Below, piece after piece: positions 1 to 43,242 of a stretch of DNA of 43,242 bases (the stretch's first letter is position 1; each line of letters begins with the position of its first letter). The stretch is taken from positions 1 to 43,242 of the forward strand of contig QMSB01000005.1 of the NCBI GenBank assembly GCA_003650815.1, in the 5' to 3' direction. The stretch is from Thermoprotei archaeon (GTDB lineage: Archaea > Thermoproteota > Thermoprotei > Thermofilales > B15-G2). The position numbers and the translations under genes were made by a program. A model generated the notes under the pieces. It did not search any database and had not been told where the DNA came from. It worked only from the letters and a program-made list of their open reading frames with translations.

Positions 1-645
1 GACGCCCTGATCGAGTATTTTCTTAGAGGCGTCTATATAGCTGAGAGTTTCGCCAGTAGCCATCTCGACTAGCGCCTCTAGTTCTCTAGCATTTAAAACT
101 AGTATGTCTACGTATTTCAGTTGATCTAGTGGAAGTTTCTTGACTGGAGCTACATTAAGTATAGTCAGAGCTCCCTTTTCTTTTCCTCTTTTCATTGCTT
201 CTAAAGCTGTTTCTATAGGTATTTCGAGTTGCGCTAGTACTACCGAGGCTTTAGAGAAGGCGGGCTCGGCTTTATTCAAGTCTTTAATACATATTCTGTT
301 GTCGACGCCTGGAGCTACTGCGATAACGTTTTCACCTTCCTTGTCTACGATAATGAAGGCGACTCCGCTTTTTTCCTCGGAGTCGACTACTATGTAATCT
401 GTTTTCACGTTATTTCTTTTAGCGTTCTCTAGGAGCTCTTTTCCTACGAAGTCTTCACCTACTCTGCTGACCATATAGACTTCTGCTCCTAGTCTAGCTA
501 GAGCGACAGCTTGATTAGCTCCCTTTCCTCCTGGGAATGTCTCAAACTTATGTCCTAGGACAGTTTCACCAGGCTTAGGAAGAGTGTCAACATATATGAC
601 GAAGTCCATATGCATTGTACCTACTACTACCGCGGTAGGTCTCAT
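1..645 (-). CDS. rbsK: Ribokinase (PfkB family), C-terminal part missing at window edge
   Basis: This PfkB-family sugar kinase is read on the minus strand from an ATG at 645 to the window edge; 215 codons are visible with no stop. The family phosphorylates ribose, or a related sugar or nucleoside, with ATP in the cytoplasm. Seen: an N-terminal MRPTAVVVGTMHMDF strand, the diagnostic substrate-binding motif GGKGANQA at residues 39-46, RVGEDFVGKELLENAK, a GVAFI strand, and LNVAP followed by LVLNARELEAL. The C-terminal ATP-binding GAGD region lies outside the window. A TATA-like run near 670-683 sits about 28 bases before the ATG, which suggests a leaderless transcript. The gene is divergent from the amidotransferase at 728. 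Ribokinase is the best call; other PfkB sugar kinases are possible because specificity cannot be read here. Confidence 0.9.
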   Translation of the reverse strand, partial: MRPTAVVVGTMHMDFVIYVDTLPKPGETVLGHKFETFPGGKGANQAVALARLGAEVYMVSRVGEDFVGKELLENAKRNNVKTDYIVVDSEEKSGVAFIIVDKEGENVIAVAPGVDNRICIKDLNKAEPAFSKASVVLAQLEIPIETALEAMKRGKEKGALTILNVAPVKKLPLDQLKYVDILVLNARELEALVEMATGETLSYIDASKKILDQGV

Positions 646-665
646 GAAAGATTAGTGAATCCAGT

Positions 666-685
666 GCTAATAAACTTTAAGAGAA
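666..685. promoter_or_regulatory. Shared TATA-rich promoter region between divergent genes
   Basis: The stretch around ctaataaactttaagaga lies between the ribokinase (start 645, minus) and the amidotransferase (start 728, plus). Read on the minus strand it gives cttaaagtttatta about 25-30 bases before the ribokinase ATG, the usual archaeal TATA distance for a leaderless gene. For the plus-strand gene it would give a short leader of about 18-20 bases. This is inferred from spacing only. Confidence 0.35.
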
Positions 686-727
686 TACAGCAGGTAGTCA
701 TATAGGTTTCCTCGACCACTATTCTTC

Positions 728-1582
728 GTGAACTGTAGATTAGTAGGGCTCTACACTAAAACAAGACAATTTGTAGAAGATATACTTGAATCACTTGTCA
801 CTGCGTCGAAGTACGACTATATAGCAGATAGAGTCTTCAAAGGAAGAATAAAGTCTCATGACGACGGCTGGGGCTGTGCTCTAGCCTTAATGAAAAATAG
901 TGCTTGGAGAATAGTCTTCTATAAGACAGTAAAGCCCATATGGAAAGACGGCATATCTTTCTTAAAGAAGAGTCTAGAGAACTTCCACCAAGTCATCGGA
1001 GTAATACACACGCGTAAAGCATCAAGTAACACTCCGATAGATACCTTTTCATCGCATCCATTTCATGTAGTAGTTGCTGACGGTAGTTCACTTTACTTAG
1101 TTCAGAACGGCGGATTAAACAAAAAGGGCGCATGGGAGGTTATATGCGAGGAATGTGACTTCGAGCCCGATGATGTTTCTGATACTTTCATGTACTCCTT
1201 AATGCTAGCAAAATACTATAAGCTAGGAAGCGGAGCTCCTCCCGAAAGACTGGCAAAAACTTTGCGAAAACTTCACTTCTTTTTAGAGGCAGAAGACCTG
1301 GCAGGAAGATGTGTTAATACTTTTCTCCTACAGTATGCTCCTCGAGATAAAGTAGCCTTAGGGATAGTAGTCTACTACACTCAAGAGAAGTACAGGGAAT
1401 ACTATGAAGTATATGAAATCACTACTGAGGACGGCGAAATAGCATATGTTTCTAGCACAGTTGCAGAAGAGCTAGAGAAGAAAGGCTATAGTGTAAAGCT
1501 TGTCGAAAACAGGAAAATAATAGTACATTTTCTAGAAGATGGAGTTTTAAGAAAAATAAGCTACGACCTGAAGTCGATATAA
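728..1582 (+). CDS. Class II glutamine amidotransferase-like (Ntn-hydrolase) protein
   Basis: The N-terminal half resembles class II glutamine amidotransferases (Ntn hydrolases that use an N-terminal Cys to release ammonia from glutamine). Seen: Cys3 in MNCRLVG, SHDDGWG at residues 43-49 (compare H/DGWG in YafJ-type proteins), HTRKAS at 94-99 (the Arg that binds glutamine carboxylate in the family), HPFHVV at 110-115, and a Gly-rich NGG near 127. The C-terminal 100 residues have no obvious motif. The GTG start puts an Asn between Met and Cys; in most relatives Cys directly follows Met and becomes the N-terminal nucleophile. No better start codon is visible. The substrate is unknown and no synthetase partner lies adjacent, so it may be a stand-alone glutaminase or peptidase of this fold. 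Confidence 0.65.
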   Translation: MNCRLVGLYTKTRQFVEDILESLVTASKYDYIADRVFKGRIKSHDDGWGCALALMKNSAWRIVFYKTVKPIWKDGISFLKKSLENFHQVIGVIHTRKASSNTPIDTFSSHPFHVVVADGSSLYLVQNGGLNKKGAWEVICEECDFEPDDVSDTFMYSLMLAKYYKLGSGAPPERLAKTLRKLHFFLEAEDLAGRCVNTFLLQYAPRDKVALGIVVYYTQEKYREYYEVYEITTEDGEIAYVSSTVAEELEKKGYSVKLVENRKIIVHFLEDGVLRKISYDLKSI

Positions 1583-1655
1583 CTCTCAGTAATATTACTT
1601 TAGGTAATTTTTAATCGTCAATCATTACTTCTATGCAATTTCTGGAAGAATTAAT

Positions 1656-1665
1656 CATAAATATT
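1656..1665 (+). promoter_or_regulatory. TATA-like box of the aminotransferase gene
   Basis: The sequence cataaatatt is centred about 25 bases before the GTG start at 1685, the spacing of an archaeal TATA box in front of a leaderless gene. No Shine-Dalgarno sequence precedes the GTG. Confidence 0.4.
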
Positions 1666-1684
1666 TGGGATTAGTAAAGAGTAT

Positions 1685-2902
1685 GTGGAGAGCAGAAATA
1701 TAAACTTATCTAAATTTCTCGCTCGAAGAACTCAATTTATGAGAGCATCTGAAATAAGGGAACTCTTAAAGTGGGCTACCGAGCCGGGAGTCATCAGCTT
1801 TGGTGGAGGTATGCCGGATCCCCGATATTTTCCTTACAATGATATAAGGGAGATAACAGACTATATCATTAGAGAAAAGGGAGATAAGGCTTTTCAGTAC
1901 ACGAAAACAGAGGGCGTAGATGAGCTGAAAGAAGAAATACTGAAGTTTATGACTAAAAGAGGGACTAAAGTCGATAATATTAACCAAATACTAGTAACTA
2001 GCGGCAGTCAGCAGGCTCTGGAGATACTAGGGAGAATATTCATGGATCCAGGGGACTTAGTTGTAGTAGAGCTACCTACTTATCTGGCTGCAATACAGGC
2101 GTTCAGAGTATACGAGCCAATTTTCATAGGCATACCTATGGACGACAATGGCATGAGAACAGATATTCTTGAAGAAAAATTGAAGAAAATCTACTCTGAA
2201 GGGAAATCAGTTAAACTAGTTTACACTGTTCCTACATGCCAGAATCCAGCGGGAATAACGATGAGTAATGATAGGCGAAAACACTTGTTAGAACTGGCAA
2301 GCAAGTACGATTTCTTGATAATTGAAGACGATCCCTACAGCTACTTCCTTTTCAAGAAAATAGACTTCCGGAGTATAAAGTCCATGGACACGGAGGGCAG
2401 AGTCATATATTTAAGTACGTTCAGTAAGATACTAATACCTGGTCTAAGACTAGGATGGAGTGTAGCTAGCGAAGAAATAATTACAAAAATGGCTTTAGCT
2501 AAACAAGCCATAGACTTGTGTTCACCAGCTTTCTGTCAATATATTGCTGCTGAAGCACTCAAGAGGGGAGTCGTAGACAAACAGATACCTATAATCAAAA
2601 AGGTATACAAGAATAAGAGAGACCTTATGCTAGAAGCTTTAGAAAAATATTTCCCAGAAGGCTGTAGATGGACAAGACCTGTAGGAGGAATGTTCATTTT
2701 CGCCTACTTACCTGAGAAAATAGATACATCACTGATGTTAGAGAAGGCTAAGCAGAAAAAGGTAGCATATGTTCCGGGAAGATCATTCTTCGTTGACGGA
2801 AGCGGCTGGAATACAATGCGCTTAAACTTTACTTTTGTAAATGAAGAGGAAATAGAAGAAGGTATACGGAGATTAGCAGAATTAATTAAAGAAGAACTAT
2901 AA
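1685..2902 (+). CDS. PLP-dependent aminotransferase, class I/II (LysN/2-aminoadipate type)
   Basis: This fold-type I PLP aminotransferase is 405 residues, a normal length for the group. Seen: the N-terminal SFGGGMPDPRYFP substrate-recognition segment typical of 2-aminoadipate/aromatic aminotransferases (LysN, ARO8, MocR-like), the cofactor-phosphate loop TSGSQQALEIL (105-115), N187 in CQNPAG, the EDDPYSYF motif (214-221) with the PLP-ring Asp, K248 in STFSKIL as the Schiff-base lysine, and the following R255 in GLRLGW. Such enzymes exchange amino groups between glutamate/2-oxoglutarate and large amino acids or 2-aminoadipate. The GTG at 1685 is chosen because the ATG two bases upstream is in another frame that stops at once. 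It is a single gene; the exact substrate cannot be read from sequence. Confidence 0.88.
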   Translation: MESRNINLSKFLARRTQFMRASEIRELLKWATEPGVISFGGGMPDPRYFPYNDIREITDYIIREKGDKAFQYTKTEGVDELKEEILKFMTKRGTKVDNINQILVTSGSQQALEILGRIFMDPGDLVVVELPTYLAAIQAFRVYEPIFIGIPMDDNGMRTDILEEKLKKIYSEGKSVKLVYTVPTCQNPAGITMSNDRRKHLLELASKYDFLIIEDDPYSYFLFKKIDFRSIKSMDTEGRVIYLSTFSKILIPGLRLGWSVASEEIITKMALAKQAIDLCSPAFCQYIAAEALKRGVVDKQIPIIKKVYKNKRDLMLEALEKYFPEGCRWTRPVGGMFIFAYLPEKIDTSLMLEKAKQKKVAYVPGRSFFVDGSGWNTMRLNFTFVNEEEIEEGIRRLAELIKEEL

Positions 2903-3002
2903 ATACTACCTATTAGTATATTTTACACGGTTTTATTTATTAATATAGCCTATTATTAGATTTACGGGATTTTCCATAATAAGAGGGCGGTCGAAAGTAG
3001 TA

Positions 3003-3062
3003 GTACTTCAGGACACCGGGCTTTCATCATATTCATCAGCGTGGGTTCATAACATCACTAGT
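3003..3062 (-). ncRNA. C/D box sRNA (2'-O-methylation guide)
   Basis: On the minus strand the order is box C GTGATGT (3058-3052, one mismatch to RUGAUGA), a 12-base guide (3051-3040), box D' CTGA (3039-3036), a 5-base spacer (3035-3031), box C' ATGATGA (3030-3024, perfect), a second 12-base guide (3023-3012) and box D CTGA (3011-3008). Both guides are exactly 12 bases and the D'-C' spacer is 5, the spacing required for archaeal L7Ae/Nop5/fibrillarin complexes. Short complementary ends (ACT at 3062-3060, AGT at 3007-3005) flank the boxes. By the N+5 rule the D guide would methylate the C in the fifth position of a GACACCGGGCTT target and the D' guide the fifth base (G) of CGTGGGTTCATA. The latter resembles a tRNA T-arm, but I could not assign targets. 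Confidence 0.8.
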
Positions 3063-3154
3063 TTTCTTGATTAAGTACCGTTAATACGAGATATAAAAAT
3101 ATCTGCAGAAGATGGTTATCACAAATGGGTTTACTGCCTGAAAGCAGGGTCATC

Positions 3155-3208
3155 GGGGCTAAAAGCACGAGGCCTAGTCTTAGGGACTAGGCCTAGTACA
3201 CTTGCCCC
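3155..3208. repeat. Strong two-part hairpin, possible ncRNA or bidirectional terminator
   Basis: A perfect 10-bp inverted repeat AGGCCTAGTC / GACTAGGCCT (3170-3179 / 3185-3194) encloses a 5-base loop. An outer GGGGC / GCCCC pair (3155-3159 / 3204-3208) closes it. The outer GCCCC can instead pair with GCGGGGG at 3225-3232, so two structures exclude each other. It sits between convergent genes, which fits a terminator, but there is no T-tract directly behind either arm. Confidence 0.5.
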
Positions 3209-3300
3209 TCGCCATATATTATATTGCGGGGGAGAGATTTAAATTTTATTTATGAAAAAGAGATTTAAATACTAAGTATAATGTCATTTTTTATTTATAT

Positions 3301-4113
3301 TTACCTCTTTTTTGAGTATATTACTGATCTTAAAACATTATTTAAGATGTTCTCTAGCCTAGCTAATTGAGCTGAGAGAGGGCATGATATTTCGAACTTT
3401 ATTGGAGTAATAACGATATTTTTCTGAACTAGTAGCTCATAGGTATCTGAGTTTTTCTCAAGTGGTGCTGGGACGCCGTATATCCAGTAGTATTTTTTCC
3501 CTCTCGGATCTACTCTTTCTTCAATATTCTCTATGAAGCGTAGTCTAGCAGGCTTTGCTGTAACTACACGAGTCTTCTCAGTTATCTCTGAAGGGAAATT
3601 AACGTTAAGAAAGTCTGCATCAATTAGGCCTTCTTTAAGCACTTTCTCTACAAGAGTTCTCGATATCTTTTTAATAGTTTCTGCTAGGAGAATATTGTGC
3701 TCTAGTTCGTCGCCGCTCTCAATAGCTACAGAGAAGGCTATAGAGGGTATTCCTAGGAGCCATGCTTGGACAGCAGCGGCTACTGTTCCTGATGAAAGGA
3801 TTACTTGAATACTAGTATTGTCTCCTATGTTTACTCCTGAGACAACTAAATCTATCTCAGAGACTATTTTTCTGTGAGCGAAATGTATGATGTCGCTAGG
3901 AGTACCGTTGAGCAGGTACATAGGCATGCCGTGGTAGTTTATTCTATAGGCTCGAAGAGGCTTATGTAGGGTGAGCCCCATTCCAGTAGAGCTTTTAGGT
4001 GTTTCAGGAACAACTACTATCGTTTCACCTAGATCTGAGACAGCTTCAAATAATAGCCTAAGACCAGGACTGTATACACCATCATCATTTGTTACTAATA
4101 TAACAGGCTTCAT
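3301..4113 (-). CDS. surE: 5'/3'-nucleotidase SurE
   Basis: SurE removes phosphate from 5' and 3' nucleoside monophosphates (and short polyphosphate in some species) in the cytoplasm with a divalent metal. Seen: the N-terminal VTNDDGVYSPGL motif with the metal-binding Asp10-Asp11, the nucleotide-loop GTPSDIIHFA, SGVNIGDN (metal-binding Asn), the conserved SGTVAAAVQAW stretch and LNVNFP near residue 170. The length of 270 residues is usual for archaeal SurE. The start is the ATG at 4113, 54 bases before the end of the next minus-strand gene, so the two could be co-transcribed. The call is secure; physiological substrate preference is not shown by the sequence. Confidence 0.95.
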   Translation of the reverse strand: MKPVILVTNDDGVYSPGLRLLFEAVSDLGETIVVVPETPKSSTGMGLTLHKPLRAYRINYHGMPMYLLNGTPSDIIHFAHRKIVSEIDLVVSGVNIGDNTSIQVILSSGTVAAAVQAWLLGIPSIAFSVAIESGDELEHNILLAETIKKISRTLVEKVLKEGLIDADFLNVNFPSEITEKTRVVTAKPARLRFIENIEERVDPRGKKYYWIYGVPAPLEKNSDTYELLVQKNIVITPIKFEISCPLSAQLARLENILNNVLRSVIYSKKR

Positions 4114-4167
4114 ATTAAACGCTATAGTGTTTTTTCTCCCTTAAATATCTTCCGAGATTAGTTCCCT

Positions 4168-4530
4168 CTAGCAGCCACGAGAATACTGGTCGCAATATAT
4201 TATTTGTCTAAGCTGATTCAGTAAATCACTTTCACTAGTGTATTGAAGTATTTTGAATTTTTTAGCTGATATTTCGTATTCCTTAGCCTTTTTCTTATCT
4301 ATAATTAAGCATATTTCGGCTCTATGTTCTAAGTCAAGTGCTCTAATAAGTTCCCTTACTAATTCTTCAAGTAAATCCTTTTTAGCGAAATCAAAGCATA
4401 TTATTCGTTTGTCTTTCTGAGCAACTATATCAAAGAAGTGAGTGTTTCCACTGGCTCCCTTAATACACCCCCTTAATGTTACCTTGTAGTTAGCTTTCTT
4501 TAACTCTTCTTCTATCAATTTTACGCACAC
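4168..4530 (-). CDS. Small conserved-type protein, possibly nuclease-fold
   Basis: This 120-residue protein is not recognised with certainty. Seen: a helix-rich start (CVKLIEEELKKANYKVTLRG), then NTHFFDIVAQ and RIICFDFAKKD, a pattern of two beta strands carrying D34 and D47 with K50 close by. This recalls the core of PD-(D/E)XK nuclease-fold proteins, in which an acidic residue and a following [DE]-x-K lie on adjacent strands, but the second motif here is D-F-A-K rather than E-x-K, so it may be inactive or a different fold. The GTG start at 4530 follows a purine-rich GGGGGAG, a likely Shine-Dalgarno sequence. It lies 54 bases upstream of surE on the same strand. The assignment to a nuclease fold is inference. 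Confidence 0.6.
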   Translation of the reverse strand: MCVKLIEEELKKANYKVTLRGCIKGASGNTHFFDIVAQKDKRIICFDFAKKDLLEELVRELIRALDLEHRAEICLIIDKKKAKEYEISAKKFKILQYTSESDLLNQLRQIIYCDQYSRGC

Positions 4531-4703
4531 GTTAGCTCCCCCTGTAAATTACGTATAGCTATTTACTGTTTAAATATATATAATTTTAGCTCGATACGTA
4601 TATAAAATTAACACAAGTATTTGAGTATTATAAAGCATTATACTATATAATCATAAAAGATAAAGTGTTATTGTATTAAAAAGACTATTTAAATAAATTT
4701 GCA

Positions 4704-5321
4704 TCAGAGTCTCCTCCTCAAGTAAGGCACGTAGAGAGCTAGTGCTGGATTATGTCCCGTTACTCTGTCTTTAGCTATAAGGCAAACTACTGGGGCTTTA
4801 GATATCTTAGTGAAGACCGCGTCATGACCTACACAAAGCCCTACGGTGATGTTTAAGTTTGTGTTAAGTTTGTTTAAAATTAATGCTTGAAGGACTGGAT
4901 TACACATTGCCTCAAATCCTTTCCTCAACTTATCTTCTTCTCCTAAACCCAATCTACTTTTATCAATTGCACCACATTTACAGCAGACTGAGAATACTTG
5001 AAACCCCTTCCTTCTCAAATAGTCTGCTACTGCTAGAGCCTCATTCGATAGTCCTATGCAAAATGCAAGACCTATTTTCTCAGCGTCTATCAGCTTAGCG
5101 AACTCAGCTACTTCTCTTAGTCTAGGCCATTCACAATAACCTCTCTTTTCTACAAGCGAAGCTGCTACAAGAAGTTTCTTTACTTCAGGTTTTAAGGCTA
5201 TTTCAAGAGATTTCTCCACTAGGTCTCTAAAAACCATCGTAGGGCACTCTTCTGAGAGCTTGTCTATTAATCCTGAACTACATGACTTTGACGTACACTT
5301 ATCGCATAGAGCTCTTTTCAT
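4704..5321 (-). CDS. DUF1847 domain protein (Cys-rich, probable metal binding)
   Basis: The protein matches the DUF1847 pattern: a Cys-rich N-terminus (C6, C9, C14 in CDKCTSKSCSSG), a central EKIGLAFCIGLSNEALAVA segment, VFSVCCKCGAID, MCNPVLQALILN, and a C-terminal VGLCVGHDAVFTKISKAP followed by TGHNPALALY. These conserved Cys residues probably bind zinc or an iron-sulfur centre. The biochemical role of the family is not known to me. The ATG at 5321 is preceded on the minus strand by a TATA-like ttatttatag about 25 bases upstream, which fits a leaderless gene. It is divergent from the first small GTPase (start 5436), with about 110 bases between them, so shared regulation is possible. Confidence 0.85.
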   Translation of the reverse strand: MKRALCDKCTSKSCSSGLIDKLSEECPTMVFRDLVEKSLEIALKPEVKKLLVAASLVEKRGYCEWPRLREVAEFAKLIDAEKIGLAFCIGLSNEALAVADYLRRKGFQVFSVCCKCGAIDKSRLGLGEEDKLRKGFEAMCNPVLQALILNKLNTNLNITVGLCVGHDAVFTKISKAPVVCLIAKDRVTGHNPALALYVPYLRRRL

Positions 5322-5391
5322 ATTTACGCTTATTTGGTAGGCTATAAATAACTAGAGCTGATTTGAAGAAAAGTTGTCTATTTAGTGAGAA

Positions 5392-5400
5392 CTTAAATTA
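5392..5400 (+). promoter_or_regulatory. TATA-like box of the first small GTPase gene
   Basis: The sequence cttaaatta (within gaacttaaattaatat) lies 36-44 bases before the ATG at 5436. This would place transcription start near 5420-5425, leaving just enough leader to include the GGGTGAG ribosome-binding sequence at 5424-5430. Confidence 0.35.
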
Positions 5401-5435
5401 ATATTAAGCTTTCAAGTAAATTCTGGGTGAGTAGA

Positions 5436-6128
5436 ATGTCTCTCAGAGACATTATTCGCGCTAAACTTGGCTGGAATTTAGGCGATATGGATCTGCACGC
5501 AGTTTATGATACTTTTCTTAAAATAGTATCAAGATATGGGTACTCTACTGCAAGAGAAATTTTTGAGGAAGCGAGACTACCTGTTCCTAAAAAATATGCT
5601 ACTGCTAAGGTAATTTTAGTAGGAGACTCGGGGGTAGGTAAAACTAGCCTGTGTATAAGATTTACTCTAGGAACATTTGCTGAGAAAATAAAATCTACAG
5701 TGGGAGTAGCATTTGGCGCAAGAGCTCTGCTCGTAAAAGATGATCTTTTAATCAAGCTAGTTATATGGGATACAGCAGGCCAGGAGCGCTTTTCTTCGCT
5801 TAGACCAGCCTATTATAAGGGGGCCCTAGGAGGTCTCCTAGTTTTTGATATAACAGATATAGAGTCTTTCTTAAATGTCGAAAAGTGGGCTAATGAAGCT
5901 AGATCAGTTGTAAAAGATATTCCATTGCTTTTAGTAGGAAATAAAATCGATCTTCCTACTAGAAAAATCTCGGAAAAGGATGCTTTAAAAGCTGTAGAAA
6001 ACCTTAAGTTTATAGGATATATTGAAACTAGTGCCAAAACAGGGAAAAATGTAGAAAAAGCGTTTATAAATCTAGCAAAATACATAGTCGATCACTGCAG
6101 TTCAAAGCTACATATCACATACTTCTAG
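5436..6128 (+). CDS. Rab/Ras-like small GTPase with N-terminal helical extension
   Basis: A Ras-superfamily GTPase, strikingly Rab-like. Counting from the upstream GTG (5427), motifs are G1 GDSGVGKTS (66-74), G2 Thr91 in STVGVAF, G3 WDTAGQERF with the catalytic Gln119, G4 NKID (172-175) and G5 ETSAK (200-204). The segment YYKGALGGLLVFDITDIESF is close to the Rab/Ras consensus. About 60 residues precede the G domain; they look helical (RDIIRAKLGW, AREIFEEARL) and are absent from the other two GTPases here. I prefer the ATG at 5436, since GGGTGAG at 5424-5430 sits just before it; the GTG at 5427 lies inside that ribosome-binding sequence. The C-terminus has one Cys (DHCSSK) but no CAAX or CC prenylation signal. 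No GAP or GEF gene was identified nearby. Confidence 0.9.
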   Translation: MSLRDIIRAKLGWNLGDMDLHAVYDTFLKIVSRYGYSTAREIFEEARLPVPKKYATAKVILVGDSGVGKTSLCIRFTLGTFAEKIKSTVGVAFGARALLVKDDLLIKLVIWDTAGQERFSSLRPAYYKGALGGLLVFDITDIESFLNVEKWANEARSVVKDIPLLLVGNKIDLPTRKISEKDALKAVENLKFIGYIETSAKTGKNVEKAFINLAKYIVDHCSSKLHITYF

Positions 6129-6213
6129 CAACTCTTCTTGAGAAAACGGTCTTTATTTGAAAATATTTATTTGTTGTTGCCAGATAGATATAGTGAATTA
6201 AGAGGAGACTACT

Positions 6214-6738
6214 ATGTTAACGGGGGAGGCTAAGCCTATCAAAATAGTGCTTTGCGGTGAGGGAGGTGTAGGTAAGACAAGTATAGCACATAGATTCACT
6301 AAGGGAGTCTTTTATGAAGTTATGAAGATTACTGTCGGTATAGAGCATTTTACTAAAGTACTTGAAGTTAATGGAAAACATGTAAACCTAGTGCTATGGG
6401 ATTTAGGTGGAGAGGAGCGTTTCAGGTTTCTAGCACCAGTATTTCTTAGAGGTGCAAGAGGAGGAGTATTTGTATTCGATGTCACTAGAGAAGACACTTT
6501 CCTGAAAATAGATGAGTGGTATTCTATTTATAGGAAGTATGTTGGAAACGCGCCAGCAGTACTAGTAGGTAATAAAATCGACTTAGAAGAGTTCCGAGTA
6601 ATATTCAGAGAACACGCTGAAGACTACGCTAAATCAAGGGGCTTCATAGGGTACTATGAAGTCTCAGCTAAAAACAACTTAAACATAGAAAAACCTTTCA
6701 TCGAGCTTGTTAAACATATTATTTCAGAGGAGACTTGA
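6214..6738 (+). CDS. Ras-like small GTPase with Glu at the Gln61 position
   Basis: The G domain is minimal (174 residues) and complete: G1 GEGGVGKTS (15-23), G2 Thr40 in KITVGIEHF, G3 WDLGGEERF, G4 GNKIDL, and G5 VSAKN. In G3 the residue equivalent to Ras Gln61 is Glu67 and Ras Ala59 is Gly, giving D-L-G-G-E, a mix of Ras-like order and the GG of Arf-type proteins. A ribosome-binding sequence, AGAGGAG, stands about 6 bases before the ATG, and a TATA-like aaatatttatt lies near 6160-6170. The gene is a close paralogue of the one at 11584: TVGIEHFTKV and RFLAPVFLRGA are nearly identical. Its stop abuts the end of the convergent DUF1893 gene with no gap. There is no lipidation motif at the C-terminus (IISEET), so it is probably cytosolic. 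Confidence 0.9.
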   Translation: MLTGEAKPIKIVLCGEGGVGKTSIAHRFTKGVFYEVMKITVGIEHFTKVLEVNGKHVNLVLWDLGGEERFRFLAPVFLRGARGGVFVFDVTREDTFLKIDEWYSIYRKYVGNAPAVLVGNKIDLEEFRVIFREHAEDYAKSRGFIGYYEVSAKNNLNIEKPFIELVKHIISEET

Positions 6739-7152
6739 TTACTCTTTAAGAATAATCTTCTTATACAAGTCGAAGATCCTTCTCCAAGCTTCTTTAATAT
6801 TATCTATACCTTTTACTTCTTTTTCAAAAGGACATCCCTCTATTTCATCTACAAGTTTATCGTACTTTACTATAATATTGTACTGGCGGAGCATTTTGTA
6901 GGCTTTTTTGCTCATTACTCTACCGTAAACTGCTCTAGCTCTATTTCTAATCAAGATTACTGCAGCAGCCTTACCTACTACCTTATCTGCTACACTAGAA
7001 TTATCTAGTATTGTCATAACATCGATGAGCTCCTTTACTCCCTTACCAAATCCAACGAACTTTACTTCTCCGTAACGTACCACAACGAGCGAGGCTTTTA
7101 GCTTATTAAAAAACTTTATTGCTAGCTCTAGGTCTTTGGGAATAAAAGCCAT
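6739..7152 (-). CDS. DUF1893 domain protein (cytidine-deaminase-like fold)
   Basis: The protein matches DUF1893: an N-terminal LVVVRYGEVKFVGFGKGVKEL strand pair, the hallmark VADKVVGKAAAVILI, then RAVYGRVMSKKAYKML, a DKLVDEI helix and the terminal CPFEKEVKG. The family is placed in the cytidine deaminase-like superfamily; the Cys near the end and the ADKVVGKAAA helix take the place of the zinc-site helices. Enzymatic activity is not established as far as I know. The ATG at 7152 is preceded by GGAAGGTGA, an excellent archaeal ribosome-binding sequence, so the start is secure. The end touches the convergent GTPase gene at 6738. A short gap separates it from the upstream helicase on the same strand. 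Confidence 0.85.
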   Translation of the reverse strand: MAFIPKDLELAIKFFNKLKASLVVVRYGEVKFVGFGKGVKELIDVMTILDNSSVADKVVGKAAAVILIRNRARAVYGRVMSKKAYKMLRQYNIIVKYDKLVDEIEGCPFEKEVKGIDNIKEAWRRIFDLYKKIILKE

Positions 7153-7253
7153 TTAGTTCACCTTCCTATCAGAAAGATTCAATGGCTAACGGTATATTAA
7201 CGTTATTTTCGGCTCTGAAACCTAATCACAAGTAAATATTCTAAGTGCTTAAC

Positions 7254-10200
7254 CTAGCAATCAGACTGCTTCCATTGCTCTGTAATCAAGTAGAGCAGAT
7301 AGATATTCCTCAAATTCTCTTTCAAATATTCCTCAAGTTTTTCTTTGAGGTACTTGGTGGGAATTCTCTTTCTGCCAGCTCTCTGCGAGAGAGAAGCTTC
7401 TAGAAGTACTTCTCTGAGTGAAGTCTTTCTCTCAAGGCCTAATGCTTTTTCTAGTTCTTCTAGTGGAGCAATATTAAGCTCTAGTTTTTCCATAATTCTC
7501 TTTTGAACATCTACTACTTCTCCGAGAGACTCTAGTCCAGTCAGCGTGACTAGAATAGATCTCTGATTGAGCTCCATTAATATCCTAAAGAGAGTATCCT
7601 TGGAGTATAGGAGTATCTTAAAGCCTTTATTGAGTAGAGAGCTGAGAGTTCTATCTACGAGCTCTGTATCTTCTTCATCTACCCAGTACTCTCTATCACT
7701 CACTTTTATGCAGTATTCTTCACCATCAAATACTCCGATGGCGAAAACGCTTTTCTTCAATTCCTCTACAAGCGGAACTTCTAGAGCATCAACAACAGCT
7801 AACTTAAGAGCCTTAGAGGGTTTTGGCACATAAATCTCTCTCCCTGCGACCTTAACCGATATCTTTTCTCTCAGCAAGAGGTACTCGACAGCTCTTTGTG
7901 CAGCCTTTTTAGCTAGACTCCAGCTCATATCATATGTCACTAAATCTAAGTATGCTATTTCATCTACCTGAAGAAGCAGTATTTCGTCTAGTTCCTCTGG
8001 CACATAGTTTTCTACAGCTCTGAGCACCTCACTCCAGTCAAGTTTCTCTAGTAATCCTGCGCTCTCGGGTTCGTGTAAGTTCATGAGCTTCTTCTCGCCT
8101 ATTTTAGCCAAGTCGTACATTATTGTCTCAAATGCAATACCGTAGACCTTTCTCAGAACGAGCATTAAGTAGGCGAGCCCCATTCTCAACACAGTGAGGT
8201 CTTCTGAAGGATCTAGCTCAACTGTTATACCATAAGTGTAGTCCGTGTATTTCCCGTGTGTGACTGTAGGCACAGGTATAGTTTTCACGTCCTTGAAGAC
8301 TATGGTTCTACCAGCAATGTTCTTAATTAAGGGCTTTCTCCCTCTGATGTACCAGACTACTCTGTTTGGTATCTTTAGAAGTTTTCCGAAACCGTTTCTA
8401 GGAGGATATACTACACACAATACTTCCGACTGTATTCTTCCAGTGAAGTAGTCTTGAACAAATTTAGGCTCTTCTCCCCACTTAGACTTAATCTTAGAGT
8501 ACTCTTCATAGGCTTCTGCTAGCCCCTCATGTTTCCACAACACTCTCTCGCTGAGAGGCTTTACTACAACGGCAGTAACTATTCTCCCAGTTTTCCCTCC
8601 TAATCTGTGCTCAGTGACAAGAGAGTCTGAAGTATAATCTAGACAGCCTATCTGAAACTTTTCGACTAAATCGCAGTGAGAGATGTCTTCTAGATAGTAG
8701 CTCTCTCCACTATAGTCCTCCTTTACTCTCTTTATCCCGTATGGTGGCGAAAATTCGTAAAAGTTTAGGTAAAGCCATACCCTTTTGCCACGTGAGTTAA
8801 GCTCACCTTTTTTAACTAGCCCAAGTTCCCTCAAGAAAGAGTACTCTTCTTCACTAATATTTTTCCTCAAGTGAGGTGAAACAAACTTGAAAAGAGCCTC
8901 AAATAGTTTAGAGTATTTATTGCGGGGATTAACTATGGTTTTCTCTAGGGGTAATTCTACCCAGCTTTTTAATACATCAACTCCTCTAGAAAGAAGATCT
9001 CTATCCCATCTAGCGTAAGGGATTATGATAGACTCAGTGAACTCTATGTTTTCTCTCCTACCCTTTCTGCCTTCTCTTTGCCTAAACTCTTTCACGTCGT
9101 CAGGAAGCCCCAAATGGACTATTCTTATGACAGTACCTATGTCTATTCCCTGTGAAAGTGTTCTAGGAGAAACTATTATCTTTACAGTTCCTCTTCTAGC
9201 ACCTTCTTCGATCTTCTCTCTCAGATCCTTTGATATTAAGTGGTGGTGAGACCATACTCTATCTCTAAGGTTCTGTGGCAAGCGATGTTTAAGTCTCCTA
9301 GTTATTTCCTCTGCTTTCACAATACTCCTAGTGAAAACTATGGTTACTCCTTTGTCGTGAATATACTTCTCTAAGATTTCTATAGGATCTAAGTCTACAG
9401 CGGGCATTTCTACTCCAAGAGCCTCGGCGACACTAATCACTTTATATAAATTTTTCTTAAATTTATTGAAGTCTTCTAGACTTTCGAGAACATCTTTTCC
9501 CACCTCAGATTCCTCAAATACCCTCCTCTTAGACCTCAGAGAGCTCCATATTTTCTCAATATTTTTACCCAGTATGACGTACACATAGTTTCTTGACTTA
9601 AACGGCTTTCCCTCAATAACTATACTCTTATTCCCTGTGATTTCCGAGAAAAACTCAGCTATTTCCTCTGCGTTAGCAAGTGTAGCTGTTAGTAGGCATA
9701 GCTGAAAGCTTTTCTCCGAAATTTCTTTTATTATTCTAATCATAGAGAACAACAGGGCTATTTCTCTAGGTCCATAAAAGTCGAATTCATCTAGTACTAT
9801 TAGATCCAGTTTCCTCAAGAAGTCCAGGAGTAGTGTAGCCCTAGGACTAGTAGACCACTTCTTTAAATCTTGAAGTAGGAATGCTGGATTAGTAACCAGT
9901 ATAGTTGAGTCACTTAAATACTTCTTAAGAGCGCTCCGAGAGCCAAGCTCTTTATAAAGAGCTTCCTTTTTCTTAGCGTCAATAGCTACTACCTTTATTC
10001 CTAAAGCAGAGGCGTATTTCTTTATTCTCTTTATCTGATCATTAGCTAGAGCTAGTGTAGGGTAGACTGCTAGCGTTTTCTTAGAGTATTTAAGTGAGTA
10101 AAGTAGCCAGGCTTCGGTTTTCCCTGAGCCTGTTCCAGCTCTCAGTATAATATTGAGCTCTCTGAGCAGCGATTCAAATGCTTCCAGCTGATGTCTATAA

Positions 10201-10367
10201 AGCATCTTATGGCTTATTTCTTTTATGAAAGGATCACGACTGGTGGACAGCTCTGGTATGATATCTGCAAATCTAGTTTTAACTCCATCTGGTCTCACAG
10301 CTTTCTCACTAAACCAGTAATATTCATAGCCAAGTTGATCTAATATGCTTTTAGTTAAAACAGCCAC
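7254..10367 (-). CDS. Large DEAD/DEAH-box (SF2, Ski2-like) helicase
   Basis: This 1037-residue superfamily 2 ATPase unwinds or remodels nucleic acid. Seen: a Q-motif-like LYRHQLEAF (56-64), Walker A AGTGSGKTE (77-85), PTLALANDQ (motif Ia, 103-111), TNPAFLL (159-165), Walker B DEFD (193-196, a variant of DEAD/DEVD), motif III LTATLAN (226-232), VFTRS (344-348), the SQGIDIG segment (405-411) and motif VI QREGRKGRR (430-438). The roughly 550 residues after the two RecA domains hold no motif I can name, although they contain many short conserved-looking hydrophobic strands; they may be a nucleic-acid-binding or Ski2-type ratchet region. The start is GTG at 10367; the ATG two bases upstream is in another frame. 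The wide family includes repair and RNA helicases, and I cannot separate these. Confidence 0.85.
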   Translation of the reverse strand: MAVLTKSILDQLGYEYYWFSEKAVRPDGVKTRFADIIPELSTSRDPFIKEISHKMLYRHQLEAFESLLRELNIILRAGTGSGKTEAWLLYSLKYSKKTLAVYPTLALANDQIKRIKKYASALGIKVVAIDAKKKEALYKELGSRSALKKYLSDSTILVTNPAFLLQDLKKWSTSPRATLLLDFLRKLDLIVLDEFDFYGPREIALLFSMIRIIKEISEKSFQLCLLTATLANAEEIAEFFSEITGNKSIVIEGKPFKSRNYVYVILGKNIEKIWSSLRSKRRVFEESEVGKDVLESLEDFNKFKKNLYKVISVAEALGVEMPAVDLDPIEILEKYIHDKGVTIVFTRSIVKAEEITRRLKHRLPQNLRDRVWSHHHLISKDLREKIEEGARRGTVKIIVSPRTLSQGIDIGTVIRIVHLGLPDDVKEFRQREGRKGRRENIEFTESIIIPYARWDRDLLSRGVDVLKSWVELPLEKTIVNPRNKYSKLFEALFKFVSPHLRKNISEEEYSFLRELGLVKKGELNSRGKRVWLYLNFYEFSPPYGIKRVKEDYSGESYYLEDISHCDLVEKFQIGCLDYTSDSLVTEHRLGGKTGRIVTAVVVKPLSERVLWKHEGLAEAYEEYSKIKSKWGEEPKFVQDYFTGRIQSEVLCVVYPPRNGFGKLLKIPNRVVWYIRGRKPLIKNIAGRTIVFKDVKTIPVPTVTHGKYTDYTYGITVELDPSEDLTVLRMGLAYLMLVLRKVYGIAFETIMYDLAKIGEKKLMNLHEPESAGLLEKLDWSEVLRAVENYVPEELDEILLLQVDEIAYLDLVTYDMSWSLAKKAAQRAVEYLLLREKISVKVAGREIYVPKPSKALKLAVVDALEVPLVEELKKSVFAIGVFDGEEYCIKVSDREYWVDEEDTELVDRTLSSLLNKGFKILLYSKDTLFRILMELNQRSILVTLTGLESLGEVVDVQKRIMEKLELNIAPLEELEKALGLERKTSLREVLLEASLSQRAGRKRIPTKYLKEKLEEYLKENLRNIYLLYLITEQWKQSDC

Positions 10368-10511
10368 ATGGTAACTAAATAGTTTTAGTAATTAAACTAT
10401 TACCTTAGTGACTGAAGATAAAGCTAATTAAGTAGGGAGATGCATTGACATTAGCCTACGAAGAGCGACACAGGTGCTGATGGGTGATTGTGCTCAGGCG
10501 TGCTCCGAGGC

Positions 10512-11384
10512 TTACTCACTATAAGCTATTACTCTTACCTCCCCCTTATTGTTACATACTGCTATGAAGCTCCCTGTGGGATTAAATCTAACACATACCA
10601 CGTTTTTCTTCAGCACTTGGTATATCTTAATAGGAGTTCCATTAAAAGCATCTACTATCTTAACTATACCATCGTTACATCCTAGAGCTATTACCTTTTC
10701 TTTAGAGTCTATACTGTATATAGGCTCTTCCTGAGATTTTTGCCACTCAACACTATATGCTTCAACGTTAACTACTCCAAAGTTCTTCACATCGGTTGCG
10801 AAAACTAAATGTGCTGAATCTTTCCAAGTAATGTTTTTAATGGTTTGTCGAGAGGGAATATCCTGTATTATAGCTCCATTTACATCAAACACTCTTATAC
10901 CGTCCTTAGAACCACTTGCAATAATATTTCTACTAGGTGAGAAAGCTACATCGTATATCTTACTGCTGTGCTTAACCATAGCTAGTTCTCTTCCAGTAAT
11001 AGGATCCCATATTCTGACATACTTATCATATCCAGCTGAAGCTAAGTACTCGCCGCTTTGGCTCCAAGCAACGCTGACACATTTCTTGTGCTTAAGTACG
11101 TGTTTAATTGTATAGAACTTCGCATCTAAAAGCACTACACCTACTTTAGGATCTGCGAGAGCTATAGTATCTCCCTTAGGGCTCCAGGCTGCTGGATGGC
11201 CATGGTTCTTGACGTTTGCAACAAGCTTTTCATGAGTCTTAACACTAGCCTTAGTCTCCATATTCCATACGCATACTCTCTCTTTATCAGCAGTTACCAG
11301 AAATTTTGAATCAGGACTCCAGGCTGCTGCAGTATTCTTTTTATGGACTCCTGAAATAGACAGCCTATAGGTTTGAGTACTCAC
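10512..11384 (-). CDS. WD40-repeat beta-propeller protein
   Basis: The 290-residue protein consists almost entirely of WD40-type repeats, about seven, the number needed for one closed propeller. Clear repeats: AAAWSPDSKFLVTADKERVCVWN, PAAWSPKGDTIALADPKVGVVLLD, VAWSQSGEYLASAGYDKYVRIWD, VAFSPSRNIIASGSKDGIRVFD, and a C-terminal VRFNPTGSFIAVCNNKGEVRVI. The propeller has no signal peptide or membrane segment, so it is cytosolic and most likely a protein-binding scaffold. It starts with GTG at 11384 and is divergent from the third small GTPase (start 11584), sharing 200 bases of intergenic DNA. WD40 propellers commonly pair with GTPase switches in eukaryotes; whether this one does is inference. A TATA-like ctttaaaata lies unusually close to the GTG, so the true start may be slightly different. 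Confidence 0.88.
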   Translation of the reverse strand: MSTQTYRLSISGVHKKNTAAAWSPDSKFLVTADKERVCVWNMETKASVKTHEKLVANVKNHGHPAAWSPKGDTIALADPKVGVVLLDAKFYTIKHVLKHKKCVSVAWSQSGEYLASAGYDKYVRIWDPITGRELAMVKHSSKIYDVAFSPSRNIIASGSKDGIRVFDVNGAIIQDIPSRQTIKNITWKDSAHLVFATDVKNFGVVNVEAYSVEWQKSQEEPIYSIDSKEKVIALGCNDGIVKIVDAFNGTPIKIYQVLKKNVVCVRFNPTGSFIAVCNNKGEVRVIAYSE

Positions 11385-11551
11385 AAGTATTTTAAAGCCT
11401 AGTAGTATTAATAACTTAAGCTAAGTAGGAAGAGTTCATTTAGAATACTTAGCATGTGTCTTAAGGTATTATCTGAAGATTTCTGAAGAACCTTTAAGAA
11501 AGTGTCCATATAGCATTATTTAAACTGATAATTGATTCCGACTCCTTAATG

Positions 11552-11559
11552 CTTTTAAG
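11552..11559 (+). promoter_or_regulatory. TATA-like box of the third small GTPase gene
   Basis: The sequence cttttaag is centred about 28 bases upstream of the ATG at 11584, so transcription should start at or just before the start codon (leaderless). No Shine-Dalgarno sequence is present, in agreement. Confidence 0.4.
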
Positions 11560-11583
11560 TTCTATGGTAAAGAGTATAAGTGT

Positions 11584-12090
11584 ATGCGTGTAGTGAAGAT
11601 AGTGCTATGCGGTGAAGGAGGCGTCGGCAAGACAAGTCTAGCACACCGCTTTACTAAAGGAGTGTTTCCCAGAGACATTAGGTTAACAGTAGGCATAGAG
11701 CATTTCACTAAAGTAGTTAAGATAGCAGGAGAAAACCTTAAAGTAGTTCTCTGGGATCTGGGCGGAGAATATAGGTTCCGCTTCTTAGCACCAGTATTCC
11801 TTAGAGGAGCTTGTGGAGGCGTCTTTGTTTTTGATGTGACTAGAGTAAGTACGTTGTATAAGCTAAATGAGTGGCTAGACATTTTTAGACAGTACGTCGG
11901 AGAAGTTCCCTCAGTTTTAGTCGGAAATAAGATAGATTTAAAGAACTTAAGAAATGTTGATAGAGAGCGTGCAGAGAAATACGCCGTGTCAAGAGGTTTT
12001 TTGGGATACTATGAGACATCAGCAAAAAATAATGAAGGAGTAGATGAACCCTTTATAGCTTTACTTGAAGCTATTGTAAGATATACCTAG
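11584..12090 (+). CDS. Ras-like small GTPase, close paralogue of the gene at 6214
   Basis: A 168-residue minimal G domain with G1 GEGGVGKTS (10-18), G2 Thr35 in RLTVGIEHF, G3 WDLGGEYRF with Glu62 in place of Ras Gln61, G4 GNKIDL (114-119) and G5 TSAKN (145-149). Long stretches agree with the GTPase at 6214, notably the P-loop, the TVGIEHFTKV switch I region and RFLAPVFLRGA after switch II, so a duplication is likely. The switch II sequence differs at one tell-tale place (GGEYRF against GGEERF). The gene has no N-terminal extension and no lipidation signal. It faces away from the WD40 gene at 11384, and the two may share control. A GTP-dependent switch is predicted; targets are unknown. Confidence 0.9.
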   Translation: MRVVKIVLCGEGGVGKTSLAHRFTKGVFPRDIRLTVGIEHFTKVVKIAGENLKVVLWDLGGEYRFRFLAPVFLRGACGGVFVFDVTRVSTLYKLNEWLDIFRQYVGEVPSVLVGNKIDLKNLRNVDRERAEKYAVSRGFLGYYETSAKNNEGVDEPFIALLEAIVRYT

Positions 12091-12232
12091 CTCCTGTACT
12101 AAGTTTTCTTCTTTCGAGTTAAGCATATTGTACTTAATAAGAGTCCGTAGTGCGATGAATTTAGCCGGAAAAAGCTTCTGTTTTAATAAAGTTGGCCTTT
12201 CATATAAATAGTTTGTAATGCACGCTATCCCT

Positions 12233-12276
12233 GAGGATATTTCGACAAATTAAGTGGTCACTACTGAAATATCTTC
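12233..12276. repeat. 11-bp inverted repeat downstream of the third GTPase
   Basis: GAGGATATTTC (12233-12243) and GAAATATCTTC (12266-12276) pair over 11 bp with one G-T wobble around a 22-base loop. It lies about 140 bases after the GTPase stop and 100 bases past the end of the convergent membrane-protein gene. It could be a protein-binding palindrome or an RNA hairpin; the role is unknown. Confidence 0.4.
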
Positions 12277-12376
12277 TATGCTAGTTATTCCTATATCGAC
12301 TCTATTGCAAAGACCATTTTACTCCCTTTATGGCAACACTTACCCCTATATTAGTACTTACTAACCCCTTTCAGTT

Positions 12377-12865
12377 TTAATCGAAAATATATTTACAGGT
12401 TAAACTATTAGTTATTATTAGAAATAGTACCACTAATAACAGCACTAGATCTACTCTAATAACTTCTATAAAATAGGAATAGGGACTTAATTGAAGTAAG
12501 TTGATTATGATAGAATCTAGAAGCCAGCTAAACTGATAGCCATAGTCCACGAGAGGGAATAAAATCTTTACTGGAATTCCCCTCGTGCTTAGATCCATAA
12601 TTACGTGAATTAGGGGAAGTAGTGATAAAGATAATCTTTGATATACTCTATACCCGTATTTTTTCAAAATCATATCTACAATTATAATCAAGGGGATTAA
12701 TATAACGACAGAGTGAAGGAGGATTCTATGTAGTGAAGAGAAGAATGCATCGATATCTGGGAATGTGGATAAAATAACTGCTACTAAGAAATCTCTGCCT
12801 CTCTTTCTCTTCCAAGTAAGAGGTGTTATCACGCCAATTAAACAATGAGCAAAGAAATCAGGCAA
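12377..12865 (-). CDS. YdjM-type membrane-bound metal-dependent hydrolase family protein
   Basis: The 162-residue integral membrane protein matches the YdjM/DUF457 family (annotated as membrane-bound metal-dependent hydrolases). Seen: an N-terminal His7 in MPDFFAHCLIG, the PDIDAF motif near residues 36-41, HRILLHSVVILIP (46-58), and a HVIMDLST motif (87-94); such His and Asp residues recur in the family and probably bind metal. About four or five hydrophobic segments are visible, the last being LVLLLVVLFLIITN. The start is TTG at 12865, supported by a strong ribosome-binding sequence GGTGGTGA (12876-12869 on the minus strand). The gene is convergent with the third GTPase. True catalytic activity in this family is poorly characterised; the name is by family only. 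Confidence 0.75.
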   Translation of the reverse strand: MPDFFAHCLIGVITPLTWKRKRGRDFLVAVILSTFPDIDAFFSSLHRILLHSVVILIPLIIIVDMILKKYGYRVYQRLSLSLLPLIHVIMDLSTRGIPVKILFPLVDYGYQFSWLLDSIIINLLQLSPYSYFIEVIRVDLVLLLVVLFLIITNSLTCKYIFD

Positions 12866-12868
12866 TAT

Positions 12869-12876
12869 TCACCACC
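12869..12876 (-). promoter_or_regulatory. Strong ribosome-binding site fixing a TTG start
   Basis: The minus strand reads GGTGGTGA, 3 bases before the TTG at 12865. This matches the archaeal GGTGA-type Shine-Dalgarno consensus and decides the TTG start of the membrane hydrolase gene. Confidence 0.7.
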
Positions 12877-13030
12877 TATTTTTTAACCCCTCAAGTATTA
12901 AAAATCTACTTCTAGTATGTAAGTTGTGTATAATATCCTAGGTGAAAGACACCAATAGGAATCTTTAAAGTACGAAAGAGTATTGTTCAGATACATGTTT
13001 CCTGAGAGTTAAAGGGATAAGGAGATACTT

Positions 13031-13125
13031 AGGATTGTCCGGTTGGTCTGTTCGCTATATGTTTGTTTAGCTGTTTTCGAGTGGTTTATCAGCTATTTTG
13101 TTCATAAACTAAAGACAACAATCCT
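13031..13125. ncRNA. Candidate structured RNA with three nested stems
   Basis: AGGATTGT (13031-13038) pairs with ACAATCCT (13118-13125); GTTT (13061-13064) with AAAC (13106-13109); and TAGCTG (13068-13073) with CAGCTA (13090-13095). The three helices nest in order around a 16-base loop. An ACA triplet follows the outer stem at 13127, which recalls H/ACA guide RNAs, but I see no clear K-turn and the internal loops are large. The hypF TATA box lies downstream, so this is not a hypF leader. Low confidence. Confidence 0.25.
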
Positions 13126-13164
13126 CACAAAACTTTAACCAGGTAGTCTCACTACTGTAGGCAA

Positions 13165-13173
13165 CTTAATATA
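13165..13173 (+). promoter_or_regulatory. TATA-like box of hypF
   Basis: The sequence cttaatata is centred about 31 bases before the hypF ATG at 13200. The spacing predicts a leaderless or very short leader transcript, and no Shine-Dalgarno sequence is seen before the ATG. Confidence 0.4.
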
Positions 13174-13199
13174 CTTCAATAATTTCTAGAGAACTGCTG

Positions 13200-15515
13200 A
13201 TGAAATCAGTTTTAGTGAAAGTAAGGGGAATAGTACAGGGAGTAGGTTTTCGTCCCTTTGTTTATCGTCTTGCAGTAAGCCTTGGTCTTAAAGGATATGT
13301 AAAGAATACCGGTGGCTCTGAAGTAGAGATACTTCTTCAAGGAAAGAACATAGACATTTTCTTAGCTAGACTTAGGAAAGAGAAGCCCCCTACTGCACTC
13401 ATAGAGGAAATAGAGGTACATGAAGTAAATGCTCCTCAGCACGAATGCTTCAGGATAATAGCTAGCAGCTATTCTATAGAAAAGTACTCAATGATTCCTC
13501 CAGACTTCTGCTTCTGCGAAGAATGCTTACGTGAAGTACTAAGCGAAAACTCTAGGTGGTATTTATATCCCTTTAACTCATGTGCATGGTGCGGGCCTCG
13601 CTTTACTATAATAGAGAGGCCCCCTTATGACAGAGAGAACACTTCTATGCGAGATTTTCCTCTATGTGAAGAGTGTTTAAGAGAATACCGCGATCCAAGT
13701 AATATAAGAAGATTTCATGCTCAAGGCACCAGCTGTCCTAAATGCGGACCTAAAGTATGGCTGGCTGACTCTTCTGGGGAAAAGGTCGAATGTATTAGTC
13801 CTCTTGTAGAGGCGGCTAAGCTAATTGAAGAAGGGTATATTGTAGCTGTTAAGGGAATAGGGGGTTTTCACTTAGCTTGCTTAGCTACAGACGATGATGC
13901 TGTATTAAGGCTTAGAGAAAGGAAAAGGAGGAGAAGAAAGCCTTTTGCTTTAATGGCACTAGACCTAAAGACTGCGGCAAAGCTAATAGAGGTTACTCCT
14001 ATTGTGGAGAAGTACCTAATTTCGCCTCAAAGACCTATCGTAGTAGCTCTTAGGAAGCCTGAATCAGATGTCTCATTTTATGTTGCTCCAAACTTAAAGA
14101 CACTCGGAGTAGAGCTAGCGTACACGCCCTTACACTATATACTGCTAATGAATACTAGAGACAAGTATCTTGTAATGACAAGTGGGAATTTATCAGGCTT
14201 ACCTATATGTCACACTAATGAGGAGGCTCTAGCGCTTTTGAAAAACATAGCCGACTATTTTCTACTTCATAATAGGAGAATAGTCAATAGAGTAGATGAC
14301 AGCGTAGTGAAAATAGTGAAATCACATGTATCTTTTCTTAGAAGAAGCAGAGGTTATGTTCCTCAGTGGATTAAAGTACCTTTAGCATTTAATAAGAGTG
14401 TAGTAGCTTTAGGAGCTATGTTATCTAATACGGGTGCTCTACTAATTGAGAATAAAGTGATTTTAACTCAGCATATAGGTGATGTAGAGAACATCGAGAC
14501 TATAGAGTTTGAGAAAAAGGCGATAGAGTTTCTTTTAAAAGCCTATAACATCGACATTAAAACATGCGTCATAGCAGTAGATAAGCATCCTCTCTACTTA
14601 ACCAACTTCCTCGCGGAGGAGTATCGCCTAAAGGGAGCTAAAGTACTGAGAGTACAACATCACCATGCTCACATAGCTGCAGTAATGGCTGAACATAATA
14701 TTCCCTTAAGGGCGAAAGTACTTGGCATAGCGATAGATGGTGTAGGCTACGGAGAGGATGGACACATATGGGGAGGAGAGATACTAGAGGTTTCGTATAC
14801 AGACTTTAAGCGCTTAGCTCACTTAAAGTACTTTAAAATGCCTGGAGGAGATATAGCCACTAAGTACCCGGCGAGAGTTTTACTAAGTATTTTATCTGAT
14901 GAGATGACTAAAGATGAATTAAAGAAATTAGCATTAAAACTCAAGCTTCAAAGAAAACTCCCTAGAGGAGAAAAGGAATTGAGTATTGTGCTTAACCAGA
15001 TATATCATTGTAGACAGCCTCTAGCATCAAGTACTGGGAGATTTCTTGACGCAGTTTCGGTTCTTCTAGGTTTCTCTTATGAGAGAAGTTATGAGGGAGA
15101 GCCAGCTATCTTACTAGAGGAAAGAAGCTTTGGTGGCAAAATAGTAGATGAAATAAACTTTAAGGTCGAGGAAGATAGTGAGGGGCATAAAGTTATAGAG
15201 CTAGCTTCTCCTCTCCTACAAGTAGTAGATATGCTCCACCGTACTAGCGTACAGGATATTGGAGCTAGTGTCCAGTACTGGCTTGGAAGAACTTTAGCTA
15301 AAGTAGCCTTAATGTTTAGGAAGAATCATAGATATCTTGTAGTTAGCGGTGGGGCAGCAGTCAACACTTTTATTTCTAAGGGAATATTGGATGAAGTAAA
15401 GGATTCTGGAGAATTAGTCGAAGTAGTTTTCGCTGAGAAAATTCCTCCAGGAGATGGAGGTCTTAGCTTAGGACAGGCTGTTGTTACCGCAGCTAAGTTA
15501 AGTGAATATGTTTAA
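13200..15515 (+). CDS. hypF: Carbamoyltransferase HypF ([NiFe]-hydrogenase maturation)
   Basis: HypF makes the thiocarbamate on HypE from carbamoyl phosphate, the source of the cyanide ligands of [NiFe] hydrogenases. All domains are present in 771 residues, the usual length. The N-terminal acylphosphatase domain (1-90) has RGIVQGVGFRPFV with the catalytic Arg. Zinc-finger Cys pairs follow: C106/C109, C128/C131, C156/C159 and C179/C182. Next come the YrdC-like domain (about 200-385, VKGIGGFHLAC and RKRRRRKPFALM), and the Kae1/TsaD-like C-terminal domain with VQHHHAHIAAVMAEH, AIDGVGYGEDG, and SGGAAVNTFI. The last codons overlap the end of the convergent glycerophosphodiesterase by 18 bases. No other hyp gene or hydrogenase gene lies in the window, so this copy is isolated from its partners. 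Confidence 0.96.
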   Translation: MKSVLVKVRGIVQGVGFRPFVYRLAVSLGLKGYVKNTGGSEVEILLQGKNIDIFLARLRKEKPPTALIEEIEVHEVNAPQHECFRIIASSYSIEKYSMIPPDFCFCEECLREVLSENSRWYLYPFNSCAWCGPRFTIIERPPYDRENTSMRDFPLCEECLREYRDPSNIRRFHAQGTSCPKCGPKVWLADSSGEKVECISPLVEAAKLIEEGYIVAVKGIGGFHLACLATDDDAVLRLRERKRRRRKPFALMALDLKTAAKLIEVTPIVEKYLISPQRPIVVALRKPESDVSFYVAPNLKTLGVELAYTPLHYILLMNTRDKYLVMTSGNLSGLPICHTNEEALALLKNIADYFLLHNRRIVNRVDDSVVKIVKSHVSFLRRSRGYVPQWIKVPLAFNKSVVALGAMLSNTGALLIENKVILTQHIGDVENIETIEFEKKAIEFLLKAYNIDIKTCVIAVDKHPLYLTNFLAEEYRLKGAKVLRVQHHHAHIAAVMAEHNIPLRAKVLGIAIDGVGYGEDGHIWGGEILEVSYTDFKRLAHLKYFKMPGGDIATKYPARVLLSILSDEMTKDELKKLALKLKLQRKLPRGEKELSIVLNQIYHCRQPLASSTGRFLDAVSVLLGFSYERSYEGEPAILLEERSFGGKIVDEINFKVEEDSEGHKVIELASPLLQVVDMLHRTSVQDIGASVQYWLGRTLAKVALMFRKNHRYLVVSGGAAVNTFISKGILDEVKDSGELVEVVFAEKIPPGDGGLSLGQAVVTAAKLSEYV

Positions 15516-16199
15516 GCGGTATTTCTTAGACAGGAGGTGTCTGATGAGACAAGGATAATCTGTAGTAATCATATCTACGCCTAAGTTAAGTACTCTAATA
15601 GCTTCTCTTTCACTATTAACTGTCCACGCGCATAAGATCAGTCCTCTATCTTTAACTAACTTAACATACTCTCTGTCCAGGAGAGAGTAGTGTACTTGAA
15701 CAGAATCTACTTTAAGGCGAACAGCCCTATTAAGGTTTTCTATAGGATTTCTAGCATATATCAAGCCTGTCTTAAGAGAGGATATTTCCTTAACTCTCTT
15801 AAGAGCCTCGGGATAAAATGAGATTATCATCACCCTATCTAAGCCTATTTCCTCAACTACTCTAGCGACATTTTCCGCTATATAGGGTTCCTTAATCTCA
15901 ACCAAGACTCCCACAAGGCCTTTACATACTTCTAAAGCCTCCTCAAGTGTAGGAACTCTCTCCCCCTTTCCAGCATCAAGCCTCCTCACTTCATCAAAAG
16001 TAAGGTTTCTCAGATAGCCGCTGCCATCTGTAGTTCTATCAACAGTATCGTCGTGCATGAGAACAAGCACACCGTCCTTAGTTGCTCTTACATCTACTTC
16101 AACCCAGTCTGCTCCACAGTCTATACCTTTCTTAATAGCTCTAATAGTGTTCTCAGGCTCGTATCCTGCGGCTCCTCTATGACCAACTATTTGAACCAC
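15498..16199 (-). CDS. Glycerophosphodiester phosphodiesterase (GDPD family)
   Basis: The TIM-barrel GDPD family hydrolyses glycerophosphodiesters to sn-glycerol 3-phosphate (or 1-phosphate) and an alcohol with a divalent metal. Seen: the N-terminal IVGHRGAAGYEPENT with the catalytic His7 and Arg8, metal ligands E34 and D36 in WVEVDVRATKDG, the second catalytic His49 in LMHDDTVDRTTDGSG, and late-barrel motifs LVEIKEP and CAWTVNSEREAIRVLNLGVDMITTDYP. The length of 233 residues is normal for the stand-alone cytosolic form, and there is no signal peptide. It starts with GTG at 16199. It may recycle membrane lipid head groups. The tail overlaps the end of hypF (convergent) by 18 bases. Confidence 0.93.
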   Translation of the reverse strand: MVQIVGHRGAAGYEPENTIRAIKKGIDCGADWVEVDVRATKDGVLVLMHDDTVDRTTDGSGYLRNLTFDEVRRLDAGKGERVPTLEEALEVCKGLVGVLVEIKEPYIAENVARVVEEIGLDRVMIISFYPEALKRVKEISSLKTGLIYARNPIENLNRAVRLKVDSVQVHYSLLDREYVKLVKDRGLILCAWTVNSEREAIRVLNLGVDMITTDYPCLIRHLLSKKYRLNIFT

Positions 16200-16301
16200 G
16201 GGCTAAGTGAACGAAACTGGAATAAAAATGTAATCATTTGCATACACTATTTGAATAGAGTAGAAGAAACACTTATTTTCTATAAGACAAATAGTCATCC
16301 A

Positions 16302-16835
16302 ATGGAGAGAATAGAGCTTAGCCCGTTTCAAGTAGCGCGAGAGACGCTGGAAGTGATGTTGAAAACAGGTCTTTTAATGGTGACAGTAGACGAGAAAGGA
16401 AAGCCTAACGCCATGACTATAGGCTGGGGCTTTATAGGCTACATATGGACTAAGCCTGTTTTCATAGTGGCTGTGAGACCTTCTCGCTACACTTATACAT
16501 TAGTAGAGAAAACAGGAGACTTCACAGTAAATGTCCCGGTTAAAGGTATGGAGAAAGCTGTTGAGCTATGTGGAACAGTTTCCGGTAGAGATGTAGACAA
16601 GTTTAAGGAGTGTAACTTTACTCCCATCGCCTCTAAGTATGTTAAAGCACCTATTATAGGGGAGTGCGCAATAGGATTTGAGTGCAGAGCCATGTATAAG
16701 CAGGATCTTATATCAGAAGCACTGACAAAGGAAGTAGTTTCCTTATGTTATCCTAAAGGCGATTACCATAGATTATATTTCGGTGAAATACTAAGGGTTA
16801 CGGCTTACAGAAATTACAGAGAGCTCATTTTATGA
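16302..16835 (+). CDS. Flavin reductase-like FMN-binding protein
   Basis: This 177-residue split-barrel protein resembles flavin reductases that bind FMN and use NAD(P)H. Seen: PFQVARETLEVMLKTGLLMVTVDEKGKPNAMTIGWG (the substrate- and FMN-binding start), KPVFIVAVRPSRYTYTLVEKTGDFTVNVP with the conserved R-x-x-x-x-Thr, a LCGTVSGRDVDKF loop and a YFGEILR C-terminal strand. The reading frame extends back to 16053, but that part is antisense to the glycerophosphodiesterase gene, and the first Met that gives a family-like N-terminus (MERIELSPFQ) is at 16302. I therefore start there. The end overlaps the convergent MscS-type gene by 6 bases. Physiological electron acceptor is unknown. Confidence 0.85.
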   Translation: MERIELSPFQVARETLEVMLKTGLLMVTVDEKGKPNAMTIGWGFIGYIWTKPVFIVAVRPSRYTYTLVEKTGDFTVNVPVKGMEKAVELCGTVSGRDVDKFKECNFTPIASKYVKAPIIGECAIGFECRAMYKQDLISEALTKEVVSLCYPKGDYHRLYFGEILRVTAYRNYRELIL

Positions 16836-17666
16836 AGAACTTTCTTCATGTTTCTTTATAATTTTATAGCCTTTAGTAACAAGTTTCTTTTTAGGTATAA
16901 CAACTATACCTTCGTCAGTTTCCAGCTTCACCATGAGTGTTGTCATTCTCACTATTTTCCCGCGTAACCCATCTACTTCTATTACTGAGCCTTCCTCTAA
17001 TTCACGAGGTTCACTAAACAAAACTACTAGAGCTTCTTCTCTTAAGCCCAGGCCTATGAGCAGGGCTAGAGTAAGTCCTACGCTAATGCCTATTGTTAAG
17101 AAGAGTGCTTGTGCTATTGATGAAGTGACTTTAGGAGCTATATCAGCCATTTCAAACGCCATAAAAATTAGTACTATGTAGAGTACGTACTTTAAAAACA
17201 GTGTTAATGTAGTTCTAAACTGAGATGATATAGGTGTATTACGTAGGAGTCCTTCAGCGAAACTAGTAATCCACTCAGTAAATACTATACCTAGAAAGAA
17301 CACTATAATTGCTCCAAATAACTTAGGGACATATGTTACAACAGCTATGCCTAGTTCCTCTAATGCAGGGATTCTTAAAACAGAGATAGCAGTGACTATT
17401 GTGACTACATAGATAGCGAATTTCGTTAATAAAGAGATTATTCTAGAAATGGGGTAGCCTGCTTTAGTAAGTAAATCTCCTATCTCAGACTTTTTAAAGC
17501 TCTCATCTCCTTTAATTAACTTAATGGTTCCAGCTACAGCTTTAGCCGTAACCTTCCCGACTATATATCCGATTATTAGTATTAAAATTGATGAGACTAT
17601 GCTAGGAAGATAAGAGTACAGTATTCCGATGAGTTCTTCTATTATTTTTAAAATCTCTTCCTGCAT
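16830..17666 (-). CDS. Small-conductance mechanosensitive channel family (MscS-like)
   Basis: The 278-residue membrane protein resembles MscS-type channels, which open under membrane tension and release solutes during osmotic downshock. Seen: an N-terminal LPSIVSSILILIIGYIVGK helix, two or three further hydrophobic helices (YVVTIVTAISVLRIPALEELG and LFGAIIVFFLGIVFTEWI), a YVLYIVLIFMAF helix, the pore-lining type TIGISVGLTLALLIGLGLREEA, and after it the beta domain EEGSVIEVDGLRGKIVRMTTLMVKLE followed by GIVVIPKKKLV, as in the MscS middle domain. The family's large C-terminal vestibule domain is missing or very short. The ATG at 17666 follows a gap of about 80 bases from the upstream permease gene. 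A plain transporter is a weaker alternative. Confidence 0.8.
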   Translation of the reverse strand: MQEEILKIIEELIGILYSYLPSIVSSILILIIGYIVGKVTAKAVAGTIKLIKGDESFKKSEIGDLLTKAGYPISRIISLLTKFAIYVVTIVTAISVLRIPALEELGIAVVTYVPKLFGAIIVFFLGIVFTEWITSFAEGLLRNTPISSQFRTTLTLFLKYVLYIVLIFMAFEMADIAPKVTSSIAQALFLTIGISVGLTLALLIGLGLREEALVVLFSEPRELEEGSVIEVDGLRGKIVRMTTLMVKLETDEGIVVIPKKKLVTKGYKIIKKHEESSS

Positions 17667-17747
17667 TATTTCACCATACCTACTAGTGTTCTTTAAACTT
17701 ATCTGTTTCGTTAATTTAGCCTACTTAAAATACAACGACTATAGTTA

Positions 17748-19046
17748 CTAAAGAAGACCTAGGCTCACCATTAATGAGAGAAGTAGCATAGAGGCTAAGA
17801 TCTGTATAACTACTATAGGGTAGCATATTTTAACATAATCCCCCATAGTGACCTCGATATCGTTTCTCTCGAGTAGTCTAACTCCTATAAGTACAGAAGG
17901 AGAACCGAATGTGGTTAAGTTTCCTCCCAGATTTCCTCCTATAATTAAAGCCCAGTAGAATGGCGCCGGGTTAATCTTCATTATTTCAACCAGCTCTTTA
18001 ACTATCGGATATAGTATAAGTACAACAGGTATGTTGTCTATGAACGCTGATATAATAGCGCATATCAAGAGGAGCAGAGGAGCGCTTATACAGGGATTTA
18101 AGTAGAGAATGTTTACTAAGCCCTCTGCTATCTTGTCTAAAACTCCACTACGTTCTAGTCCTCCTACGAAAATAAAGAAGCCTGCTACGAAGAAGGGTAT
18201 ACTCCAGTCAGTTCTCTGAAAGACTTTATCTGGATCTACTCCACTTAGCAGAAACGATATTGTGACAAAGAAGAAGGCTATGAAGGAAGGACGCAGACCT
18301 ATCTGCTCGCTCATAAATATCGCTACAAGGAAGCCGGAGAAGATGAGAAGAGACCTATAGAGAGCTGAAGGATTCTCAACAGCTGTCCAAGGATCTACAT
18401 TAGTTTTCCTAGATCTCTCAGCTGCTTCACGAACTGGACTCTTTTTTCTATAGTAGAGAATCCAGGATATAAGTAAGCTGATAACTGTTAGCGATATAAT
18501 GAAAGGCACTGATATTCTCATGAATTCCATGAACGTCATGTGGGTTTTAGTAGCTATTATTAATGCTGGAATAGAACTTATGGGTATCAATATTCCACCT
18601 ACATTCGTCTGTAGTCCTTCTACTAAAATAGTGTTTTTAGCATCAATGCCGAGTACTTCAGAGAACTTAAGAGTTATTGCTCCAAAAATCAACATAACTG
18701 TAATATTAGATGATATTCCAGAAAACAGAGTAACAAGAGTCAGTTGCACTATGACTAAGAGAGTAGACTTCGAGCCAAGCTTATTCAGCAAGTAAAGCCC
18801 CAGGAAGTCGAAGAACCCTGACTCACTTATAGTCTCGAATAAAACAAGTATGCCTACTATAAACAGTACGGTGTCTAAGTTGAGCATCTCGACTATCTCC
18901 TCGAATGAAAACAGTCCATAGGCAGTGCCGAAGTACACAGACAGCACTGCTGCTAGCATTGCCACTACTGCTCTATGCTCTATCTCCGTTACAAGCAGTA
19001 GAATCACGATAGTGAAGATTATCGTGAATGTTGTGAGAGGAGTCAT
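17748..19046 (-). CDS. ArsB/NhaD-type ion permease
   Basis: The 432-residue protein is a polytopic permease of the ion transporter superfamily that holds ArsB, NhaD and SLC13-type carriers. About 11 to 12 hydrophobic segments are visible, from LTTFTIIFTIVILLLVTEIEH to the C-terminal ILASMLLLSLMVSLGLL. Typical motifs: EHRAVVAMLAAVLSVYFG near the start, NLDTVLFIVGILVLFETISESGFF, NITVMLIFGAITLKFSEVLG, the FIDNIPVVLILYPIV stretch and GGNLGGNLTTFGSPS near the end, which recall the two inverted repeats and hairpin regions of the family. The substrate could be Na+/H+, arsenite or a di-carboxylate, and the sequence does not decide. Four bases separate it from the small membrane gene upstream (19050), so the two are probably one transcript. 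Confidence 0.82.
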   Translation of the reverse strand: MTPLTTFTIIFTIVILLLVTEIEHRAVVAMLAAVLSVYFGTAYGLFSFEEIVEMLNLDTVLFIVGILVLFETISESGFFDFLGLYLLNKLGSKSTLLVIVQLTLVTLFSGISSNITVMLIFGAITLKFSEVLGIDAKNTILVEGLQTNVGGILIPISSIPALIIATKTHMTFMEFMRISVPFIISLTVISLLISWILYYRKKSPVREAAERSRKTNVDPWTAVENPSALYRSLLIFSGFLVAIFMSEQIGLRPSFIAFFFVTISFLLSGVDPDKVFQRTDWSIPFFVAGFFIFVGGLERSGVLDKIAEGLVNILYLNPCISAPLLLLICAIISAFIDNIPVVLILYPIVKELVEIMKINPAPFYWALIIGGNLGGNLTTFGSPSVLIGVRLLERNDIEVTMGDYVKICYPIVVIQILASMLLLSLMVSLGLL

Positions 19047-19049
19047 TCT

Positions 19050-19370
19050 TTAGTGTTTCCTAGTCATTTTATATAAGCTTAACGTAATGTCAACGAAAAT
19101 AGGTACACCAATGAAGACTAAAAACATGAGAGCCAGTGCCTCTATGCTTCGACTAAATCGAGTACTACCCAGTCGCACAGTTATGGCTTCATGTATCAGT
19201 AAGAGAAGTAGAATATAGACTACTCCATGAATAACTCTTTTGAAGAAAAGACCTTTTCTCCCATACTCTTTGTCAAATTTTCTTTTAATAGACATGTAGC
19301 TGTAGTATCCTAAGCTAAAGCCCGCTGCAAGTATCATGGTAATTGCCCATAAGTATACCAGAGACACCAT
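19050..19370 (-). CDS. Small membrane protein, three hydrophobic segments, function unknown
   Basis: The 106-residue protein has three hydrophobic helices: VYLWAITMILAAGFSLGYYSY at the N-terminus, VIHGVVYILLLLLIHEAI in the middle and EALALMFLVFIGVPIFVDITL near the end, with basic loops (KRKFDKEYGRKGLFFKR) between. I do not recognise a family. The ATG at 19370 opens it and its stop lies 3 bases before the start of the ArsB/NhaD-type permease, so it is probably co-translated and may be an accessory subunit of that permease. The coding frame is supported by the close spacing and by hydrophobicity, not by homology. Confidence 0.6.
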   Translation of the reverse strand: MVSLVYLWAITMILAAGFSLGYYSYMSIKRKFDKEYGRKGLFFKRVIHGVVYILLLLLIHEAITVRLGSTRFSRSIEALALMFLVFIGVPIFVDITLSLYKMTRKH

Positions 19371-19413
19371 ACTTCATTAAAAATATCTAGTAGAGAATAT
19401 ATCTTCTTAACTT

Positions 19414-20393
19414 TCAGGGAAACTGAGCTTCATGTAGAATCCATCTGTCCACTTGAGTAGCCCAGCCTACCTCCTTAGTGTACTTTGGGTCTATTGACTC
19501 AATATATATTAGAACCCTGTTGTTGTCGTAGTCGAAGACTATACTGGAGTATCCATGTGTAAGCCAGTCTTTTCGCTCGTAAGGTGAGGCTACTTTCCAT
19601 TCTGTCCGATAAACTGTCTCCAAGTTACAGTTACGGTAGTCGACTATATACGATTCGAAGTGCTTTGCTATACCACAGCCGTTTATTAAGTGTCTCCGGG
19701 CGAGACCCATGAAGAGTACTCCTCTAGTACAAGCGAAAAAGTTGTCATTGAGCTGAAAGTACTCTGGCTGTTTTTCGCTGTCTATTGTAGGCGTACCTAG
19801 CTTCTTCCAGTGAATACCATCGTGGCTTACAGCTAAACCTGTATTTACTTTCGTGACTTTTCTCTTTGAGCCTTGTAGAACATAAAATATGTGCCGTCGA
19901 TAATGTCTACTACTATGTCTCTTGCCTCTTTAGCGTCGTAGGGCTCTCCTGTCTTCAAAACAAAGCCTCTATACTCCCAGGGACCTGCCGGATCATCTGA
20001 GACATAGAGTATTGTCTCCCAGGCTCTTCGATAGTCTACAGAGACGTAGAGATAAAGCAAGTCTGTGAGAGGATCTCTTATGATTTACATTCCCTCTATA
20101 CTGAGTACTTCTGTTTCCATGTCTCTAGACAGGTCTTCTTTAGTGAGGGCTGTCTTCAAGTAGAAGTCTTCTCCATTACTGCTCGAATATATTTTCACTT
20201 CAGTTTCTCTGGCTGGAGCGGGCTTTCTAGGTCTTATAGCCATTAAGTACTCCTTAAAAACGTGGTCGTAAAATATTCTGCCCGCCCCGACTCACGAGCC
20301 AGGCTCGAAACTCGGAGGGTCTAGTACAACTTTCTTGAATCTAGCTGCTCTCACTATGTATTGGGGAGGAGGAAATCCTTTCCAGTCAACCAT
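19414..20393 (-). pseudogene. Decayed beta-propeller glycosidase-like gene (GH43/GH130-type)
   Basis: Read on the minus strand from the ATG at 20393, the frame gives MVDWKGFPPPQYIV and then stops at a TGA (20292-20294). The same frame continues after it as VGAGRIFYDHVFKEYLM, so a Trp codon TGG probably became TGA. A second in-frame stop, TAA, lies at 20085-20087 between LSIEGM and IIRDPLTDLLYLYVS. After YFMFYKA the frame shifts near 19850-19870, and the last part (VNTGLAVSHDGIHWKKL to HEAQFP) is in another frame. The predicted protein of about 325 residues has the repeated short strands (DDPAGPWEYRGF, HDGIHWKKL, YSSSNGEDFYL) of five-bladed propeller glycosidases or phosphorylases. Three independent lesions support a pseudogene; sequencing error alone is unlikely to explain all. 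Confidence 0.8.
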
Positions 20394-20468
20394 GTAATTT
20401 TTACTTAAATGCAAATAAAACACTAAGCTTGTATTAACTGATTTATAGTCTAGTGTCTACACAACCAT

Positions 20469-21731
20469 GTGTCTGAGAAACCTGCTATATTAGGTGGAAA
20501 GCCTGTCAGAGAGAAGAAGCTAGTGGACTGGCCCATAATAACTGAAGAAGAATATGAAGCAGTCAAGAGAGTCTTAAAGAGGAAAAAGCTTTTCGCAAGT
20601 ATGTATGAAAGCTACGAAGTGGCTGCTTTCGAGGAAGAGTTTGCTAAAGTAATGGGGGTTAAGTATGCGATTGCATGTAGCTCGGGTTCAGCTGCACTAG
20701 ATATAGTTGTTAAGGCGTTAGGTATAGGTCCAGGAGACGAGGTGATAACTACTCCTTACACATTCATCGCATCAGCCACATGTATTTTACACAACTGTGC
20801 AATACCTATTTTCGCTGATGTAGACCTTAAGACGAGGAACATAGATCCTAAGGAAATAGAGAAGAAGATAACTGACAGGACTAAAGCTATCATAGTAGTC
20901 CATTTCGCGGGACACCCATGTGAAATGAACGAGATAATGAAGATAGCTGCTGAACACGACCTATACGTCATAGAAGACGCTGCTCAAGCACACCTAGCTG
21001 AATACAAGGGGAAGAAAGTCGGAGGAATAGGTCACGTAAGTATCTTCAGCTTCCAGCAGTCGAAAAACATGACTGCCGGCGAGGGAGGAATAATAACTAC
21101 AAATGACCCTGAGATAGCGGAGAAATGCTGCTCTCTCAGAGAACACGGCAGGAGAAGAGATAAGCCCTGGTACTATCACTGTGAACTAGGCTGGAATTAC
21201 CGTATGACTGAAATGCAGGCAGCAATACTTAGAGTACAGCTGAAGAGACTACCGAAAATAACAGAAGAGAGGAGAAGAAACGCAGAGTACTTAATGAAAC
21301 TAATTAGAGACGAGCTCGATGCAGTAGATCCGCCCTACGTAGCTCCATATGTAAACCACGCGTGGCACCTCTATCCAGTTTACTATTACCCAGAGAAAGT
21401 AGGCTTAACGAAATTCGAGTTCTGTAAAGCAGTTCAAGCAGAAAACGTAGAGCTGTTCGAAGGATACGCTTGGCCAGTCTACGAGAATCCTGTTTTCAGA
21501 GAACATAGGGCAAGACCTAGAGGATGTCCATACACTTGCCCATACTACGGAAAGAAAGTAGAATATCCCAAAGGACTGTGTCCTAATGCAGAGAAACTGT
21601 GCTACGAGAACGGCTTATGGATCCCTGGCTCAGCCCTCAATAACCCGCAGGAAGAAATGGACACTATAGTCGAGGCTATCAAAAAGGTAGTAAAGTACGC
21701 CGAGGCTATCAAGAAGCACTTTGCAAAATAG
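20469..21731 (+). CDS. DegT/DnrJ/EryC1/StrS family PLP aminotransferase
   Basis: Members of this family transfer an amino group to keto-sugars or cyclitols using PLP. Seen in 420 residues: N-terminal ILGGKPV and PIITEEEYEAVKRVL, the CSSGSAALDIVVKALGIGPGDEV loop (70-92), TTPYTFIASATCILHN, the EDAAQAH motif with D170 for the pyridine nitrogen, and the lysine K199 in FSFQQSKNMTAGEGG that forms the Schiff base. A four-Cys segment (CPYTCPYY and LCPNAEKLC, residues about 357-380) may bind metal or form structure; I cannot tell. The start is GTG at 20469; the ATG two bases upstream is in another frame. It is divergent from the glycosidase pseudogene, so the original pair may have worked on one sugar. 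The substrate is unknown. Confidence 0.88.
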   Translation: MSEKPAILGGKPVREKKLVDWPIITEEEYEAVKRVLKRKKLFASMYESYEVAAFEEEFAKVMGVKYAIACSSGSAALDIVVKALGIGPGDEVITTPYTFIASATCILHNCAIPIFADVDLKTRNIDPKEIEKKITDRTKAIIVVHFAGHPCEMNEIMKIAAEHDLYVIEDAAQAHLAEYKGKKVGGIGHVSIFSFQQSKNMTAGEGGIITTNDPEIAEKCCSLREHGRRRDKPWYYHCELGWNYRMTEMQAAILRVQLKRLPKITEERRRNAEYLMKLIRDELDAVDPPYVAPYVNHAWHLYPVYYYPEKVGLTKFEFCKAVQAENVELFEGYAWPVYENPVFREHRARPRGCPYTCPYYGKKVEYPKGLCPNAEKLCYENGLWIPGSALNNPQEEMDTIVEAIKKVVKYAEAIKKHFAK

Positions 21732-21755
21732 ATCTACGGGCAGAGAGCCGTTAAA

Positions 21756-22103
21756 TCATCTCCTATAAAACTTTATTTTAATATCTCTTCTAGTCCTCCT
21801 GTATAACTCGGCAAGAATCATTTTCAGTTCCTTATCAGTAACAGGTATCTTAAGTCTACCAGCTTGAGCTAGCTGAATAAGCTGGAGTTCGAGACTCTCA
21901 GCTAGCTGAGGTCTGACTAACTTCAAGTTTATGAGGCGCTGTCTTGCTTCAGGAGTTAATATAGCTCTTAGCATGGCCTCTTTTTGTGCCTCAAATTCTC
22001 TTTGAGCTCTTTCTCTTTCTTCTAGTTCCTGTAGCCTCCTCTGGTATTCTTGAAGTTTTCTAAGCTTAATAGCTTCTAGCTCTTCATCATATTCTTCGGT
22101 CAT
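21756..22103 (-). CDS. PDCD5/TFAR19 family DNA-binding protein
   Basis: The archaeal PDCD5-like family is a small, basic, helical DNA-binding protein conserved across archaea and eukaryotes. Seen: the acidic N-terminal TEEYDEELEAIKLRKLQEYQ, a long charged helix LQELEERERAQREFEAQKEAMLRAI, the core LTPEARQRLINLKLVRPQLAESLELQLIQLAQAGRLKIPVTDKELKMIL, and the basic tail TRRDIKIKFYRR. The frame extends to a GTG at 22127, but the family start MTEEYDEE is the ATG at 22103 and the extra residues (MDCSLVVV) do not fit the family, so I use the ATG. The gene is convergent with the DegT aminotransferase, with a 24-base gap, and lies 41 bases from the sulfatase-like gene. No regulator can be inferred. Confidence 0.92.
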   Translation of the reverse strand: MTEEYDEELEAIKLRKLQEYQRRLQELEERERAQREFEAQKEAMLRAILTPEARQRLINLKLVRPQLAESLELQLIQLAQAGRLKIPVTDKELKMILAELYRRTRRDIKIKFYRR

Positions 22104-22167
22104 CACTACTACTAGACTGCAGTCCACTAAATAGTTTTCTATTAAGTACTCACTACAGTATCATAGC

Positions 22168-23589
22168 TCATAGGATTTTTATCAATTCTCTCCTTAGCTT
22201 AAGTTCAAGTTCACGGGCAACGGCTCTTTCTTCCTTGAATATGTTTTCTGTTTCAGGCTGGTCTCCTAGTGTCCAGTCTTTAGGCTTAGGCGGAATATAG
22301 CTCCTATTGACTACGTATAGTTCTGGCTCGACTTTTTCTTGTTCTCTTATGTATCTTGTGCCGAATGTATATGGTGTCATCTGTCGTGGCCATAGGTAAA
22401 GACTGTACTTCTCTGTTCTAATACTCCAAGACCTGCCGTAGTGTCCTGCTATTGCATAGTCTCTAATATCGTCTTTTTCTCCGAGGATAACTGGTAAAAG
22501 GCTTACTCCCTCGTATTGAGGCTTAACAGTCCACCGGCTTCTCTTTTCAGGCAACTTAAGCAAGTCTACTATTGTTGGAGCTAAATCAACTGTCTGTACA
22601 AAAGTTTTTATTTTCCTAGGCTTCGCTCCCAGTTCTTCCGGAGGCTTAACTATGAAGACTATTCGTGAGAGTTCTTCGTAGGGCCAAGGTCTTACTTTTC
22701 TTATTATACTATGTTCTCCAAGTGGTTCACCATGATCACTGATGAGCACTACTAAAGAGTTTTCCCAAAGCCCTAGCTCCTTCACTTTATCGAAGAAAAC
22801 TCCCATCCATTTGTCAACTAAAGTGACTTCACCTGCATACTGTGCCCTAATATGCTGTACCTCAGGCAAAGTGAAGTGTTTTACGAATCCACCGTCTCTC
22901 CCCCCTATTGACGGCTGGATAATAGGTAGATCGCTGTAGTCAGGAGCATATAGTTCATAGTATTCTTGCGGTGGATCCCACGGCTCGTGAGGATCAAATG
23001 AGTCTAGCCACAAGAAGATTTTGTCTTCACGTCCCCTAGCTACCTGTTCTTCAAGCCACTTAATAGATTCTTTAACTACTTGGGCTATAAAGTGGTCTTC
23101 TTCGCTCTTCCAGTGAGCAGTATTTTTAAGGTACTGTGTAAAGACGTTTCTATCATGATCTGTGAGATAGTTCTTAGGACTCCACTTACTTAAATCAACT
23201 CTTATATTTGGGTCAACTATATAGGGGTCTGCTTCCTGACCTCTAATCCACTTGACATAGTCAAACCCTCTTTCATAAGCCATAGCAGGCTTGTGCATAT
23301 GATACGTATCACTTATAAGTGCTGTAGAATAGCCACTATCCCATAAGACTTCAGCTAAAGGAACGTCCTCCGGCTCAAGCCTCTGCCAACCTCTCCTCAT
23401 TAAAGTATATCTACCCGTAAAAAGCGCTGTACGCACAGGAAGTGTAGGCATACCCTCCGCGTAGGCTCTCTCAAAAACGATACTTTCCTTCGCGAAAGCA
23501 TCTATATTGGGCGTCTTAACCCACGGATTACCATAGCAGCCCAAATGATCTGGTCGCAGACTATCAAGCATCACGACGATTATGTTCAT
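22168..23589 (-). CDS. Sulfatase-fold (alkaline phosphatase superfamily) hydrolase with Thr nucleophile
   Basis: A 473-residue member of the alkaline phosphatase superfamily with sulfatase-like organisation. Seen: metal-binding Asp9 in VMLDSLRPDHLGCYG, KTPNIDAFA, and the nucleophile region PTLPVRTALFTGRYT. In sulfatases the nucleophile segment is C/S-x-P-x-R, here T49-L-P-V-R53, so the Cys or Ser that is converted to formylglycine is Thr. Downstream are FDPHEPWDPP, the second metal site LISDHGEPLGEHS, and a C-terminal LWPRQMTPY. There is no signal peptide, so it is probably cytosolic. With Thr as nucleophile it more likely acts on phosphate esters or phosphodiesters, as nucleotide pyrophosphatases do, than as a sulfatase. 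It starts with ATG at 23589. Which ester it cleaves is unknown. Confidence 0.82.
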   Translation of the reverse strand: MNIIVVMLDSLRPDHLGCYGNPWVKTPNIDAFAKESIVFERAYAEGMPTLPVRTALFTGRYTLMRRGWQRLEPEDVPLAEVLWDSGYSTALISDTYHMHKPAMAYERGFDYVKWIRGQEADPYIVDPNIRVDLSKWSPKNYLTDHDRNVFTQYLKNTAHWKSEEDHFIAQVVKESIKWLEEQVARGREDKIFLWLDSFDPHEPWDPPQEYYELYAPDYSDLPIIQPSIGGRDGGFVKHFTLPEVQHIRAQYAGEVTLVDKWMGVFFDKVKELGLWENSLVVLISDHGEPLGEHSIIRKVRPWPYEELSRIVFIVKPPEELGAKPRKIKTFVQTVDLAPTIVDLLKLPEKRSRWTVKPQYEGVSLLPVILGEKDDIRDYAIAGHYGRSWSIRTEKYSLYLWPRQMTPYTFGTRYIREQEKVEPELYVVNRSYIPPKPKDWTLGDQPETENIFKEERAVARELELKLRRELIKIL

Positions 23590-23672
23590 ACAGACTAAGT
23601 ACTTAGATATCGCAATAAAAGACTTTGCTAACAGTAAACATAAAAGTAAGTCTCAGCATAAGTAAATTTGCT

Positions 23673-24052
23673 GTGAGTAAAGTAAGCAAAGGATATGTTA
23701 AAAAATTTTTAAGGATATACAAGACGCTTTAGACGAACTAAAGGCTATAACTAGATTCAGCGAATCCGATTTCCTGTCTAATAGAACACTCAGATTTTCT
23801 GCTAGATTCTCAGTAATACAAATAGTAGAAGCTGTGTCAGATTTAGGAATAGCAATACTTGAAAAGGACTTTTCGGAAACAGCTGAAAGCTATAGAGAAG
23901 TTTTCACTAAGTTAGCTTTAAAGGGTGTAATTAAGTCTGAGACAGCCGAAGAATTGGAGAAAATGTCTTCTTTGAGGAACATGATTATTCACAGATACTG
24001 GGGAGTCGATGATAGAAAGATCTATCAAAGAGGTAGAAGAATATGTGTCTAA
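23673..24052 (+). pseudogene. HepT-like (HEPN) toxin, frameshifted near its start
   Basis: HepT RNases of the HEPN superfamily are toxins of the HepT/MNT toxin-antitoxin module. From the GTG at 23673 the frame gives MSKVSKGYVKKFL, then runs into a stop at 'tag' shortly after. In another frame the same protein continues as KDIQDALDELKAITRF, then EAVSDLGIAILEK and the hallmark R-x4-H in LRNMIIHRYW (Arg and His of the RNase site). The shift falls in the run AAAAAATTTTT at about 23700-23710, where one extra base would restore a normal HepT. The stop of this gene overlaps the ATG of the MNT gene at 24043 by 10 bases, as is usual in this module. A sequencing error, decay or slippage are all possible. 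Confidence 0.65.
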
Positions 24053-24491
24053 AGACTGTTAAGAAAAACCGGAAATTTATTTTCTACGACATCGACTCTG
24101 ATTCTCGAAAAAAGATTTTACATAAAGTAGCGCTTGCATTAGGGAAGAATGAAGAAATAATTTTTGCAGTAGTTTATGGCGGATTTCTTGGATCAAAAGT
24201 TTTCAGAGACATTGATATAGCTATTTTCACTGGATACAAAGTGCCGTATGAAGATATATGGTCTTATACAGAGTCTCTAGCAAAAAACTTGAAAGTATAG
24301 TGAATATTCCAGTTGATGTCAAGATGCTTGACTATGCTCCTCCTTCCTTTAAGGTAGAAGTCTTGAATAAGGGTAGAGTTGTAGTCGATAGAGAGCCTTA
24401 TACAAGAATTATATTAAAGTGGGCGGCATTAAGTGAGTTAAATGATCTTTCAATAAAATATAAGAAAATTAAAAATATTTTAAGCGAGTAG
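24043..24491 (+). pseudogene. MNT-type nucleotidyltransferase (HepT partner), frameshifted
   Basis: MNT is the minimal nucleotidyltransferase that modifies and silences HepT. From the ATG at 24043: KKILHKVALALGKNEEIIFAVVYGGFLGSKVFRDIDIAIFTG. The nucleotidyltransferase core GG-x10-DID is visible, with the two Asp that bind metal. After YTESLAKN the frame stops at a TAG; the protein continues in another frame as KKLESIVNIPVDVKML to IKNILSE. One more A in the A6 run at about 24281-24286 would join the two parts as LAKKLESIV. As in the HepT gene directly upstream, a single base in an A6 run is the only defect. It could be real decay, assembly error in a homopolymer, or a slippage site. Confidence 0.7.
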
Positions 24492-24541
24492 TGTTAGGCA
24501 CTTAAGCTAAGTTTTATTTTCTTAAACGGGGATAGATTTAC

Positions 24542-25066
24542 ATGTCAAGAGTATTCGAAGTTATTAAAGCTAGAAGGAGCATCAGGAGGTATGAGCCTAA
24601 GCCTATTCCGCGGGAAGACTTAGAGAAGATACTTGAAGCCGCGAGACTAGCTCCATCGGCGAAAAATATTCAACCATGGAGATTTGTCGTAGTAACTGAT
24701 CCTGAGAAGAAGAGAAAGCTAGCTAAGGCCTGCTGGAACCAAATGTTCATAGCAGATGCCGCCGTAATAGTCGTAGCTCTCTCAGACCCTAACTTGTCTC
24801 CGAGGTGGCATGATAAAGACACTATGATAGCTATAGAGCACATGGTACTAGTTGCAGCAGACCTAGGCTACGGCACTTGCTGGATAGGAGCATTCGATGA
24901 AAAAGAAGTAAGGGAAATAGTTAAAGCTCCTGAGAATCTAAAGGTTGTAGCTGTGTTGCCAATAGGATGCCCGGCGGAATCTCCGCCACCTAGGCCTAGA
25001 AAGAAGTTTGAGGAAATATTCTTCCATGAAGAGTACGGCAAGTCTCTAAACCTAAATAAGATATAA
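24542..25066 (+). CDS. Nitroreductase family protein
   Basis: The 174-residue flavoprotein of the nitroreductase family binds FMN and reduces nitro compounds, quinones or other acceptors with NAD(P)H. Seen: the N-terminal FMN-binding RRSIRRYEPKPIP, then LEAARLAPSAKNIQPWRFVVV, which carries the residues that contact FMN phosphate, the central AIEHMVLVAADLGYGTCWIGAFDEKEV, and the C-terminal VVAVLPIGCPAESPPPRPRKKFEEIF, all typical in order. The length is short for the family but complete. The ATG at 24542 is the natural start. It lies 50 bases after the MNT gene and 140 bases before the ABC exporter genes, and is probably transcribed alone. The natural substrate is unknown. Confidence 0.9.
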   Translation: MSRVFEVIKARRSIRRYEPKPIPREDLEKILEAARLAPSAKNIQPWRFVVVTDPEKKRKLAKACWNQMFIADAAVIVVALSDPNLSPRWHDKDTMIAIEHMVLVAADLGYGTCWIGAFDEKEVREIVKAPENLKVVAVLPIGCPAESPPPRPRKKFEEIFFHEEYGKSLNLNKI

Positions 25067-25120
25067 TCAACAAATTCTCCTATTTTTCTTTAAGCTAGTG
25101 TCAAAGTAGAGAACGTAAGG

Positions 25121-25130
25121 TTTATATGTA
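25121..25130 (+). promoter_or_regulatory. TATA-like box of the ABC exporter operon
   Basis: The sequence tttatatgta preceded by an A/G-rich BRE-like aagg lies about 80 bases before the GTG start at 25206. It would give a leader of about 50 bases, in which GCGAGGGATCGC (25147-25158) can form a short hairpin (GCGA/TCGC). Confidence 0.35.
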
Positions 25131-25205
25131 TAAAAGATTCTAGTTAGCGAGGGATCGCATATAGATAGTGCTGAAGAGTCTATATCGAGAAGAGAGAGCA
25201 TTAGA

Positions 25206-26948
25206 GTGTTTAAGAAGCTTATTCCTTACATAGCTAAACACTGGAAATATTTTGCTGGAGCTGTACTTCTCCTATTTATCTCAAACCAGCTAAGCGTATT
25301 TGTTCCTCTCATTTCTAAAGAGATAATAGATAAGTGTATAATTGGTGGACAGCTAGAGCTCATGCCCAAGTTAGTGCTGCTTTCAGTGGGACTAACAGCT
25401 ATCTCGGCTGGTATAGGAGCTGTAAGAAGATACATTAGTGCCCTCTTCTCTCAGAAAATAGTCTACGACCTGAGAGTAGACTCCTTTAAGGCAGTTCAGA
25501 GGCAGTCTTATACATTCTTTTCGAGAGTTCCAATAGGACAGCTTATATCAAGAATCACTAGCGATACAGACGTTGTATCAAGATTTCTCACATGGCCTCT
25601 AACTAACCTACTTAATGCATACATCTTAGCAGTACTAGCTTTTTCAGCAATGCTTTCACTAAACGTGAAACTGACTTTAATGGTCATACCCTTCTTCCTA
25701 GTAGTTATCGTGCTTTTCTACAGATACTCTCTCCTAATAAGACCTCTCTTCATGAAGATAAGAAATCAGTACGGTGCTCTGACGTCTGTTGTGAATAATT
25801 CTCTAGTAGGTATAATAACTATTAAGGCTCTTGGAGTAGAAGATCATTCAATTAAAGACTTTTCTACAGAAAATAAACAGTACTTCGAATTAAATATTAA
25901 GGCTGCAAAAATACGTGCAACGTATATTCCTGCAATATCTTTTGTAGTAGGAGTAGCTACAGTATCTATAATTTACTTCGGAGGACTAGGAGTAATGAAT
26001 AGAGAGTTTACTATAGGCAGCTTAATGGCTTTTATAAGTTACTTAACTATGCTTGTCTGGCCTCTAAGGTTTATCGGTATGTTCATAACAGCTTTCCAGC
26101 GAGCTATGACAGCTGCAAAAAGAGTTTTTGATCTAATAGAAGCAGTACCTGAAGTAACTGAAAAACCCGGAGCAATTCCTATGCCTCTTATTAAAGGGCA
26201 CATAGTATTTGAGAACGTATACTTCGGCTTTGATAGGAGTAAGCCAATACTGAAGAATATTAACCTGGAAATAAGACCTGGAGAAAAAGTAGCTATTGTT
26301 GGTCCAACGGGTTCTGGAAAGTCTCTGCTAGTAATGATGATTCCTCGCTTCTTTGATCCGACAGGTGGGAGAGTGCTTATAGATGGAATAGACGTTAAAG
26401 ATGTTAGGCTAAAATCCCTAAGGAAGCAGATAGCCATAGTTCCTCAAGAACCATATATATTCGCTGGTACAATAAGAGAAAACATAGCGTTCGGTAAGCC
26501 TAACGCTTCTATGAAGGAAATAGTTCATGCAGCCAAAGTCGCGAGAATACATGATTTCATAGAAAAACTCCCCAAGAAGTATGAGACTCTTGTAGGTGAG
26601 CGAGGAATAACTCTCTCAGGAGGACAGAAGCAGAGAATAGCTATAGCTAGAGTTATTCTAGTAAATCCTAGAGTCCTCATCCTAGACGACCCCACATCCA
26701 ATCTAGATGCAGAGACTGAAAAAGAGTTTATTGAAATGCTTAAAGACGTAATAAGGGACAAAACAACAATCATAATTACCACTAGGCCAGCATTACTAAA
26801 GCTTGCTGATAGAATAGTGGTGTTGTCTAATGGAGAGATAGTGGAAGAGGGGACTCACGAAGAGCTCATTAAGAAGAAGGGGCTTTACTATAAACTCTAC
26901 GAAGACATGGTTAAGAGTTTAGAGTTAGCTGAAGCTCGGGTGGGATAA
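25206..26948 (+). CDS. ABC exporter half-transporter, subunit with degenerate ATP site
   Basis: A 580-residue membrane-ATPase half of a multidrug/lipid type ABC exporter. The N-terminal 300 residues hold six hydrophobic helices (FAGAVLLLFISNQLSVFVPLI first). The nucleotide-binding domain has Walker A GPTGSGKS (366-373), Q-loop Q414, the intact signature LSGGQ (470-474) and Walker B LILDD (491-495). Asp495 takes the place of the catalytic Glu and Thr526 replaces the H-loop His (ITTRP, where its partner has IAHRL). This is the pattern of the non-catalytic subunit in heterodimeric exporters such as TM287/TM288. The stop shares one base with the ATG of the second subunit at 26948, so the two are translationally linked. 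The GTG at 25206 is the only start in the frame after a stop at 25131. Substrate is unknown. Confidence 0.93.
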   Translation: MFKKLIPYIAKHWKYFAGAVLLLFISNQLSVFVPLISKEIIDKCIIGGQLELMPKLVLLSVGLTAISAGIGAVRRYISALFSQKIVYDLRVDSFKAVQRQSYTFFSRVPIGQLISRITSDTDVVSRFLTWPLTNLLNAYILAVLAFSAMLSLNVKLTLMVIPFFLVVIVLFYRYSLLIRPLFMKIRNQYGALTSVVNNSLVGIITIKALGVEDHSIKDFSTENKQYFELNIKAAKIRATYIPAISFVVGVATVSIIYFGGLGVMNREFTIGSLMAFISYLTMLVWPLRFIGMFITAFQRAMTAAKRVFDLIEAVPEVTEKPGAIPMPLIKGHIVFENVYFGFDRSKPILKNINLEIRPGEKVAIVGPTGSGKSLLVMMIPRFFDPTGGRVLIDGIDVKDVRLKSLRKQIAIVPQEPYIFAGTIRENIAFGKPNASMKEIVHAAKVARIHDFIEKLPKKYETLVGERGITLSGGQKQRIAIARVILVNPRVLILDDPTSNLDAETEKEFIEMLKDVIRDKTTIIITTRPALLKLADRIVVLSNGEIVEEGTHEELIKKKGLYYKLYEDMVKSLELAEARVG

Positions 26949-28732
26949 TGCACAGAGCTTTCTGGATGGAGCCTATTAAAGGCAAGCGAAAAATGCCTCT
27001 CAGAGTCCTAGCGAAAAGACTCCTTAAGTTGCTCTTTCCCTACAAGTGGGTTATAGTAGGTCTCTCAGTAGTCACTATACTAAGCTCACTTGTGAGCCTA
27101 GCTCAACCCTACTTAATGAAGCTAGCCGTAGATGAGGGCATAGGTTCTCACAACATGAATGTACTGCTCTGGGCATCAGTATTCTACTTAGCCTGCGTCG
27201 CTGCTTTCTGGTTATTCGACTACATTAGGTCGTTCTACTTCCAGTGGATGGGAAGTAAGTTTATCTACGAGCTTCGAGAAAAACTCTTTAATCACATAGT
27301 ATCTTTACCTCACAGCTTCTTCACTGGAGTCCGTGTCGGAGATTTAATAGCTAGAGTGATGAGTGACTGTGAGAGAGTACAAGATGTCTTTGTGAGCGGG
27401 CTAGTAGCAGTAGCAGGAGACATAGTTATCTTAGCGGGATCATTCATCATAATGTTTAGCCTAAACGCAGAGCTAGCACTAGTGACTCTCCTAGTAATAC
27501 CAGCCATGGTTTTCGCGACATATCTCTTCACTACTAGGTTTAGGAGAGTATTCATGAAGGTAAGACAGAAGACTTCAGAGCTGACAACTAAGGTTCAGGA
27601 AAGCGTGTCAGGTGTACGTGAAATACAGGCCTTTGCCAAAGAAGACAGAAGTTTAAGAGAATTTAAAAAGGTCAGCGCCGAGGCCCTGGAGGCGAGAGTT
27701 GAAGCTACTAAGACCTTCTCTGTGTACATACCCCTCATGGACATAATTCTCGCAGCGGGCTCTGCTCTAGTAATATGGTATGGCGGAATAATGGTTGTAG
27801 GAGGGAGAACTACTATAGGAGTTTTGCTAGCATTCCTCGCCTACACCTCTAGGTTCTTCAGACCAATATTCACATTAGTCTCAATGTACAATCTGGTCCA
27901 AGAAGCGCTAGTAGCTTTAGAAAGAATATTCGAAGTCTTAGACGTTAAGCCGGAGACAGAAGACACTGCTGAAACCATTGAGCTAGAAGAGGTTAAAGGA
28001 CACATAGTCTTCGAGGATGTCTGGTTCTCATACGATAAGACGACTCCTGTTCTAAGAGGAGTAAGCTTTGAGGTAAAGCCGGGAGAGAAACTAGCAATAG
28101 TAGGTCCTACTGGAGCCGGGAAAACTACACTAGTGTACTTGATCTGCAAGTTCTATAACCCAGACAAAGGGAGAATATTAGTTGATGGAATAGATCTTAG
28201 AAGAGTTGTCAGAAAGTCTTTGAGAAGATTCATAGGATATGTACCTCAAGACACTATACTGTTTCCAGGAACAGTAAAAGACAACATAAGAATAGGTAAG
28301 CCTGACGCCACCGACGAAAAGGTAGTCGAGGTATGTAAGAAGCTCAGAATACACCATATAATAGAGTCTCTACCCCAAGGATACGACACAGACATAGGAG
28401 AATTTGGGAAAAGACTATCAGCTGGACAGAGACAGCTAATATCTATTGCTAGAGCGCTTCTAAAGAACCCGCCAATACTGATCCTAGACGAGGCAATGTC
28501 TAACGTAGACCCAGCCACCGAAGCTACTGTTAAGAGGGCTTTAGAAGTCCTTATGGAGGGAAGAACTACTATCATAATAGCCCACAGACTGACTCTAGCA
28601 AGAGACGCTGACCAAATACTAGTTCTCGAAGACGGACAAGTAGTCGAGAGAGGCTCACATGAAGAGCTAATGGCCAAGAAAGGCATATACTATAAGCTGT
28701 ATACTACTCAAATGGGCCTCGAATCTAAATAA
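26948..28732 (+). CDS. ABC exporter half-transporter, catalytic partner
   Basis: The second 594-residue half of the exporter. After six hydrophobic helices (VIVGLSVVTILSSLVS first) the nucleotide-binding domain has Walker A GPTGAGKT (386-393), Q-loop Q434, signature LSAGQ (490-494, degenerate from LSGGQ), Walker B LILDE with the catalytic Glu515, and H-loop His546. In an ABC dimer each ATP site is built from Walker A/B/H of one subunit and the signature of the other. Here the Walker B/H-loop of this subunit combine with the intact LSGGQ of the first subunit to make one complete site, while the other is deficient on both sides. The one-base overlap with the first subunit fits a 1:1 complex. 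The end overlaps the convergent QueG-like gene by 8 bases. Confidence 0.93.
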   Translation: MHRAFWMEPIKGKRKMPLRVLAKRLLKLLFPYKWVIVGLSVVTILSSLVSLAQPYLMKLAVDEGIGSHNMNVLLWASVFYLACVAAFWLFDYIRSFYFQWMGSKFIYELREKLFNHIVSLPHSFFTGVRVGDLIARVMSDCERVQDVFVSGLVAVAGDIVILAGSFIIMFSLNAELALVTLLVIPAMVFATYLFTTRFRRVFMKVRQKTSELTTKVQESVSGVREIQAFAKEDRSLREFKKVSAEALEARVEATKTFSVYIPLMDIILAAGSALVIWYGGIMVVGGRTTIGVLLAFLAYTSRFFRPIFTLVSMYNLVQEALVALERIFEVLDVKPETEDTAETIELEEVKGHIVFEDVWFSYDKTTPVLRGVSFEVKPGEKLAIVGPTGAGKTTLVYLICKFYNPDKGRILVDGIDLRRVVRKSLRRFIGYVPQDTILFPGTVKDNIRIGKPDATDEKVVEVCKKLRIHHIIESLPQGYDTDIGEFGKRLSAGQRQLISIARALLKNPPILILDEAMSNVDPATEATVKRALEVLMEGRTTIIIAHRLTLARDADQILVLEDGQVVERGSHEELMAKKGIYYKLYTTQMGLESK

Positions 28733-29285
28733 ACTCTTCATTATAGATCATACCTACTGGACACACTAAGACACATCTAAAGCAGTAAGTACACTTATAG
28801 CGCTTAACCGAATTCAAGCCAATAGCATCTTGTGGGCAAAACGCGACACAGGCAAAACAGTCTTTACAGGGATTAAAATCTTTCAGCAGAGTAGTTTTCT
28901 CGAATTCTAGCCCTGTTACTACCCCAGCTACAACTACTCTAGGACCATACTCAGGCGACACAAGCCACCCACTCCTACCAACAACACCCAGTCCTCCTCT
29001 AGCAGCATACTTCTCAAGAGGCACTACCTCGGCGAAGGGCGGGATATAGCACGCAAAAACATTTTCCTCTAGAAGTCTCTTCGCAAGATATACTCCCACT
29101 TCTGCAGCCTTAGAGAATGCTTCGAAAACCTTAAAGTGGATGTTATTTCTAGTTAAACCTGTGAAAGGAATATAAAATACAATAATACTTTTGGCTAAAG
29201 GGAAAGTCTCTATTAAATGTTTATCAGCTCTTAAAACACACCAGTGTTTAATACCTACTTCGCTCAGCAGCTCAGGTATAGTCAC
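28725..29285 (-). CDS. QueG-like 2x[4Fe-4S] protein
   Basis: The 186-residue protein resembles the second half of epoxyqueuosine reductase (QueG) and reductive-dehalogenase-like proteins. Seen: YAARGGLGVVGRSGWLVSPEYGPRVVVAGVVTG, the linker of the QueG group, followed by two ferredoxin motifs: C140-x2-C143-x2-C146-x3-C150-P and C165-x2-C168-x2-C171-x3-C175-P, which bind two [4Fe-4S] clusters. The cobalamin-binding part is much shorter than in full QueG (about 320-380 residues), so cofactor use is doubtful; it may be an electron-transfer protein or a reduced form of the enzyme. It starts with ATG at 29285, divergent from the ATP-grasp gene with a 33-base gap, and the end overlaps the convergent ABC gene by 8 bases. 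Confidence 0.75.
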   Translation of the reverse strand: MTIPELLSEVGIKHWCVLRADKHLIETFPLAKSIIVFYIPFTGLTRNNIHFKVFEAFSKAAEVGVYLAKRLLEENVFACYIPPFAEVVPLEKYAARGGLGVVGRSGWLVSPEYGPRVVVAGVVTGLEFEKTTLLKDFNPCKDCFACVAFCPQDAIGLNSVKRYKCTYCFRCVLVCPVGMIYNEEFI

Positions 29286-29318
29286 TACTCAAATAAGCTT
29301 CTCTAGGATACATATCTA

Positions 29319-31175
29319 TTGTTGGACAAAATGAGGGAATATAAATACAAAGTACTAAGCAAGCTTTCTAAGCTAAGTAGAATCTATCTAAAAGCTTCAA
29401 GTAAATACTTAAGTTTAATCAAGGTATACATAGGGCTAAAGTTCTACGAACTAGTTTTAGAGAATCCAGTCACTAAGAGAGATATCGCTGAACTAATGAG
29501 CTATACGGACTTCGATCCAGATTTCTCTAACCTTCTTCTCGAAAAGTGTTTTACATACCCTACCTACAGAGAACTAGCCGACGCTATAGCTGACTTCGAG
29601 AAGATTAGGAGAGATTCGAGAGGAGTACCGATAGTATCTCAGAAGAGGCTTCCCTTACAGGCGGCATGGACACTAGTCGGTTTCATTCTCGACACTAGAG
29701 CAGCCGAAAAGTACTACAGTCTACTAGAGTCTTGCAGAAAAGTTAAGGGAGTAAGTACCCTGCTGAATTTTCTCAAAACAGAGTCCGATGAAGCTAAGTT
29801 TACTGAACCAGAGTACTTAAGCTCGCTAAGCCACTACTTCTACTCCTATCTTCTATCAACAAGAATCTCGTCTAAGAAATTACTGCTAAGCAATGCTTTA
29901 GAAAACAGGCTAGTGATATACTACAAGTACTCTAAGGACATGGAGACAGTAGAGTCGGCTTTCTCTACCGTTCTCTCCAAACACTTCATAGCCAGAGTAC
30001 TAGAGTTAGCACATAGAAGCATCAAGGAGAGAATAACACTAGCACACCGGTGCCTCGTGGCAGGAGATCCTCTTCGTCCACTAAAAACACCCTATATGGC
30101 AGTAGTCTACGGATCTGAGAGAAGAGGCTTTACGAATGCTCTATGGGATATTATGAGAGATTTAGCGGAAACAGAAAAGAATCTCAAAAGAGAACTTCCG
30201 TTCATAGCATGTCACTGGAAACACTTAGCTGTAGAAAACGACTTATCTGCATTCAAAGGCTTCATGAAAGCAGGAGACGACTTAGTCTACGGCTTCTTCA
30301 GAGATTTCGCGAAGATAGGAGTAACACTAGTGTTGTCTCTACCCGTTCTCCGGGAACAAGAGCTACACAAACAGCTGTCAAAATTATTCTCAGAGCTCGA
30401 CGTAGTGGAGGTAAATCCCTATGTTTCATCGAAAATAGCTGACAGCAAGTACTTAACTAATGTTGTACTCGGAAAGCAAAATATTCTTGTTCCTAAGCAA
30501 GTAAGACTCGAGAAGAGCGCTAATATCGAAGATTCTCTATCTAAAATAGTTAGTTTCGCTGAGAACACGTCTTCTGAGAAAATAGTAGTCAAGCCAGAGC
30601 ACGGTACAGAAGGCCTACTTGTTCAGGTCTTTAATAAGGACGACCTAGAGTCTATAGCGAGACATTTAGAAAGAATATTTTCTAGAGATAGTGTTGTCGT
30701 CGAAGAACTCAGAGGAAACATAGGGTACTCGGGATATCCGACAGTATTTAGATTAGTGGTTTCTTGGAACGGAGAGAACTTTGATATCGAGGGGGGATAC
30801 GCTATAGTATCCCAGATTAAAGATGAGTACGTAGCCTCAGTCTCGCATGGAGGAAAAATAGTGGACATAAACGAGGCTTTGTCTAGACTTAAAAAGTATA
30901 AAGGAGAGAGCATAAAATCTCCGGCTTTCCTCTTAGCAGAGACTGCTATTGAAGCCGCTAAAGCACTAAACGCAGGATTAGGAGAAAGAGACTACTTAAA
31001 GTACGTAGGCTTAGACCTTGTTCTCGAAGAAGATTCTAGTAAAGTACACGCAGTAGTAATTGAAGCTAACTCTAGACCCAGCGGACTAAGCTACTTAAGA
31101 AAACTTGAGACAGGTGAGGCATCAGTTATAAAAAATTTATTAAAATATATTATAAGGATTCTAGAAGAGAAGTAG
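29319..31175 (+). CDS. ATP-grasp-like protein with large unrecognised N-terminal domain
   Basis: The last 250 of 618 residues look like an ATP-grasp ligase: IVVKPEHGTEGLLVQVF (the ATP-binding lysine loop), VVVEELRGNIGYSGYPTVFRLVVSW (hinge and linker), GGYAIVS, YLKYVGLDLVLEEDS and HAVVIEANSRPSGLSYL, where the Glu and Asn bind metal and ATP. This would join a carboxylate to an amine or thiol. The N-terminal 350 residues are helical, with KLSKLSRIYLKASSKYL and many charged segments, and I recognise no family. The start is TTG at 29319, with an in-frame ATG at 29331 as an alternative; neither has a Shine-Dalgarno sequence. It is divergent from the QueG-like gene. Its C-terminus overlaps the end of the convergent HTH gene by 26 bases. 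Product of the reaction is unknown. Confidence 0.65.
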   Translation: MLDKMREYKYKVLSKLSKLSRIYLKASSKYLSLIKVYIGLKFYELVLENPVTKRDIAELMSYTDFDPDFSNLLLEKCFTYPTYRELADAIADFEKIRRDSRGVPIVSQKRLPLQAAWTLVGFILDTRAAEKYYSLLESCRKVKGVSTLLNFLKTESDEAKFTEPEYLSSLSHYFYSYLLSTRISSKKLLLSNALENRLVIYYKYSKDMETVESAFSTVLSKHFIARVLELAHRSIKERITLAHRCLVAGDPLRPLKTPYMAVVYGSERRGFTNALWDIMRDLAETEKNLKRELPFIACHWKHLAVENDLSAFKGFMKAGDDLVYGFFRDFAKIGVTLVLSLPVLREQELHKQLSKLFSELDVVEVNPYVSSKIADSKYLTNVVLGKQNILVPKQVRLEKSANIEDSLSKIVSFAENTSSEKIVVKPEHGTEGLLVQVFNKDDLESIARHLERIFSRDSVVVEELRGNIGYSGYPTVFRLVVSWNGENFDIEGGYAIVSQIKDEYVASVSHGGKIVDINEALSRLKKYKGESIKSPAFLLAETAIEAAKALNAGLGERDYLKYVGLDLVLEEDSSKVHAVVIEANSRPSGLSYLRKLETGEASVIKNLLKYIIRILEEK

Positions 31176-31647
31176 CTTCCTTTAACTTGGTTAAAGCTTC
31201 TGATACCCTTTGCTTTAAAGCATCCAGCCTCTTCTCATTCTCCTCTAGCTTCTTCTTAACTTCATCTAACTCTTTCTTAAGTTTTTCGAACTCTGCTCTA
31301 GGTACAGTTTCTAGGACAGGTACTTCTATCTTAACTCCTTCTCTCACAAACCGTTTGAAGGTCTCTCGGACAAGTTTTCCTGCTTCAGTCTTACCAGCAA
31401 GGTGATTTCTAATAGTAGCCTCGGTTCTACCTAGTTCTTCAGCTATTCTAGATATAGTATAGCCAGCCTTCTCTCTAGCTAAAGCACCAGCAGCTACTCC
31501 AAGAGAATCTAGCCAAGTTAATCGCTCTTCAGCATGTTTCATCTTCTCTAGAACATCTTCTCTCAGCAAAGTAGCTACCATTAAAGCAGTCTCAAGCTTA
31601 TGTATATCACTCTTAGTGAGCGGCTTAAGTGGAATTTCCTCACTCAT
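31150..31647 (-). CDS. HTH DNA-binding protein with C-terminal coiled coil
   Basis: The 165-residue protein has a helix-turn-helix in GYTISRIAEELGRTEATIRNHLAGKT (62-86) with the typical turn and recognition helix, a basic segment (VRETFKRFVREG), and a C-terminal coiled coil from about 117 to 163 with heptads LKKELDEVKKKLEENEKRLDALKQRVSEALTKLKE. It therefore probably binds DNA as a dimer or tetramer, likely as a transcriptional regulator. The N-terminus has another helical region (LETALMVATLLREDVLEKMKHAEERLTWL) of unknown role. It starts with ATG at 31647 and is divergent from the DUF89 gene at 31710 with a 62-base gap, so it may control that gene. Its end overlaps that of the ATP-grasp gene by 26 bases. 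Confidence 0.8.
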   Translation of the reverse strand: MSEEIPLKPLTKSDIHKLETALMVATLLREDVLEKMKHAEERLTWLDSLGVAAGALAREKAGYTISRIAEELGRTEATIRNHLAGKTEAGKLVRETFKRFVREGVKIEVPVLETVPRAEFEKLKKELDEVKKKLEENEKRLDALKQRVSEALTKLKEATSLLESL

Positions 31648-31709
31648 ACATCAAATAAGTTATATCTGAAGTATATTATTTAATCGCTTAGCGATACTTA
31701 AATTAAGTA

Positions 31710-32603
31710 GTGAGAAGAGAGGAATGCGTGCACGTCTTCATCAGTACTGTATGCCTTCAGTGTCTAGGGAAGCTAGCTTACTACTTTGTATCAAAAACTA
31801 GTCTTAGTGAAGAAGAAAAGATAAGAGCTGTAGCTTGGCTCTTCAGAAAGATAGCTGAGCTATTTGAAGGAGATCTCAGCGACTACATGAAGATGTGTGC
31901 CAGCTTCTACAGTGCTGTGTTCGAAGTAGTAGGAGAAGAGGACTTTTTTGCCGAGGAAAAGAAGTTGAGCAATGAGCTGGCATTAAAGCTTACTAAAATA
32001 GCTGAAGACTACGCTAAGTCCCTGAGAGGTTCTATTAAAGTCTCTGCCGTGGGAAATGCTCTTGACTTTGGGACAGGAGTGTATGAATGTTCGATAGAGG
32101 ACTTCAAGAAACGTTTTCTAGAGCTAATTGAAGAAGACTTCGCTGTAGACGACTATGATAAGTTTCTAGAAGACTTAAAGAAGTCTAAGACTATTCTATA
32201 TGTACTAGATAACGCTGGTGAAGCCGTATTCGACTTACTATTGGTTAAGAGGCTCAAAGACTTTGCTGAGAAAATAGTTGTTGCAGCTCGAGATAAACCT
32301 GTACAGAACGATGTAACCTACGAAGAGGCTTTAGAACTAGGCTTCGGGGATGTCGCGGAAGTAGTCAGTACGGGATCTAGAATACCTGGACTATACCTTA
32401 AGACATGTAGTAGAGATTTTATTGAACTTCTAGAGGATGCTGACTTAGTTATTCTCAAAGGTCAAGGAAACTACCAGTCGATAGACGAAGTAAAGAGAGT
32501 CAGAAGCAAGCCTACCTACGCTATACTCAGAGCAAAATGTCCTCCCGTAGCGAGGGCTCTAGGCGTAAGACTCAACAGTTTTATCTTCAAAAAGTTGCTG
32601 TAA
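31710..32603 (+). CDS. DUF89 (ARMT1-like) damage-control phosphatase
   Basis: The DUF89 family removes phosphate from damaged or over-reactive metabolites (sugar phosphates, phosphopantetheine) with a divalent metal. Seen in 297 residues: GNALDFGTGVYE, the DNAGEAVFDLLLV motif (metal-binding Asp and Asn), KPVQNDVTYEEALELGF, GSRIPGLYL, and the late KGQGNYQSID loop that closes the site. These are the family signature in the right order. The N-terminal CVHVFISTVCLQCLGKL helices (three Cys) are a variant of the family's amino-terminal helical bundle. It starts with GTG at 31710. The divergent HTH gene starts 62 bases away. Which phosphate ester it acts on is unknown. Confidence 0.88.
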   Translation: MRREECVHVFISTVCLQCLGKLAYYFVSKTSLSEEEKIRAVAWLFRKIAELFEGDLSDYMKMCASFYSAVFEVVGEEDFFAEEKKLSNELALKLTKIAEDYAKSLRGSIKVSAVGNALDFGTGVYECSIEDFKKRFLELIEEDFAVDDYDKFLEDLKKSKTILYVLDNAGEAVFDLLLVKRLKDFAEKIVVAARDKPVQNDVTYEEALELGFGDVAEVVSTGSRIPGLYLKTCSRDFIELLEDADLVILKGQGNYQSIDEVKRVRSKPTYAILRAKCPPVARALGVRLNSFIFKKLL

Positions 32604-32661
32604 GCATAGGCTAAAGACTACTCGTACATACTCCTTTTATACTCTAGTATACACGAATAGT

Positions 32662-33975
32662 GTGTTAACAAAGATTGCTGTAGCAACAATAGTCTATGCT
32701 ATATCATTTATAGTGGTATACAGTGTACTGACTAAGTGTCCTCTCCTCCCGGGAATAGATGGACCCTACTACTTGGTTCAAACAAACTACCTCCTAAAAC
32801 ACCTTAGTCTCAAGTACATGGATCCTCCTTTAGCCTTCATAATTCTAGCAGTTTTTAGAGCAGCTATTCCAGACCCCTTTCTTTCACTCAAAATAGGAAT
32901 GTCTTTCATTACGGCGTGTATAACTGTAGTACTGTTTCTCTATGCAGATTACTTTCTCAAAGACGAGGTCTCTTCAGCACTGATAGCGCTTGTTTTCTTA
33001 TTTAATTCAACTACTTTTAGACTCTTACAGGACTTCTGGAAAAACATTACAGGATTTCTATGGATAGTGCTCTCTCTATACTTTACAGCTAAGAGTATTA
33101 AAGAAGGAGGAAGAAGTAACGGTATTTTAGCGTCAGTATTCATAGTGTTGACTTTTCTAACACATATTCTCGACGCAGGAATAACTACAGTAACCTACTT
33201 CACTATGCTGATCCTTATGCTCCTTTTCGCGAAAAAACATGTCAAGAAGATAGCCGTTCAAGAAATATGTCTTGTCTCACTACTAGCAGCATCCTTTGCT
33301 CTGCCTATAATCGTAGGAGGCGACATAGCGAAGGGAATAGCCTTTATCAAGAGTCTACTAAAGGTAAGTGAAGAACTCGAGAAGCCCTTATCAATAGTAG
33401 CCGTCCGCTGGTCGATTATAGGAATACTCGGAGGAATAGCCTCTATACTCTACTCTCTATATGCCATACGCAATAACCCAACATACTCTCTCCTGGGAGC
33501 TATAGGTGTAGCGCTAGTTTTCTTCAACATACCTTTCATCGAGAGAGCGTGGCTCTGGAGATTTCAGCTCATGAACGGCATACTCCTTGCACTTGCTCTC
33601 TCGCTACTACTTCAAGCAGTAAAGGAAAAAACTGCTAGGATAGCACTTCTACTCATAATCGTAGGCTTTATGATATTCGAGTCAGCACACTATTTAGAGA
33701 GAGGACTGAGGCCAAGCATACCTATAGCAGAGTACTATGAGATAAAAGCCCTAGTGAACAAAATTCCCGAAGGATCTCTTCTCGTAGTGCCTAATCCAAA
33801 GCTTAGATATTGGGTAGAAACTCTTTACGAGAAAACCGATGAAAGGGTTTCACGGGATTACCAGTCTCTTCAGATACTAGTAGTAGAGAAAAGACCTGTT
33901 TTCAGGAAACCGCCGTGGCCTCTTTTCTTTAAGGGAAAGTTTATTGAAGCCTATGTCATTCCTCCAAGACGCTAA
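32662..33975 (+). CDS. Polytopic membrane protein, GT-C glycosyltransferase-like
   Basis: A 437-residue protein with about 10 to 11 hydrophobic segments. The first external loop reads PGIDGPYYLVQTNYLLKHLSLKYMDPPLAF, a pattern of GT-C type glycosyltransferases (PMT/ArnT/oligosaccharyltransferase-like) in which an acidic residue of the first loop (here D30) is part of the active site. Many GT-C proteins use a lipid-linked sugar donor and transfer to protein or lipid outside the cell. The C-terminal part (about 370 onwards) is a short soluble segment, PEGSLLVVPNPKLRYWVETLYEK. The GTG at 32662 is chosen as the first in the frame. It is followed 69 bases later by the FtsX-like operon on the same strand, with a separate TATA-like sequence in the gap, so it may or may not belong to that unit. 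Confidence 0.6.
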   Translation: MLTKIAVATIVYAISFIVVYSVLTKCPLLPGIDGPYYLVQTNYLLKHLSLKYMDPPLAFIILAVFRAAIPDPFLSLKIGMSFITACITVVLFLYADYFLKDEVSSALIALVFLFNSTTFRLLQDFWKNITGFLWIVLSLYFTAKSIKEGGRSNGILASVFIVLTFLTHILDAGITTVTYFTMLILMLLFAKKHVKKIAVQEICLVSLLAASFALPIIVGGDIAKGIAFIKSLLKVSEELEKPLSIVAVRWSIIGILGGIASILYSLYAIRNNPTYSLLGAIGVALVFFNIPFIERAWLWRFQLMNGILLALALSLLLQAVKEKTARIALLLIIVGFMIFESAHYLERGLRPSIPIAEYYEIKALVNKIPEGSLLVVPNPKLRYWVETLYEKTDERVSRDYQSLQILVVEKRPVFRKPPWPLFFKGKFIEAYVIPPRR

Positions 33976-34005
33976 TGGCTCTTATAGAAAAGCCTAGCGG
34001 TATAA

Positions 34006-34016
34006 GTTTTTTATAA
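34006..34016 (+). promoter_or_regulatory. TATA-like box of the permease/toroid operon
   Basis: The sequence agttttttataata lies about 34 bases before the ATG at 34045 and 30 bases after the stop of the GT-C-like gene. It suggests that the three downstream genes have their own promoter. Confidence 0.35.
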
Positions 34017-34044
34017 TAGCTAGACTAGAATACTTCGAGGTATC

Positions 34045-37000
34045 ATGCTTAAGAAAAGATATTTGATATTTATATTAGGGCTAATAGCACTACTCTATAT
34101 ATCTGTAATACCAGCAGTACCACAGGTCACTATTAGAGGCTATGTCAAGACGAGTGAAGGTAAACCTCATACAAATACACTAGTGGTCGTATTTGATAAA
34201 CAGAACTACGAAGTAAGAGGAGTCACGGTAACTGATAAAAACGGGTATTTTGAGGTAACTGTGCCCAGAGGATACAGGTACATAGTTTTCGTGCTTCCGA
34301 GAACTCTTAATGGAAGTAGGCTAAGTCATGTGCCTGAAGCAGTTTTCTTCAAACACGAAGACTTAGTTGAAGCCACAATAAACTTCATAGTATATCCAGC
34401 AGCGTTTATTAAAGTAGAGGGAACAATACGATATGTTGGCGGAGAGTGGTATGGAGTATATGTATTGACTGTATTGACAGCTGAGGGCACAAGGGTATCT
34501 ACTATATTCAATGCAGGTGAGGCTACTTACTCACGGGAATTCGCTGAAGAGGGAAGAGTGAAGGTAGAGCTCATAGACGAGTATGGTATGTGGAACCCTA
34601 TTCTTATACCATATATAGTTGGAGTTAGAAAAGGACAGCTCCCGCCAGGTCTTCTTAGTGAAAACGTGGCTGTAATTCCAGCGAAGACTAAAGTAATAGT
34701 ACAGTTTAAGACGAGTATAGCAGATAGACGTAAGCCTCCCTTTAGAGTAAAAGATAATACTATAGCTTTCACTATAGGAGAGCCCCTAAAGCCTCTATAC
34801 TTGTCGCCGGGAGACACTGTAGTATATAATATTGAGAGAGAGGCTCTTAGGAGAGTAATGGAAGATGTGAGAAGAGACGTAGACGTAGCCTACAGCATAA
34901 TTGAAGATCTAGAGAAAATAGGCTTCTATTTAGCTCCAGAGAGAGCAGAGCTCTCTAAAGCGCTGACGCTGATAGAGGAAGCTAAACTAGACTACGAGAA
35001 ACAGCAGCCAGTAGACCAGATAGTAGAGAAGCTCGAGCGAGCACACTTTGTGGCTACTCAGAGCGTCGCTAACAGAGTATTTTTCCTCAAGACAGTAGCA
35101 CTGGAAGGAGCACCACTACTCTCCTACTTCATAGCAGTCTTCTCAGCAGTCATGGCATACTACTTCTTCGAGGACCCGAAGAAAAAGCTGTACTCCTTCA
35201 TCATATTCTTCGCCGTGTTTATGGGAATTTTCGCCGTTTCCTACCCAGGATTCCCTCTGCTCTGGAACAATAGAAGAGATCTCTTCCTACTATCAGTGTC
35301 AACGGCTTTCCTAGGAGTACTCTTCCTACTCTTCTACCTTCCAATAAAGATCAGAGAAGCAGAGCTTCCAGGAAAGTTCAGAAAGGGAGCAATAGTAGCT
35401 GTGACATTTTCCCTAGCAAAGAGGTTCTCTAGACTCAAGAAGACTAGAACAGGAATAGTAGTATTCTCGCTAGCAGCACTAATATGGGCTTTCACAGTAC
35501 TAGCATCCATATCAACAGTATACGGAATATGGAGCACCGAAGTCCAATCAGTGTCACAGGTCAATGCACTAGTGGCGAAGCACCTGCTAAACGAAACAGT
35601 AGTGAGTTCTCTAGGATACTACTCTGACTACGAGTGGTTTGTCAAACAACTAGGAGAAGATAAGGTGTCAGTAACAGTGTACAACGACCCTGGAATAAAG
35701 GTAGACATAGTCCTCCGCTCTAAAGGAAAAACCGTTAAAGTTAAGGTCTTCATGGGACTTTCCGCCGTAGAAGACAAAATAACTAAGATATCAAAGATAC
35801 TAATTAAAGGAAACTGGAGCGAAATATCTGAGCCAAACGCTGTCCTCCTTCCATCGAGTATTGCAGAGTCTCTCGGAGTCTCTTATAGAGACGAGATAGA
35901 AATAGAGGTATATAGACCTGGAATAGACAGACCTAAGCCAGAAAAATACATAGTCGTAGGCATATTTGACGAGGGTCTGCTAGATAGCTTAAAAGACCTC
36001 GACAGTCAGCCCTTAAAGCCCTTTGTCGCAGTAAAAGAGGGTTTTGCTCCAGCCAACTCAACTGAAATAATCATAGGAAACTGGAAGCACTTACTCAAAG
36101 AAGTGTTGCTCGAGGAGAAAACAAGTTTCTCAGCAGTATTCAGAATATTTAGAATCGCTGCTAGAGCAGACCCGTCTACTTTAAAAGACCTCGCTCGAAG
36201 GTACATTGAGAGGAGGGGCGAAGACTACTATGTTTACGTTAATTCTGAAGGAAAGTGCTACAAACTATTCTTCGGGCGCAAAGTAGAGAATATTCTCGCG
36301 AGAAACATAGACTTCATTATACCAATAGCAATAGTAATTTCAGTAGTCCTAGTCTCTATGTACAGCATAGTAGAGGAGAGGAGAAGAGAAATATTCATCT
36401 TTAACGCAATAGGCTTCAATCCAATGCACGTAGCCTTCTTGTTCCTAGCTGAGTCAATAGTATACGGCCTCCTTTCAGGAGGACTAGGCTACATAGCTGG
36501 AATAGTCACATTCAGAGTCATGGCAACATACTTCTCTACACTCAACTTGCTAGTGAGAGAGAAGCTAGAATGGTACTGGAGCATAGTAGCTATAGGGATC
36601 TCGATAATAGTTGCAATGATATCATCCTTTAAGCCAGCACTCAAAGCAGCAATGATGTACACTCCCTCCAGAGTAAGAAGAGTAAAGGTAACAGAAGCGG
36701 AGAAAATCAAGCGTGAAGAAAGAATACTAGTAACATATGTTGGCAAACGCTACCTCCTATCAACTAAAGTAAAGGAAGAGGAAGCAGTAATATTCTTCTC
36801 CTATGTCTACTCCAGACTAAAAGACATGGAAGCAGGATACACTGAGAGAGTAGAAGACTTAACAGAATATGAGGAAGAGGAGCTGCCAGACGGAACCCTG
36901 GTAAAGAGATTCACATTTAAGTGTTCTCTGCTAATAGAAGGAGAGAGAATAGTAATAGACAACGAGCTCAAGTGCACAAAATATCCGAAGGAGAAGTATT

Positions 37001-37140
37001 ATAGAGTAGAGCTTTACGCTAAGCCCCACGGAGAAAAGGAGATTCCTCTAAGGTACCTAGACAGAGTAGCATCCATGGTAAACGACATACTGAAATCATG
37101 GGAAGAGGAAAGAAAGAGAATACTAGCGTCCTACAGGTAG
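34045..37140 (+). CDS. FtsX-like ABC permease with N-terminal carboxypeptidase-regulatory-like domain
   Basis: The 1031-residue protein has a signal-like helix (LIFILGLIALLYISVIPAV), then a beta-sandwich of the carboxypeptidase regulatory/Cna-B type (TIRGYVKTSEGKPHTNTLVVVFD to VTVPRGYRYIVF), a helical linker (VDVAYSIIEDLEKIGF), three hydrophobic helices between about 350 and 435, the FtsX N-terminal helix (RTGIVVFSLAALIWAFTVLASI), a large external domain with VSQVNALVAKHLL, and the FtsX C-terminal helices from IDFIIPIAIVISVVLVSMYS to SIIVAMISSF. After TPSRVRR a cytosolic tail of about 140 residues follows. MacB/LolC-type permeases export or extract lipids or proteins with an ATPase partner. 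It is the first gene of an operon; the stop lies 4 bases before the next start. No ATPase gene is visible. Confidence 0.75.
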   Translation: MLKKRYLIFILGLIALLYISVIPAVPQVTIRGYVKTSEGKPHTNTLVVVFDKQNYEVRGVTVTDKNGYFEVTVPRGYRYIVFVLPRTLNGSRLSHVPEAVFFKHEDLVEATINFIVYPAAFIKVEGTIRYVGGEWYGVYVLTVLTAEGTRVSTIFNAGEATYSREFAEEGRVKVELIDEYGMWNPILIPYIVGVRKGQLPPGLLSENVAVIPAKTKVIVQFKTSIADRRKPPFRVKDNTIAFTIGEPLKPLYLSPGDTVVYNIEREALRRVMEDVRRDVDVAYSIIEDLEKIGFYLAPERAELSKALTLIEEAKLDYEKQQPVDQIVEKLERAHFVATQSVANRVFFLKTVALEGAPLLSYFIAVFSAVMAYYFFEDPKKKLYSFIIFFAVFMGIFAVSYPGFPLLWNNRRDLFLLSVSTAFLGVLFLLFYLPIKIREAELPGKFRKGAIVAVTFSLAKRFSRLKKTRTGIVVFSLAALIWAFTVLASISTVYGIWSTEVQSVSQVNALVAKHLLNETVVSSLGYYSDYEWFVKQLGEDKVSVTVYNDPGIKVDIVLRSKGKTVKVKVFMGLSAVEDKITKISKILIKGNWSEISEPNAVLLPSSIAESLGVSYRDEIEIEVYRPGIDRPKPEKYIVVGIFDEGLLDSLKDLDSQPLKPFVAVKEGFAPANSTEIIIGNWKHLLKEVLLEEKTSFSAVFRIFRIAARADPSTLKDLARRYIERRGEDYYVYVNSEGKCYKLFFGRKVENILARNIDFIIPIAIVISVVLVSMYSIVEERRREIFIFNAIGFNPMHVAFLFLAESIVYGLLSGGLGYIAGIVTFRVMATYFSTLNLLVREKLEWYWSIVAIGISIIVAMISSFKPALKAAMMYTPSRVRRVKVTEAEKIKREERILVTYVGKRYLLSTKVKEEEAVIFFSYVYSRLKDMEAGYTERVEDLTEYEEEELPDGTLVKRFTFKCSLLIEGERIVIDNELKCTKYPKEKYYRVELYAKPHGEKEIPLRYLDRVASMVNDILKSWEEERKRILASYR

Positions 37141-37144
37141 CGGT

Positions 37145-38719
37145 ATGAAGACCATTGGAAAAGATGTTATTTTAACTCTGTTTATAGCAGGTCTCTTTAT
37201 CTCAAATATAGTCTCCCTGCTGGGCTCTTCTACAAGAACCTTCACTTTTTCTCCTCGAGAAGAGTACCTCAGACTAGCAGAAGAAGCCTATCGCTGGATG
37301 ATGCAGTTCCAAATAACTCCCCCGGGAACTCCCTGGGGATGGCACCTAAACTGCAGCGAAGCATGGGGAGGACTAGCAGGCTACTACACTAGAAAATACA
37401 GGTGGGCAGCCCTCTACGGTGCTGAAAGCTTCTACCAGCTGTACATAGCCTCGCACGACGTAGGCTGGTTCATAGAGCTAGGCGTAGAGCTATACAAGAT
37501 CACAAGGAAAAACGAGTACCTAAAGGCAGCCGAACTAGCCGCCCAGTGGGCCATGAGAATACAAGTAGGGTACAGCAAGTGGCTCGACGAATTCAAGTCA
37601 TTCTACATCGCTCCGAGAAAAGTCGGCAGAAGCGTGAGCTGGAGATACATTCCCGGAGTAAACTTCCCCAGAGAAGCCGCGGGAGCTTATACTGAAGGAA
37701 TGTTCGTTTTCAGCGGAAAGCCTCCCTTCATGGACGACTGGGGAGTAGGCGAAGAATTCGCTGAGCCCGCTCTCTGGATAGCTCCTGAGCACGTAACGCC
37801 CATAGCTCAGGGACTGCTGAAACTCTACGAAGTTACTCACAACAAAACATACCTTACATCAGCTCTAAGGGCAATAGACTTCGTAATAAGAATGCAGAGC
37901 CCCGAAGGCGGGATATACACGAGCTACCCACCATATGCATACGGTATAAGAATGGGCGACACAGCTGACGCCGCCCTACTACTCTTCTACGCCTACAAAG
38001 TCACCGGAAACAAAACATACCTAGAGAGAGCTCTCCTAGCGTGTGACTTCATGTTAAGCAAACAAGTGGCTAGAGGGAAGAGAAAGGGAGCCCTACCTCA
38101 CTTGTCGTCGGCTGGAGGAGAATGGAGAGTAAATAGCTTTTTCACAGGAGACGCGGCAGCAACAATTTCAGCGTGGCTAGAAGCATATGAAATAACAGGT
38201 GATGAAAAATACTTAAACGCGGCTTTCAACGCGGGAACATTCGTTATCTCGATGCAAGAAGTCGGAAACGAGCCCCTCTGGGGCGCCAGACTGTACGCCT
38301 ACGACAAAAGAGCCATCGGAGGATTCTACTGGGTATACAGCCCAGGATATGGGTACATAGCCTACCAGTTCATAGGAACCACTACTTCAGCAGCAATCGC
38401 CCTACTCAAACTCTACACGAAAACAAGATTTTCACTATTCCTCTCACACGTCAAGCTAGCACTGAGATGGCTAAGAGAGACAGAAATATATTCTCCTCTA
38501 GGCCGAGAACTAGAGCTCCCCGGCCTAGTAGTCTACAGCGACCCCCATGGACTCTACAAAAGCGGATACGTGCCAAAATACGGAAAATATTACGATGAGA
38601 TCCCAGGAACAATGTCAGGAGACCCTGAGCAAGGCTTCTGCGTAGCAATGGCAGCTGCAGGCCCCTGCTACTTGTATCTAGAGCTTTACAGACTATACAG
38701 TGAAATAGAGGGGGGATAA
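37145..38719 (+). CDS. Secreted alpha/alpha-toroid protein (C5-epimerase or glycosidase-like)
   Basis: A 524-residue protein with an N-terminal signal or anchor (VILTLFIAGLFISNIVSLLG), predicted to lie outside the membrane. The rest consists of repeated helix pairs of the six-hairpin/AGE type: EEAYRWMMQFQIT, AAELAAQWAMRIQV, LRAIDFVIRMQSPEGGIYTSY, LLACDFMLSKQVARG, AFNAGTFVISMQE and VKLALRWLRETEIY. Each has the W/F-x-x-x-Q pattern of alpha/alpha toroids seen in D-glucuronyl C5-epimerases and family 88/127-like glycosidases. These act on polysaccharides, but I see no confirmed catalytic residues and would not name a reaction. It lies between two FtsX-like permeases with gaps of 4 and 3 bases, so it is co-translated with them and probably works with them at the membrane. 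Confidence 0.7.
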   Translation: MKTIGKDVILTLFIAGLFISNIVSLLGSSTRTFTFSPREEYLRLAEEAYRWMMQFQITPPGTPWGWHLNCSEAWGGLAGYYTRKYRWAALYGAESFYQLYIASHDVGWFIELGVELYKITRKNEYLKAAELAAQWAMRIQVGYSKWLDEFKSFYIAPRKVGRSVSWRYIPGVNFPREAAGAYTEGMFVFSGKPPFMDDWGVGEEFAEPALWIAPEHVTPIAQGLLKLYEVTHNKTYLTSALRAIDFVIRMQSPEGGIYTSYPPYAYGIRMGDTADAALLLFYAYKVTGNKTYLERALLACDFMLSKQVARGKRKGALPHLSSAGGEWRVNSFFTGDAAATISAWLEAYEITGDEKYLNAAFNAGTFVISMQEVGNEPLWGARLYAYDKRAIGGFYWVYSPGYGYIAYQFIGTTTSAAIALLKLYTKTRFSLFLSHVKLALRWLRETEIYSPLGRELELPGLVVYSDPHGLYKSGYVPKYGKYYDEIPGTMSGDPEQGFCVAMAAAGPCYLYLELYRLYSEIEGG

Positions 38720-38722
38720 CTT

Positions 38723-40573
38723 ATGTTCGACAAAGCCTTCCAGTTATCAATAATGATATTCTCGAGCCTAATGGTAGCACAGCTTTTCTCAAGATTCTTA
38801 TTCGAGAAAAAATTTTACAGAAAATCGAACTTCATACTCCTATTCCTTACGCTAATAACCACAATGTATAGACTCGAGCCAGCGCCCTTCGATATGGCTC
38901 TATCCCTACTAACACCACCCTTCAGACTAGAGTACCTAATGACAGTCATCATAGCATTCCTACCCTTCTTAATACCAGTCGCAATACTATTCATTAGAGG
39001 AGAAACATGGCTTCTCTCAGAAACAGTAGTGAGATTTATGAAAAGAAGACCACTGAGAACACTACTCAACATAATCACAATAACCCTACTATTATCAGCA
39101 CTAGTAGGTGTAACATCAATATCACCAGTTAAAACAGTATACTCTATAAAAATAGCCCCCAGTCCTCCCGAAACCCTTAAGAAAGAAAAACTCTATATCC
39201 TTTGCTATAAAAAGTACTTCTGGAAAACCACTACAGAGTATAGCATCCAGAGAGAAGAAATAGAGCCTATCACACTAGAACTTAAAGTAGGTTTCTTATC
39301 TCTTTTCAAAACACCCGTAGACACAGCAAGCTTTCTATGGGTAAAGGGATACGCTGACTCCAAAGAAATATCAATCCTTATAACCAGCACAGAGTTCCTA
39401 CAAAAATATTTAAGCGAAGCAGTAGATTTAAGTAAAAACGACAGCAGAGAAGTATATGTATCAAGAAATCTCTCAGCAAACAAAATAGTAATCCCCTTCA
39501 CCAATACCATGTTAACACCAAGTGGAGTATTTACTATCAAAAGTAGTATAGCTTTATCAAGAGAGCTAAAAATATTCGACAAAAGGCCCGACGTAATAAT
39601 AGATATAGAGGAACTCAGTCCACTAGAACTACTAAACCTAATAGACGCAGGTACAACAGAGTACATCATAGTAGCTACTAAAGAAAAAATCGAAGTATCA
39701 AAACTAGCAAAATTCATCAAAAAGTTCTCAACAGAATATACTTCAGGCGCACAAGCAGTAGTAGAAACACCCCTTGTATACCAAGTAGACTCCACTGGAG
39801 TAATAGAGTATTTCACCATAGGAACATACTACTCTCTCACAGGTGAACTCACATACTTCTCCTTCTCAGCCATAATGATCGCAGTAGTCCTATTCTCAAC
39901 AATACTAGGATCCGTCTACGAGAGAAGCAAAGAATACTCCACAATAAGCTGCCTCGGAGCATCCCCACGCACAATATACTTCCTCATGTTCCTCGAAGGA
40001 GCATACCTAGCATCACTAAGCGGCTCAGCCGCCCTCTTCACATCCCTCCCATTCCTCAAACAAGTAGCCGCACTAAAATCCAGCAGCGACATCTCCTCAG
40101 CATTCTTCATATCACTCGGAGTAAGCTACCTCTCCGTAATAGCATCATACCTAGCCCTAAGACTCAAAGGAATACTAGCAGTAACACCAAGCCGCACAGA
40201 AAAATACACAGCCGAAAGAGGAAAACACGGAGGAGAATTCGAAGTCCCCATAAAAATCCACGACTGGAACAACTTCAAGCGTTTCCTCAAAGGAATCGAG
40301 GGAAAACACGTCGAAGCAGGAATCAAAATACTAAAAGTAACCGAAGAAAACGGAAAACTAAAAGCACTAGTCGCATGCGGCATAGAAAGAGAAGCCCTTT
40401 ACATATTCACACTAACACACCTAGGAGAGTCCGTAAAGATTGAAGTAGCAGGCGAAAAAACTTGGACAGCTGAACATTCTAGGCTATACGACCTAGCCGT
40501 AAGAAAATTCAGAAAACTAGCCCTAAAATACACACTCAAAACATCCCAACCCTATACTCCAAAAAGTTCCTGA
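38723..40573 (+). CDS. Second FtsX-like ABC permease
   Basis: The 616-residue protein resembles the membrane part of the gene at 34045. Seen: an N-terminal hydrophobic region (LSIMIFSSLMVAQLF and TLITTMYRLEP), LMTVIIAFLPFLIPVAILFI, the FtsX N-terminal helix RPLRTLLNIITITLLLSALVGV, an external domain of about 200 residues (160-370), then YFSFSAIMIAVVLFSTILGSVYERSKEYSTISCLGASPRTIYFLMFLEGAYLAS, the FtsX C-terminal core with the R-S-K-E-Y-x-x-x-x-x-L-G-A pattern, and a cytosolic tail of about 120 residues after VTPSRTEKY. It lacks the N-terminal Cna-B-type domain of its partner. Both permeases have the T-P-S-R junction to a tail, which suggests a LolC/LolE-like heterodimer. The third gene of the operon; the 3' end carries a hairpin that includes the stop codon. 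Confidence 0.75.
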   Translation: MFDKAFQLSIMIFSSLMVAQLFSRFLFEKKFYRKSNFILLFLTLITTMYRLEPAPFDMALSLLTPPFRLEYLMTVIIAFLPFLIPVAILFIRGETWLLSETVVRFMKRRPLRTLLNIITITLLLSALVGVTSISPVKTVYSIKIAPSPPETLKKEKLYILCYKKYFWKTTTEYSIQREEIEPITLELKVGFLSLFKTPVDTASFLWVKGYADSKEISILITSTEFLQKYLSEAVDLSKNDSREVYVSRNLSANKIVIPFTNTMLTPSGVFTIKSSIALSRELKIFDKRPDVIIDIEELSPLELLNLIDAGTTEYIIVATKEKIEVSKLAKFIKKFSTEYTSGAQAVVETPLVYQVDSTGVIEYFTIGTYYSLTGELTYFSFSAIMIAVVLFSTILGSVYERSKEYSTISCLGASPRTIYFLMFLEGAYLASLSGSAALFTSLPFLKQVAALKSSSDISSAFFISLGVSYLSVIASYLALRLKGILAVTPSRTEKYTAERGKHGGEFEVPIKIHDWNNFKRFLKGIEGKHVEAGIKILKVTEENGKLKALVACGIEREALYIFTLTHLGESVKIEVAGEKTWTAEHSRLYDLAVRKFRKLALKYTLKTSQPYTPKSS

Positions 40574-40621
40574 AAAGCACTACTCCACTCTCTGGAGGTG
40601 TGCAGGGCCACCCTCAGGAAC
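40566..40621 (+). terminator. Branched stem overlapping the stop codon of the second permease
   Basis: GTTCCTGA (40566-40573, including the stop TGA) pairs with TCAGGAAC (40614-40621). Inside are a second hairpin, CTCCA (40583-40587) with TGGAG (40593-40597), and a weak GTG/CAC pair (40598-40600 / 40609-40611). The layout suggests a three-way RNA junction at the 3' end of the operon. No T-tract follows, so it may be an mRNA-end structure or a protein-binding site rather than a classical terminator. Confidence 0.4.
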
Positions 40622-40741
40622 CACTAAACCCCTATCCCCAACCCATCTCTCCATAGTCGAATAAAACATAAAACTCTTACGCGTCAACAGCCAATACAAC
40701 ACAATCGGAGCAAGAGGTCACCTAACCTGATTCTCATACTT

Positions 40742-40770
40742 AGAAGGAGGTATCCTAAAATACTCCTTCT
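40742..40770. repeat. 8-bp inverted repeat in the A/C-rich intergenic region
   Basis: AGAAGGAG (40742-40749) pairs with CTCCTTCT (40763-40770) around a 13-base loop. It lies 170 bases after the permease operon and 410 bases before the transporter gene. It could be a terminator hairpin for the operon or a protein-binding palindrome. No T-run follows. Confidence 0.4.
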
Positions 40771-41124
40771 TATCAAGATTAACTACTATAAAACGCTCAC
40801 CCATACGCACACCAAAACCTTGTCCCATAAAACATATAAAAATATTAACCCACCAATACAAATCAAGAAGCCATCAAGCCAAACAAAACACAAATCTCCA
40901 ACCACACCTCCCAAACAACCTACAGCTAAGCCCAGACCCCCCATAGACACACTACTAAACATATGTAAAACCAAAGATATTAAAAAAGACAAGCACACTT
41001 AAAAGAAACCTTTCTAAACAACAACATACAGCAGACTCACACACCACACATTAAGAAGCGAAATTTAACTAAGTAAAAACAACCAAAAGTGCTCAGCAGG
41101 AGGTATATATTCTTTTCGATAAGC

Positions 41125-41133
41125 CTTAAATAA
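41125..41133 (+). promoter_or_regulatory. TATA-like box of the OPT-like transporter gene
   Basis: The sequence cttaaataa lies 50-58 bases before the ATG at 41183. Transcription would start near 41155 and give a leader of about 28 bases that holds GTGAGGG (41169-41175), a likely ribosome-binding site. Confidence 0.4.
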
Positions 41134-41182
41134 TTTTACTCACTAGTTAAAATAGTTCTTGATATAGTGTGAGGGATTAAAT

Positions 41183-43204
41183 ATGGGAGAGGAGACAAAA
41201 GTAAAAGAAGTAGAGCCCCTAGCCATTCTCAAGTCACCTAGACTAATAATCCTATGGATAATAATACTACTAGTATTCATCCCCTACCAAGCATTCAGAC
41301 TATACGGATGCTACGGCAACGGAGAACCATTCATATACCTAGTACTCTTACTAACAGCCATAATCGGCATAGCAAGCAAGAAATTCAAGCTAACACCACA
41401 AGAAGCAACAATAGCCTTTGCCATAGCAACAGTAGTAGCAGACATATCAATATACACAGCATTCTACATATGCCCACTAATGGGCATACCCTTCATCAAC
41501 CTCTACGGCGGACCCAACCTAGACAAAGTAAAAGACTGGATCCCCTCATGGATGCTCATACCCAAAGAAGTCCTAGAACCAGCTAGAAACGGAGGAGCAT
41601 CACTACCCTTCGGACCATTCCTACCAGTACTAGCCTTCCTAACAATATTCCTAGTATCCCTTAAGTTACTACAGCTAGCAACAGCAGGTATCATCGCAAG
41701 ACAGTGGATAGAAGTAGAGAGACTCCCATTCCCAGCCTTCATGCCAAGCCTCTACGTAATCAAATACTACTCCGAGGAAGTAGGAAAGAAGCCTAAACTA
41801 CTAACACTCAAAGGAAACTCAGCATACTGGCTAGGCTTCGTAATAGGCTTCGTAGTAAACGCCATAGCCATCATGGAAGTATTCAGCGAAATCGTCACCG
41901 GCAAAGTATATATCCAGCTGCCCGCGAGCACGGGATTCATTGGACAGTTTGTAGTTGATCTCAGATTTTTAGAGCCGTACTTGCCGGGTGCAATGCTGTA
42001 CTGGTATCCGGGACTTGACTTCGGTTTCTTCCCAGTGGCTTTGTTCCTTCCACTGGACGCTATGGCGACTGCTATACTGTGGTTCTTCCTGTGGTATATC
42101 TTTTACCCAGCGATAGTTAATATTCTTGGAATATATCCGACTAAGGTTACTGCGGGTCAGCTTGGTAATGGTGCTGTCGGTCCATGGCCTTTCAGGTGGG
42201 TTGGATTAATAGCTGTGCCCTTCGGTCTAGGTCTCTACGCGCTTGTGTTTAACTGGAGGTACTTTAAGGACTACTTGACTAAGGCATTTAAGAGGACTGA
42301 GCTTAATCCCTCACTTCCTGAGACTCTGCCAGTGTATACTGGTATAGTGGCGTTTATACTAATGGTAGCTCTACTAGCTGCGATAGGAATGCCTGTAGTA
42401 CTAGCGATCATATGGATGATCGCTGTAATTATATTCTGGCTCGGTATGGCTAGGGTGGCTGGTGAGTACTTCACACAGCCACTGGACTGGAGAGGATTTA
42501 TCAATGGTTTTATGGGCTTCTCGCAGACTATAATGGGCTGGCCTAACCCGTATCCGTCTAAGGAGGCTTGGGGCACAATAATGAGTATGAGACTGACTAA
42601 CAACGTTGTGGAAAGAGAGGTTGACAGCTGTTGGGGCTTCCTTGGATGGTACCGTGTCGCAAGGGATACTAATACGAGTTGGAAGGCGTTGTATATCGCT
42701 CAACTTATAGCAGTAATTATAGGAGTGATTCTTGCTTGGCCAGCTGTCTACGGGCTGGCTTACTACAAGGGTATTGAAGTGAGCTGGAGTGGATATGTGA
42801 CGAGGGTGTTCATTAGGTATGGTGCTAGGAGATTTGTTGACTATGGTCTAGCGGGTACAGTGAACGCTATTGGTACATGGAATATGTTCAGGGTTGGCTG
42901 GTTCTTCGGAGGCATTATAATGGTGTTCGCTATTATCTGGCTGAGGCTTAGATTCCCATGGTTCTTCATTAACCCTGTTGGTCTGCTGTGGCAGCATCCG
43001 TGGTGGCTCGGCGCTACTATGCTGGCTTTCGTTATAAAGTATGTCGTTATTAAAGTGGGTGGTGCGGAGGCTTACGAGAAGTACTTGATACCGTTTGCTG
43101 TCGGCTGGGCTTTCGGAGGTGCTATAGGTACTCTAGTGACATACTGGCCTGAGAACATTTCTAGAGCCTTCTTCAACAGAGTGTTCGCATGGTTCTGGTG
43201 GTAA
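41183..43204 (+). CDS. DUF6785/DUF6784-type OPT-like polytopic transporter
   Basis: The 673-residue protein has about 14 hydrophobic segments, and resembles the OPT-superfamily-like DUF6785/DUF6784 proteins common in thermophilic crenarchaea. Seen: SPRLIILWIIILLVFIPYQAF, FKLTPQEATIAFAIATVVADISIYTAFYI, GNGAVGPWPFRWVGLIAVPFGLGLYAL, GEYFTQPLDWRGFINGFMGFSQTIMGW, and the C-terminal RLRFPWFFINPVGLLWQHPWWLGATMLAFVIKY with the HPWW segment. OPT proteins move oligopeptides or metal-siderophore complexes with protons; what this branch moves is not known to me. A GTGAGGG ribosome-binding site fits the ATG start. The first third of the gene is A/C-rich and the rest G/T-rich on the coding strand; the switch falls near codon 250. 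Confidence 0.8.
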   Translation: MGEETKVKEVEPLAILKSPRLIILWIIILLVFIPYQAFRLYGCYGNGEPFIYLVLLLTAIIGIASKKFKLTPQEATIAFAIATVVADISIYTAFYICPLMGIPFINLYGGPNLDKVKDWIPSWMLIPKEVLEPARNGGASLPFGPFLPVLAFLTIFLVSLKLLQLATAGIIARQWIEVERLPFPAFMPSLYVIKYYSEEVGKKPKLLTLKGNSAYWLGFVIGFVVNAIAIMEVFSEIVTGKVYIQLPASTGFIGQFVVDLRFLEPYLPGAMLYWYPGLDFGFFPVALFLPLDAMATAILWFFLWYIFYPAIVNILGIYPTKVTAGQLGNGAVGPWPFRWVGLIAVPFGLGLYALVFNWRYFKDYLTKAFKRTELNPSLPETLPVYTGIVAFILMVALLAAIGMPVVLAIIWMIAVIIFWLGMARVAGEYFTQPLDWRGFINGFMGFSQTIMGWPNPYPSKEAWGTIMSMRLTNNVVEREVDSCWGFLGWYRVARDTNTSWKALYIAQLIAVIIGVILAWPAVYGLAYYKGIEVSWSGYVTRVFIRYGARRFVDYGLAGTVNAIGTWNMFRVGWFFGGIIMVFAIIWLRLRFPWFFINPVGLLWQHPWWLGATMLAFVIKYVVIKVGGAEAYEKYLIPFAVGWAFGGAIGTLVTYWPENISRAFFNRVFAWFWW

Positions 43205-43220
43205 ACTAGAATAATTAAAT

Positions 43221-43235
43221 TTTTCTTTCTTTTTC
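43221..43235 (+). terminator. U-rich terminator after the OPT-like transporter
   Basis: A run of TTTTCTTTCTTTTTC begins 16 bases after the stop of the transporter gene, the usual form of an archaeal transcription terminator. Confidence 0.55.
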
Positions 43236-43242
43236 TAAATAC

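Follow-up and report, generated by a model that had tools for sequence, protein, structure and literature searches.

The window analyzed here is the whole of contig C5 (43,242 nucleotides) of a draft Thermoprotei genome of 1.99 Mb in 175 contigs that is 85% complete and comes from an uncultured thermophilic archaeon. Judged by its closest named relatives, this archaeon belongs to the order Thermofilales. A gene on the plus strand at 41183 to 43204, a 673-amino-acid open frame, encodes a DUF6785/DUF6784 membrane protein whose family membership is supported by Pfam scores above the cutoff for both domains (PF20581, 53.4 bits against a cutoff of 25; PF20580, 30.6 bits against 26.4). No named relatives of this protein were found. 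Within the gene, the plus strand changes abruptly from A/C-rich to G/T-rich. A reading of the sequence alone had already placed a switch inside one open frame near 41,935, and the base counts that it gave for 41341 to 41400 and 42781 to 42840 were exact on recount. In a likelihood change-point analysis of all bases, the best position was 41931 (3-lnL interval, 41817 to 41948), which the frame crosses, and the cumulative (A+C)-(G+T) curve reached its maximum at the same base. Third-base A+C in the gene fell from 0.91 before the flip to 0.41 after it (A.51, C.35, G.11, T.03 before; A.18, C.20, G.30, T.32 after), giving an lnLR of 86 for the drop, compared with a maximum of 9.2 among 2,000 shuffles. 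The codon change described in the same reading, from CTA, GTA, and ACA to CTT, GTT, and GGT, was borne out by the counts: CTA accounted for 22 of 33 leucine codons before the flip and CTG or CTT for 23 of 41 after it, GTA for 17 of 19 valine codons before and GTG or GTT for 27 of 38 after, and alanine codons shifted from GCA and GCC to GCT. At 4-fold sites, A+C fell from 0.95 to 0.29 at 41931, the largest fall in the 1.32 Mb of the genome first surveyed, and the switch was about 100 bp wide. The center is coding and not A/T-rich, and no RNA element was found close to it. These data indicate that the composition flip is real and very strong.

To the left of the center, plus-strand A+C rises between 29319 and 41931 (0.55 to 0.95 at 4-fold sites), in a ramp of 10 to 12 kb that spans several genes. 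An FtsX-domain protein gene lies at the foot of the ramp (34045 to 37140, plus strand; 4-fold A+C, 0.54 to 0.74), followed by a GH76-like glycosyl hydrolase gene (37145 to 38719, plus strand; 0.69 to 0.80) and an FtsX-like permease gene (38723 to 40573, plus strand; 0.76 to 0.94). The noncoding gap at 40574 to 41182 has the same A/C bias as its neighbors (A94 C64 G13 T29 in 40801 to 41000), and codon choice is therefore not the cause. The skew had also been described as weaker at 1 to 30 kb, in agreement with a 4-fold A+C of about 0.5 there, which begins to rise at about 30 kb and reaches 0.95 at 41.9 kb. The multigene ramp, the biased noncoding gap, and the recurrence of the pattern across the genome were all missing from the sequence-only reading.

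The right arm (41932 to 43242; 4-fold A+C, 0.27 to 0.33) is G/T-rich and is cut short where the contig stops. The first gene of contig C18 (L066, 1 to 4805) is an M28-peptidase/FtsX gene, and it lies in an arm that is likewise rich in G/T. Since DUF6785 genes often adjoin an M28-peptidase/FtsX gene, an order also seen on contig C1, C18 may continue the right arm of C5 from 43204 to 43242 onward. This join is unproven, because another long M28 gene is present on C142.

Recurrence across the genome and strand dependence

The survey for similar foci covered about 1.5 Mb, or ~75% of the draft, with early figures taken from 1.32 Mb. Local 4-fold A+C had a standard deviation of 0.126, compared with 0.056 from sampling alone. 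In this portion of the genome, we found at least six further two-sided foci, all changing from A/C to G/T. Those on C1 (near 27 to 28 kb) and C19 (near 15.65 kb) lie deep in their contigs, while that on C34 (near 2.27 kb) is a weak case with a left arm just 1 kb wide. Others were rebuilt through exact contig-end overlaps, namely, C16 with C57 (22 bases), C36 with C35 (123 bases), and reversed C68 with C61 (123 bases). The flip rebuilt from C16 (L064/L145) and C57 (L105) has two radical-SAM genes (by eye, resembling lipoyl synthase) on one side and a lipoate-ligase-like gene on the other, and a coherent gene cluster therefore spans the center. One-sided skewed contig ends, tallied with a cutoff of 0.25, had the same A/C-to-G/T polarity in 15 cases and the reverse in none: eight left ends were G/T and none A/C, and seven right ends were A/C and none G/T. 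In total, there are roughly a dozen or more foci in this chromosome. At these foci, the bias is strongest at the center and fades over about 5 to 10 kb, and the polarity is such that the outward 5'-to-3' strand is G/T-rich on either side. The earlier argument for a local cause is upheld, with many short-range foci in place of one replicon-scale skew.

The assembly seems to break near centers, perhaps owing to between-strain variation; a search for repeats common to the contig ends returned nothing but assembly overlaps and scattered repeats. In a pattern search that counted extended stretches of A/C third positions, this genome ranked first of 101; ordinary codon bias also influences that count. 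The most strongly A/C-biased arm in this genome (C13:20001-26359; L061), with 4-fold A+C of up to 0.98, enters a CRISPR-Cas locus (cas1 and putative cas2 and cas4), where the contig ends. A few abrupt steps have the opposite sense, as at C34:1384 and C16:14904. On C16 (L064), the sequence from about 4.5 to 15 kb is G/T-rich, more strongly so rightward, until an abrupt change to A/C at 14904 that may reflect a recent inversion.

We compared genes on both strands near the centers. On the genomic strand, A+C within 3 kb to the left was 0.76 in plus-strand genes and 0.78 in minus-strand genes, and within 3 kb to the right it was 0.25 and 0.23, respectively. Noncoding DNA over the same distance had an A+C of 0.60 on the left and 0.39 on the right. 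At 2-fold sites in genes binned by skew, C/(C+T) went from 0.85 to 0.11 and A/(A+G) from 0.81 to 0.10. Genes on either strand and noncoding DNA thus track the genomic strand, and the C/T and A/G shifts are about equal, which marks the bias as one of mutation acting by strand, as in animal mitochondrial DNA; its direction of mutation is read from composition only. The mitochondrial heavy strand is G/T-rich, C and A having been lost from one strand (PMC3269012). Repeated copies gave too few informative pairs for a test of mutation direction. Loss of uracil repair was considered and rejected, the UDG family being present twice in the genome.

Origin features in this genome and its relatives

The sign change at 41931 has the polarity of a replication origin, as the sequence-only reading had pointed out. 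That part of the origin reading stood, and the polarity recurs at the other foci; the many foci that decay within 5 to 10 kb and the behavior of orc1 loci did not agree with it. The one full-length orc1/cdc6 gene found in the 85% complete draft (C8:34850-36265; L050) is closest to those of Thermofilaceae (~60% identity), and no Orc1/Cdc6 gene was found on C5. tRNA-like genes lie upstream and downstream of this orc1, and the downstream one is also the site of a moderate A/C-to-G/T flip. The average skew profile around orc1/cdc6 was flat over 61 named Thermoproteota loci, Sulfolobales included. Some single relatives also have a flip just downstream of orc1 (L230, L195, L209, and L181), and in the complete genome G003, from the same order, a ramp and flip lie about 10 kb from orc1. 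No motif common to seven centers rose above controls, no ORB-like repeat was recognized by eye at the orc1 of this group, and co-orientation of genes with outward forks was not found at the foci. An ORB-reminiscent 14-mer, TCCAGTTTCCTGGA, had exact matches only at C13:22665 (L060/L061) and C19:16191 (L067) in 1.32 Mb, both at most ~0.6 kb from A/C-to-G/T changes.

Flips of the same polarity are present in other Thermoproteota genomes. They lie near 715, 722, and 875 kb in G096, where a CRISPR array adjoins the 722-kb flip. The surrounding segment (G096:C1:705001-725000; L120) is a defense-like locus with a nine-repeat array and very abrupt composition steps of both senses between neighboring large genes. 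In G031, flips near 1187, 1206, and 1729 kb are broader. In 1.73 Mb of DNA from relatives, overlapping windows with a strong drop from A/C to G/T numbered 255, versus 118 for the opposite sense (~2:1). The phenomenon is not unique to this genome, and it is strongest here among the DNA surveyed.

Proposed mechanism and alternatives

The explanation that we favor, at a little under an even chance, is a recurrent origin-like or recombination-primed start of outward, strand-displacing synthesis at fixed sites. Under this model, 41931 would mark the center of one such focus, with strand-asymmetric mutation recurring at about a dozen or more fixed places in the chromosome. Synthesis would begin repeatedly at the foci, with origin-like or recombination-primed initiation as our first choice, and would move outward both ways, displacing a strand. 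The outward strand, single-stranded when exposed (or newly made with wobble errors), would gain C-to-T and A-to-G changes, in the manner of the mitochondrial heavy strand. We favor this model because the polarity is the same at the other two-sided foci and at all 15 skewed contig ends, because the bias is independent of gene strand and has the spectrum of the G/T-rich mitochondrial heavy strand, and because of the moderate flip directly downstream of orc1 and the ramp and flip near orc1 in G003. A standard origin is disfavored by the decay of the skew, which is short for a replication fork; by the presence of more than 10 centers versus the one full-length Orc1/Cdc6 found; and by the flat mean at orc1, the centers without a common motif, and the genes without co-orientation. 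These points also weigh against the favored model, as do the opposite-sense steps on C34 and C16 and a mutation direction that comes from composition only. We consider it rather unlikely that the full form of the model holds, in which a dozen or more fixed, bidirectional, strand-displacing starts, one of them intragenic, mutate a few kilobases per side almost to saturation. Repeated copying starts spreading outward from many points would be unusual for an archaeon, and we know of no archaeon in which such initiation, or recombination-primed copying with a mitochondrial-like signature, has been described.

It is also possible, although unlikely, that double-strand breaks recur at the centers, or that the centers are hot spots of recombination, and that resected kilobases are refilled there in an error-prone manner, with wobble errors adding G and T outward. 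The 5- to 10-kb range matches resection tracts, many centers without many initiators would be expected, some foci occur at defense or CRISPR-Cas loci (C13, with cas1, and the 722-kb flip of G096), and the predicted polarity is the same as that for outward synthesis. However, damage to the exposed 3' tails would give the reverse polarity, so that refilling errors would have to dominate, and a repeat or common site at the centers was not found.

We also weighed a joining of DNA of unlike composition by lateral acquisition, inversion, or recombination between DUF6785 paralogues, which we regard as quite improbable. A chimera of two paralogues joined by inversion had been the alternative proposed from the sequence alone, with comparison to other DUF6785 genes as a way to assess it. 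The gene has homologues in 15 of the 24 genera searched, and full-length ones extend across the flip. When the halves were compared separately with 26 relatives, they did not have different nearest relatives: the same G006 gene was closest to both, at 35% and 32% identity. This identity is low enough to leave room for recombination between close copies. On the side of paralogue recombination, the DUF6785 paralogue on C1 likewise has a composition drop close to the corresponding region, at about codon 272. In codon profiles along the alignment, only this paralogue had a clear drop there, with L018 and L019 dropping weakly. The third DUF6785 gene (C14) has no focus, nor do the wider loci of nine relatives. 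Some abrupt steps do match single genes (C34), as lateral acquisition would allow. In contrast, the smooth ramp continues through several genes up to the break, the bias disregards gene strand, its polarity is fixed, and flips of this kind are also found between the genes of coherent clusters, all of which speak against a chimera.

Transcription or translation bias, whether through codon selection in highly expressed genes or coding-strand mutation, is very improbable: the coding strand is slightly A/C-preferring genome-wide (0.527), but plus- and minus-strand genes track the genomic strand equally, noncoding DNA does so too, and the flip is mid-gene. An assembly misjoin is scarcely credible, since, although the break is 1.3 kb from the contig end and many skewed arms stop at contig ends, the frame is open and homologous across 41931 and two-sided foci of the same polarity lie deep within C1 and C19.

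Significance and comparison with known systems

Should the foci prove to be start sites, base composition by itself could reveal them in uncultured archaea to within ~100 bp, and this lineage would depart from textbook archaeal origins in the number of its starts and in their range. Should they prove to be break sites, they would provide a map of mutation hot spots driving strand-by-strand gene evolution. Either way, codon use near a focus mirrors position and not ancestry, so codon-based detection of gene transfer or chimeras would be misled.

The abrupt jump and gradual return at these foci resemble the profiles of human replication origins, where an N-shaped skew has an abrupt central jump and returns gradually on both sides. 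Human profiles extend over hundreds of kilobases to megabases with small amplitude, whereas those described here extend over kilobases and approach saturation. Like skew jumps at archaeal and bacterial origins, as seen by GC skew and Z-curve analysis (PMC4010727, PMC3269012), the foci show a C-to-G and A-to-T sign change; unlike them, they peak at the center, fade in 5 to 10 kb, number a dozen or more per genome, and are not generally found at orc1. The closest likeness in spectrum is to animal mitochondrial DNA and its strand-displacement replication (PMC3269012), with G/T versus A/C strands, C/T and A/G transitions, and graded strength. The mitochondrial-type asymmetry here, in which C/T and A/G are shifted equally at 2-fold sites and a displaced single strand is inferred, differs in being multifocal and bidirectional on a cellular chromosome, whereas in mitochondria it affects one strand of a small circle.
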